A stretch of DNA of 46,946 nt from Rubrivivax sp. GTDB taxonomy: Bacteria > Pseudomonadota > Gammaproteobacteria > Burkholderiales > Burkholderiaceae_C. The notes beneath the pieces were generated by a model. It did not search any database. It was not told the origin of the DNA and saw only the letters and a list, made by a program, of their open reading frames with translations. A program made the position numbers and the translations under genes. The stretch lies in NCBI GenBank assembly GCA_016790435.1, contig JAEUPE010000053.1, positions 1-46,946 of the forward strand. Reading direction: 5' to 3'. This document shows positions 1-46,946 of this stretch, piece by piece; the first letter of the stretch is position 1, and every line of letters starts with the position of its first letter.

Positions 1-70
1 GTCTGAGCGAAACGAGCGCAGCGAGTGAAGCGAGTTGTTCGCGGGCCAGGAGCCCGAGCAGCGCAGGGGA

Positions 71-91
71 GTCGGGCCCCCAGGGCCCGAC
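71..91. terminator. Perfect 9-bp GC hairpin in the gene-free left edge
   Basis: GTCGGGCCC at 71-79 and GGGCCCGAC at 83-91 are perfect reverse complements around a 3-nt loop. The hairpin lies 123 bases past the stop of the minus-strand GGDEF-EAL gene and may end its transcript or one entering from the left. There is no T-run, so terminator function is an inference. I see no convincing gene in the rest of 1-213. Confidence 0.35.
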
Positions 92-213
92 CGCCGCAGC
101 TAAGCGCCGCGCCCTGCCCGCACAGCCCTTTGCCGCGCCGCCCTTGCCACGCCGTCCTTGCCACGCCAACCGGCAACGACCACAACGCCGTGACCCAGGG
201 GCCCGAGCGAGGC

Positions 214-2550
214 TCAGTGCAGCGAAGCCACCCGCGGCCGCTCGCCCGGCCACTGCCGCAGCAACTCGCTGAACTGCGCCAGTGGCCGCGGCGGTGCGGC
301 GAGGAAGCCCTGCATCTGCTCGCAGCCCGCCGCCGAGACAGCGGCCAGCTGCGGCGCCGTCTCCACGCCCTCGCATACCGTGCGCATGTGCAGCGTGCCG
401 GCCAGCCGGGAAAGCGTCTGCACGATGGCGCGCGCATCGTCCTTGACGAAGGTGTCACGCACGAAGTCGGGGTCGATCTTCAGCGTGTCGAACGGAAAGC
501 GGCGCAGACAGGCCAGCGACGATGGGCCGCTGCCGAAGTCGTCCAGCGCCACGCGCACGCCCAGGTCGCGCAGGGCCAGCAGGCGCTGCAGCGGCTCGGC
601 ATCGGCCTCGTCGAACAATGCCTCGGTCACCTCCAGCTCCAGCCGCGTCGGCGGCAGCCCGGTGTCGCGCAGCACCTCGCGCACGAAGTCGACGAAGCTC
701 GCCTGCCGCAGCTGCACCGGCGAGACGTTCACCGACACCGCCAGCCCCGGCAGCAGCCCGGCGGCCTCGGCGCAGGCGCGTTGCAGCGCGAAGCGGCCGA
801 GCGGCTCGATGAGGCCGCACTGCTCGGCGATGCCGATGAACTCGGCCGGGCCGACGGGGCCTAGCACCGGCGTGTCCCAGCGCAGCAACGCTTCGGCACC
901 AACGATGCGCCAGGTGGCGATGTCCACCTTGGGCTGCCAGTGCAGCGAGAGCTCGCCGCGCTGCAGCGCCTGCCCGAGGCCACGCTCGATGGCCAGGCGG
1001 CGGCGGTTGCGCTCGCCCAGCGTCGGCGCGAAGAACACCGGGTGGCCGCGCCCGGCCTCCTTGGCCGCATAGAGCGCCGTGTCGGCCTGCACGAAGAGCT
1101 CGTCGGCGGTGGTGCTGTCGGCGCCGAACGGCGCCACGCCCAGGCTCGTGCCGATGCGCAGGCGCCGGCCCTGCAGCTCGAAGGGCGTGGCGATCGCGCC
1201 CACCAGGCGCGCCGCCAGCGCCTCGGCGTCCTCGTGGCGGCCGCCGTGGCGCATCAGCACGGCGAACTCGTCGCCGCCCAGGCGCGCCACGAGGTCGCCC
1301 GGGCGCAGGCAGTCGCGCAGGCGCTGCGCCACGCCGCACAGCAGCTCGTCGCCGGCGGTGTGGCCGAGCGTGTCGTTGATGCCCTTGAAGTGGTCCAGGT
1401 CCAGCAGCAGCAATGCGCCGCGCCGCCCCTCGCGCAGGCAGCCGTCGAGCGCGTCGCGCAGCGTCAGGCGGTTGGCCAGGCCGGTGAGTGCATCGGTGTG
1501 CGCCAGGGCGTGCAGGCGCTGCTGGCCGAGCACGCGCTCGGTGACGTCGGCGAGCACACCGCGCCAGCCCTCGGCGGCGCCGTCGTCGCCGAAGATGCGC
1601 TTGGCGCGCAGCACGAGGTGGCGCTCGGCGCCCGCCACCGTGAGGCGCAGCGGCAGGTCGCGCACGCTGCGCAGGTCGGCCAGGGCACGGCGCAGCGCCT
1701 CGCGCCCGGGCTCGGCCACGTCGTCGAGCAGCTCCAGCAGCGGCCGGCCGACGAGCACGGCGTCGCCGCTGCCCAGCAGCTCGGCCAGGCGCGGCGAGGC
1801 GTGGACGAGCCGGCCGGGCGCGTCGGTCTGCCACAGGGCCTCGTCGGCGTGCTGCTCGAAGTCCTGCAGCAGCAGCGCCAGCATGCGCTGCTGGCGCGCC
1901 GTCTCGGCCTGCGAGCGCAGCAGCGCCAGGTGCTTGTGCCCGGCCGTGAGCGCGCCGAGCGCCAGCACGCTGGCGTAGAAAGCGATCATGAAGATGATGC
2001 CGGCGTGTGCCGGATTGCCCTCGATGAGCAGCGAACCCACGGCGGCGGCACTGTAGATGCCGAGGTAGGCCAGGCACGCCCGCGGCAGCGGGTTGAGCAG
2101 GAAAGCGCCCGCGCCCATCATGCCCGTCACGACGATGGCGATCTGCACCTGCTGGTGCGGCGCGGCACCCGGGAACCACGCCAGCGGCACCACCGCCCAC
2201 AGCGAGGCCAGCGCGCCCGCGTGCAGCGTGGCGCGGCGCACGGCACCGCGCGACACCGTCTCGGGCGCCTTGCCGCGGCCACGCCACCAGCCGCGCAACG
2301 CCACGGCGGCCATGCCGACCATCAGCGCCGCCCACACGACCATGCCGGCCGGCATAGCGGCCCCATCGGCCGAGAAGGCCCAGACGATGATGAGCGCGCA
2401 GCCCATGTTGGCCGCCATGACGGGCGGCGTGAGGCGCAGCACCGCGCCCAGCAGCGCCGCGCGCAGGCGGCCCGCGTCGGCGCCGGCGTCGTCGTAGAGG
2501 GGCGCCGAGGCGGCCAGCAGGCCAGGCAGCGAAGGGGAACCTTCGGTCAT
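214..2550 (-). CDS. Membrane-bound GGDEF-EAL (PAS) cyclic-di-GMP turnover protein
   Basis: This 778-aa protein probably makes and/or breaks cyclic-di-GMP at the inner membrane. About residues 30-220 form several hydrophobic segments (a MASE-like sensor). A PAS-like region (about 225-345) follows, then GGDEF (about 355-510) and EAL (about 525-770). The GGDEF motif near residue 425 is intact in ARLGGDEFAVL, with an RPGD inhibitory I-site exactly five residues before it. The EAL half keeps AEALLRW, NVSP, EVTEA, DDFGSG, LKID and CEGVE, so both halves look catalytically competent. The 106-bp gap to the next minus-strand gene suggests its own promoter. No clear Shine-Dalgarno sequence precedes the start. 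The input signal is not readable from the sequence. Confidence 0.93.
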   Translation of the reverse strand: MTEGSPSLPGLLAASAPLYDDAGADAGRLRAALLGAVLRLTPPVMAANMGCALIIVWAFSADGAAMPAGMVVWAALMVGMAAVALRGWWRGRGKAPETVSRGAVRRATLHAGALASLWAVVPLAWFPGAAPHQQVQIAIVVTGMMGAGAFLLNPLPRACLAYLGIYSAAAVGSLLIEGNPAHAGIIFMIAFYASVLALGALTAGHKHLALLRSQAETARQQRMLALLLQDFEQHADEALWQTDAPGRLVHASPRLAELLGSGDAVLVGRPLLELLDDVAEPGREALRRALADLRSVRDLPLRLTVAGAERHLVLRAKRIFGDDGAAEGWRGVLADVTERVLGQQRLHALAHTDALTGLANRLTLRDALDGCLREGRRGALLLLDLDHFKGINDTLGHTAGDELLCGVAQRLRDCLRPGDLVARLGGDEFAVLMRHGGRHEDAEALAARLVGAIATPFELQGRRLRIGTSLGVAPFGADSTTADELFVQADTALYAAKEAGRGHPVFFAPTLGERNRRRLAIERGLGQALQRGELSLHWQPKVDIATWRIVGAEALLRWDTPVLGPVGPAEFIGIAEQCGLIEPLGRFALQRACAEAAGLLPGLAVSVNVSPVQLRQASFVDFVREVLRDTGLPPTRLELEVTEALFDEADAEPLQRLLALRDLGVRVALDDFGSGPSSLACLRRFPFDTLKIDPDFVRDTFVKDDARAIVQTLSRLAGTLHMRTVCEGVETAPQLAAVSAAGCEQMQGFLAAPPRPLAQFSELLRQWPGERPRVASLH

Positions 2551-2656
2551 GTCGGCGCCGTCTTGTTGTTGCGGGCCATTCTTGCGCCCGCACTCGACCA
2601 GGGTCCCCCCTAGTGTCGGGGCGACCGGGACCCCGATGCGTGACCGAATGTCCGCT

Positions 2657-3721
2657 TCAGGCGCGCAGGGTGATGGTCACCAGCCGGCCGGCCGCCTCGG
2701 CCGCTTCGAAAGCTCCGGCCGTTGCGGCCGCCAGGCCCGGCGCACCGCCGGCTCGCGCCGCGGCGGCGCCGTTGCGAGGGCCGGTGGCGACGGGACGCCG
2801 GTGCACCCGGCCGCCGGCCAATTGCAGTTCTTCCCATCGCCCCGTGGTGTCGAGCAGCAGCCCCTTGGCGCGCAACACCCCCTGCGCGCGCAGAGCCTCG
2901 CCGAGCGCGGCCACGTCCACCGGCTCGGCGAAGCGGCGCGTGTGCGCGACGAAGCGGGCGGTGGCCCGCAGCGGACGCGGCGCGAAGGCCATGCCGGCGC
3001 CGTCACGGCCCCGGCTCGGCTCGAGCGCGGGGCCGAGAACGAGGTCGGACAAGCCGTCGTCGCTCTCGTCGGGCGCGGGCATCGGCAGGCAAGGCGCGTT
3101 GCAGCCAGTCTCGCGCAGCCACGCCGCCAAGGGCTGCAGCGCCAACGGCGGCTCGACCAGATCGGCCTTGCCCAGCAACAGCAGGTCGGCCTCCTGCAGC
3201 TGCCGGCGCACCGTGCTGCCCACGTAGCGCTCGCCCGCCTGCCGGCGCACGGCACCGGCGTCGGCGACGACGACGATGGCCTCCACCCGCACCTGCGGCA
3301 CCAGCGCCGCCGTGCGCGCCACGGCCGCGGGCAGGCCGACGCCGCTGGTCTCGATGAGCACGACATGCGGGCGCGGCTCGCGCGCCGCCACTTGCGCGAG
3401 GGCGCCCACGAGGTCGCCGCCGATGCTGCAGCACACGCATCCGCCGGCGAGGCTGAGCACCGCGCCCTCGGCGCCGACGATGAGGTCGGCGTCGATCGAG
3501 ACCTCGCCGAAGTCGTTGACGAGCACGGCGATGCGCAGCGGGCTTCGCTGCCCGGCCTCGCCGGCACCACTTGCCTCACAGGCCCCACCGGCCTCCTTCC
3601 CCTCGGCAGCCCGCCTCGCCGCATGGCGCAGCAGGCGGTTGACGAGCGTGGTCTTGCCCGCGCCGAGGTAGCCGCCGATCACCACCGTCGGCAGCGCGGC
3701 GGCGGTGGCGTCGCCGCTCAT
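2657..3721 (-). CDS. CobW/G3E-family GTPase (putative metallochaperone)
   Basis: This 354-aa protein belongs to the CobW/HypB/UreG/Zng group of GTPases, which deliver metals to client enzymes. The Walker A motif is GGYLGAGKTT near residue 12. The family CXCC metal-binding motif appears as GGCVCCS near residue 95. Switch-like ETSG and a K-D guanine-specificity element (GKADLV, for the usual NKxD) follow, then a CobW C-terminal domain from about residue 235. A Gly/Ala/Glu-rich loop sits between Walker A and the next strand. Its ATG overlaps the stop of the upstream amidohydrolase by 4 bases, so the two are probably translationally coupled. The metal (zinc or other) cannot be told from sequence. 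Confidence 0.9.
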   Translation of the reverse strand: MSGDATAAALPTVVIGGYLGAGKTTLVNRLLRHAARRAAEGKEAGGACEASGAGEAGQRSPLRIAVLVNDFGEVSIDADLIVGAEGAVLSLAGGCVCCSIGGDLVGALAQVAAREPRPHVVLIETSGVGLPAAVARTAALVPQVRVEAIVVVADAGAVRRQAGERYVGSTVRRQLQEADLLLLGKADLVEPPLALQPLAAWLRETGCNAPCLPMPAPDESDDGLSDLVLGPALEPSRGRDGAGMAFAPRPLRATARFVAHTRRFAEPVDVAALGEALRAQGVLRAKGLLLDTTGRWEELQLAGGRVHRRPVATGPRNGAAAARAGGAPGLAAATAGAFEAAEAAGRLVTITLRA

Positions 3722-5397
3722 CCGGCAGCGAAGACGCGGCCGCCCTGCACCGTGCCCCACACCGGCACGTCCTTCAAGTGCGCGGGCGGCACGGCCGTGG
3801 GGTCCTCGTCGAGCACGCAGAAGTCGGCGCGCTTGCCGCACTCGATGCTGCCGATCTCGCCGTCGAGCCCGAGCGAGCAGGCGGCGCCCAGCGTGATGGC
3901 AGAAAGCGCCTGCGGCACCGTGATGCGCTCGTGCTCGCCGAGCAGGAATCCGCTCGCCGTGAGCCGGTTGACGGCGCACCACGCGGTGAACAGCGGCGCC
4001 AGCGGCGTGATCGGCGCGTCGCTGTGGATGGCCAGCGGCACACCTTCGCGCAGCGCCGTCGCGGCCGCGTTCATGCGCGCGGCGCGCTCGGGGCCGACGG
4101 TCACGCGCCGGTGCTCGTCGCCCCAGTACCAGGTGTGGTTGGCGAACAGGTTGACGCTGGCACCAAGCGCGCGCATGCGGCGGAATTGCGCCGCGTTGGC
4201 GAGCTGCGCGTGCTGCAGCGTGAAGCGGTGGTCGCGGCGCGGCGCTTCGGCGAGCGCCTGCGCCAGGCAGTCGAGCGCCATCTCGGTGGCCTCGTCGCCG
4301 TTGGTGTGCGTGTGCACGAGCACGCCGGCGCGCAGCGCCTGCACGTAGCAGTCGCGCACCGTCTCCGGCGGCGTGTACCACAGCCCCTCGGGCGCGCCGT
4401 TGTAGTAGCCCGGCCAGAGCAGGCGGGCCGAGAAACCCTGAATCGAGCCGTCGGCGACGACCTTGATGGCGCCCAGGCGCACCTGGGCCGTGCTGCGTTC
4501 GCGCAGCGCCAGCGCGCGCGCCACGGCGTCGGCCGGGGTCAGGCCGATGAGGCGCAGGAAGGGCACCAGCCGCACCGGGTAGCCCGCTTCGCCGGTGACG
4601 CGCAGCAGCGTCTCCACTTCGGGCTCCTGCAGCGTCGCCGCGAGGTCGGTGGCGGTGGTCACGCCCGCGCGCACGGCCAGCTTGGCGAAGGCGCGCATGC
4701 CGCCCTCGTCGCCGGAGAGGAACTCGCGGCTCAGGCCGACGTGGCCGAGCACCGGCAACATGGCCTCGGGGCCCTTCAGCTCGCCGCTGGGCAGGCCGTC
4801 GGGGCCGAGCGGAAAGGCCGGGTGCTCGATGCCCTGGCGCAGGAAGCCCGCGCGCTGCAGCGCCACCGTGTTGACGTTGAGGATGTGGCCGCTCGCGTGC
4901 ATCACCGCCACCGGGCGCGAGGCGCTGACGCGGTCGAGGTCGGCGCGCACGCAGCGACGGTTGTCGAAGTAGATGGGGTCGAAGCCCCAGCCGACCGCCG
5001 GCGCCTCGGCATCGCTCAACGCGACGGCGGCGCGCGCGAGCGCGTCGACGACGGCATCGAGCGACTTCGCGCCCGGCCACAGGCGCCCATCGGGGTCGCG
5101 CGCGTCGAAGAAGCCGGTGTAGGTGTAGCGCCACAGCGTGCCGGCCATGAGGTGGCTGTGACCCTCGACGAGGCCCGGCATCAGCACGCGGCCGGCGAAG
5201 CGGTCGTCCAGCTCGTGGTCGCCCCAAGCCACCAGCTCGGGCAACGAACCGACGCCGAGGATGCGGCCGTCGCGCACGGCCACGTGCGTGGCCTCGGGAC
5301 GCGCCGGGTTCATGGTCAGGATCCGGCGCGCGGCGTAGATCGTGGTGGTGGCAGCGGTGGTGCGCAGGTCAGCGCTCGGTCGGGGTTGGCTCGGCAT
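3718..5397 (-). CDS. YtcJ-like metal-dependent amidohydrolase (amidohydrolase family 3)
   Basis: This 559-aa member of the amidohydrolase superfamily hydrolyses an unknown amide or imide, usually with divalent metal. The N-terminal beta-sandwich strand has TIYAARRILTMNP. The metal-binding GHSH follows near residues 78-82 in PGLVEGHSHLMAG. Further motifs are the barrel His in HTHTNGDEAT, LQHAQL, and IHSDAPITPL with the late Asp typical of YtcJ enzymes. I chose the ATG at 5397. An in-frame ATG lies four codons upstream (5409), and neither has a strong Shine-Dalgarno. The reading frame stays open to 5565, but that would overlap the divergent lipoprotein gene. The overlapping CobW gene suggests metal delivery to this enzyme. 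Confidence 0.87.
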   Translation of the reverse strand: MPSQPRPSADLRTTAATTTIYAARRILTMNPARPEATHVAVRDGRILGVGSLPELVAWGDHELDDRFAGRVLMPGLVEGHSHLMAGTLWRYTYTGFFDARDPDGRLWPGAKSLDAVVDALARAAVALSDAEAPAVGWGFDPIYFDNRRCVRADLDRVSASRPVAVMHASGHILNVNTVALQRAGFLRQGIEHPAFPLGPDGLPSGELKGPEAMLPVLGHVGLSREFLSGDEGGMRAFAKLAVRAGVTTATDLAATLQEPEVETLLRVTGEAGYPVRLVPFLRLIGLTPADAVARALALRERSTAQVRLGAIKVVADGSIQGFSARLLWPGYYNGAPEGLWYTPPETVRDCYVQALRAGVLVHTHTNGDEATEMALDCLAQALAEAPRRDHRFTLQHAQLANAAQFRRMRALGASVNLFANHTWYWGDEHRRVTVGPERAARMNAAATALREGVPLAIHSDAPITPLAPLFTAWCAVNRLTASGFLLGEHERITVPQALSAITLGAACSLGLDGEIGSIECGKRADFCVLDEDPTAVPPAHLKDVPVWGTVQGGRVFAAG

Positions 5398-5505
5398 GGT
5401 GCCGAGCATGACGGGTCGATGCGGTCGCGGGCAATCCGGATTGGCCACAGGGGTCGGCCAGGGCGGCCGAAGGCCGCGGGGCCGCGCGGCCCTGGGATGC
5501 CTCGA

Positions 5506-5534
5506 TTGATCTTTGCGGCGCGGCGCCGTAGGCT
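5506..5534 (+). promoter_or_regulatory. Sigma-70-like promoter for the DUF1080 lipoprotein gene
   Basis: TTGATC (5506-5511) and TAGGCT (5529-5534) are separated by 17 bases. The start site would fall near 5541, ahead of an AAGGAG ribosome site at 5548-5553. This is a weak-consensus call by eye. Confidence 0.4.
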
Positions 5535-5559
5535 GCCCGTTGAACCCAAGGAGACCCCC

Positions 5560-6180
5560 ATGCAAAGAAGGACGACCCTCACCACCCTTGCTTGCGCAGC
5601 CGCCGCAGTGGCGCTCGCCGGCTGTGCCTCGCCCGGCGCCGACGCGAGCTGGATGACGCTGATCGACGGCGACAAGGGCCTCGAGAACTTCAACCGCATC
5701 GGCGACGCGAACTGGCGCGCCGAAGGCGGCGCCATCGTCGCCGACCAGGGCAAGGGTGGCTTCCTCGTGACGAAGGCGTCCTACAAGGACTTCGCCATCC
5801 GCGCCGAGTTCTGGGCCGCCACCGACACGAACAGCGGCATCTTCATGCGCGCGTCCGACCCCAACAAGATCGGCGCCGACAGTTCGTACGAAGTGAACAT
5901 CTGGGACATCCGACCTGACCCGAAGTACGGTACCGGCGGCATCGTCGACTTCGCGGCGGTGCCCGTGCCGCCCGTGTTCAAGGCGGGCGGGAAGTGGAAC
6001 ACCTACGAGATCGAGGCTCGGGGGGCCGAGGTCACCGTCAAGCTCAACGGCCAGCAGACCGTGAAGATGAACAACGGCAAGTTCGCGAGCGGGCCGTTCG
6101 CGCTGCAGTATGGGCCGGGCGTGCAGGGGGTGACGGGGGGGCCGATCAAGTGGAGGAAGGTGCAGGTCAAGGCGCTGTAG
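5560..6180 (+). CDS. DUF1080 / 3-keto-disaccharide hydrolase-like lipoprotein
   Basis: This 206-aa exported lipoprotein has a basic N-terminus, a hydrophobic stretch and a lipobox (LAGC, Cys22). The mature part is one DUF1080 (3-keto-disaccharide hydrolase-type, concanavalin-like) domain. Signs are a WMTLIDGD opening, GFLVTKASYKDF, the SGIFMRA motif, YEVNIWD and a closing IKWRKVQVK strand. The family is linked to glycoside or glycan processing, but the substrate here is unknown. The start is fixed by AAGGAG six bases before the ATG. It is divergent from the amidohydrolase gene and appears monocistronic, because gene-free repeat DNA follows. Confidence 0.88.
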   Translation: MQRRTTLTTLACAAAAVALAGCASPGADASWMTLIDGDKGLENFNRIGDANWRAEGGAIVADQGKGGFLVTKASYKDFAIRAEFWAATDTNSGIFMRASDPNKIGADSSYEVNIWDIRPDPKYGTGGIVDFAAVPVPPVFKAGGKWNTYEIEARGAEVTVKLNGQQTVKMNNGKFASGPFALQYGPGVQGVTGGPIKWRKVQVKAL

Positions 6181-6229
6181 CCGGCGAGCCCGGCCTGGCT
6201 CGGCTGCAGCGCGCCTCGGAATTGAGTGC

Positions 6230-6733
6230 TGACTCGAGGTCGGCCGGGTCTCGGCCCGGCAGCCGAGTCACTTTCATTTGCTGGCCCAAATGAAAGTAAC
6301 CAAAGCAAAGGGCCTGATGTCCTGCAAGAACTGATTGCCTGCGGACGCGGGCCTCAGTTTGGCCAGCGCGCTCCGGCCACAAGAACAGCTGCGTCTACCC
6401 GTTGCACCGCTGCGGCTCGGACCGACAACTCGTCTTCAACTGCGGCTCGCTACGCATCGCCTTGGCCATGCAGCTCTTTGCTGTCTCGTTGTCTTTGGGG
6501 TTGCAGCGATGCGCAGCGAGCCTTGGTCCCGAGCGAGCGGAATGGGGTGCGCACCCGAAGAACAGTAGGTCGCATGAATCTTCTGTCCGAAGCGAGACGG
6601 CCAAACTGAGGTCCGCATCCGCAGGCAATCCATCGCATCAGGACATCAGGCCCTTTGCTTTGGTTACTTTCATTTGGGCCCGCAAATGAAAGTGACTCGG
6701 CTGCCGGGCCGAGACCCGGCCGACCTCGAGTCA
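6230..6733. repeat. Long inverted repeat: 135-bp arms, 234-bp centre, nested hairpins
   Basis: Bases 6230-6364 and 6599-6733 are near-identical reverse complements over about 135 bp with few mismatches. Each arm carries its own hairpin. ACTTTCATTTG and CAAATGAAAGT flank a 6-nt loop at 6270-6297 and again at 6666-6693. The centre (6365-6598) has open frames on both strands that I do not believe are genes. No transposase, target-site duplication or gene is visible. This accounts for most of the 664-base stretch between the lipoprotein and the oxidoreductase gene. It resembles non-coding interspersed elements of Burkholderiales genomes. That comparison is from memory and unchecked. Confidence 0.85.
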
Positions 6734-6817
6734 ACAGCCGACGCCGAAGCGCCCCGACCGCCGGGCCGAGCCCCGGCCGACGTCGAGTCAGCAGTCGACT
6801 CCGAAGCGCTCCGCCCG
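6704..6817. repeat. Two tandem copies of a 57-bp unit
   Basis: The unit starting CCGGGCCGAG at 6704 recurs at 6761 with period 57 and a few substitutions. A degenerate partial third copy starts near 6818. The first copy overlaps the end of the right arm of the long inverted repeat. The array lies just past the stop of the minus-strand oxidoreductase gene. Confidence 0.75.
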
Positions 6818-6844
6818 CCGGCGCGGAGACCCGACAAGCTCCCG

Positions 6845-9800
6845 TCAAGCCGCCCGGGCCACCCGCACCGCGACCGGTTCGTCAGCCCACTGCCCGGCAA
6901 GTCCCTCCCACACCGCGACGGCCTCGCGCAAGTGCCGCTCCTTCACATGCCCGAACCCGCGGATCTGCTCCGGCACCGCAGCCACCTGCACCGCTAGCGC
7001 CAGCCGTTCCCGGCTGAGCCCGCCGAGCAGTGAGTCGATGCGCCGCTCGTAGTCATCGACCAGTGCCCGCTCGGCGCGCCGCTCTTCCGTGCGCCCGAAG
7101 ACGTCGAACGCCCCGCCACGCAGGAAGCGCAGCCGCGCCAGCCAGCCCATGGCGGTGAGCATCCATGGGCCGTACTCCTGCTTCTTCAACTGCCCCGTCT
7201 CCGCATCGCGCTTCGCGAACAAGGGCGGCGCGAGGTTGAAACGCAGCTCGCGCACACCGTCGAACTCGGCCTGAAGCCGCTGCCGGAATTCGGGCCGGCT
7301 GTACAGGCGCGCCACTTCGTACTCGTCCTTGTAGGCCATGAGCTTGGCGAAGTAGCGCGCCACGGCCAGGCTCAGTTCGCCTTCCGAGCCCGCCGCCCGC
7401 CGTTCCGCCTCGCGCACGCGCTGCACGAGGGCGGCATAGCGCGCCGCATAGGCCGCGTCCTGGTAGTCGCTGAGCAGGCGGGTTCGTTCGGCGATCACCT
7501 CGTCGAGCGTCTGCGCCACCGCCGGCGTCGCGCTGCGCAGCGAACTCGACTGCGCACCGAGCAGCCGCCCGATGGCGGCGGCGTCGTGCACCGCGAGCCG
7601 CCCGTACTGCAGCGCCCGCAGGTTGGCCTCGACCTGCACGCCATTGAGCTCGAGCGCCCGCTGCACGGCGGCCAGCGACAACGGCAGCCAGCCAAGCTGC
7701 ATCGCGGCGCCGACGAGCAGGAAATTGGTGTAGACCGCGTCGCCCATCAGCGCCGTCGCCAGGCCCGTGGCGTCGAGGTAGTGCACACGGTCGGCGCCGC
7801 CCGAGCCGGCCTTGTCCGCCGCACCGAGCTTCTCGTTCACTTTGCGCGCCAGCAGGCCGAAGTCGATCTTCGCGTCCGGGTTCATCGTCAGCGCCGCGGT
7901 CGGCTGCACGCGGTGGTTGCCGATGAAGCGCGAGCGCGCCGGGTCGAGCGTGCGGAAGGATTCCTCCTGCAGCGCCGCCACCATGTCGAAGCCGAGCACG
8001 AGCGCGGCATCGCCCAGGCCCAGCCGGTGCGTGCGCAACGCCGCCGTCGCGGGTGCCACCTGCAGGTGGCTGTAGACGGCACCGTTCTTCTGCGACAGGC
8101 CCGTCATGTCGTAGGTGCTCGCCGCCTTGCCCTCCAAGTGCGCGGCCATCGCGAGCACCGCGCCCACGGTGATGACGCCGGTGCCGCCGATGCCGGGAAT
8201 CATCACGCCGAAGGCCTCGTCGCGCGACTCGCCGCCGAACGCGGCCACGGCGGGTTCGGGCAGCTGCGCGAACAACGCCTCGGGCGCCTCGGTCAGCTTG
8301 GCGCGGCGCGGCTTGCCGCCCTCCACCGTCACGAACGAGGGGCAGAAGCCCTTCACGCACGAGTAGTCCTTGTTGCAGGTGCTCTGGTTGATGGCGCGCT
8401 TGCGTCCGAGCGTCGTCTCCTTGGGCTCGATGCTCACGCACGAGCTCTGCGTGGAGCAGTCGCCGCAGCCCTCGCACACGGCGTCGTAGATGAACATGCG
8501 GCGGTCGGGGTCGGGGAAGGCGCCCTTCTTGCGGCGGCGGCGCTTCTCGGCGGCGCAGGTCTGCTCGTACAGCAGCACGGTGCATCCCGGCGTGTCGCGC
8601 AGTTCGCGCTGCACGGCGTCGAGGCGGTCGCGGTGTTCGACGCGCACGCCGGCCGGCCACGCCGTGCCTTCGTGCCGCGTGGTGTCGTCGGTGACGACCA
8701 CCAGTTTCTGCACCCCCTCGGCCAGCACCTGGTGCGCGATGGCCACCGGCGAGATGGGGCCGTCGATCGGCTGGCCGCCGGTCATCGCGACGGCATCGTT
8801 GTAGAGGATCTTGTAGGTGATGTTGGCGCCGCTGGAGGCCGCGAGACGGATGGCGAGCAGCCCCGAGTGGTAGTAGGTGCCATCGCCCAGGTTCTGGAAG
8901 ATGTGCGGGCGCGTCGTGTAGCGGTGCAGCCCCACCCAGTTGGCGCCCTCGCCGCCCATCTGCGTGGGCAGCATCGTGCCCGGGCGGAACACGGCCATGC
9001 CGTGGCAGCCGATGCCGGCGAGCGCCTTGCTGCCCTCGGGCAGGCGGGTGCTGGTGTTGTGCGGGCAGCCGCTGCAGAAGAACGGCGTGCGCCGCACGTC
9101 GGCCGGCGAAGCGACGGCCATCAGCACGCGCTGGCACGAGCGAGCGGCTTCGAGCCGCTGCTGCAGCGCGTCGTCCCACAGGCCGTTGGCCTGCAGCCGC
9201 GCGGCGATCACCTGCGCCAGGTCGAGCGCCTCGAAGCCGACGTCGCTGTTGAGCAGCGGCGCGCCGGACTCGTCGGCCTTGCCGGTGATGCGCGGCCGCT
9301 CGGCGTGGTTGTAGAGGATGGCCGCGGCCTGCGGCTCGACGAACGCCGCCTTGTCCTCGACGAAGAAGAGCTCCTTCTTGCCGGCGGCGAACTCGGCCAG
9401 GCCCTCGGGCTCCAGCGGCCACAGCAGCCCGACCTTGTAGACGGCCAGCCCGACGGCGCGCGCGCGCGCCTCGCCGTCGAGGCCCAGGAAGCGCAGCGCC
9501 GCGCGCACCTCGTGCCAGGTCTTGCCGGCCGCGACGATGCCCAGGCGCGCCGTGCCGCCCGGGGCCGCGTCGCCGAGCATCACGCGGTCGATGCGGTTGG
9601 CGCGCGCGAAGCGCTGCACCAGCGGCAGCTTGTAGCGCCGCAGGATCATCTCGTCGGCCGCCGGCGTGAAGGTGCCGCGGTAGTGGATGCCCTCGGGCGG
9701 CACCGCGCCCGGCCCCTTCTCGGGCCGCTCGATCTTCATCGAGGCCGCATCGAGATCGCAGGTCATCGCCTGCTCCACCGTCTCGTTGACGACCTTGAAG

Positions 9801-10399
9801 CCGACCCAGCAGCCGCTGTAACGCGACAGCGCCCAGCCGAGCAGCGCATAGGGCACGAACTCGCTCACGTCGGCCGGGTACAGCACCGGCACCGACCACG
9901 CCGCCATCGCCTGCTGGCTGTGGTGGGCGATGGTCGAGCTCTTGCCCTGGTGGTCGTCGCCCATCACGGCGAGCACGCCTCCGTTGGGATGCGTGCCCAT
10001 GTAGTTGCCGTGCTTGATGGGGTCGCCCGAGCGGTCCACGCCCGGGCCCTTGCCGTACCACAGGCCGAAGACACCGTCGACGGCGGCATCGCCCATCACG
10101 GCCAGTTGCTGCGTGCCCCACACGGCCGTGGCGGCGAGGTCTTCGTTCACGCCGGGCGTGAAGGTGATGTCGGCCGCCGCGAGGGGCTTGTGCGCCGCCC
10201 ACAGGGCCTGGTCGAGCCCCCCGAGCGGCGATCCACGGTAGCCCGAGACATAACCGGCGGTGCTCAGGCCGGCCACACGGTCGCGTTCGCGCTGCACGAG
10301 CAGCGCCCGCACCAGGGCTTGGTTGCCGTTGAGCAGCGCGCGCGGCTGGCGCGTGTCGTACTTGTCCTCGAGGCGGACGTCTTTCAAGGCGGTGGGCAT
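6845..10399 (-). CDS. Fused indolepyruvate:ferredoxin oxidoreductase (alpha-beta-gamma type)
   Basis: This 1184-aa thiamine-diphosphate/iron-sulfur enzyme oxidatively decarboxylates aryl-pyruvates to aryl-acetyl-CoA in aromatic amino acid breakdown. The N-terminal pyrimidine domain has SGYRGSPLGGLD and FTPGVNEDLAAT. CSGCPHNTS follows, then the TPP-binding GDGTYYHSG near residue 503. An Fe-S segment CEGCGDCSTQSSC lies near residue 643, with more cysteines in CNKDYSCVKGFCP. The gamma-like domain opens with IPGIGGTGVITVG near residue 735. This single-chain layout of about 1,190 aa is the form common in aerobic proteobacteria, unlike archaeal IorA/IorB. I took the ATG at 10399. An upstream extension of 13 residues is open but not protein-like. 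Confidence 0.92.
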   Translation of the reverse strand: MPTALKDVRLEDKYDTRQPRALLNGNQALVRALLVQRERDRVAGLSTAGYVSGYRGSPLGGLDQALWAAHKPLAAADITFTPGVNEDLAATAVWGTQQLAVMGDAAVDGVFGLWYGKGPGVDRSGDPIKHGNYMGTHPNGGVLAVMGDDHQGKSSTIAHHSQQAMAAWSVPVLYPADVSEFVPYALLGWALSRYSGCWVGFKVVNETVEQAMTCDLDAASMKIERPEKGPGAVPPEGIHYRGTFTPAADEMILRRYKLPLVQRFARANRIDRVMLGDAAPGGTARLGIVAAGKTWHEVRAALRFLGLDGEARARAVGLAVYKVGLLWPLEPEGLAEFAAGKKELFFVEDKAAFVEPQAAAILYNHAERPRITGKADESGAPLLNSDVGFEALDLAQVIAARLQANGLWDDALQQRLEAARSCQRVLMAVASPADVRRTPFFCSGCPHNTSTRLPEGSKALAGIGCHGMAVFRPGTMLPTQMGGEGANWVGLHRYTTRPHIFQNLGDGTYYHSGLLAIRLAASSGANITYKILYNDAVAMTGGQPIDGPISPVAIAHQVLAEGVQKLVVVTDDTTRHEGTAWPAGVRVEHRDRLDAVQRELRDTPGCTVLLYEQTCAAEKRRRRKKGAFPDPDRRMFIYDAVCEGCGDCSTQSSCVSIEPKETTLGRKRAINQSTCNKDYSCVKGFCPSFVTVEGGKPRRAKLTEAPEALFAQLPEPAVAAFGGESRDEAFGVMIPGIGGTGVITVGAVLAMAAHLEGKAASTYDMTGLSQKNGAVYSHLQVAPATAALRTHRLGLGDAALVLGFDMVAALQEESFRTLDPARSRFIGNHRVQPTAALTMNPDAKIDFGLLARKVNEKLGAADKAGSGGADRVHYLDATGLATALMGDAVYTNFLLVGAAMQLGWLPLSLAAVQRALELNGVQVEANLRALQYGRLAVHDAAAIGRLLGAQSSSLRSATPAVAQTLDEVIAERTRLLSDYQDAAYAARYAALVQRVREAERRAAGSEGELSLAVARYFAKLMAYKDEYEVARLYSRPEFRQRLQAEFDGVRELRFNLAPPLFAKRDAETGQLKKQEYGPWMLTAMGWLARLRFLRGGAFDVFGRTEERRAERALVDDYERRIDSLLGGLSRERLALAVQVAAVPEQIRGFGHVKERHLREAVAVWEGLAGQWADEPVAVRVARAA

Positions 10400-10482
10400 G
10401 GCGTGCGCGGGCGGGCCGTGGGGCGATCGATGCCGCATTGTTGGTGACCGGGCGGGCCCGGTGCGCCCGGGCCGACACCTAG

Positions 10483-10593
10483 TGCACGTGCATGGCGTTC
10501 ACGGCAGCTGTGCGATGCGGCCGTGCGGCCTGGTTGTGCGGCCTGGTTGTGCGTCGCGCGCACGGCACGCCTCGTGCCAACCCCCATGGCACG
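10483..10593. promoter_or_regulatory. Symmetric sites in the divergent oxidoreductase/ABC intergenic region
   Basis: The 238-bp gap between the divergent starts at 10399 and 10638 holds a perfect palindrome TGCACGTGCA (10483-10492). It also holds a 13-bp tandem GTGCGGCCTGGTT (10523-10548) and CGTGCC-N9-GGCACG (10573-10593). These could be operators. No regulator gene is nearby. A TACAAG element at 10610-10615 may be a -10 box for the ABC operon. Confidence 0.35.
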
Positions 10594-10637
10594 GTTCACG
10601 GCCTTGTCATACAAGTGAGGCCCACTGCACCTGCTCC

Positions 10638-11444
10638 ATGCTCCCGCGCCTCGTCACCGGGCTCTACCTCGCCTACCTGATCGCGCCGATCGCCCTGCTC
10701 TTCGTCGGCTCCTTCGGCGACCTGTGGCTCAACACCTTGTGGCCCACGGGCCTCACCGGCCGCTGGTACCTGGAAGTGGCCAACGACCCGAGCTTCCGGC
10801 GTGCCTTCGTCGCCAGCCTCACGGTGGGCGGCCTCACCTGCGCGGCGTGCCTGGCCATCGGGTTGCCGCTCGCCTATGCCGTGTTCCGCACGCGCAGCGC
10901 GCGCATCCGGGCGCTGGCCAGTGTGCTGTACCTGATGCCCGTGGCGCTGCCGCCGCTGGTACTGGCCTTCGGCTTCATCCTCGTCTTCTCGTCGGACACG
11001 CTGCCCTGGCTCGGCAGCCTGTGGCTGCTGGTGGCCGGGCACATCGTGCTTGGGCTGCCCTACTTCCTGCAGGCCGTGGTGGCCGACATGCAGCGCCTCA
11101 ACCTGCACGTGTTGGAGGAGGCGGCCGAGTCGCTGGGCAGCAGCGGCATGCAGCGCTTCCTGCACATCGTGCTGCCCTCGCTGCGGCACTCCATCCTCTC
11201 CGGGCTCATCGTCGTGGCGGCGCTGTCGATCGGCGAGTTCCAGTTCTCCAACCTCGTGGCCGGGTTCCTCAACCGCACCTACCCGGTGGTGCTGCTGCAG
11301 GCCTTCTACGGCGCCACGGGCTTTGCCTGCGCGGCCACGGTCATCCTGCTCGTGCTGGCGCTCGCGGCATCGGTGGCCGGGGCGCTGTCGACGCAGCGTG
11401 CCACGCACCTGTCGGCGGGCGCGCCGCGTCCGGCGAGGGCGTGA
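10638..11444 (+). CDS. ABC transporter permease (Fe3+/2-aminoethylphosphonate/polyamine type)
   Basis: This 268-aa inner-membrane permease has about six hydrophobic segments. The cytoplasmic EAA loop reads EEAAESLGSSGMQRF and contacts the ATPase. It is the first gene of a run of permease, ATPase, binding protein, second permease and LOG-like protein. Its stop overlaps the ATPase start (TGATG at 11442-11446). The start is the ATG at 10638, where the transmembrane region begins. The longer open frame from 10260 would run over the divergent gene's promoter. The PotB/PotC-like fold and the partner binding protein point to a small charged solute. The exact substrate is not readable. Confidence 0.88.
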   Translation: MLPRLVTGLYLAYLIAPIALLFVGSFGDLWLNTLWPTGLTGRWYLEVANDPSFRRAFVASLTVGGLTCAACLAIGLPLAYAVFRTRSARIRALASVLYLMPVALPPLVLAFGFILVFSSDTLPWLGSLWLLVAGHIVLGLPYFLQAVVADMQRLNLHVLEEAAESLGSSGMQRFLHIVLPSLRHSILSGLIVVAALSIGEFQFSNLVAGFLNRTYPVVLLQAFYGATGFACAATVILLVLALAASVAGALSTQRATHLSAGAPRPARA

Positions 11445-12544
11445 TGGCCACCGGCCCGGGCAGCTCAATCCAGGCCGGCGCCGGCGACATCGCCGTCGAG
11501 CTCGACCGCGTCAGCTTCCGCTACCCCGGCGGCAAGGCCGGCATCTTCGAGCTCTCGCTGCAGATCCGCCCCGGCGAGCTCGTCGTGTGCATCGGGCCCT
11601 CGGGCTGCGGCAAGACGACGCTGCTCAAGCTCATCGCCGGCTTCTTCCGGCCCGAAGCCGGCCGGGTGCTGCTCGCCGGGCAGGATGTCACCGCGGCGCC
11701 CGTGGCCTCGCGCGGCTGCGGCATCGTCTTCCAGTCGTATGCACTGTTCCCGCACATGCGCGTGTGGGAGAACATCGCCTACCCGCTGCGCGTGCGCGGC
11801 ATGCCGGTGGCGCAACGGCGACGCAAGGCCCTGGAGATGCTCGAGATGGTGGGCCTCGCCGACGCCGCCGACCGGCTGCCCGCGCAGCTCTCCGGCGGCC
11901 AGCAGCAGCGCGTGGCGCTGGCGCGTGCGCTCGCCTTCGAGCCGCGTGCGCTGCTGCTCGACGAGCCGCTGTCGGCGCTCGACGCTGCCACGCGCGTGGC
12001 CATGCGCGACGAGGTGCGACGCATCCAGAAGCTGCACCACATCGCCGCGCTCCTGATCACGCACGACCAGGACGAGGCGCTGTCGCTGGCCGACCGCGTG
12101 GCCGTGCTGAAGGACGGCCGCCTGGTCCAGTTCGACACGCCCGCCGCCATCTACGACCGGCCGGTGGACGACTTCGTGGCCGGCTTCGTCGGCCGCGCCA
12201 ACGTGCTGGCCGGCACCACCGCCGGGCCGCAGGGCGCGGTCTTTCCGCTCGGCACGATGCGCACGCCGGCGCACGGCCGTGCCGACGGCGCGCCGCTCAA
12301 GGTGCTGATCCGCCCCGAGCGGCTGGAGCCGGTGGCCGAGGGTGCGGCGAAAGGTGCAGCGGATGGCCCGGGCGGCGTCAATGTCTTCCCCGCACGCGTG
12401 CTCAAGGATCGCTTCTTCGGCGCCACGCGCCAGCTCGACCTGGCCATCGGCGAGGCGGTGCTCAAGCTCGAGACCACCTCGCGCGAGCCGGTGAGGCGGG
12501 TGCGCATCCCCGTGGATGCGATCCAGTTCCTGACCCGCGACTGA
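11444..12544 (+). CDS. ABC transporter ATP-binding protein with C-terminal TOBE domain
   Basis: This 366-aa ATPase energises the flanking permeases. It shows Walker A GPSGCGKTT, Q-loop FQSYALFPH, signature LSGGQQQRVALARAL, Walker B LLLDEPLSALD and H-loop THDQDEA. A C-terminal TOBE-like region (about residues 240-366, with LKVLIRPERLEP) is typical of the PotA/FbpC/PhnT/MalK subfamily. The ATG overlaps the upstream permease stop, so expression is probably coupled. The binding protein follows 56 bases after the stop. Confidence 0.93.
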   Translation: MATGPGSSIQAGAGDIAVELDRVSFRYPGGKAGIFELSLQIRPGELVVCIGPSGCGKTTLLKLIAGFFRPEAGRVLLAGQDVTAAPVASRGCGIVFQSYALFPHMRVWENIAYPLRVRGMPVAQRRRKALEMLEMVGLADAADRLPAQLSGGQQQRVALARALAFEPRALLLDEPLSALDAATRVAMRDEVRRIQKLHHIAALLITHDQDEALSLADRVAVLKDGRLVQFDTPAAIYDRPVDDFVAGFVGRANVLAGTTAGPQGAVFPLGTMRTPAHGRADGAPLKVLIRPERLEPVAEGAAKGAADGPGGVNVFPARVLKDRFFGATRQLDLAIGEAVLKLETTSREPVRRVRIPVDAIQFLTRD

Positions 12545-12600
12545 GGCACGCCCGATCTCCCATCGCGTTCACCCACCCCCGCAACCACGAGGAGCCTGAA

Positions 12601-13701
12601 ATGAAGACGACACGCAGAACCCTCCTGCTGGCCGGTGCCAGCGCCGGTGCCCTCGGCACGCTGCCGGCCCGGCTCTCGGCGCAGGCGCAGAACGTGACCA
12701 ACACGCCCGAGCTCTACGCCGGCGAGAAGGCGCTGTACGAACTGGCGCGCAAGGAAGGCATGGTGGTCAGCTTCGACACCGGCCCCACCTGGGCCAACTG
12801 GGCGGCGCAGTTCCGCGCCTTCAAGGCCCGCTACCCCGAGGTGGAGATCGTCTACAACGACCTCGGCTCCGCCGCCACCGTGGTGGCGCTGGACAAGGCG
12901 CGCAACCGGCCGCAGGCCGACACGGCCTACTACTTCGCCGCCTCGGCCGTGGACGCGGCCGACAAGGGCCTGGTGGCCCCGTTCAAGCCGGTCAACTTCG
13001 ACAAGCTGCCCGAGGTCTTCAAGCACCCCGAAGGGCGCTGGTTCACGATCCACTCGCTGACCATCGCCTTCGTCGTCAACACCAAGCTCGTGAAGAACGT
13101 GCCGCAGAGCTGGGCCGACCTGCTCAAGCCCGAGTACAAGAACACGGTCGTCTACCTCGACCCGCGCTCCACGGGCGTGGGCCAGGTGATGACCTTCGCC
13201 GCCAACTTCGCCACCGGCGGCGACATGACCAACGTCAAGCCCGGGCTCGACTACCTCGGCCAGCTGCACAAGGCCGGCAGCGTGCTGCGCGTGCTCGGCA
13301 CCACGCCCTATGCGCAGTTCGTGAAGGGCGAGATCCCCATCTGGATCTCCTACGAGAACGACGGCCTCAAGGCCAAGTACACCGACGGCCTCGGCGACGC
13401 CGTGGCGGTGGTGGTGCCGAAAGAGGCGTCGGCCGCTGCGCCCTACGGCATCAGCCTCGTCGAAAAGGGCCCGAACCCCAACGCCGGCAAGCTGTGGCTT
13501 AACTTCATCATGAGCGACTTCGGCCAGGGCATCTTCGCCGAAGGCTTCGTGCGCCCGAGCGTGCCGGGCACGAAGCTGCCGGCGAGCGTGGCCGACAAGC
13601 TGCCGGCCTCGCCGCAGGTGCGGCCGCTGGACGTGCGCGCCGCCGCGGCCAAGAAGGCCGAGATCGACCAGGGCTACGCGGCGGCCACGGGGGCGCGCTG
13701 A
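12601..13701 (+). CDS. Periplasmic substrate-binding protein, ABC type (iron/phosphonate/polyamine-like)
   Basis: This 366-aa periplasmic solute-binding protein starts with a probable Tat-type signal (TTRRTLLLAG, cleaved near LSAQAQ). The mature two-lobe protein shows the family 1/6-like run VSFDTGPTWANW, YNDLGSAATV, PQSWADLLKPEYKN, VYLDPRSTG and IWISYENDG. A good Shine-Dalgarno GAGGAG (12589-12594) sits six bases before the ATG and decides the start. The strong site suggests higher expression than its neighbours, as is usual for binding proteins. The ligand is not assigned. I see no obvious Tyr-rich Fe3+ site, so a phosphonate or polyamine-like ligand is equally possible. Confidence 0.9.
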   Translation: MKTTRRTLLLAGASAGALGTLPARLSAQAQNVTNTPELYAGEKALYELARKEGMVVSFDTGPTWANWAAQFRAFKARYPEVEIVYNDLGSAATVVALDKARNRPQADTAYYFAASAVDAADKGLVAPFKPVNFDKLPEVFKHPEGRWFTIHSLTIAFVVNTKLVKNVPQSWADLLKPEYKNTVVYLDPRSTGVGQVMTFAANFATGGDMTNVKPGLDYLGQLHKAGSVLRVLGTTPYAQFVKGEIPIWISYENDGLKAKYTDGLGDAVAVVVPKEASAAAPYGISLVEKGPNPNAGKLWLNFIMSDFGQGIFAEGFVRPSVPGTKLPASVADKLPASPQVRPLDVRAAAAKKAEIDQGYAAATGAR

Positions 13702-13762
13702 GCGGGCGCGGCGGGCCGAACCGGGCGCGTCGAACCCCTCCGTGCCTCCGCCGGCCCGCCAC

Positions 13763-13818
13763 CGATGAGCCCGTAAATCCGTAAGTCCGCAAGTCCGTGA
13801 GCCCCTGAGCCGATGAGC
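13763..13818 (+). repeat. Seven 8-bp tandem units running into a start codon
   Basis: From 13763 the sequence steps in 8-base units of the form CCGTAAGT / CGATGAGC with small changes. The first and last units are both CGATGAGC. The last unit contains the ATG (13813) of the second permease. The first unit's ATG (13765) is 48 bases upstream and in the same frame, but a TAA stops it after three codons. No Shine-Dalgarno is evident. Confidence 0.7.
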
Positions 13819-14631
13819 CGCCCCACCCTGCTGCTGCTGGCCGCGCCGGCCATGTTGCTGCTGGCGCTGTTCTTCGGCCTGCCGCTGGCGGCGGTGGTGG
13901 TGGACGCGCTGCGCGACGGCCTCGGTGCCTTCGCCCGCGTCTTCGCGATGCCGGGCTTCTGGCCCTCGCTCGTGGGCAGCAGCGTGCTCACCGTGGTGGC
14001 CTCGACGTTGTCCATCGTCGTCGGCGTGGCGGTGGCACTGCATCTTTCGCGGCTGCCGGAGCAGCGGCGCACGCTGCTCGCCTTCGTCATCGCGTTGCCG
14101 CTCACGTTCTCCGGGCTCATCGTCGCCTACGGCTTCATCCTCACCTATGGCCGCGCCGGCCTGGTGACGCAGTTGCTGGCGCTGGCAGGCGGGGACGCCG
14201 CCGTCATCGGCAAGGCGCTCTTCACGCCGGTGGGGCTGGCGTTCGCATCGTCCTACTACCTGATCCCGCGCGTCGTCATGGGCCTGCTGCCGGTGTTCGT
14301 CAACTTCGACCGCGCGCAACTCGACGTGGCGCAGTCGCTCGGCGCCACGCCGGCGCAGGCGTTCCGCCAGGTGATGCTGCCGCAGCTCGCCGGGCCCATC
14401 GCCAGCAGCCTGTGCCTGATCGCGGCGGTGGTGTTCGGCGCCTACGGCACGGCGCTCGCGCTCGTCGGCACGCGCCTGCCGATCCTGCCGCTGCAGCTCT
14501 ACAGCCTCATCTCGGAGACCGGCACCGACTTCCCCGCCGCAGCCGCGCTGGCGCTGCTGATCACCGCCGCCTGCTCGGCCATCATGACCACCGGCGCGTG
14601 GTTCGGCAGCCGGCACGAGAAGCACCTGTGA
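13813..14631 (+). CDS. ABC transporter permease (second subunit of the same system)
   Basis: This 272-aa multi-pass inner-membrane protein pairs with the permease encoded at 10638. It has an N-terminal signal-anchor-like segment, about six hydrophobic helices and the EAA-type loop LDVAQSLGATPAQAFRQVMLPQL. Placing the second permease after the binding protein is a shuffled order for this family but fits one operon. The start codon lies in the last unit of an 8-bp tandem repeat and lacks a clear ribosome site, so translation may be weak or tuned. The stop overlaps the next ATG (TGATG at 14629-14633). Confidence 0.87.
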   Translation: MSRPTLLLLAAPAMLLLALFFGLPLAAVVVDALRDGLGAFARVFAMPGFWPSLVGSSVLTVVASTLSIVVGVAVALHLSRLPEQRRTLLAFVIALPLTFSGLIVAYGFILTYGRAGLVTQLLALAGGDAAVIGKALFTPVGLAFASSYYLIPRVVMGLLPVFVNFDRAQLDVAQSLGATPAQAFRQVMLPQLAGPIASSLCLIAAVVFGAYGTALALVGTRLPILPLQLYSLISETGTDFPAAAALALLITAACSAIMTTGAWFGSRHEKHL

Positions 14632-15164
14632 TGACGACGACCTTGCCTGACCTGATCGCCGAGGTGGCCAAGCGCCAGCGCGGCAGCCACCCGCTGCGCA
14701 TGCCAGTGGGCGTGATCGGCCCGCGCAACGCCACGCCGGCGCAGGTGGATGCCGCTCGCGCCGTCGGCCGCGGCATCGCCGAGATGGGGCTGGCACTCAT
14801 CTGCGGCGGCCGCGCCGGCGTGATGGAGGGCGCCTGCCAGGGCGCGGCCGAGGCCGGCGGCGTGGCCATCGGCGTGCTGCCCGATGCCGACGCCGCGCCC
14901 GCCAACCCCTATGCCACCGTGGTGCTGGCCACCGGCATCGGCGAGGCGCGCAACGCCATCATCGCGCGCGCTGCGCTTTGCCTGGTCGCCATCGGCGACA
15001 ACTTCGGCACCTTGAGCGAAGTGGCGCTCGGCCGCCAGTTCGGCAAGCTCGTCATCGGGCTCGAAGGCGCGGCGCAGGTCGAGGGCGTCGTGCAAGCCAC
15101 CTCGCCCGCCGATGCGCTCGAGCACGTGGCGCGCTGCGCGCTGGGTGCGCCGACCGGTTCCTAG
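14631..15164 (+). CDS. LOG/TIGR00725-like Rossmann (SLOG) protein
   Basis: This 177-aa cytosolic protein has the SLOG nucleotide-binding signature: GVIGPRNATPAQ, then ICGGRAGVMEGACQGA, GEARNAIIARAA and GTLSEVALG. Family members bind or hydrolyse nucleotide-sugar phosphates. Better known relatives are cytokinin-type phosphoribohydrolases, though the PGGxGTxxE form is replaced here by DNFGTLSE, as in the TIGR00725 group. It is translationally coupled to the ABC permease upstream, so it may act on the imported solute or a derivative. That link is inference from position. No function is proven for this subgroup to my knowledge. Confidence 0.8.
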   Translation: MTTTLPDLIAEVAKRQRGSHPLRMPVGVIGPRNATPAQVDAARAVGRGIAEMGLALICGGRAGVMEGACQGAAEAGGVAIGVLPDADAAPANPYATVVLATGIGEARNAIIARAALCLVAIGDNFGTLSEVALGRQFGKLVIGLEGAAQVEGVVQATSPADALEHVARCALGAPTGS

Positions 15165-15198
15165 AGCCGAGACCGACGGTCTGCGCCGGCCACGCGGG

Positions 15199-15366
15199 CT
15201 ACCAGCGCTTGCGCCCCGCCGGCTTCGGCCCCTTGCGCTCGTTGCTGCGCTTGGCGGGCATGGTCGGTTGGGTGGTGGCAGGTGTGCCGGTGGCTGGCGC
15301 GCCGCTGCCAGGGGATGGCGGCTGCGCGTCGGGCACAGGCGCGGCGGCGGGTTTGCGGGAGTTCAT
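15199..15366 (-). CDS. Short Pro-rich protein with basic tail, hypothetical
   Basis: This 55-codon frame begins with MNSRKPAAAPVPDAQ, runs through a Pro/Ala/Thr-rich middle and ends in the strongly basic RSNERKGPKPAGRKRW. It sits alone in the 370-base gap between the LOG-like gene and the sugar-binding protein gene. The composition is not what random GC-rich reading usually gives (ordered Lys/Arg/Asn near the end), but no domain is visible. Overlapping frames of similar size exist on the same strand. I consider it possible rather than certain. Confidence 0.4.
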   Translation of the reverse strand: MNSRKPAAAPVPDAQPPSPGSGAPATGTPATTQPTMPAKRSNERKGPKPAGRKRW

Positions 15367-15486
15367 GGGCGCAGTATGACGCCAACCGCCGCGCGCTCCG
15401 ACAACGGCGCCGCGCCGCGCGCTACCGGGCGATCGACAAGGGCCTGTCGGGCATCGGGTCCGTCCGATCGCGGGGCCGACGCAAAA

Positions 15487-15496
15487 CAGGTACAAC
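15487..15496 (+). promoter_or_regulatory. CAGGTACAAC element upstream of the sugar-binding protein gene
   Basis: The 10-mer CAGGTACAAC recurs exactly at 18670-18679 in front of the partner permease gene. TACAAC could be a -10 box, placing a start about 30 bases before the ATG at 15535. No good -35 box is seen. Confidence 0.35.
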
Positions 15497-15534
15497 GCGC
15501 GACCCGTCTTGAAGTACTCGGAGAGGAGACCGAC

Positions 15535-16794
15535 ATGACCCGCCACCCCACGCTGCGCACGGCCCTGCTGGCCTCGGCCGCCACGTTGCTGCTCACCACC
15601 GCCGCCTTCGCTGGCGAGGTGGAAGTGCTGCACTGGTGGACCTCCGGCGGCGAGGCCAAGGCGGCCGCGGCGCTGAAGAGCACGATGCAGGCCAAGGGCC
15701 ACACGTGGAAGGACTTCGCGGTGGCCGGTGGCGGCGGCGACGCTGCGATGACGGTGCTGAAGAGCCGCGTCGTCAGCGGCAACGCCCCGGCCGCGGCACA
15801 GATCAAGGGCCCTTCGCTGCAGGAATGGGCGGCCGAGGGCGTGCTCGCCAACATCGACGGCGTCGCCCAGGCCGGCGGCTGGGACTCGTTGCTCCCCAAG
15901 GTGGTGAGCGACGTCATGAAGTACAAGGGCCACTACATCGCCGTGCCGGTGAACGTGCACCGCGTCAACTGGCTTTGGACCAACCCCGAGGCGCTGAAGA
16001 AGGCCGGCGCCAAGGTGCCGACGAACTGGGACGAGTTCTTCGTGGCGGCCGAGGCGCTGAAGAAGGCCGGCCTCGTGCCGGTGGCGCACGGCGGCCAGAA
16101 CTGGCAGGACTTCACCACCTTCGAGAGCGTGGCGCTGGGCGTCGGCGGCGCCGAGTTCTACAGGAAGGCGCTCGTGCAGCGCGACCCGGCGACGCTCGGC
16201 AGCGCGACGATGGAGCGGGTGCTTGCCACCTTCAAGCGCGTCAAGGACTACACGGACAAGAATGCTGCGGGCCGCGACTGGAACCTCGCCACCGCGATGG
16301 TCATCCGTGGCGAGGCCGGCATGCAGCTGATGGGCGACTGGGCCAAGGGCGAGTTCCTCGCCGCCGGCAAGGTGCCGGGCAAGGACTTCGTCTGCGCCGC
16401 CGCGCCCGGCACGGCCAACGCCTTCACCTTCAACATCGACTCGTTCGCGATGTTCAAGGTCAAGGGCGACGACAAGGTGAAGGCGCAGAACGACCTCGCC
16501 GCCGCCATCATGTCGACCGAGTTCCAGGAGCTGTTCAACCTCAACAAGGGCTCCATCCCCGCGCGGCTGGGCATGAAGATGGACAAGTTCGACGACTGCG
16601 CCAAGCTGTCGTCGAAGGACTTCGTCGACACCGCCAAGAGCGGTGGCCTCGTGCCCAGCATCGCGCACGGCATGGCCGTGCCCTCGGCTGTGGAAGGTGC
16701 GATGAAGGACGTCGTGAGCCAGTTCTGGAACGACGCGAAGATGAGCCCGAAGGACGCGATGACGCGCCTCGTGAGCGCAGCGAAGGCGAAGTAG
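15535..16794 (+). CDS. gtsA: Sugar ABC transporter substrate-binding protein (GtsA-like, glucose/mannose)
   Basis: This 419-aa periplasmic sugar-binding protein has a Sec signal ending near AAFA/GEVEV. The mature start EVEVLHWWTSGGE is followed by FAVAGGGGDAAMTVLKSR and AAAQIKGPSLQEW, which match the Pseudomonas GtsA glucose/mannose-binding type as I know it. NVHRVNWLW and MQLMGDWAKGEF are further family blocks. A strong GAGGAG (15523-15528) precedes the ATG. The matching permeases and ATPase lie at 18687-21542, separated by a minus-strand chemoreceptor gene. The sugar is inferred from similarity. Confidence 0.88.
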   Translation: MTRHPTLRTALLASAATLLLTTAAFAGEVEVLHWWTSGGEAKAAAALKSTMQAKGHTWKDFAVAGGGGDAAMTVLKSRVVSGNAPAAAQIKGPSLQEWAAEGVLANIDGVAQAGGWDSLLPKVVSDVMKYKGHYIAVPVNVHRVNWLWTNPEALKKAGAKVPTNWDEFFVAAEALKKAGLVPVAHGGQNWQDFTTFESVALGVGGAEFYRKALVQRDPATLGSATMERVLATFKRVKDYTDKNAAGRDWNLATAMVIRGEAGMQLMGDWAKGEFLAAGKVPGKDFVCAAAPGTANAFTFNIDSFAMFKVKGDDKVKAQNDLAAAIMSTEFQELFNLNKGSIPARLGMKMDKFDDCAKLSSKDFVDTAKSGGLVPSIAHGMAVPSAVEGAMKDVVSQFWNDAKMSPKDAMTRLVSAAKAK

Positions 16795-16884
16795 CCGCGG
16801 CTCGAGAGCGGTTTGGCGGCGCGGCGCCGGGCCGCCGCGGGCGAGCGGGCTGCGCCGGCGGCACGCCGGGTGCCCGCCTCCACT

Positions 16885-18450
16885 TCAGCCGGCGTGCCCG
16901 GGCGCAAGCCTGAACACGGCCACGGCGCGGACCATCTGTTCGGCCTGGCTCTTCAGGCTCTCGGCGGCGGCGGCGCTCTCCTCCACGAGGGCGGCGTTCT
17001 GCTGCGTCGCCTGGTCCATCTGCGTGACGGCTTCGCCCACCTGCTGCACGCCGGCGCTCTGCTCGGCGCTGGCCGAACTGATCTCGGCGACGATGTCGCT
17101 CACCCGCTGGATGGAGCCAACGATCTCCCCCATGGTCTTGCCGGCCCGGTCGACCAGCACCGTGCCGTGCTCGACCTGTTCGACGCTGCGGCCGATGAGG
17201 GTCTTGATCTCGCGCGCCGCCTCGGCGCTGCGCTGCGCCAGGCTGCGCACCTCGCTGGCGACGACGGCGAAGCCGCGGCCCTGCTCGCCGGCGCGCGCTG
17301 CTTCCACGGCCGCATTGAGCGCCAGGATGTTGGTCTGGAAGGCGATGCCGTCGATGACACCGATGATGTCGCCGATCTTGCGCGAGCTCTCGGTGATGCC
17401 GCGCATCGTCGCCACGACCTGACCCACCACCTCGCCGCCCTGGGCGGCCACCGTCGAGGCGCCCTGCGCCAGCTGATTGGCCTGGCTGGCGTTGTCGGCG
17501 TTGTTGCGCACCGTGCTGCCCAGTTGCTCCATCGTGGACGCGGTGTGCTGGAGGGCGCTCGCCTGCTGCTCGGTGCGGCCCGAGAGGTCCTGGTTGCCGT
17601 TGGCGATCTGCGCGCTGGCCGTGGCCACGCTCTCGGCGTTGCTGCGCACGTCCGCCACCACCTGGTGCAGCCGTTCGCGCATCTGCGCCAGCGCGGCCAG
17701 CAGCGGGCTGAACTCGTCGCGCGCATGGTCCTCGATGCCAGTGCCGAGGTCGCCGTCGCGCACCTGCTCGGCGGCACGCCGGGCCTGGGCGACGCGGCGC
17801 TCCAGCATCGCGGCGACGTTCCAGCCCAGCAGGCCGAGCAACACCACGGCCACGGCCACCAGGCCTTGCAGGAGCCATTCGGTCGTCTGCGCGCTGCGTT
17901 CGATGGAGACGATGTCCGAGGCCAGCGTCTCCTGCTGATACTTGACCGTGTCGTCCAGCACCACGAGCAGCTCGTTGCGCGCCGGGATCGTCTTGTCGAC
18001 GAGGAAGGCGAACGCTTCCTCCTTCTTGCCGGCCTGCACGAGCTTGAGGTTCTCCGCACCCACGCGCGCGAAGGCGGCGACCAGCTCAGGCACCTTGGCG
18101 TAGCGCCGGCGCCCCTCTTCCGTGAAGTTGCCCTGCCCATAGGTGGCCACGACCTCGTCGATGAGCTTGAGCTTGGCGCCAATGTCGGCCAGGGTGGTGG
18201 CGAGTTCCTCCGGCGTGCGCGCGAGGATCGCGTGCCGCACCTGCAACGACACGCGCGTGACGTTGAGCTCCAGCGCGGCGATGCGGCTGAGCTGCGGCAC
18301 GCGCCGCTCGGCGGTGGCGTGGGCGCGGTCGACGACGTCGTCGAGGCGGAACGTGGCAAACGCCGCCAGGCCGAGCAGCGCGAAGGAGAGCAGTCCGAGC
18401 ACGCCATACAGGCGCTGGCGGATGCTCAGCGTGGAGAACAGTTGGTTCAT
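16885..18450 (-). CDS. Methyl-accepting chemotaxis protein (4-helix-bundle sensor)
   Basis: This 521-aa transmembrane chemoreceptor has TM1 at about residues 11-31 and a periplasmic helical domain at 32-188 (4HB_MCP-like, rich in charged heptads). TM2 is at about 190-212, followed by HAMP, then the cytoplasmic signalling domain with the conserved hairpin ([20 protein letters not shown] and [17 protein letters not shown]). It ends in PGHAG and lacks the NWETF-type CheR/CheB tether. The start at 18450 places TM1 correctly; the open frame continues upstream without protein-like sequence. It lies within the sugar transporter locus on the opposite strand, so it may sense sugar directly or through the binding protein. 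That link is inference. Confidence 0.92.
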
Positions 18451-18669
18451 GCGACTCTCGATCAGGGACGACTGGCGCGATTGTTGGTTCACTGTCTCGA
18501 GGCGGACAGGCGTTTCGGCCCGGCACCGGGACTCCCACCTTGTTTCGGCCGGCCGGGCAGGGACTTGAGGCCCGGCCGCGCACGGGACGCGTGAGGTCGG
18601 CCCTTGATGTGCGCCCCCGGTGCGCCGACTTCCATCCGGGCTCGCACCGGTCGCCATGCCCGCACGAAG

Positions 18670-18679
18670 CAGGTACAAC
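18670..18679 (+). promoter_or_regulatory. CAGGTACAAC element immediately upstream of the permease gene
   Basis: This is the second exact copy of the 10-mer at 15487-15496. Here TACAAC ends 7 bases before the ATG at 18687 and no Shine-Dalgarno is present. If it is a -10 box, the mRNA would start at or next to the start codon. Confidence 0.35.
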
Positions 18680-18686
18680 CGCCGGC

Positions 18687-19568
18687 ATGAACCCCGTCGC
18701 ACGCGGTGCGCGCACTGCCTGGCTGCCGCGGCTGGTGGTGGCGCCGAGCTTTGCACTCTCGCTGTTCTTCATCTACGGGCTCATCCTGTGGAACGGCTAC
18801 CTGTCGGTGTCGGCCTCGCGCCTGCTGCCGAACTACGAGTTCGCCGGCTTCGCGCAGTACGCCAACCTGTGGGGCAACGAGCGCTTCCATGTCGCGCTCA
18901 CCAACATGGCGATCTTCGGCGGCCTCTTCATCGCCGGCTCGATGGCGCTCGGCCTGCTGCTGGCGGTGCTGCTGGACCAGAAGATCCGCGCCGAGGGCGT
19001 GCTGCGCACGATCTACCTCTACCCGATGGCCGTCAGCTTCATCGTCACCGGCACGGCCTGGAAGTGGATCCTCAACCCCGGCCTCGGCCTGGAGCGGCTG
19101 GTGCAGGAGTGGGGCTGGACCTCGTTCACCTTCGACTGGCTGGTCAACCCGGACCGTGCCATCTACACCGTCGTCATCGCCGGCGTCTGGCAGAGCGCGG
19201 GTTTCGTGATGGCGCTCTTCCTCGCGGCGCTGCGCGGCATCGACGACAGCATCATCAAGGCGGCGCAGGTCGATGGCGCGAGCCTGCCGACGATCTACCG
19301 GCGCATCATCGTGCCGAGCCTGCGGCCGGCGTTCTTCTCGACCCTGCTGGTCGTGAGCCACCTCGCCATCAAGAGCTTCGACCTCGTGATGGCGCTCACC
19401 GCGGGCGGCCCGGGCTTCGCCACCGATTTGCCGGCGACCTTCATGTACGCGATGGCCTTCTCGCGCGGGCAGATCGGCCTCGGCGCGGCCAGCGCCACGG
19501 TCATGCTGATGATGGTGGCGGCCGTCGTCGTGCCGTACCTGTACTCGGAGCTGAGGGCGAAGCGATGA
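18687..19568 (+). CDS. gtsB: Sugar ABC transporter permease 1 (GtsB-like, MalF/UgpA type)
   Basis: This 293-aa inner-membrane permease has a hydrophobic N-terminal helix ([19 protein letters not shown]) and about six helices in all. The EAA loop is [37 protein letters not shown] is a typical late block of the carbohydrate uptake-1 family. It opens a same-strand run of ten genes reaching 27367. The stop overlaps the next ATG (ATGA at 19565-19568). With the binding protein at 15535 it should form a glucose/mannose-type importer. Confidence 0.9.
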
Positions 19569-20446
19569 ACGCGCGCACGCCCGCCAGTCACCTGGCCCGG
19601 CACCGCTTGCAACGCGCGCTGCTGTGGGCCGTGCTCGTGCTCTTCGCGGCCTGGTTCCTGGCGCCGCTGTACGTGATGCTGACCACCTCGCTGAAGGACA
19701 TGGCGCAGGTGCGCGACGGCCACCTGCTCGCGTGGCCCGACTCGCCCAGCCTCGCCGCCTGGTCCAAGGCGTGGTCGCAGGCCTGCACCGGCGTCGACTG
19801 CGGCGGCCTGCGACCGTTCTTCATGAACTCGGTGCTGATGGTGGTGCCGGCCGTGCTGGTGTCCACCGCCATCGGCGCGGTCAACGGCTACGTGCTCAGC
19901 AAGTGGCGATTCCGCGGCAGCGAATTGATGTTCGCGTTGATGCTCTTCGGCGTCTTCATGCCGATGCAGGTGGTGCTGCTGCCGATGAGCCAGGTGCTCG
20001 GCTGGTTCGGCCTCGCCAGCTCGATCTGGGGTCTGATCCTCGTGCACGTGATCGCCGGCATCCCGAACACGACGCTGTTCTTCCGCAACTCCTACGTCGG
20101 CCTGCCCGACGAGCTGATCAAGGCGGCCATGCTCGACGGCGCCGGCTTCTGGCTCATCTTCCGTCGCATCGTGCTGCCGCTGTCGACGCCGATCATGGTC
20201 GTCACGCTCATCTGGCAGTTCACCAACATCTGGAACGACTTCCTCTACGGCGTCGTGTTCTCCGGCGCCGACAGCAAGCCGGTGACCGTGGGCCTGAACA
20301 ACCTCGCCAACACTTCCAGCTCGGTGAAGGAATACAACGTGGACATGGCCGCGGCGCTGATCGCCGCGCTGCCGACGCTCCTCGTCTACGTCGTGGCCGG
20401 CAAGTACTTCGTGCGTGGCCTCACGGCCGGCGCCGTGAAAGGCTGA
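19565..20446 (+). CDS. gtsC: Sugar ABC transporter permease 2 (GtsC-like, MalG/UgpE type)
   Basis: This 293-aa partner permease has an N-terminal cytoplasmic tail, then ALLWAVLVLFAAWFLAPLYV as the first helix. MalG-type blocks include MTTSLKD, FMPMQVVLLPM and the EAA loop LIKAAMLDGAGFWLIFRRI, then FTNIWNDFLYG. The CTGVDCGGLRPFFMNS segment between helices 1 and 2 is the form found in glucose/mannose systems, to my recollection. It overlaps the upstream gene by four bases and is followed 16 bases later by the ATPase gene. Confidence 0.9.
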   Translation: MNARTPASHLARHRLQRALLWAVLVLFAAWFLAPLYVMLTTSLKDMAQVRDGHLLAWPDSPSLAAWSKAWSQACTGVDCGGLRPFFMNSVLMVVPAVLVSTAIGAVNGYVLSKWRFRGSELMFALMLFGVFMPMQVVLLPMSQVLGWFGLASSIWGLILVHVIAGIPNTTLFFRNSYVGLPDELIKAAMLDGAGFWLIFRRIVLPLSTPIMVVTLIWQFTNIWNDFLYGVVFSGADSKPVTVGLNNLANTSSSVKEYNVDMAAALIAALPTLLVYVVAGKYFVRGLTAGAVKG

Positions 20447-20462
20447 CCCGAGCGATGAGCCC

Positions 20463-21542
20463 ATGGCCGCGCTGACCATTCAGGACGTGCGCCGCAGCTA
20501 CGGCGCCGTGCACGTGCTGAAGGACATCGACCTCGTCGTCGAGGACGGTGAGTTCATCATCCTCGTCGGCCCCTCGGGCTGCGGCAAGAGCACGCTGCTC
20601 AACATCATCGCCGGGCTCGACGTGCCCACCGCCGGCCGCGTCTTCATCGGCGGCCGCGACGTGACCGAGATGCCGAGCAAGGACCGCGACATCGCGATGG
20701 TGTTCCAGAGCTACGCGCTCTACCCGAACATGACGGTGGCGCAGAACATCGCCTTCGGCCTGGAGATCCGCAAGGTGCCCAAGCCCCAGCGCGAGGCGGC
20801 CGTGCAGCGCGTGGCGCAGATGCTGCAGATCGGCCCGCTGCTGGACCGCAAGCCGGGTGCGCTTTCCGGCGGCCAGCGCCAGCGCGTCGCCATGGGCCGT
20901 GCGCTGGCGCGCGAGCCCAAGCTCTTTCTCTTCGACGAGCCGCTGTCGAACCTCGACGCCAAGCTGCGCGTGGAGATGCGCGCCGAGATCAAGCGGCTGC
21001 ACCAGCGCACGCGCACGACCACCGTGTACGTCACGCACGACCAGGTGGAGGCGATGACGCTCGGCGACCGCATCGCGGTGATGAACGGCGGCGTCATCGA
21101 GCAGCTCGGCACGCCGGCCGACATCTACGGGCGGCCGGCGACCCGCTTCGTGGCCGAGTTCATCGGCTCGCCGGCGATGAACCTGCTCGAGGCCCAGCGC
21201 ACTGCGGAGGGCTTGTCGGCACGCGGCGTGGCGTTGCCGCTGGATGCGGCGCACCAGGCGGCGCTGGGCGGCGCCGGTGCCGCCGCAGAGTGGGCCTACG
21301 GGCTGCGCCCCGAAGACGTGAGCCTTGCCGCGGACGGCTTCCTGCCGGGCGTGCTGTCGATGCTCGAGCCGACGGGGCCGGAGACCTACGCCCTCGTCGA
21401 GACGGCGGCCGGCATGATCACGGCACGCTTTCCCGGCCAGTGGCAGGCGACGACCGGCGACGCCGTGCGCTTGACCTGGAAGCCCGAACGTGTGCATCTG
21501 TTCGATGCCCGGAGCGGCGTGAGGTTGGGGGCCGGCGCTTGA
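20463..21542 (+). CDS. Sugar ABC transporter ATP-binding protein (MalK/UgpC/GtsD-like)
   Basis: This 359-aa ATPase has Walker A GPSGCGKST, Q-loop FQSYALYPN, signature LSGGQRQRVAMGRAL, Walker B LFDEPLSNLDAKLR and H-loop THDQVEA. A C-terminal regulatory OB region follows (GLRPEDVSL, RLTWKPERVHLFD). This is the MalK-type architecture that serves carbohydrate permeases. The stop TGA shares three bases with the TTG start of the aconitase-X gene, so sugar import and the next enzyme are translationally linked. A nearby ATG at 20455 is out of frame and was not used. Confidence 0.92.
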   Translation: MAALTIQDVRRSYGAVHVLKDIDLVVEDGEFIILVGPSGCGKSTLLNIIAGLDVPTAGRVFIGGRDVTEMPSKDRDIAMVFQSYALYPNMTVAQNIAFGLEIRKVPKPQREAAVQRVAQMLQIGPLLDRKPGALSGGQRQRVAMGRALAREPKLFLFDEPLSNLDAKLRVEMRAEIKRLHQRTRTTTVYVTHDQVEAMTLGDRIAVMNGGVIEQLGTPADIYGRPATRFVAEFIGSPAMNLLEAQRTAEGLSARGVALPLDAAHQAALGGAGAAAEWAYGLRPEDVSLAADGFLPGVLSMLEPTGPETYALVETAAGMITARFPGQWQATTGDAVRLTWKPERVHLFDARSGVRLGAGA

Positions 21543-22801
21543 TCGAGCTTACTGAACGCGACCGGGCCTTGCTGGGCGGCCAGAGTGGTGACGCCGCAGC
21601 GCTGGCGATGCGCGTGCTGGTGCGCTCGGCCGCGCTGATGGGTGCCGAACGCCTGCTGGACATCACCAGCGCCCACATCGACGGCTGCCTCTATCACGGG
21701 CAGGCCTCGCTCGACTTCGTCGAGCGGTTGGTGGCCGGTGGCGGCAAGGTGGTGGTGCCGACCACGCTCAATGTCGGATCGCTCGACCTCATCCATCCGG
21801 AGCTCTTCCGCGGCGATGCGGCGGTGAAGTCGCAGGCCGAGCGGCTGATGCAGGCGCATCTGGAGCTCGGATGCGAATCCACGTTCACCTGTGCCCCTTA
21901 CCAGGGCCGGCAGCGGCCGCACCTGGGACAGCAGATCGCGTGGGCCGAGTCCAACGCCATCGTCTTTGCCAACTCGGTGCTGGGGGCGCGCACCAACCGC
22001 TATGGCGACTTCATGGACCTGTGTGCCGCCTTGACCGGGCGCGCACCGGCCTGCGGCCTGCACCTGGCGGAGAACCGTCACGGCCAGGTGCTGTTCGAGT
22101 TGCTCGACTTCCCGGCCGAGCAGAGTGGGCGCGACATCTGGTTCGCGGCGCTGGGCCTCCTGGCCGGCAAGCAGGTCGGCGCGCGCATTCCGGTGTTCGT
22201 TGGGCTCCCACCGGACACGAACGAAGACGAACTGAAGGCGCTCGGCGCGGCCTGCGCCTCCACTGGCGCCGTGGGGCTCTTCCACGCCGTGGGCATCACG
22301 CCCGAGGCACCGACGCTCGCCGAGGCCTTTGGTGGCCGGCCGGTGCAGGAGACGGTGGCGGTGTCGCGGACGACGCTGCAGCGCACGCGCGCGGCCCTGA
22401 GCCGGGCCCGGCCCGGCGACCGCCTGGCCGCGGTGAGTGTCGGCACGCCGCACTTCTCGCTGGCGGAGTTCGACCAGTTGCTCGCCCTGCTGGCGGAAGA
22501 AGCCGTGAGCGGAACCGGCCCGCGCATCGACTTCTACGTCAACACCAGTCGCTTCATCCTGTGGCAACTCGAAGAGTGCGGCAAGGCAAAGGCGCTGCAG
22601 GCGTGCGGCATCACCGTCGTCACCGACACCTGCACCTACATCACGCCGGTGATGAAGCAGACGCGTGGCCTCGTCATGACCAACTCGGGCAAGTGGGCGC
22701 ACTACGCGCCGGCCAACATCGGGGTCGAGGTGGCCTTCGGCAGCCTGCGCGAGTGCGTGCGCTCGGCGCTGCGGGGCGAGGTGGTGCTCGATGCACCCTG
22801 A
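21539..22801 (+). CDS. Aconitase X large subunit (probable cis-3-hydroxy-L-proline dehydratase)
   Basis: This 420-aa protein of the AcnX catalytic family (DUF521) pairs with the small DUF126 subunit next door. In bacteria the characterised pair dehydrates cis-3-hydroxy-L-proline to delta1-pyrroline-2-carboxylate. Family blocks seen are HIDGCLYHGQASLDFVE, VPTTLNVGSLDL, CAPYQG, ESNAIVFANSVLGARTNR, THYITPVM-like TCTYITPVMK, and TNSGKWAHYAPANIG near the end. No ATG fits; the best start is TTG at 21539, inside the upstream ATPase stop. The chain is close to family length. The substrate is inferred from family and from the amino acid transporter downstream. No pyrroline-carboxylate reductase is in this window. 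Confidence 0.85.
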   Translation: MIELTERDRALLGGQSGDAAALAMRVLVRSAALMGAERLLDITSAHIDGCLYHGQASLDFVERLVAGGGKVVVPTTLNVGSLDLIHPELFRGDAAVKSQAERLMQAHLELGCESTFTCAPYQGRQRPHLGQQIAWAESNAIVFANSVLGARTNRYGDFMDLCAALTGRAPACGLHLAENRHGQVLFELLDFPAEQSGRDIWFAALGLLAGKQVGARIPVFVGLPPDTNEDELKALGAACASTGAVGLFHAVGITPEAPTLAEAFGGRPVQETVAVSRTTLQRTRAALSRARPGDRLAAVSVGTPHFSLAEFDQLLALLAEEAVSGTGPRIDFYVNTSRFILWQLEECGKAKALQACGITVVTDTCTYITPVMKQTRGLVMTNSGKWAHYAPANIGVEVAFGSLRECVRSALRGEVVLDAP

Positions 22802-23306
22802 AGCCCCTGCCACCTCCTGGCCCGCCCAAGCCATCGTCACCGGTCGGGGGCACGGCACGCCGCTGCGGCTGTCCGAGCCACTCAGCTTCTGGGGCGGCTA
22901 CGACGCGCAGCAAGGCCACATCGTCGAAGCGGGTCATCCGCAACACGGTGCGCGCCTGGCCGGGCGCGTGATGCTGATGGAGCGCGCCAAGGGCTCGAGC
23001 TCCAGCAGCAGCGTGCTGGCCGAGGCCATCCGCAACGGCACCGGGCCGGCAGCCATCGTGATGCGCGAGCGCGACCTCATCGTCGGGCTCGGCTGCATCG
23101 TCGCCTCCGAGCTCTACGGACAGCATGTGCCGGTGGTAGTGGTCGACGAGACCGCCTGGCAGGCGCTTTTGGACCTCGGCGATGCCGAGCCCTGCGAGCT
23201 GCACATCGACGCCACCGAACCCGGACATTGCCTGATTCGATCAGTGGCCCGCACCGCCCACAATGGATCACCTTCCACTTCATCGGCCCCTGGAGACAAG
23301 ACATGA
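22791..23306 (+). CDS. Aconitase X small (swivel) subunit, DUF126
   Basis: This 171-aa small subunit completes the AcnX active site. The signature is intact: PLSFWGGYDAQQGHIVE, then KGSSSSSSVLAEAIRNGTGP and DLIVGLGCIVASELYG. The Ser-rich turn corresponds to the substrate-contacting Ser of the swivel domain in aconitase relatives. The ATG overlaps the large-subunit stop by 11 bases and the gene's own stop overlaps the next ATG (23303). A C-terminal tail of about 25 residues (from RSVARTAHNG) goes beyond the usual domain and may only be read-on sequence carrying the next gene's ribosome site. Confidence 0.88.
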   Translation: MHPEAPATSWPAQAIVTGRGHGTPLRLSEPLSFWGGYDAQQGHIVEAGHPQHGARLAGRVMLMERAKGSSSSSSVLAEAIRNGTGPAAIVMRERDLIVGLGCIVASELYGQHVPVVVVDETAWQALLDLGDAEPCELHIDATEPGHCLIRSVARTAHNGSPSTSSAPGDKT

Positions 23307-24148
23307 CTCTCGACCGCAGAGCCGCCCTGAACGGCATCGCCGCTGGCACGCTGGCGGTGGCGCTTCCCGCCACCTCCACGACCGCCCGGGCGCAGGCCGG
23401 CGGCACGCTGGACCAGATCAAGCAGCGAGGCAGCCTGCGCATCGGCGTGACTCAGGCGCCGCCCTGGTTCTCCAAGGATCCGAAGACCGGCGAATGGTCG
23501 TCCGGCTTCGGCATCTCCATTGGCAAGGCCATGGCCAGCGCCCTGGGCGTCAAGCTCGAGACGGTGGAGGTGACCTGGGGCACGGCCATCGCCGCACTGC
23601 AGGCGAACAAGATCGACATCCAGTACATGCTCGACGCCACGCCGGAGCGCGCGCAGGCGGTCGACTTCCCGGCCGCGCCGCTGCTGTACTACTCGCTGGC
23701 GGTGCTGGCGCGCGACGACCTGCCGGCGGCGCAGTGGATCGACCTCGACAAGCCGAGCGTGCGCATCGCCGTGCCGCAGGCCAGCAGCATGGACAAGTTC
23801 GTCACCGAGAACACGCCCAAGGCCACCATCCAGCGCTTCCCGGGCAACGCCGAGGCGATCGCCGCCTTCCAGGCCGGGCGCGCCGACGCGGTGTGCCTGT
23901 TCCACCCACCGCTCTTGGTGGCGCGCAAGACGCTGGGCATGGGCAAGATCGTCGTGCCCAAGCCGGCCAAGTTCCAGGCCTCCAGCGCCGCGCTGCGCAA
24001 GGACGACAAGGCGTTCCGCGACTTCGTCGACAACACCTTTGCCACCCACTACAAGAGCGGCCAGACGCAGAAGTGGTACGAGGAGTTCCTCACCGGCTTC
24101 GGCCTCGACCCCAAGGCTTCGCCGCCGGTGATGAAAGAAATGCTCTGA
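23303..24148 (+). CDS. Polar amino acid ABC transporter substrate-binding protein
   Basis: This 281-aa periplasmic binding protein of the family 3 (His/Gln/polar amino acid) type has a signal with twin Arg (LDRRAALNG), cleaved near ARAQA. The mature part has the standard opening LDQIKQRGSLRIGVTQAPPW, then VEVTWGTAIAALQANKIDIQ, LDATPERAQAVDFPAAP, and a late YEEFLTGFGLDP. It follows the AcnX genes with a 4-base overlap and precedes two permeases and an ATPase. The likely cargo is an amino acid, plausibly a hydroxyproline, given AcnX. An open extension to 23228 is not protein-like and was rejected. Confidence 0.88.
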   Translation: MTLDRRAALNGIAAGTLAVALPATSTTARAQAGGTLDQIKQRGSLRIGVTQAPPWFSKDPKTGEWSSGFGISIGKAMASALGVKLETVEVTWGTAIAALQANKIDIQYMLDATPERAQAVDFPAAPLLYYSLAVLARDDLPAAQWIDLDKPSVRIAVPQASSMDKFVTENTPKATIQRFPGNAEAIAAFQAGRADAVCLFHPPLLVARKTLGMGKIVVPKPAKFQASSAALRKDDKAFRDFVDNTFATHYKSGQTQKWYEEFLTGFGLDPKASPPVMKEML

Positions 24149-24207
24149 CGCGGCGTTGATGCCTTGAGGAGAAGAGCCCCGGGCCGGGCGCTGCACAGGG
24201 CCGCGTG

Positions 24208-24885
24208 ATGTACCAGTGGGATTTCGCGCCCGTGCTGGCGAACTCGGGCGTGCTGGCGGCGGGGCTCGCCAACACGCTCAAGCTCACCGCCACCGCGCTG
24301 GCCTTCGGCATTCCGCTCGGCCTGGGCTTGGCCTTGTTGCGCCTTTCGCGGCTGCGCGTGCTGTCGCTGCCGGCCGGCTTCATCGTCGAGTTCTTTCGCA
24401 CGACGCCGCCGCTGGTGCAGCTGTTCTGGTTCTTCTTTGCGCTGCCGATCCTGATCCGCGTCGAGATGACGCCGTTCGTGGCCGCGGCCATCACTTTCTC
24501 GATCCAGTCCTCGGCGTTCTTCGCCGAAGTGTTTCGTGCCGGCATCGTTTCCATCGACCGGGGCCAGTCGGAGGCCGCGCGCGCGCTCGGCATGACTGGC
24601 GCCCAGGCGATGCGCCGCGTCATCCTGCCGCAGGCCGTGAAGCGCATGATTCCGGCCTTCATGGAGCGCTCGATCGAGCTGATGAAGACCACGACGCTGG
24701 TGGCCACCGTCTCGTACGCCGACCTGCTGTTCCAGGCCAACGAGCTGGCGCAGAAGACCTTCCGGCCGCTGGAGGTGTTCACGGTCACGGCGCTGATCTA
24801 TTTCGTGGTCATCTATGCCGCGAGCCTGGTGGTCCACCGCGTCGAGCGGCGCCTCGCGGTGAGCGGCGAGACCACGGTGCATTGA
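24208..24885 (+). CDS. Amino acid ABC transporter permease (HisMQ type), first
   Basis: This 225-aa inner-membrane permease opens with MYQWDFAPVLANSGVLAAG, the standard start of this family. Further blocks are FIVEFFRTTPPLVQLFWFFF and the EAA-type loop EAARALGMTGAQAMRRVILP. The start is the ATG at 24208; a GTG one codon earlier is also in frame. It lies 59 bases after the binding protein gene and 10 bases before the second permease, so the two proteins should form a heterodimeric channel. Confidence 0.9.
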   Translation: MYQWDFAPVLANSGVLAAGLANTLKLTATALAFGIPLGLGLALLRLSRLRVLSLPAGFIVEFFRTTPPLVQLFWFFFALPILIRVEMTPFVAAAITFSIQSSAFFAEVFRAGIVSIDRGQSEAARALGMTGAQAMRRVILPQAVKRMIPAFMERSIELMKTTTLVATVSYADLLFQANELAQKTFRPLEVFTVTALIYFVVIYAASLVVHRVERRLAVSGETTVH

Positions 24886-24895
24886 GGGCGGTGCG

Positions 24896-25561
24896 ATGAA
24901 CCACCGCTGGAACTTCGATGCCGTCTGGGCCAACCCGGAAGCCCTGCTCGCCGGCGCCGCCGGCACGCTGCGCATCTTCGTCATCTGCCTCGTGCTCGGC
25001 CTCTCGCTCGGCCTGCTGGTCGGCCTCGGACGGTACTCGCGGCGCCGCTGGATCTACCTGCCCACGAGTGCCTTCGTCGAGTTCTTCCGCAACACGCCGG
25101 TGCTGGTGCAGATCCTGTGGTTCTATTTCGCGCTGCCGATGCTGCTGCCGTTCGAGATCAGCCCGCTCACGGCCGCGGCGCTGGGCATCTCGCTCAACTC
25201 GGCCGCGTTCTCGGGCGAGATCTTCCGCGGCGGCATCCAGTCACTGGAACGCGGCCAGTGGGAAGGCGCGCAGGCGCTGGGCATGACGCAAGGCCAGGCG
25301 ATGCGCCGCATCATCCTGCCGCAGGCCGTCAAGCGCATGCTGCCGGCGCTGACGAATCGCGCCATCGAGATCTTCAAGATGTCCACCCTGGCCTCGGCGG
25401 TGGCCTATGTCGAGTTGCTGCAGCAGGGCAAGCTGATCGCCTCGCTGCACTTCAACCCGATCGAGGCCTACACCGTGATCGCGCTGCTGTTCTTCGCCGC
25501 CCTGTACCCGCTGGTGCAGGCCACCTACGTGCTCGAACGCAGGCTGCGCCAGGGCGATTGA
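24896..25561 (+). CDS. Amino acid ABC transporter permease (HisMQ type), second
   Basis: This 221-aa homologue of the preceding permease has the same plan: MNHRWNFDAVWANPEALLAG at the start, then FVEFFRNTPVLVQILWFYF and the loop EGAQALGMTQGQAMRRIILP. The final helix runs into YPLVQATYVLERRL. GGGCGGTG in the 10-base gap may serve as its ribosome site. The ATPase gene starts five bases after the stop. Confidence 0.9.
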   Translation: MNHRWNFDAVWANPEALLAGAAGTLRIFVICLVLGLSLGLLVGLGRYSRRRWIYLPTSAFVEFFRNTPVLVQILWFYFALPMLLPFEISPLTAAALGISLNSAAFSGEIFRGGIQSLERGQWEGAQALGMTQGQAMRRIILPQAVKRMLPALTNRAIEIFKMSTLASAVAYVELLQQGKLIASLHFNPIEAYTVIALLFFAALYPLVQATYVLERRLRQGD

Positions 25562-25566
25562 GCGCC

Positions 25567-26403
25567 ATGCCCGACACGACCGCCCCGGCTCCGGCCCAGG
25601 CCACCGAACCCCTGGACACCGCCCAGCCCCTGCTGCGCGTGACGGCCCTGCGCAAGCAGTTCGGTTCGACCGAAGTGCTCAAGGGCATCGACCTCAGCGT
25701 GGCACCCGGCGACCGCGTCGCCATCCTAGGTGCTTCGGGTTCGGGCAAGAGCACGCTGCTGCGCTGCCTGAACTTCATGGAGCGTCCGACCAGCGGGCGC
25801 GTCGAGCTCGGCGGCGGCGTGGTCGGCACCGAGCGCACGTTGCGCGACGGCAGCGTGCGCACCGAGTACAGCGAGCGCGAGCTGACGCGCGTGCGGCAGC
25901 GCGTGGGCATGGTGTTCCAGCAGTTCAACCTGTTCCCGCACATGACGGCGCTGGCCAACGTGATGGAAGGCCTGCTCACGGTGAAGGGTCTGGCGCGCGA
26001 CGCGGCCGCCACGCAGGCGCGGGCGCAGTTGGCGTGCGTGGGGCTGTCCGACAAGGCCGACGAGTACCCGGCGCGCCTCTCGGGCGGCCAGAAGCAGCGC
26101 GTGGCGATCGCGCGGGCGCTCGCGATGGAGCCGGAGCTGCTGCTGTTCGACGAGCCCACCTCGGCGCTCGACCCCGAGCTGGTGGGCGAGGTGCTGCGCG
26201 TCATCCGCACGCTGGCCGAGGAGGGCCGCACGATGCTGCTGGTGACGCACGAAGTGGGCTTCGCCTACCACTTCGCCAGCCGCGTGCTCTTCATCGCCGA
26301 CGGCGTGATCCACGAACAGGGCACGCCCGACGAGGTGCTCAAGCACCCGCGCCAGGCGCGCACGCAGGCCTTCCTGGCGCGCCACAACGAGTTCAGTTTC
26401 TGA
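25567..26403 (+). CDS. Amino acid ABC transporter ATP-binding protein (GlnQ/HisP type)
   Basis: This 278-aa ATPase has Walker A GASGSGKST, Q-loop FQQFNLFPH, signature LSGGQKQRVAIARAL, Walker B LLFDEPTSALDPE and H-loop THEVGFAYHFA. It lacks the C-terminal regulatory domain, as expected for the polar amino acid family. A Pro/Ala-rich leader of about 20 residues precedes the first strand. The segment RTLRDGSVRTEYSERELTR between Walker A and Q-loop is the longer form found in HisP-like proteins. It closes the amino acid importer, 40 bases before the aminotransferase-like gene. Confidence 0.92.
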   Translation: MPDTTAPAPAQATEPLDTAQPLLRVTALRKQFGSTEVLKGIDLSVAPGDRVAILGASGSGKSTLLRCLNFMERPTSGRVELGGGVVGTERTLRDGSVRTEYSERELTRVRQRVGMVFQQFNLFPHMTALANVMEGLLTVKGLARDAAATQARAQLACVGLSDKADEYPARLSGGQKQRVAIARALAMEPELLLFDEPTSALDPELVGEVLRVIRTLAEEGRTMLLVTHEVGFAYHFASRVLFIADGVIHEQGTPDEVLKHPRQARTQAFLARHNEFSF

Positions 26404-26443
26404 CCCGCGCTTGTCCACGCCCACCTCTTGCCGGAACACCACG

Positions 26444-27367
26444 ATGAACACCGCCCCCAGCTCCGAGAGCGCCCAGGGTTACGCCGCCGATGCGCGCAAC
26501 GAGAACGTGCTGGTCTATGTGAATGGCGAGTTCTTCCCGCGCCAGCAGGCCATGGTGTCGGTCTTCGACAGCGGCTTCGCGCTCGGCGACGGGGTCTGGG
26601 AAGGCCTGCGCCTCGTGCAGGGCCGCCTGATCAGCCTGCCCGCGCACCTCGACCGGCTGTATGAAGGCGCGAAGTCGATTGCGCTCGACATCGGCATGGA
26701 CCGCGCCGCGCTCGAGCGGGCCCTGTGGCTGACGCTGGAGCGCAACGGCATGACCGACGGCGCCCACCTGCGGCTGATGGTCACCCGCGGCCTCAAGCGA
26801 ACCGTCAACCAGGACCCGCGTTTCGTCATCGGCGGCGCCACGATCGTCATCGTCGCCGAGTACAAGACACCCAAACCGGAAACGCGCGCGCGCGGCCTGT
26901 CTCTCTTCACCTCGACCTTCCGCACCAGCGGCCCCGATGTGTTCGACCTGCGGCTCAACTCGCACAGCCGCCTCAACCTGATCCAGGCCCTGATCCAGGC
27001 CATCCACGCCGGTGCCGACGAAGCGCTGATGCTCGACCCGCGCGGCTTCGTCGCCAGTTGCAACTCGACCAACTTCTTCATCGTGCGCGGCGACGACGAG
27101 CTCTGGACTTCCACCAGCCTGTACAGCTTCAAGGGCATCACCCAGGGGAATGTCGCCGCCGCCTGGCGCGCCGCCGGCAAGGTGGCGCGCGAGTGCGACT
27201 TCACGCTGGCACAGGTCTATTCGGCGAAGGAAGCCTTCGTCACCGGCACGCTGGGCGGCGTGACGCCGGTGACGCGCATCGACGGCCGGCCCGTCGGCGA
27301 CGGCAAGCCCGGGCCAGTGACGGCGCGGGCGAGTGCTCTGTACCAGGCGGCGTGCCTGCGCGATTGA
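26444..27367 (+). CDS. Class IV aminotransferase-like protein lacking the usual catalytic lysine
   Basis: This 307-aa protein has the fold-type IV PLP architecture of branched-chain and D-amino acid aminotransferases. Markers are VNGEFFPRQQAMVSVFDSGF, GDGVWEGLRLV and HLDRL. The phosphate-binding end is FVASCNSTNFF and GVTPVTRIDGRPVG. Where classic enzymes have the Schiff-base Lys (K-S/T-x-N), this one reads NSHSRLN (residues 172-178), with no Lys nearby. It may use PLP differently or not be a transaminase. I used the ATG at 26444; the open TTG at 26411 is weaker. As last gene of the AcnX/transporter run it may act on the imported amino acid. Confidence 0.85.
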   Translation: MNTAPSSESAQGYAADARNENVLVYVNGEFFPRQQAMVSVFDSGFALGDGVWEGLRLVQGRLISLPAHLDRLYEGAKSIALDIGMDRAALERALWLTLERNGMTDGAHLRLMVTRGLKRTVNQDPRFVIGGATIVIVAEYKTPKPETRARGLSLFTSTFRTSGPDVFDLRLNSHSRLNLIQALIQAIHAGADEALMLDPRGFVASCNSTNFFIVRGDDELWTSTSLYSFKGITQGNVAAAWRAAGKVARECDFTLAQVYSAKEAFVTGTLGGVTPVTRIDGRPVGDGKPGPVTARASALYQAACLRD

Positions 27368-27409
27368 GGTCTGCCCCGCGCGCCGGGTGTGATCCGGAGT
27401 TGCCTGGCG

Positions 27410-27429
27410 TACTGTTTGTTTGTACAGTA
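27410..27429 (+). promoter_or_regulatory. LexA operator (SOS box)
   Basis: TACTGTTTGTTTGTACAGTA is a 20-bp site with both CTGT and ACAG halves exact at N8 spacing and the outer TA pairs also symmetric. It matches the enterobacterial/betaproteobacterial LexA consensus. It lies 24 bases before the first codon of the 28-codon ORF and upstream of umuD-umuC, so LexA should repress this cassette until DNA damage. Confidence 0.9.
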
Positions 27430-27452
27430 CCCCTCCTCGCCTGGAGAGCCCC

Positions 27453-27539
27453 ATGAACCACGCCGACCTGAAGTACATCTACCGCCCATCTCGCCGGCAG
27501 GCGCCCCGGTGGCTTCGCCGCATCTGGGTCTGGTTCTGA
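27453..27539 (+). CDS. SOS-box-led 28-aa cationic aromatic peptide ORF
   Basis: The micro-ORF has an ATG preceded by GGAGAG at good distance and a TGA stop at 27537. The peptide starts MNHADLKYIYRP and ends RWLRRIWVWF. It holds six Arg, one Lys, one Asp, three Trp, two Tyr and one Phe, for a net charge near +6. It is the first ORF after the LexA operator. The composition resembles membrane-active or nucleic-acid-binding micro-peptides, which fits known SOS-induced small toxins only in a general way. It could instead be a leader peptide. I do not recognise a family. Confidence 0.55.
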   Translation: MNHADLKYIYRPSRRQAPRWLRRIWVWF

Positions 27540-27705
27540 GCCGGTCGCCGGCCGCCGTCTTCGCGGCGGCGCAACGCCCCCTGCCCTGCACCGCGCTGCC
27601 GCGGCGTGGTGCCACGCGGGGCAGTGTTTCCTGCCTGCCCATGCTTCCGTCGTCCCGTCGCCTTCGCCCCCCGCTTCGCCCCCCGCCTCGCCCCGACCCT
27701 CTCCC

Positions 27706-27909
27706 GTGCACCCGAACCTGCCTTCCGCCCTCGAAGTCGTCATCGGTCACACCGACGACGCACAGCCGCCCCTGCCGCTGGCCAGCGACGGCGTGCTGCG
27801 GTGGCTGTGGCGCGGCCGCTTCGGCGAGATGCTGATCGAGGTGGTCGGCGACGAGGTGTTCGTGAACGGCCAGCGCGTCCGCCGTCATCGCGCAGAACCC
27901 ACGCCGTGA
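27706..27909 (+). CDS. 67-aa protein in the Pol V cassette, hypothetical
   Basis: This GTG-started 67-codon frame lies between the micro-ORF and umuD, ending 10 bases before the umuD ATG. The second half looks like a real beta-strand protein: VLRWLWRGRFGEMLIEVV, then GDEVFVNGQRVRRH. I know of no assigned function. The 166 bases before it hold a 12-bp tandem (CTTCGCCCCCCG at 27662 and 27674) and nothing else obvious. Position suggests SOS co-expression with UmuDC. Confidence 0.6.
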   Translation: MHPNLPSALEVVIGHTDDAQPPLPLASDGVLRWLWRGRFGEMLIEVVGDEVFVNGQRVRRHRAEPTP

Positions 27910-27919
27910 AGACCGCCCG

Positions 27920-28330
27920 ATGGCTGCCTCCCCCTCGTCCGCACCGCGCAGCAGCGTCGCCATCAGCTTCGGCTCGCCCGCCGCCGAGAGCGGTGTCACG
28001 CGGCTGGACCTCAACGACATCCTGATCCGGCACCCGCAGGCGGCGTTCCTCATGCGCATCACCGGCGACTCGATGCGCGAGGCCGGCGTGCACGATGGCG
28101 ACCTGGCGCTGGTCGACCGCGCCATGGACGGTGCGCACGGGCAGGTGGTCATCGCCATCCTGGGCGACGAGTTCGTCTGCCGCCGCCTGCACCGGCGCGG
28201 CGGCGACGTGCGCCTGCAGTCGGCCCACTCGGATCCGTCGGCCTGCCCCGACTGGGTGCCCGGCGAGGGCGAGGAGTTGCAGATCTGGGGCGTGGTCACG
28301 CACGTCATCCGGCCGCTGGCAGCGGCCTGA
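27920..28330 (+). CDS. umuD: UmuD-like subunit of DNA polymerase V, apparently non-cleavable
   Basis: This 136-aa S24-fold protein partners UmuC in SOS translesion synthesis. Family blocks are RLDLNDILIRHPQAAF, the Ser block GDSM (Ser51), GVHDGDLALVDRAMDGAHG and a closing IWGVVTHVIRPL. E. coli UmuD has a Cys-Gly cleavage site ahead of FPSPA; this protein has Ile15-Ser16 ahead of FGSPA. Only 15 residues precede it, versus 24 in E. coli. The dyad Lys region (VKKL in E. coli) reads CRRL, putting Arg88 at the Lys position. It looks like a ready-made UmuD' form. A longer start is impossible, because a TGA lies in frame at about 27863 with no start codon after it. Confidence 0.9.
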   Translation: MAASPSSAPRSSVAISFGSPAAESGVTRLDLNDILIRHPQAAFLMRITGDSMREAGVHDGDLALVDRAMDGAHGQVVIAILGDEFVCRRLHRRGGDVRLQSAHSDPSACPDWVPGEGEELQIWGVVTHVIRPLAAA

Positions 28331-28355
28331 CCGTTCCGGCCGCTCGGGGGTCACC

Positions 28356-29828
28356 ATGTTCGCGCTCGTCGACGTGAACAACATGTACGTCAGCTGCGAG
28401 CGCGTGTTCCGCCCGGCGCTGATCGGCAGGCCCGTGGTCGTGCTCTCCAACAACGACGGCGCCTGCATCGCTCGCAGCAACGAGGCCAAGGACCTGGGCG
28501 TGCGCATGGCCCAGCCCTGGTTCGAGGTGCGGCACCTCGAGCGCACGGCCGGCCTCGTCGCCCTGTCGGCCAACTTCGAGCTCTATGGCGACATGTCCAG
28601 CCGCATGATGTCGCTGGCCGCCGAGTTCGCGCCGCGGCAGGAGATCTACAGCATCGACGAGTGCTTTCTCGACTTCGACGGCGTGCCGGGCGACCGCACC
28701 GCCATCGGGCGCGAGCTGCGCCGCAAGGTGCTGCAGTGGACCGGCCTGCCCACGAGCGTGGGCTTCGGCGCGACGAAGACGCTGGCCAAGCTGGCCAACC
28801 ACGTGGCCAAGACGGCCGACCGCAAGCCGGGCAGCTACCCGCCCGAGCTGCGTGGCCTGACGCAGCGGCTGGCGCAGGTGTGCGACTTCGGCCAGCTCAC
28901 CGCCGGCGAGCTCGAGGCGGTGATGCAGGCCACCGACGTGGGCGCCGTGTGGGGCATCGGCCGCAAGACGACCGCGCAGCTGAACGAGATGCGCGAAGGC
29001 GGCGGACGCGCAGGCGCCAGGAGCGGTGAAGGCGGCGAGGGCGGTGGCGCCGGCCAGCGCGGCATCCACACCGTGCTCGACCTCGTGCACGCCGACGTGG
29101 CGACGTTGCGGCGCCAGTTCAGCGTCGTGGTCGAGAAGACGGTGCGCGAGCTTCGCGGCACGCCCTGCATGGACGTGAACGACGCGCCCGAGGCCAACCA
29201 GCAGATCATGTGCTCGCGCTCGTTCGGCGCGCCCGTGACCGAGTTGCCCGACCTCGTGGAGGTGGTGAGCCAGTTCACCAGCCAGGTGGCGCGCCGGGCG
29301 CGCGAGCAGGGCAGCTTGGCCGGCGCGGTGCACGTGTTCATCAGCACGAGCCCCTATCGCAGGAACGACCGCCAGCATGCGCCCAGCGCCACGCTGCCGC
29401 TGCCGCAACCCAGCGCCGACACGCGCGTGCTCATCAGCGCCGCGGTGCGGGCGCTGCGCAGCATCTACAAGCCCGGGTTCAACTACGCGAAGGCGGGTGC
29501 GATGCTCGTCGACCTGCAAGCCCAGGCGCCAGGGCTGGAGCCGGGGCTGGGGCAGCAGGCGACGCTGGACCTGTTCGAGCCCGACCCGCAGCCCGAGCCA
29601 CCGCAGCGCGGCCGCATCGGCCAGCGCACCGACCTGATGAGCGCGCTCGACGCGCTCAACGAGCGCTTCGGGCGCCAGACCGTGGCGGTGGCCAGCGCCG
29701 CGCGCCGCACCGCCGGGCTGGCAGGGGCGCCAGGCACTTCCAGGCCGGCCGCGCACGCTTCACGGCAGGCGCGGCGCTCGCCGCGCTACACCACGCGGCT
29801 CGAAGAGATCGCGCGGGCGCGGGCGTAG
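28356..29828 (+). CDS. umuC: DNA polymerase V catalytic subunit UmuC (Y-family)
   Basis: This 490-aa error-prone Y-family polymerase shows the catalytic blocks FALVDVNNMYVSCERVFRP, SNNDGACIARSNEAKDLGV and the metal-binding YSIDECFLDF. TSVGFGATKTLAKLANHVAK and the helix-hairpin-helix-like GAVWGIGRKTTAQLNEM follow. The little-finger region ends in KAGAMLVDL. A Gly/Glu/Arg-rich stretch of about 22 residues (214-235) interrupts the usual link before GIHTVLDL, and the C-terminus is longer than E. coli UmuC (422 aa) by an Arg/Ala-rich tail. It lies 25 bases after umuD. LexA control from 27410 is expected. Confidence 0.93.
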   Translation: MFALVDVNNMYVSCERVFRPALIGRPVVVLSNNDGACIARSNEAKDLGVRMAQPWFEVRHLERTAGLVALSANFELYGDMSSRMMSLAAEFAPRQEIYSIDECFLDFDGVPGDRTAIGRELRRKVLQWTGLPTSVGFGATKTLAKLANHVAKTADRKPGSYPPELRGLTQRLAQVCDFGQLTAGELEAVMQATDVGAVWGIGRKTTAQLNEMREGGGRAGARSGEGGEGGGAGQRGIHTVLDLVHADVATLRRQFSVVVEKTVRELRGTPCMDVNDAPEANQQIMCSRSFGAPVTELPDLVEVVSQFTSQVARRAREQGSLAGAVHVFISTSPYRRNDRQHAPSATLPLPQPSADTRVLISAAVRALRSIYKPGFNYAKAGAMLVDLQAQAPGLEPGLGQQATLDLFEPDPQPEPPQRGRIGQRTDLMSALDALNERFGRQTVAVASAARRTAGLAGAPGTSRPAAHASRQARRSPRYTTRLEEIARARA

Positions 29829-29861
29829 CGGCGGCGCCACTCGATGCTAGGCTCGGCGGGC

Positions 29862-30668
29862 ATGTCACGCCAAGCTGCCCCTGATCCCGACGCCGACCTC
29901 GCCCCCGTGACCTCGCCCGTCGCGGGCCAGCTGCTCGCCGCGGCGCGCGAGTTGTCCCGTGCGCTCGGCAAGTTGCGCTTCGCGCCACCGATCGCGCATG
30001 TCTACGACCCGCTACGGTACGCCTGGGCGCCGTACCAGGGCTACGTCGGGCGCTACGGTGCCACGCGCAAGCGCGTGGTGCTGCTCGGCATGAACCCTGG
30101 GCCCTTCGGCATGATGCAGACCGGCGTGCCGTTCGGAGAGGTGGCAGCGGTGCGCGACTGGATGCAGCTCGCCGCCACCGTCGAGCGCCCGGCGCGCCAG
30201 CACCCGAAGCGCCCGATCGAAGGCTTCGCCTGCACGCGCTCGGAGGTGAGCGGGCGGCGGCTGTGGGGATGGGCGGCGCGGCGCTTCGGCACCGCCGAGG
30301 CCTTCTTCCGCGACTGGTTCGTGCTCAACTACTGCCCGCTCGTGTTCCTCGAAGAGTCGGGCCGCAACTTCACGCCGGACAAGCTGCCGGCCGAGCGGCG
30401 GCGCGCGGTCGAGCAGGCCTGCGACAACCATCTCGCGGCCACGCTGGCCGCGCTGCAACCCGAATGGGCCATCGGCGTGGGCGGCTTCGCCGAGAAGTGC
30501 CTGCGTTCGGTGCTCGAGGGCGACCGCGTCGACTCTGCCCTGGCCCGCAGCATCAGGGTCGCGCAGATCCTGCATCCGAGCCCCGCCAGCCCGGCGGCCA
30601 ACCGCGGCTGGAGCGAGGCCGTCGATCGGAAGCTCGCCGAACTGGGCGTGCTGTCGCCGCTGGAATGA
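29862..30668 (+). CDS. SMUG1-type uracil-DNA glycosylase
   Basis: This 268-aa protein of the uracil-DNA glycosylase superfamily, SMUG1 family, removes uracil and some oxidised pyrimidines to start base excision repair. The active-site block GMNPGPFGMMQTGVPFGEV (near residue 77) and the second motif HPSPASPAANRGW (near residue 238) are both clear. VLNYCPLVFL and RNFTPDKLP lie between them, as in vertebrate and bacterial SMUG1. It starts 33 bases after umuC, so it may belong to the SOS transcript, but a TAGGCT -10-like box 8 bases before the ATG could give a separate, possibly leaderless start. An in-frame ATG at 29844 is an alternative. Confidence 0.9.
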   Translation: MSRQAAPDPDADLAPVTSPVAGQLLAAARELSRALGKLRFAPPIAHVYDPLRYAWAPYQGYVGRYGATRKRVVLLGMNPGPFGMMQTGVPFGEVAAVRDWMQLAATVERPARQHPKRPIEGFACTRSEVSGRRLWGWAARRFGTAEAFFRDWFVLNYCPLVFLEESGRNFTPDKLPAERRRAVEQACDNHLAATLAALQPEWAIGVGGFAEKCLRSVLEGDRVDSALARSIRVAQILHPSPASPAANRGWSEAVDRKLAELGVLSPLE

Positions 30669-30723
30669 CACCCGCCGCGCTGGCGGCTTCATGCCAGGCG
30701 TCGACGCCAGACACGGGCCGCGC

Positions 30724-31953
30724 CTACGGCGCCGACGACGTGTGGCTTTGGCCGGGCATGCCGCTTGACGTTGCCGCGTAGCGCGCCAGCAGGCGGTCGC
30801 GGCACCGCGGATCGATGTTCACGCGGCTCAGGTCGCCCTGCACCTGCGGCAACGCGAGCAGGCGCTCGTCCATCACGCGGAACCAGGCCCAGGGCACGTA
30901 GGCCAGCGGGAACATGCCGAAGTAGCCGCTCGGCAGCTGCGGCAGGTCGGGGAAGTGCCGCAGGCACTGGTAGCGCCGCGACGGATGGGCGTGGTGGTCG
31001 CTGTGGCGCTGCAGGTGGAAGGTGGCGAGGTTGGTCACCAGGTGGTTGGTGTTCCACGAGTGGTGCGGCTTCGGTGTTTCGTAGCCGGTGCCGGTGGCGG
31101 GGTCGCGCTGGCGCAGCAGGCCGTAGTGCTCCACGTAGTTGGCCGAGGTCAGCTGCCACCAGGCGACGACGTTGTGGATGGCGAGGAACAGCACCATCGG
31201 CGCGCCGAACGTGACGATCAATGCACCCTGCAGCAGCGCCGTGACGGCATAGGACTGCAGCATCGTGTTGCGCAGGCTCCAGCGCGAGTGGCCGAGCTCG
31301 GCCAGCCGCTGCGACTCCAGCGCCCAGGCGCGCCGGATGCCGCCGGGCAACTCGCGCAGCGCAAAGCGGTAGATCGACTCGCCCATGCGCGCGCTGGCGT
31401 GGTCCTCGGGCGTGGCCACCCATCGGTGGTGGCCGCGGCCGTGCTCGACGGTGAAGTGACCGTAGGCCGGCACCGCCAGCGCCAGGCGCGCCAGCCACTG
31501 CTCGAAGGCGTTGTGCTTGTGGCCGAGCTCGTGCGCGGTGTTCAACCCGAGGCCGGAGTTGGCGCCTGCCACGTAGGCCAGGATGCCGAAGGCCCACCAC
31601 GACAGGTCGTGCGTGCCCGCCCACCAGGCGCAGCCGACCAGAGCCACGAAGTGCAGCGGCACCGTCGCCCAGGTCAGCCGGCGGTAGTAGCGGTCGGCGT
31701 CGAGCGGCCGCATCACCGCCTCGGGCGGGTTGTTGCGGTCCTCGCCGATGAGGGCGTCCAGCAGCGGCATCAGGCCGTAGCTGATGAGCAGCGGGATCAC
31801 GAGGGCAGCCTCGACCCCGGTGGCGTGATGGGCCCAAAGGCCGACGAACGGGATCAGCGGCCAGACCACCGAGAGCATCCAGGCCCACCGCTTGCGGTCG
31901 CGGTAGCTGACGGCCTGGCCGTCGGGTGCGTGGCCCACATGGATGACGGTCAC
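30724..31953 (-). CDS. alkB: Alkane 1-monooxygenase, AlkB family
   Basis: This 409-aa integral-membrane non-haem di-iron hydroxylase oxidises the terminal carbon of medium-chain alkanes. The His boxes are intact: HELGHKHNAFE (about 140), EHGRGHH (about 169), NYVEHYGLLR (about 272) and the signature LQRHSDHHAHPSRRYQ (about 316). About six hydrophobic segments place these on the cytoplasmic side. The start is GTG at 31953 with GGGAG eight bases upstream, 16 bases after the stop of the secreted hydrolase gene. No rubredoxin or rubredoxin reductase lies in this window, so electrons must come from elsewhere. Confidence 0.95.
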   Translation of the reverse strand: MTVIHVGHAPDGQAVSYRDRKRWAWMLSVVWPLIPFVGLWAHHATGVEAALVIPLLISYGLMPLLDALIGEDRNNPPEAVMRPLDADRYYRRLTWATVPLHFVALVGCAWWAGTHDLSWWAFGILAYVAGANSGLGLNTAHELGHKHNAFEQWLARLALAVPAYGHFTVEHGRGHHRWVATPEDHASARMGESIYRFALRELPGGIRRAWALESQRLAELGHSRWSLRNTMLQSYAVTALLQGALIVTFGAPMVLFLAIHNVVAWWQLTSANYVEHYGLLRQRDPATGTGYETPKPHHSWNTNHLVTNLATFHLQRHSDHHAHPSRRYQCLRHFPDLPQLPSGYFGMFPLAYVPWAWFRVMDERLLALPQVQGDLSRVNIDPRCRDRLLARYAATSSGMPGQSHTSSAP

Positions 31954-31969
31954 GGACTGGCTCCCGAGA

Positions 31970-34120
31970 TCAGCGCAGCACCTTGCTCGCCTCGGCTTGA
32001 CGGATGAGCCTCTCGGCGTCGGGCTTGAGCAGGAAACCCGCGGCCATCGCGCGCTCGGTCGCCTTGCGCACGGCGGCGACATAACCCTCGTGGTTGCCGT
32101 AGCGCTCTTCCAGCGAGCGGCGCGGGTCGCCGTTCGCCTGGCGCTCGGCGGCGGTGCGCGCGAACGGCACCATGCCGCCCACGTAGTTGCAGATCTGGCC
32201 GGCGTGGAAGGGGCGCGCGCCGCCGGCCGTGATGTTCCAGCCGAGGTAGGTGCCGAGCGGCGCGTCGAGCAGCACCACAGGCACGCCGCCCAGCTCGTTG
32301 CCGTCGGCGTCCACCTTCGGCGCATACATCGGCAGCACCTGGCGGATGGGCGGTGGCGCGAGGCTGGCCACGCCGGAGCCGTCGGCGGCGTTGAAGCCCG
32401 GGCCCCAGTCGTAGTCGAGCACGGGCATGATGAAGTCCACCTCCGGCACCGTCGGCCGCAGCTGCGGCAGCGTCGGGAAGCCGATGGCCGCCTTGTGCGC
32501 CGGTGCGAGCAGGCCATCGGCCAGGCGCGGCCACTGGCTCGGCGGCGGCGCCGCGCCGCGCATCACCCAGTTGCGGAAGTGCACGCGCAGCGCGTTCACG
32601 GTCTCGGTGTGCGGCACCGGGTTGGCGGGCAACACGGCCGCGCCATAGTTGTTGCCCGGGCAGTTGGGCCCGGCGGCCGGCAGGCCGGCACCCGGCAGGC
32701 TGGTGTCGAAGCCACCCGCGCCGCCGCCATGGTTGGAGCTGGCGATGTAGTAGCGGCGCACGTTGGCCGGCAGCGGCAGGTCGGCCTTGGCGTCGGTGCC
32801 GATCCACTCCGGCGTGAGCTTCAATGCCCACACCTCGGCCGAACCGAAGTGCTCGACGATCTTCGGGCAGGTGCGGCTGGCGCTGCAGCGGTCGAGCAGG
32901 CCCACCGTCGGCCCGCCGCGCACGGGGTCGGGGTGCGGCAGCCACCACTGCGGGCCTTCGCTGCCGGCCTGGTAGAGCTCGAGCACGCCGTCGGGCTGCG
33001 CCCAGCGGAAATTGAGCGCGATGCGCCGGCCGGCGATGATGGGCCACAGGCCGTCGTGCACCTGCTTGCCGGCTTCGTCCTGGTTGAAGCCCAGGTGCAG
33101 CCAGCCGCGCAGGTAGTTGCCCGACTGCGAGACGCCGCGCGCGATGCTGTGCGTGACCATGCCCGCCACGGGGTTGGGCGTGCCGGTGTCGTCGGCCTTG
33201 GCCGTCTTGAAGAACATGCCGACATCGCGCCACGCCGCGAAGCCGATGCCGAGCACGTAGGCCTCCTCCGAGCGGTAGACCACCTGGTAGAGCTTGCTGG
33301 CATCGAAGCCGTTCTTCAGGCAGATCTGGCTCGGGTTGGGCGTGCCGGGGAAGGGGTTGGCCGCGTCGCAGGTGGCCCAGGCCCAGTCGGTGGGCGCGAT
33401 GACGGTCTCGCCGATCACTTCGCCACGCGTCGACTCGGCGACACGCGAGACGAGGCGCGCCTGCCTGGTGTCGAGGCTGGCCGGTTTGTAGGGCACCGGG
33501 TTGGTCTGCACGATGAGCGGCTGGGAGCCCGGGCCGCTGCGGTTGACGATGCGGCCGAAGACGTCGCCCGAGACGGCCGAGCCGTCGGCGTTGCGCGCGA
33601 TGGGCAGCTTGAGGTAGTGCGGCCGGTCGACGGCGGCCGTCGCACGCACGGCGGTGTTGCCCGCGTTGTCGCCCTGCCAGGCGCTCGTGAGGTCGATGTC
33701 GCCGTTGGCGCGCTCGGCCGGCACGTTGGGCCGGCGCAAGCCGCGGTTGGGCACCTCGTGCCACATCATGCCGCTGGCGCGCGCCGGGTCCTTGGGCCGC
33801 GTGATGACGAAGGTGGCGATGTAGCGCACCTTGCCGTCGGGGTCGCGCGCGAGAAGGATGTCGTTGATGAGCGGGTGCGAGGCGGCGGCCGGGTCGAGCT
33901 CGCCGAAGGCGCGGCCGGCGATCTGCTCGGTGGCCACGCCGCCCGAATCGGCCTCGGCCAGCGGCTTGACTTCGTCGATGACGATGCGCGTGACGCGCGC
34001 TTCGGCGGCGGGCACCGCCAGCGAGGCGGTGAAGACGATCGAGGCGGCGATCGAGGCGGTGATCGAGTTGGCGGCAGCGCCGGCGAAGCCGGCAGTGCGA
34101 ATCGCAGGATGGGCAGTCAC
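31970..34120 (-). CDS. Large secreted alpha/beta-hydrolase-domain protein (Abhydrolase_10-like)
   Basis: This 716-aa exported protein has a signal-like N-terminus (ASIVFTASLAVPAAEA) followed by a long hydrolase region. Seen are VTRIVIDEV at the mature start, HEVPNRGL, a nucleophile-type GVSQSGNYLRGW near residue 329 and YIASSNHGGG. Many cysteines in the mature part (CDAANP, ICLKNGF, CSASRTCPK, NCPGNNYG, ICNYVGG) suggest disulfides in the periplasm. The GTG at 34120 has a strong GAGGAGA upstream, which decides the start over an ATG at 34204. It is transcribed just before alkB, so ester or hydrocarbon-derivative breakdown is plausible. The substrate is unknown. Confidence 0.82.
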   Translation of the reverse strand: MTAHPAIRTAGFAGAAANSITASIAASIVFTASLAVPAAEARVTRIVIDEVKPLAEADSGGVATEQIAGRAFGELDPAAASHPLINDILLARDPDGKVRYIATFVITRPKDPARASGMMWHEVPNRGLRRPNVPAERANGDIDLTSAWQGDNAGNTAVRATAAVDRPHYLKLPIARNADGSAVSGDVFGRIVNRSGPGSQPLIVQTNPVPYKPASLDTRQARLVSRVAESTRGEVIGETVIAPTDWAWATCDAANPFPGTPNPSQICLKNGFDASKLYQVVYRSEEAYVLGIGFAAWRDVGMFFKTAKADDTGTPNPVAGMVTHSIARGVSQSGNYLRGWLHLGFNQDEAGKQVHDGLWPIIAGRRIALNFRWAQPDGVLELYQAGSEGPQWWLPHPDPVRGGPTVGLLDRCSASRTCPKIVEHFGSAEVWALKLTPEWIGTDAKADLPLPANVRRYYIASSNHGGGAGGFDTSLPGAGLPAAGPNCPGNNYGAAVLPANPVPHTETVNALRVHFRNWVMRGAAPPPSQWPRLADGLLAPAHKAAIGFPTLPQLRPTVPEVDFIMPVLDYDWGPGFNAADGSGVASLAPPPIRQVLPMYAPKVDADGNELGGVPVVLLDAPLGTYLGWNITAGGARPFHAGQICNYVGGMVPFARTAAERQANGDPRRSLEERYGNHEGYVAAVRKATERAMAAGFLLKPDAERLIRQAEASKVLR

Positions 34121-34270
34121 GGGGTCTCCTCGTTGGTTCTTGTGTTTGCTGCAGACGCGAAGCGCAATGTACCGCCCTGCCCGCGGGACACCGCGCCCTG
34201 CCACTGCCAGCCTGCCTCCCGCCTGCGCGTTAGCGGCGCCACCGATGCCGGGTTGGCGCCGTTCGAGGAA

Positions 34271-34285
34271 CCCGGGCGCCCCGGG
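34271..34285 (-). terminator. GC hairpin directly after the 113-aa gene
   Basis: CCCGGG (34271-34276), loop CGC, CCCGGG (34280-34285) abuts the stop codon of the minus-strand gene at 34286-34627. It could end that transcript before the hydrolase-alkB unit. There is no T-run, so the call is weak. The rest of 34121-34285 shows only the GAGGAG site of the hydrolase gene. Confidence 0.35.
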
Positions 34286-34627
34286 CTACGCCTTCTTCGA
34301 ACCCTGTGCGAACCGGGCCAGCCACTGCGTGGCCAGCTTCTCTGACGAGACCGAGCGCTCCAGCGGCGAACGCGAGAGTCCCGAATGCTGGTAGTGCATG
34401 TTCTCGTACACCTCGGCCGCGGCCGGGAAGGCGCCGAGGATGGCGTCGAGCGCGGGCTCCGGCAGGTCTTCCGACAGCGCCGCCTTCAGGCGCGCCACGA
34501 GCACCTGGTACTGGTGCGCGTCCACCGCCATCGGGCTGCGCTCGACATGCTCGAGGACACGAGCGAGCGCGATCGCCGTTTCGAGTGGGGCCTGGAACGG
34601 CTTGGGCTGGGTGGTGGGCTCGGACAT
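34286..34627 (-). CDS. Small helical cytosolic protein, hypothetical
   Basis: This 113-aa protein has no signal peptide and no membrane segment. The sequence is rich in Ala, Leu and Glu and reads as mostly helical: LETAIALARVLEHVERSP, then YQVLVARLKAALSE and the aromatic block YENMHYQHSGLSRSPLE. It ends in a Lys-rich tail (QGSKKA). The ATG at 34627 has a GAGG-type site upstream. I do not recognise the family. It lies between the M20 hydrolase and the hydrolase-alkB pair, with gaps of 89 and 165 bases, so it may be its own unit. Confidence 0.7.
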   Translation of the reverse strand: MSEPTTQPKPFQAPLETAIALARVLEHVERSPMAVDAHQYQVLVARLKAALSEDLPEPALDAILGAFPAAAEVYENMHYQHSGLSRSPLERSVSSEKLATQWLARFAQGSKKA

Positions 34628-34716
34628 GGTGGACCTCGGCGGCACCTTCGGTGCGGATACCGGGCCAGATGCGGGCATTTACGCCGGGTGCAAGGTCCGG
34701 CGGCCGTCCAGGCGGC

Positions 34717-35889
34717 TCAGCCCACGGCCAGCCGCGTCTCCACGGCGCGCGCGAAGAATGCCGCCCCAAGCGGCAACGCGCGGTCGTTGAAGTCGTAGGC
34801 GGGGTTGTGTACCTCGCAGCCGCCGGCGCCTTCGCCGTTGCCGATGTTGAGGTAGCAGCCCGGTACCTGCTCGAGCATGAAGGAGAAATCCTCCGACGCC
34901 ATGACGAGCGGCGGGTTGCGTTCCACATGACCCTCCCCGACCAGTTCGGCGCAGATGCGCGCCGCGAAGTCGGCCTCGGCGGGGTGATTCACCGTGGGTG
35001 CGAAGAGCACGCGAAAGTCGACTTCGGCCTTGGCCCCGAAAGCCGCCGCCGTGCTCTCGGCGACGCGGCGCATGGCGGCCTCCACCAGCTGCATCACGTC
35101 GCGCGAGAAGGCGCGCACCGTGCCGCCGAGCTCGGCCGTCTGCGGGATCACGTTGTAGGCGTCGCCGGCGTGGATGCGCGTCACCGACAGCACGGCCGTG
35201 TCCACCGGCGCCACGTTGCGCGCCACGATGCTCTGCAGCGTCACGGCGATCTGCGCCGCCGCGAGAGCGGCGTCGACGCCCGTTTCGGGCCGCGCGCCGT
35301 GTGCGCCTTTCCCCGTGACGCGGATGTCGAAGAAGGCGCCGCCGGCCATCATCGGCCCCGAGCGCACGGCGAAGCGGCCCACGGCCAGGCTCGGCCGGTT
35401 GTGCATGCCGAACACGGCCTCGCACGGGAAGCGCGCGAAGAGGCCGTCGTCGATCATCGCCTTGGCGCCGCCCAGGCCCTCTTCGGCGGGCTGGAAGATG
35501 AAGTGCACGACGCCGTCGAAGCGGCGCGTGGAAGCGAGGTAGCGCGCTGCGCCGAGCAGCATCGCAGTGTGGCCGTCGTGCCCGCAGGCGTGCATCACGC
35601 CCTTGTTCACCGAGCAGTGCGCGAAGCGGTTGACCTCCAGGATGGGCAAGGCGTCCATGTCGGCACGCAGGCCGATGGCGCGCTGCTTGCTGCCGCCGCG
35701 CAGCACGCCCACGACGCCAGTACGCCCGACGCCGCGGTGAACCTCGTCGAAGCCGAAGGCCTCGAGCTTGGCGGCCACGAGGCCGGCAGTGCGGTTCTCC
35801 TCGAAGCCGAGCTCCGGGTGGGCATGGATGTCCTGCCGCCAGGCAGTCATCTCGGCGTGCAGGGGGGCGAGCAGTTCGGCGGTGGACAT
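34717..35889 (-). CDS. M20D-family amidohydrolase (hippurate hydrolase/aminoacylase-like)
   Basis: This 390-aa cytosolic metallo-amidohydrolase cleaves N-acyl amino acids or similar amides. The metal and catalytic blocks are present: LRADMDALPI, HACGHDGHTAM near residue 100, FQPAEEGLGGAKAMIDDG near 133, FGMHNRPSL, the lid-dimer segment GKGAHGARPETGVD, and MASEDFSFML near the end. The length is typical. The ATG at 35889 lies at the edge of the divergent region that also serves the RNA helicase gene. The precise substrate (hippurate, N-acetyl amino acid, indole-acetyl conjugate) is not readable. Confidence 0.92.
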   Translation of the reverse strand: MSTAELLAPLHAEMTAWRQDIHAHPELGFEENRTAGLVAAKLEAFGFDEVHRGVGRTGVVGVLRGGSKQRAIGLRADMDALPILEVNRFAHCSVNKGVMHACGHDGHTAMLLGAARYLASTRRFDGVVHFIFQPAEEGLGGAKAMIDDGLFARFPCEAVFGMHNRPSLAVGRFAVRSGPMMAGGAFFDIRVTGKGAHGARPETGVDAALAAAQIAVTLQSIVARNVAPVDTAVLSVTRIHAGDAYNVIPQTAELGGTVRAFSRDVMQLVEAAMRRVAESTAAAFGAKAEVDFRVLFAPTVNHPAEADFAARICAELVGEGHVERNPPLVMASEDFSFMLEQVPGCYLNIGNGEGAGGCEVHNPAYDFNDRALPLGAAFFARAVETRLAVG

Positions 35890-35997
35890 GGCGCGTTTGG
35901 GTTCAGGCGGAACCCCATCGTAGTGGGCGCCGCGCTTGCGACCATCACCCGCGCTGCGTCTCGCGACACGACTTGAAGGAAGTCGCCGCGGTGGCGC

Positions 35998-36254
35998 GCG
36001 GCCGAGGGCACCGGGTGGCCGATTCCGCGAATGTCCTCCGACCTCGGCTGGCGCCTCGGTCTCCCCCTTGATTTCGCTCCATCGGCCACCCGGCACCCTC
36101 GGCCGCAATCACCGCCGAGGTCCTTGTTCGAATGCCCCACTGGTTCCGGATCAGGCCGGCGGGGCGCACTGCACAGCGAAATCAAGGGGGAGACCGAGGC
36201 CGCCAGGCCGAGGTCGAAGGACATTCGCGGAGCAGTGCGCCCTGCCGGCCTGAT
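35998..36254. repeat. Two hairpins whose long loops are mutual reverse complements
   Basis: The order is A (35998-36022), B (36024-36078), A' (36082-36106), spacer, C (36150-36172), B' (36175-36231), C' (36232-36254). A pairs with A' at 23 of 25 bases and C pairs with C' at 22 of 23. The stems A and C are unrelated. The loops B and B' are reverse complements over about 55 bases, with one mismatch and two single-base indels. Open frames here are short and not protein-like. With a small CGACTT/AAGTCG hairpin near 35970, this describes most of the 446-base gap between the divergent M20 and helicase genes. Confidence 0.85.
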
Positions 36255-36335
36255 GCCGCCACCGCAGCAGAGGTCTTTCTCTCGCGAGACGACCCCATCG
36301 CCGAGCCACGCTCGAGTGCTGTACAAGCCGGGCAG

Positions 36336-37736
<1,401 letters not shown>

Positions 37737-37875
37737 GCCTGGGCCGAGACACGGCGCAGGCGTCTTCCGTGGGGTATTCGTCGTCCCTGGCCGGGTTTGG
37801 GATTGACCCGCTGGGGGGCCGTCGGCATCGTCGGTGGCATCGGCGCCATCGCCGGGTACTCACGGAGCCAGCGCA

Positions 37876-38514
37876 GTGAACGTTCCCGAACTGCTCGACG
37901 AGGTCCGCCTCCGGGTGCCCGAGGGGGCCGAGGCCGGCACGCGCTGGAAGGCCTCGGCGGTGGTGGCCACATCGCAAGGCACGCACCGCGTCGCCATCGC
38001 GGCGCGCATCGATCGCCATGGCCGGCGGCGCGAGCAGTTCTGGTGCGACCGAGTGCGCCTCGAACTGCCGGTGCTGCTGCGCCTGACATGCGCGGAAGGT
38101 GAATGCCCTCATGCCGTGCAGGTGCGCGCGCAGTGGATGGCGTTTCACCAGGCCGGGCCGGTCCCGGCGCCGCTCGAGAGGCTCTGCTCGCAGCCGCTGA
38201 TGGCGGAGGTGCCGGTAAGAGTCGGCCAGCATCGCTTCGTGGCGCGGCCGGCCCGCTTCCCTTGTTTCACGCCCTGCCCGAACGGGGCGCATCCGCCGAT
38301 GACGATCGACAAGACCGGTTTCGACCTGTTCGACGACAGCACCTGCGTGGGCGGTGGCGTGGTCGAGAAGGCCGGCGTGCGGCAACCCCGCCTGCCCTCG
38401 GTGCAGGCAGCAGAGGCCTTCGTGCTTGCGAGGCACCTGGAAACCTTGGCCACGCTGGCCGTTGCCAGCGACGCCTCTCGGCCCGGGCAGGGCGCCGCGC
38501 GCGAGGGCGACTGA
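37876..38514 (+). CDS. Cys-containing protein of unknown function
   Basis: This 212-aa protein starts at GTG 37876 with GGAG eight bases upstream and begins NVPELLDEVRLRVPEG. It has no signal or membrane segment. Cysteines recur in pairs or loose clusters: LTCAEGECPH, RFPCFTPCPNG, STCVGGG. These could bind metal but do not form a standard zinc-finger spacing I know. The second half, DKTGFDLFDDSTC and VQAAEAFVLARHLETLA, reads as genuine protein. An ATG at 37834 would add a low-complexity leader and was rejected. It follows dbpA on the same strand after 139 bases, which hold no convincing gene. Confidence 0.6.
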   Translation: MNVPELLDEVRLRVPEGAEAGTRWKASAVVATSQGTHRVAIAARIDRHGRRREQFWCDRVRLELPVLLRLTCAEGECPHAVQVRAQWMAFHQAGPVPAPLERLCSQPLMAEVPVRVGQHRFVARPARFPCFTPCPNGAHPPMTIDKTGFDLFDDSTCVGGGVVEKAGVRQPRLPSVQAAEAFVLARHLETLATLAVASDASRPGQGAAREGD

Positions 38515-38520
38515 CCCGTC

Positions 38521-38540
38521 GCGGCGTTCGAAGACGCCGC
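38521..38540. terminator. Hairpin between convergent genes
   Basis: GCGGCGT (38521-38527) and ACGCCGC (38534-38540) pair perfectly around a 6-nt loop. The hairpin lies in the 65-base gap between the unknown protein and the convergent selenoprotein gene. Either strand could use it. A T-rich patch follows near 38562-38580. Confidence 0.45.
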
Positions 38541-38579
38541 CACTCAGGCGCGCCGACCTTGCTTTGTGGTCGTCTTGCT

Positions 38580-39764
38580 TCAGGCCGCCGCTTCGCCGTC
38601 GGGCCGTGCCGCCAACTCCACCGGCGCGTAGTAGGGGCGGCTGCCCAGCGCGTCCACGCGAGCCCAGAACTCGGGCCCGGCGGCCAGCCCGCGCGCATCC
38701 TTCACCGCTGCCTGCCGCCACATGGCCCACGAGTCGGGATGCAGCCGTGTCGCTTCCGCCAGGAGCTCACGGGCCTCCTCGGCGTCACCGGGCCGGCCGC
38801 GGCGCAGCAGGTGTTGCGCGAGGCGAAAGCGCGCGTGCGCATCGGCGATGGCGTCCGGCGGCGGAGCGAGCCTGGCGGCCACCTGGGCCGGTTGCAGCGC
38901 ACTTGCGCTGGCCGCGCCGTGCCGCACCCAGTCACGCACGGCATCGAGATAGGCCGCCTTCACCCTGGTGCGCTCGGCCAGCGCCGCCTCGGGCATCGTG
39001 AAGGTCTTGCGGTCCATGGCGCGGAAGCCGTCGGTCGAGCCGGCCGTCTCGGGCGGGCGCACGATGCGGCCCTGCTCGTCGATCCACACCGCCTGCGGCA
39101 CGTTCACGAGGTTGTAGAGGTCGGCCACATGGTGGTCGCGGTCGATCAGGCAGGGGTAGGTCGCCCGGGCCGCTTCGATCCACGGGCGCGCGGCCTCGGG
39201 CTGATCGAGCGCCACGGCGAGCACGATGAAGCCGGGGTCCTTCAGGTCCTTGTTCAGGTCCTTGTTCAGCTCTTCGAACAGCGACTGCCACACGGGCAAG
39301 TCAGCGCGGCACCCTCACCAGGATGCCCATGTGGCGAGGAACACCTTGCGCCCACGGTAGGCCGAGAGCCGGTGCTCGCCACCCTGCAGGTCGGGCAGCG
39401 TGAAGTCGGGCGCCTGCAGCGTTGCGAGGGCGGCACCGCGCCGCGCGCTGCCCGAGCCCAACACCCAGGTGCGCGAGGCCGCATCGTGCACCACGGGCTG
39501 GCCGCTGTGGCGCCACAGGGCGGCGAGGTTCAGGCGGCCATCGCGCACAAGCGGCTCGGCACCGTCGCCCCGTGGGCGCGGCAGCGGCACGCAGGTGTCA
39601 CCGTGGCACAGGCCCTCGGGCTTCCAGGACCAGCCGGTGGCCGCCTCGATGGCGGCAGCGTCGAGCCAGAGCGCGTCGCCCTCGGCCAGGCACTCGGTCG
39701 TGGATGCGGTGCCGGTGGCCTCGGGCCACTGCGTTTCGCGCTGTTCATGCAGCAGGGTGATCAT
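38580..39764 (-). CDS. Thioredoxin-fold (redoxin/TlpA-like) selenoprotein with in-frame UGA
   Basis: One continuous frame of 395 codons is broken only by a TGA at 39317-39315 (codon 150), giving 394 aa if read as selenocysteine. The flanks are KVFLATWASW before the UGA and GCRADLPVWQSLFEEL after, so the redox motif is WASW-U-GCR where thioredoxins have a WCxxC-type motif. About residues 1-110 form an N-terminal domain with GLCHGDTCVPLP. The redoxin domain follows (APDFTLPDLQGGEHRLSAYRG, YPCLIDRDHHVADLYNLVNV, VNVPQAVWIDEQGRIV), then a helical TPR-like tail from about residue 275. GGAG upstream supports the ATG at 39764. It needs SelABCD, which are not in this window. A disabled gene is the alternative. 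Confidence 0.8.
39283..39302 (-). promoter_or_regulatory. SECIS-like hairpin downstream of the UGA codon
   Basis: Counting the U of UGA as 1, bases 16-35 read GACUUGCCCGUGUGGCAGUC. GACU pairs with AGUC, U20 is bulged, GCC pairs with GGC, and the loop CGUGU shows GU at 25-26. Bacterial SECIS elements that bind SelB have a bulged U and an apical GU at about 17 and 23-24, so the geometry is close. This was folded by eye only. Confidence 0.6.
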
Positions 39765-39919
39765 GAAAGGGGTTCTCCGGGTGGGGATGGCTGGCCGCGG
39801 ATGGCGAGTCCATCGTAGCGGCCACGCCGCGGCCGCGTCGGGCCGGTGGCCAGAATGGCGCCGCGCAGGTGGCCCGCACAAGCCGTGCGGGCCGGCGCAA
39901 CCCCGGGACACCCACCCCC

Positions 39920-40834
39920 ATGAAACGACTCGAACCCCTGCGCCACATCGAAGCCGGCGTGCTGAACATGGCCTGCCACGAGGCTGGGCCCGCCGGCGGT
40001 CCGCCGGTGCTGCTGATGCACGGCTTTCCGTACGACGTGCATGCGTACGCCGAGGTCGTGCCATTGCTGGTGGCGCAGGGCTGCCGCGTCGTCGTGCCCT
40101 ACCTGCGCGGCTTCGGGCCGACACGTTTCCTGAGCCCGGCCACGCCTCGCTCGGGCGAGCAGGCGGCGCTCGGGGCCGACTTGCTGGCGCTGATGGATGC
40201 GCTGGCCATTCCACGCGCCGTGCTCGCCGGCTACGACTGGGGCGGGCGCGCCGCCTGCGTCGTGGCGGCGCTGTGGCCCGAGCGCTGCGCCGGGCTGCTC
40301 TCGTTCAACAGCTACAACATCCAGGACATCGCCCGCGCGATGGAGCCCGATCGGCCGGAGGACGAACACCGCCTCTGGTACCAGTACTACTTCCACAGCG
40401 AGCGCGGCCGTGCCGGCCTGGCGCGCGACCGCCGCGCCGTGTGCCGGCTGCTGTGGCAGCTGTGGTCGCCGACCTGGCGCTTCGAGGACGCGGGCGACGC
40501 CACCTTCCTGCGCAGCGCCGTCGCGTTCGACAACCCGGACTTCGTCGACGTGGTCATCCACTCCTACCGCCACCGCTTCGGGCTCGTCGCGGGCGACCCG
40601 GCCTGTGCGGACATCGAGCGGCAACTGGCACGGCAGCCACCGATCACCGTGCCGGCGATCACCTTCGACGGCGCCGACGACGGCGTGCGCCCGCCGGCCG
40701 CGGCCGCGCAGCATGCGAGGCACTTCACCGGGCCGCGCTCGCACCGCCTGGTGCCCGGGGTGGGCCACAACATGCCGCAGGAGGTGCCGCAGGTGTTTGC
40801 CGACGCGGTGATGGAGCTGGTGCGCGGCGCCTGA
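39920..40834 (+). CDS. Alpha/beta hydrolase, epoxide hydrolase/dehalogenase-like
   Basis: This 304-aa cytosolic alpha/beta hydrolase has an Asp nucleophile (GYDWGGRAA near residue 105). Asp at this place marks epoxide hydrolases and haloalkane dehalogenases rather than Ser esterases. The oxyanion region HGFPYDVHAY, a lid with LWYQYYFHSERGR, a likely acid in FDGADDGVRPP and the catalytic His in VPGVGHNMPQE complete the set. The start at 39920 drops a low-complexity leader that is open from 39869. It is divergent from the selenoprotein gene (gap 155 bases) and followed by another hydrolase after 35 bases. The substrate is unknown. Confidence 0.87.
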   Translation: MKRLEPLRHIEAGVLNMACHEAGPAGGPPVLLMHGFPYDVHAYAEVVPLLVAQGCRVVVPYLRGFGPTRFLSPATPRSGEQAALGADLLALMDALAIPRAVLAGYDWGGRAACVVAALWPERCAGLLSFNSYNIQDIARAMEPDRPEDEHRLWYQYYFHSERGRAGLARDRRAVCRLLWQLWSPTWRFEDAGDATFLRSAVAFDNPDFVDVVIHSYRHRFGLVAGDPACADIERQLARQPPITVPAITFDGADDGVRPPAAAAQHARHFTGPRSHRLVPGVGHNMPQEVPQVFADAVMELVRGA

Positions 40835-40869
40835 ACAGCCCTGCGGTGGGTGCCGGTCAGAATCGGCCC

Positions 40870-42207
40870 ATGGCCCGAGGATTGCCCGTCAAACACACCG
40901 ACCTGCAGGGCGTCGCGCGCCTGGCCACCGATGCCACCGCGGGGCTGACCGACCTGGTCGAGGCCCTGCACGAGCGCATCGCGCGCCTGCCCGGCGCCTC
41001 GCCCGCCGCATCGGGGGCGCCCGCGGGGCGCACCGGCGGCATCACGGGTCTCGTCTACAAGACGATCCGCGGTGTCACGCGCGTGGTGGGCGGCAGCATC
41101 GAGGCCCTGCTCGGGCTGCTGGCACCGGCGCTCGGGCCCGAGCATCCGGTGCCGCAGCGCGAGGCGCTCATCGCGGCGCTGAACGGCGTGCTCGGCGACT
41201 ATCTCGCCGCCACGGGCAACCCGCTGGCCACGACGATGGCGCTGCGCCAGCAGGGCCGGGCACTGCCCATGGACACCGCGGCGCTCGCCGCGCAGCTGCC
41301 GCAGGCCAGCGGTTGCATCGTCGTGCCGATCCACGGCCTGTGCATGTGCGACCTGCAATGGCAACGCGAGGGCCACGACCATGGCGCGGCGCTGGCCGCC
41401 GACCTCGGCTTCACGCCGGTCTACCTGCACTACAACAGCGGCCTGCATGTCTCGATCAACGGGCACGCGCTGGCGCAGCAGCTCGAGCAACTCGTCGGCC
41501 AATGGCCGCGGCCGGTGGAGCGCCTGGTGCTCCTCGGGCACAGCATGGGCGGCCTGCTGGCGCGCAGCGCCTTCCACCACGGCATGCAGGCCGGCCACCG
41601 CTGGCCCACGCTGGTGAGCGACATGGTCTTTCTCGGCACGCCGCACCACGGCGCACCTCTGGAGCGCGCGGGGCACTGGGTCGACATCGTGCTCGGTGCA
41701 ACGCCTTATGCGGCGCCTTTCGCGCGCCTGGGCAAGGTGCGCAGCGCCGGCATCACCGACCTGCGCCACGGCAGCCTGCTCGACGAAGACTGGGTCGGCC
41801 GCGACCGCTTCGCCCGCGGCGCCGACCGCCGACTGCCGGTGCCGTTGCCGCCGGGCGTTCGGTGCTTCGCCATCGCGGCGAGCCTCGGCAGGCCGGCGGA
41901 CGGTGCGAGCGGTGTCAGCGACCCACCCGGCGCGCAGGGTGCTCCTGGTGCGCAAGACGCCAAGACCGGAGGCGCGGCAGCGAACGCCCGCCCGGACCTG
42001 AAAGGCCGCCTGCTCGGCGACGGCCTGGTGCCGCTGGACAGCGCGCTCGGCCATCACCGCGACCCGGCGCACTGCCTCGCCTTTGCCGAAGATCACCAAT
42101 GGGTGGGCTACGGCATGAACCACCTCGACCTGCTCGGCCGCGCCGAGGTCTACGCGCAGGTGCGGAGCTGGCTGGCTGCGGGCACGGCCCCGCCGTCGCA
42201 GGGCTGA
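40870..42207 (+). CDS. Lipase/esterase-like alpha/beta hydrolase (PGAP1-like)
   Basis: This 445-aa Ser hydrolase has an N-terminal helical region of about 150 residues (LVYKTIRGVTRVVGGSIEAL, GVLGDYLAATGNPLA) and then the hydrolase core. The core shows IVVPIHGLCM for the oxyanion strand, nucleophile elbow LLGHSMGGLLARSA near residue 224 and the lipase-like block VFLGTPHHGAPLERAGH. A late GDGLVPLDSALGHH holds a likely Asp/His pair. No signal peptide is visible. A Gly/Ala/Pro-rich loop (about residues 345-375) looks like a tolerated insertion. CAGAAT lies 6 bases before the ATG with no ribosome site. I infer a lipid or polyester substrate only loosely. Confidence 0.85.
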   Translation: MARGLPVKHTDLQGVARLATDATAGLTDLVEALHERIARLPGASPAASGAPAGRTGGITGLVYKTIRGVTRVVGGSIEALLGLLAPALGPEHPVPQREALIAALNGVLGDYLAATGNPLATTMALRQQGRALPMDTAALAAQLPQASGCIVVPIHGLCMCDLQWQREGHDHGAALAADLGFTPVYLHYNSGLHVSINGHALAQQLEQLVGQWPRPVERLVLLGHSMGGLLARSAFHHGMQAGHRWPTLVSDMVFLGTPHHGAPLERAGHWVDIVLGATPYAAPFARLGKVRSAGITDLRHGSLLDEDWVGRDRFARGADRRLPVPLPPGVRCFAIAASLGRPADGASGVSDPPGAQGAPGAQDAKTGGAAANARPDLKGRLLGDGLVPLDSALGHHRDPAHCLAFAEDHQWVGYGMNHLDLLGRAEVYAQVRSWLAAGTAPPSQG

Positions 42208-42216
42208 GGGCAGCGG

Positions 42217-42242
42217 GCCCGGGCGTTCGTGGTCGCCCGGGC
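42217..42242. terminator. 9-bp perfect hairpin between convergent genes
   Basis: GCCCGGGCG (42217-42225) and CGCCCGGGC (42234-42242) flank an 8-nt loop in the 71-base gap between the convergent esterase and oxidoreductase operon ends. It is a candidate bidirectional transcript end. There is no T-run. Confidence 0.5.
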
Positions 42243-42278
42243 GGCGATGCGCGGTTCCACGGCGCCATGGCCGCTCCG

Positions 42279-43931
42279 CTAGCCCTCTTCGGGCACCATC
42301 TCGATCGCGCCGCAAGGGCACTCGCTCACGCAGACGCCGCAGCCCTTGCAGTAGTCGTAGTTGAACTGGAAGCGCTTGCCGGCGCCTAGCTTGATGACGG
42401 CGTTGTCCGGGCACACGCCGTAGCAGTTGTCGCACTCGAAGCAGTTGCCGCAACTCAGGCACCGGCGCGCCTCGAAGAGCGCGTTGTCTTCGGTCAGGCC
42501 GCCTTGCACCTCGTCGAAGCTGCTCGTGCGCCGGGCGAGGTCCAGTTGCGGGCGCATCGTCTTCGGCGCGTCGCTGTAGTACCAGGGGTTCAGGCGCTCG
42601 AAGGTGGCTGGTGCGTGCTTCGGCTCGGCCACGACGGTCGCCACGGCCGCGCCGCGCAGCCAGGCGTCGATGTGCCGCGCGGCCTTCTTGCCGTGGCCGA
42701 CCGCCACGGTGACGTTGCGCTCCGCCGGCACCATGTCGCCACCGGCGAAGAGCCCGGCGCGGCCGGTCATCATCGTGGCCGGATCGACGCGCACGACGCC
42801 GTCAGTCACCTCGAGGCCCGCCACGCCGTCCAGCAGCGAGAGGTCGACGTCCTGGCCGAGCGCGAGCACCAGCGAGTCGGCCTCCAGCGTCTCGTACTCG
42901 CCGGTGGGCTGCGGGTTGCCCTTGGCGTCGAGCGCCATCTTCTCGATCGTCAGCGTGCCGCTGTCGCCGCCAGCGCCCTGCTGCTTGATGGTCGAGAGCC
43001 ACTTCACCATCACGCCCTCCTGCAGCGCCTCCTCGACCTCGAAGTCGTGCGCCGGCATCTTCTCGCGCGTGCGGCGGTAGACGATGATGGCCTCGGTGGC
43101 GCCCAGCCGCTTGGCGGTGCGCGCCACGTCGATGGCGGTGTTGCCGCCGCCATAGACGACGACGCGGCGGCCGAGCATCGGCTTGTCCTCGCCCTCCATG
43201 CTGCGCAGCACCGAGACCGCATCGATGATGCGCGAGCCGTCCTTGGCCGGGATGAAGGCGCGCCGGCCGATGTGCGCGCCCACGGCCAGGAAGGCGGCGT
43301 CAAAGCCCGCCATCGCCTCCTCGATGCGGCCCACCTTCGTGTTCAGCTTCAGCTCGACGCCGAGCTCGACGATGCGCTGCATCTCCGCGTCGAGCACGTC
43401 GCGCGGCAGGCGGTACTGCGGGATGCCGAAGCGCATCATGCCGCCGGCCTTCGGCCCCGCCTCGAGCACGGTGACGGCATGGCCGCGCCGGCGCAGGTGG
43501 TAGGCCGCCGACATGCCCGAAGGCCCCGCGCCGACGATCAGCACGCGCTTGCCCGTCTCCTGCGCCGGCGGCGAAAAGCGCCAAGCGCGCTTCAGTGCCT
43601 CGTCGCCGAGAAAGCGCTCGACCGAGTTGATGCCCACCGCCTCGTCCAGCTGGCCGCGGTTGCAGGCGCTCTCGCACGAGTGGTAGCAGACGCGGCCCAT
43701 GATGGCCGGGAAGGGGTTGTCACGCACGAGGTGTCGCCAGGCCTCCTCGTAGTGGCCGCTCTCGGCGTGGTAGAGCCAGCCCTGGATGTCTTCGCCGGCA
43801 GGGCACTGCGCATTGCACGGCGGCAGGCGGTCGACGTACACCGGGCGCTCGGTGCGCCAGGTGCCGGTCTTGTTGGCCAGCGACGAGCCCGGGTCGAGCG
43901 TGATCGCAAAGGGCTTCAGCGGCATCGTCAT
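42279..43931 (-). CDS. GltD-like NAD(P)H/FAD subunit fused to a 2[4Fe-4S] ferredoxin
   Basis: This 550-aa electron-transfer subunit serves the 2-oxoacid oxidoreductase encoded upstream. The N-terminal Fe-S region (PPCNAQCPAGEDIQGW, CYHSCESACNRGQLDE) is followed by FAD-binding VLIVGAGPSGMSAAYHLRRR and NAD(P)-binding VVYGGGNTAIDVARTAKRLG. IVYRRTREKMPA and FAGGDMVP follow. The C-terminus holds two ferredoxin clusters (CLSCGNCFECDNCYGVCP and CKGCGVCVSECPCGAIE), so the delta ferredoxin is fused here rather than separate. PadH of anaerobic phenylglyoxylate oxidoreductase is a known GltD-like partner of this sort. The start overlaps the beta-subunit stop (ATGA). Confidence 0.9.
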   Translation of the reverse strand: MTMPLKPFAITLDPGSSLANKTGTWRTERPVYVDRLPPCNAQCPAGEDIQGWLYHAESGHYEEAWRHLVRDNPFPAIMGRVCYHSCESACNRGQLDEAVGINSVERFLGDEALKRAWRFSPPAQETGKRVLIVGAGPSGMSAAYHLRRRGHAVTVLEAGPKAGGMMRFGIPQYRLPRDVLDAEMQRIVELGVELKLNTKVGRIEEAMAGFDAAFLAVGAHIGRRAFIPAKDGSRIIDAVSVLRSMEGEDKPMLGRRVVVYGGGNTAIDVARTAKRLGATEAIIVYRRTREKMPAHDFEVEEALQEGVMVKWLSTIKQQGAGGDSGTLTIEKMALDAKGNPQPTGEYETLEADSLVLALGQDVDLSLLDGVAGLEVTDGVVRVDPATMMTGRAGLFAGGDMVPAERNVTVAVGHGKKAARHIDAWLRGAAVATVVAEPKHAPATFERLNPWYYSDAPKTMRPQLDLARRTSSFDEVQGGLTEDNALFEARRCLSCGNCFECDNCYGVCPDNAVIKLGAGKRFQFNYDYCKGCGVCVSECPCGAIEMVPEEG

Positions 43932-45004
43932 GGCAGGCCCCGCAGACGCTCGGCCATCTCGGCGGCGGCCTCGCCCGCCTCGGCGGCGCGCGCGTCCTCC
44001 TGGGGTTCGTCGAGCAGGCCGTAGCGCCGGATGTTGCGGTCGGCCTCGGCCTGGATCTGCGCCACCATGTCCGGGCGGCCCGGGTGCGCGAAGAGATGGG
44101 CGAAGCGCTTCTGCGGCCGCAGGTACTCCTCGACCGGTACGCGGCGGCGGATCTTCGTGACCGCCGTCACCTCGCCGCGCTCGGCCTCGAAGACCGGGAA
44201 GATGCCGGTCTCGCGCGCCAGCCGCGCCAGGCGGATCGTGTCGTGGCTGGCCGCGCCCCAGCCGAGCGGGCACGGTACCAGCACGTGCAGGTAGCGCGCG
44301 CCGTGCATCGCCATCGCCCGCTCTACCTTGGCCTCGAGGTCGCGCAGGTCGGCCACGGTGGCCGTGGCGACGTAGGGGATCTCGTGCGCCATCGCGATGC
44401 GCGGCAGGTTCTTGCCCTGGCCGAACACGGCCCCGGGCTCGCTGCCCACGGCCATCGTCGTCGCCGTGCGCGCCCCCGGCGGCGTGGCGCTGCTGCGCTG
44501 CACGCCGGTGTTCATGTAGGCCTCGTTGTCGTAGCAGATGTAGAGCACGTCGTCGTTGCGCTCGAACATGCCCGACAGGCAGCCGAAGCCGATGTCGGTG
44601 GTGCCGCCGTCGCCGCCCTGGGCGATGACGCGCACGTCCTGGTTTCCGCCCTTCTGGCCCTTGACGCGCAGCGCCGCGGCGATGCCGGTGCCCACGGCCG
44701 CGGCGTTGCCGAACAACGAGTGGATCCACGGCAGCTGCCAGCTCGTCTCCGGGTACGGCGTCGAGAACACCTCCAGGCAGCCGGTGGCGTTGGCCGCGAT
44801 CAGCCGGCCCTGCGTCGCGCGCATCGCGGCATCGACCGCGTAGCGCGCGCCGAGTGCCTCGCCGCAGCCCTGGCAGGCGCGGTGGCCGCTGTTGAGCGAG
44901 TTGCTGCGCTCGGACGACGACTGCACGCTGCGCTGCTCGGGCGCGAGCAGCCGGTTGCCGACCGTGAAGGTGCCGGTCTGGTAGAACTTGATCGGCGCAT
45001 TCAT
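43928..45004 (-). CDS. 2-oxoacid:acceptor oxidoreductase beta subunit (TPP-binding)
   Basis: This 358-aa catalytic beta subunit of a pyruvate/phenylglyoxylate-type oxidoreductase binds thiamine diphosphate and carries an Fe-S ligand set. Seen are HRACQGCGEALGARYAVD, the TPP block AQGGDGGTTDIGFGCLSG, then DNEAYMNTGVQRSSATPPG, and VPCPLGWG near the end, as in PorB/PadI. The ATG at 45004 was chosen. A TTG at 45010 overlaps the alpha stop and would add two residues. It lies between the alpha subunit and the GltD-ferredoxin gene, overlapping the latter by four bases. Confidence 0.92.
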   Translation of the reverse strand: MNAPIKFYQTGTFTVGNRLLAPEQRSVQSSSERSNSLNSGHRACQGCGEALGARYAVDAAMRATQGRLIAANATGCLEVFSTPYPETSWQLPWIHSLFGNAAAVGTGIAAALRVKGQKGGNQDVRVIAQGGDGGTTDIGFGCLSGMFERNDDVLYICYDNEAYMNTGVQRSSATPPGARTATTMAVGSEPGAVFGQGKNLPRIAMAHEIPYVATATVADLRDLEAKVERAMAMHGARYLHVLVPCPLGWGAASHDTIRLARLARETGIFPVFEAERGEVTAVTKIRRRVPVEEYLRPQKRFAHLFAHPGRPDMVAQIQAEADRNIRRYGLLDEPQEDARAAEAGEAAAEMAERLRGLP

Positions 45005-45006
45005 CG

Positions 45007-46290
45007 TCAATGCACCTTCGACGCCACGGTGCCCAAGTCGCGCAGCAGGTTCTCGGCGATCGGGCCGCTCTTGCGCATCGCCGCCTCACGCTCGAGCTGG
45101 CGGTGCACGATGCGCCAATCCAGGTCTAGAAAACTGAGCGGCGGCAGCTTGTCGGCCATCGCCTCGTGCAACATGCGCGCGAGCGAAACCCGCGTGATGG
45201 CGCGCCCGCCGAGGCCGGCGATCACTGTGTAGCCGTGCAGGTGCAGTCCCGAAAGCGCCAGCCGCACGTCGGTGGAGACGACACCCCCCAGCCCCACCGA
45301 GAAGCTCTTCTCCAGCACGACCACGCGCCGGGCCCCTTGCAGCGCGTCGCGCACCGCGGCGATCGGGAAGGGGCGGAACGACGTGATGCCGAGCACGCCG
45401 ATCTTGTGGCCGCCGCCGGCGGGGGAGCGCAGCTCCTCCACTGTCTCGCGCAGGGTGCCCAGCACCGAACCGAGCGCCACCACCACCGTCTCCGCGTCCT
45501 CCAGGTGATAGCCGCGCACCAGGCCGCCGGTGGTGCGGCCGAAGCGCTCGGCGAACTCGGCGCCGATCTGCGGGATGCGTTCCAGCGCCGTCAGCTGCTT
45601 GGCGTGCGCGAGGTAGCGCACCTCCATGAAGGCCTCGGGCCCCACCATCGCACCGATGCTCACCGGCTCGGCCGGGTCCAGCACCTGGCGCGGCTCGTAT
45701 GGTGGAAGGAAGGCGTCGACGTCGGCCTGCGCCGGCATGTCCACGCGCTCCACCGCGTGCGTGAGGATGAAGCCGTCCATGCACACCATCACCGGCATGC
45801 TCAGCTCCTCGCCGAGCTTGAAGGCCTGGATGTGCAGGTCCAGCGCCTCCTGGTTGTGGGCGGCGAACAGCTGGATCCAGCCGCAGTCGCGCTGGCTCAT
45901 GCTGTCGCTGTGGTCGTTCCAGATGTTGATCGGCGCGCCGATGGCGCGGTTCGCCACCGTCATGACGATCGGCAGGCCGAGGCCACTCGCGTTGTAGATG
46001 GCCTCGGCCATGAAGAGCAGCCCCTGGCTCGCCGTGGCCGTGTAGGCGCGCGCGCCGGCAGCGCTGGCGCCGATGGCCACGCTCATCGCCGCGAACTCGC
46101 TTTCGACGTTGATGAACTCGCAAGGCGCGAGCGCGCCGCTCTTCACGATCTCGCCCAGGCCCTCGACGATGTGCGTCTGCGGCGAGATGGGGTAGGCGCA
46201 GATCACCTCGGGGCGGCACAGCGCCACCGCCTCGGCCACGGCGCGCGAGCCCTCAATCTGCCGCGTGGTCTGCCGCGTGTCAGCGGCCAT
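45007..46290 (-). CDS. 2-oxoacid:acceptor oxidoreductase alpha subunit
   Basis: This 427-aa alpha subunit of the same enzyme carries the pyrimidine-binding domain and domain II. PISPQTHIVEGLGEI and INVESEFAAMSVAIGASAAG match the PorA family, and TATASQGLLFMAEAIYNASG is the dimer/active-site region. DHSDSMSQRDCGWIQ and VVVLEKSFSVGLGG are later blocks. The ATG overlaps the gamma stop by 11 bases and the stop abuts the beta start, so the four genes form one translationally coupled operon. The oxoacid (pyruvate, phenylglyoxylate or other) cannot be fixed by eye. Confidence 0.92.
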   Translation of the reverse strand: MAADTRQTTRQIEGSRAVAEAVALCRPEVICAYPISPQTHIVEGLGEIVKSGALAPCEFINVESEFAAMSVAIGASAAGARAYTATASQGLLFMAEAIYNASGLGLPIVMTVANRAIGAPINIWNDHSDSMSQRDCGWIQLFAAHNQEALDLHIQAFKLGEELSMPVMVCMDGFILTHAVERVDMPAQADVDAFLPPYEPRQVLDPAEPVSIGAMVGPEAFMEVRYLAHAKQLTALERIPQIGAEFAERFGRTTGGLVRGYHLEDAETVVVALGSVLGTLRETVEELRSPAGGGHKIGVLGITSFRPFPIAAVRDALQGARRVVVLEKSFSVGLGGVVSTDVRLALSGLHLHGYTVIAGLGGRAITRVSLARMLHEAMADKLPPLSFLDLDWRIVHRQLEREAAMRKSGPIAENLLRDLGTVASKVH

Positions 46291-46873
46291 GTTCCAGCTC
46301 CTGCATCTCGCGCATCACGTAGTGGTAGGCTTCGGCGGCGGCGGCCTGGTTGCCCGCGGCCACCTTGCCGGTGAATCGGTCGTCGATCGCGTGCGCCACC
46401 GCGGCCAGCGTGACGAGGCCGTCGCGGCTGGCCAGCGCCGCGAAGCCCCCCAGCAGCACGGCATTGGGCAGCGGGCGGCCGAGGTGCGTGAGCGCGATCT
46501 CGGTGGCCGGCACGGTGCACAACCTCTCGTGGCGGAAGCGGGCGGCGATGTCGGCCAGGCCCAGTTCGTCGAAGCTGCGCCGGCTGTTGATCAGCACGTA
46601 GCCGGCGGGCTTGAGGCCCTGGAAGACGTCCACCTGGTGCAGCAGCGTCGGGTCCTGCACGATCAGCACGTCGGGCTCGAGGATGGGCTCGCGCAGGCGG
46701 ATGTCGCGCTCGTCGATGCGGCAGAAGGCCACCACCGGCGCGCCCGTGCGCTCCGAGCCGAAGCTGGGGAACGCCTGCGCGTGGCGGCCTTGCTGGAAGG
46801 CGGCGATGGACAGCATCTCCGCCGCCGTGACCACCCCTTGCCCGCCGCGACCGTGGATGCGTACTTGCAGCAT
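46280..46873 (-). CDS. 2-oxoacid:acceptor oxidoreductase gamma subunit
   Basis: This 197-aa gamma subunit starts MLQVRIHGRGGQGVVTAAEM, the family hallmark. FPSFGSERTGAPVVAFCRI and LGRPLPNAVLLGGFAAL follow. It is the first gene of the operon and lies near the window's right end. The ATG at 46873 has a GGGGG-type site upstream. An open 21-residue extension to 46936 is not protein-like. The last 73 bases of the window hold its presumed leader and no other gene I can support. Confidence 0.9.
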   Translation of the reverse strand: MLQVRIHGRGGQGVVTAAEMLSIAAFQQGRHAQAFPSFGSERTGAPVVAFCRIDERDIRLREPILEPDVLIVQDPTLLHQVDVFQGLKPAGYVLINSRRSFDELGLADIAARFRHERLCTVPATEIALTHLGRPLPNAVLLGGFAALASRDGLVTLAAVAHAIDDRFTGKVAAGNQAAAAEAYHYVMREMQELEHGR

Positions 46874-46946
46874 CGGCCCCCTTTCGAGGAAGTCCCCCCG
46901 ATGAACCAGTGGCGATTGTGGAAAGCGCTCTGCCAAGGTTGCTTGA

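Follow-up and report, generated by a model that had tools for sequence, protein, structure and literature searches.

A redoxin gene of Rubrivivax sp. with an in-frame UGA that is very probably read as selenocysteine

Within the window, the whole 46,946-nucleotide stretch of Rubrivivax sp. DNA analysed here, one minus-strand frame runs for 149 codons to a TGA and continues beyond it for another 244, raising the question of whether it encodes two proteins, a decayed one or a single protein in which the UGA stands for an amino acid. The preliminary description had taken two adjacent frames for one, split only by this UGA, and had proposed a selenoprotein. Translation bears out the single frame, with KVFLATWASW before the TGA and GCRADLPVWQ after it, as had been quoted, and gives the read-through protein a computed mass of 43.05 kDa (Cys substituted for Sec), in agreement with the anticipated product of about 43 kDa. 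The evidence for the selenoprotein is comparative throughout, consisting of a family match, the sel genes of the genome and the exchange of TGA with Cys among relatives; on this basis, the UGA at codon 150 is very probably decoded as selenocysteine, and the gene probably acts as a thiol/selenol oxidoreductase. Features are listed in Table 1.

Table 1. Positions of the coding region and of its observed and predicted features in the window
Feature	Position	Strand	Basis
Whole coding region	39764-38580	minus	ATG at 39764, 394 codons + stop, one in-frame TGA, final stop (TGA) 38582-38580
N-terminal domain, residues 1-111, mostly beta	39432..39764	minus	AlphaFold2 model alone, pLDDT 88.9
Cys53-x4-Cys58, second Cys pair	39591..39608	minus	Invariant in 51/51 proteins and 38/38 N-terminal domains
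Thioredoxin-fold domain (AhpC-TSA/Redoxin), ResA-like, residues 117-235	39060..39416	minus	PF00578, E 7.6e-19; Foldseek, ResA 1su9/1st9
TGA very probably read as selenocysteine, residue 150, motif WASW-U-GCR	39317-39315	minus	TGA or Cys in homologues; sel genes in genome
Cys152, second Cys of the UGC motif, putative partner of Sec150	39309..39311	minus	Invariant in 51/51 aligned proteins (of 87)
Predicted bSECIS hairpin TTGCC-CGTGT-GGCAG, +18 to +32 nt from first base of TGA	39285..39299	minus	Pairing; RNAalifold
TPR-like helices, residues 312-353	38706..38831	minus	PF13428; helices in AlphaFold2 model

The initial argument against a decayed gene had been that the stop stands at the active-site position and is followed by 244 clean codons. 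The codons are open, but at the 71% GC of the window about 1.3% of frames would stay open over 244 codons by chance, which makes openness alone weak evidence; what decides is that the sequence to either side of the TGA matches the family. The read-through protein matches the NCBIfam model NF041054, 'ResA-like WAxxUGC motif-containing protein' (WAxxUGC_long), over residues 34-353 with 289 bits (282 bits in the scan of order genomes), which is below the curated cut-off of 300 bits. Each piece also matches the model separately, the one before the stop at profile positions 8-115 (93.8 bits) and the one after it at positions 117-317 (173.1 bits), so that position 116 alone remains for the TGA codon; the homology had been described as unbroken across the UGA, and it is. 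Ten chosen relatives score between 274.9 and 529.9 bits, eight of them above 300, and four of the eight genes from the order sample pass the cut-off. Because family scores straddle the cut-off on the window's branch, whose members are mostly titled Burkholderiales, annotation by the 300-bit threshold may miss copies. We class the window protein as closely related to NF041054 and placed in the same tree, not as a formal equivalog. A second redoxin-family copy was not found in the genome, where five other matches reach at most 35 bits.

In an AlphaFold2 model built from 51 sequences (pLDDT 93.9), residue 150 lies between a strand (140-146) and a helix (151-170) of the thioredoxin domain, whose top Foldseek matches are the ResA structures (E 2.3e-10). 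The TPR-like match to PF13428 scores 26.7 bits in the piece after the stop, above the cut-off of 23.5, and 20.2 bits, below it, in the full protein. A hydropathy scan of 18-residue stretches whose first residue lies between 1 and 60, used in place of a dedicated signal-peptide program, gave a maximum mean of 0.87 and thus no signal-peptide-like hydrophobic stretch near the N terminus, which suggests a cytoplasmic protein.

The modelled fold bears on the reading of the locus as two separate proteins, or as programmed termination, with the first 149 residues as one product and the remainder, possibly from a TTG start at 39299, as the other. The open-reading-frame list does show split frames, and partial termination is normal at selenocysteine codons, but such a split would cut the thioredoxin fold between the strand and helix that flank residue 150, and Cys-form relatives cross the site in one open frame; we consider two products very unlikely.

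What the codon stands for is indicated by its counterparts in relatives. At E≤1e-30, the gene is present in eight of 399 genomes of the order, counting the window's own, and every one of the eight copies contains exactly one TGA. One scan of a genome contig collection yielded 103 relatives, which were reduced to 79 distinct loci; distant relatives are missed because the query was a single protein, and Cys forms are favoured because one of the six peptide patterns carried Cys at the Sec site. These 79 loci have TGA (54), TGC (23) or TGT (2) there, three of them, all Cys forms, having been read separately as they fell outside the first motif pattern. With the eight order genes added, the window's among them, the 87 genes comprise 62 with TGA, 23 with TGC, 2 with TGT and none with any other codon, a set that is not independent, in that two order genes are protein-identical to two of the 79 and genomes may be double-counted. 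The residue after Sec is Gly in 60 of the 62 TGA forms and Ser in the other 2. The UGA had initially been placed exactly at the attacking Cys of thioredoxin, a position at which homologues should have Cys. Relatives do carry either TGA (62/87) or Cys (25/87) at this codon, and that part stands; the spacing is not that of CxxC, a single residue separating Sec from Cys in the UGC motif.

The selenocysteine genes that the preliminary description had proposed to look for are present in the window's genome, a draft assembly of 5.39 Mb in 302 contigs that is 80.8% complete. The searches place selA, selB and tRNA-Sec next to one another on contig C19, with selD on contig C272, and ARAGORN identifies the clustered tRNA as tRNA-Sec with anticodon tca. 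Outside this cluster, a second tRNA match just over the cut-off (C135) is tRNA-Ser by ARAGORN, and a second selB match over the cut-off, a 390-residue frame (C129), covers the GTPase part only and is probably another elongation factor. At a loose E-value, the tRNA, selB and selD searches each match in every one of 14 control genomes; with the cut-offs applied, matches occur in 5 (tRNA), 2 (selB), 2 (selD) and 1 (selA) of the 14. For relatives, selA was searched for in 49 genomes, which represent each of the 25 Cys loci and, from the 54 TGA loci, 25 chosen for spread before searching; it was present in 21 of 25 TGA-form genomes vs 8 of 24 Cys-form genomes (Fisher p 0.0004). The 4 of 25 TGA-form genomes without a selA match include those of two close relatives of the window gene (L030 and L045); assembly incompleteness is the likely explanation.

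The same genome holds a second probable selenoprotein, a formate dehydrogenase alpha subunit whose gene contains a single in-frame TGA (G000 contig C230, L108). Its downstream stretch has CC-AGUCU-GG, which resembles CC-CGUGU-GG of the redoxin gene.

At +18 to +32 from the first base of the TGA, the TGA-form genes retain YUGYC, a five-nucleotide loop and GGCAG, the 3′ arm consisting of Trp-Gln codons that are invariant in these forms. The hairpin can pair in 62/62 TGA genes (53/53 distinct) vs 9/25 Cys genes, with about 45% expected under synonymous recoding; the loop is CGUGU in 44/53 distinct TGA genes vs 1/25 Cys genes; and RNAalifold recovers the stem from the TGA genes but not from the Cys genes. 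Among the 62 TGA genes, 24 have U as the first base of the stem and 21 have it as the fourth; 17 have U at neither place, and none has it at both. No compensatory changes were found in 35 sequences chosen from the 62, and fold energy showed no clear excess over synonymous recoding (mean z −0.38 for TGA and 0.03 for Cys forms, p 0.055; window copy z −0.06). No Rfam family reached its gathering score in the window, and near the gene there were only three matches, with E of 0.5 to 3.9. In the window copy, the first 45 nucleotides of the hairpin region prefer a different fold when taken alone, and the +9 to +42 stretch folds at minimum energy as an extended hairpin with the same loop and a bulged U. 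We rejected this extended bulged-U stem as a family feature: across 35 sequences it pairs in 85% of cells, with the A-U pair in 7 of 35.

The hairpin and the codon counts also bear on whether the UGA might be suppressed as Trp or some other residue instead of Sec. Any residue would keep the frame, but the 86 other genes show no sense codon except Cys at the site, the genome has a tRNA-Sec with anticodon tca, and most Cys forms cannot form the hairpin; suppression of this kind is highly improbable. A chance nonsense TGA in a dying gene, or a sequencing error, would fit a single in-frame stop in a draft assembly of 302 contigs but is exceedingly unlikely, being already refuted by the homologue codons, as the same TGA stands in 61 other genes, which makes a base-call error untenable, and is exchanged with Cys only, with an open and conserved frame past it and sel genes in the genome.

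Selenocysteine at codon 150 is also in keeping with how Sec and Cys forms are distributed on a tree of 85 proteins (83 different; the fragments L032 and L051 were left out), a tree whose deepest splits are weakly supported and in which long branches have been flagged. The distribution requires 8 Sec/Cys changes, at least 6 of them forced by well-supported branches, vs about 22 with shuffled labels. Cys forms (L077; L049 and the myxobacterial L046-L048) lie inside a well-supported clade that contains the window protein together with 19 further Sec forms, which fits with Sec having been lost recently. The three myxobacterial forms nest among mostly beta-proteobacterial Sec forms, a placement that suggests gene transfer together with a change from Sec to Cys. 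Such repeated exchange in one tree provides natural pairs for asking what selenium contributes. Some metagenome bins carry titles that look doubtful: the genes of two titled Bordetella parapertussis (L035, L036) are close to genes from Burkholderiales bins (L038, L033), and one titled Klebsiella pneumoniae (L080) groups on the tree with gammaproteobacterial and further bins.

For the insertion of Sec, and for the location, chemistry and substrate of the UGC redoxin, we infer the following. SelB with Sec-tRNA(Sec) would insert selenocysteine at the UGA of codon 150, with the short hairpin beginning 18 nucleotides downstream as its guide. The product would be cytoplasmic and have three parts, namely an N-terminal beta domain that carries the invariant Cys pair, a thioredoxin fold of the ResA/TlpA type and TPR-like helices, and its Sec-Gly-Cys active site would sit just ahead of the first helix of the thioredoxin fold. 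The Sec selenolate would attack a disulfide or peroxide, Cys152 would then resolve the Sec as a selenenylsulfide, and re-reduction might, at a guess, pass through Cys53/Cys58.

These two cysteines, conserved without exception in both Sec and Cys forms, lie on model strands 51-54 and 57-59 of the N-terminal domain. The window's domain has no Pfam match at E 0.1; among 38 such domains, four Pfam families are each weakly matched by one member; and the domain model matches no PDB fold at E≤0.001 (best E 2.1). Across 300 genomes of the order, with at most 16 candidates scored per genome, only the eight that carry the complete gene have the domain, apart from one weak match (E 8e-4). From its sequence, the CxxxxC domain is perhaps a second redox site. 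We entertain only tentatively, and think it rather unlikely, that the protein is a two-site redox machine in which this domain is an undescribed dithiol or metal module passing electrons to the Sec-Gly-Cys site; were that so, the protein would carry its own reductase or substrate-docking step.

No conserved gene neighbourhood was seen in 36 chosen loci and the window: once the gene and the shadow frames that overlap it are set aside, the most widely shared neighbours, by reading of their sequences a short-chain dehydrogenase, an enoyl-CoA hydratase and a solute-binding protein, match 5 other loci each. The divergent neighbour at 39869-40834 (plus strand) is an alpha/beta hydrolase (PF00561) and is not among the shared neighbours listed for relatives. 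No plasmid copies of the redoxin gene were found at 1e-20.

While the selenoprotein reading of the preliminary description holds, the kind of selenoprotein is already known, through the NCBIfam model and through UGC-containing selenoproteins in print since 2008. With NF041054, the window protein shares the WAxxUGC motif (as WASWUGC) in a thioredoxin fold and a match that spans the TGA; it differs in its score below the cut-off and in leaving 7 profile positions unmatched at the start and 37 at the end. Zhang and Gladyshev tabulated a 'Prx-like (UGC-containing)' selenoprotein (pfam00578, UGC) in 2008 and found it commoner in nonmarine samples (PMC2398784), and reviews of 2022 and 2026, in which the accessions MDE0950781.1 and MBL6689828.1 are given, list UGC-containing Prx-like and TlpA-family selenoproteins (PMC9312934, PMC13188914). 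The window protein likewise combines a PF00578 or TlpA-like domain with UGC, as in the published UGC-containing Prx-like protein and 'UGC-containing TlpA disulfide reductase', and its family is likely the same as these, the comparison being by domain and motif. NF041054 is not named in the 2026 review (PMC13188914), the term 'WAxxUGC' was not found in a literature search, and the corresponding passages of the three papers (PMC2398784, PMC9312934, PMC13188914) give no function for the family.

Among proteins of known structure, ResA (1su9, 1st9) has the thioredoxin-fold domain in common with the window protein. ResA is a membrane-anchored, extracytoplasmic protein with a CxxC active site. The window protein differs from it in having extra N- and C-terminal domains, with no export signal or membrane anchor seen by hydropathy, and, where ResA and TlpA have CxxC, it has UGC, with one residue between the predicted selenocysteine and its cysteine partner.
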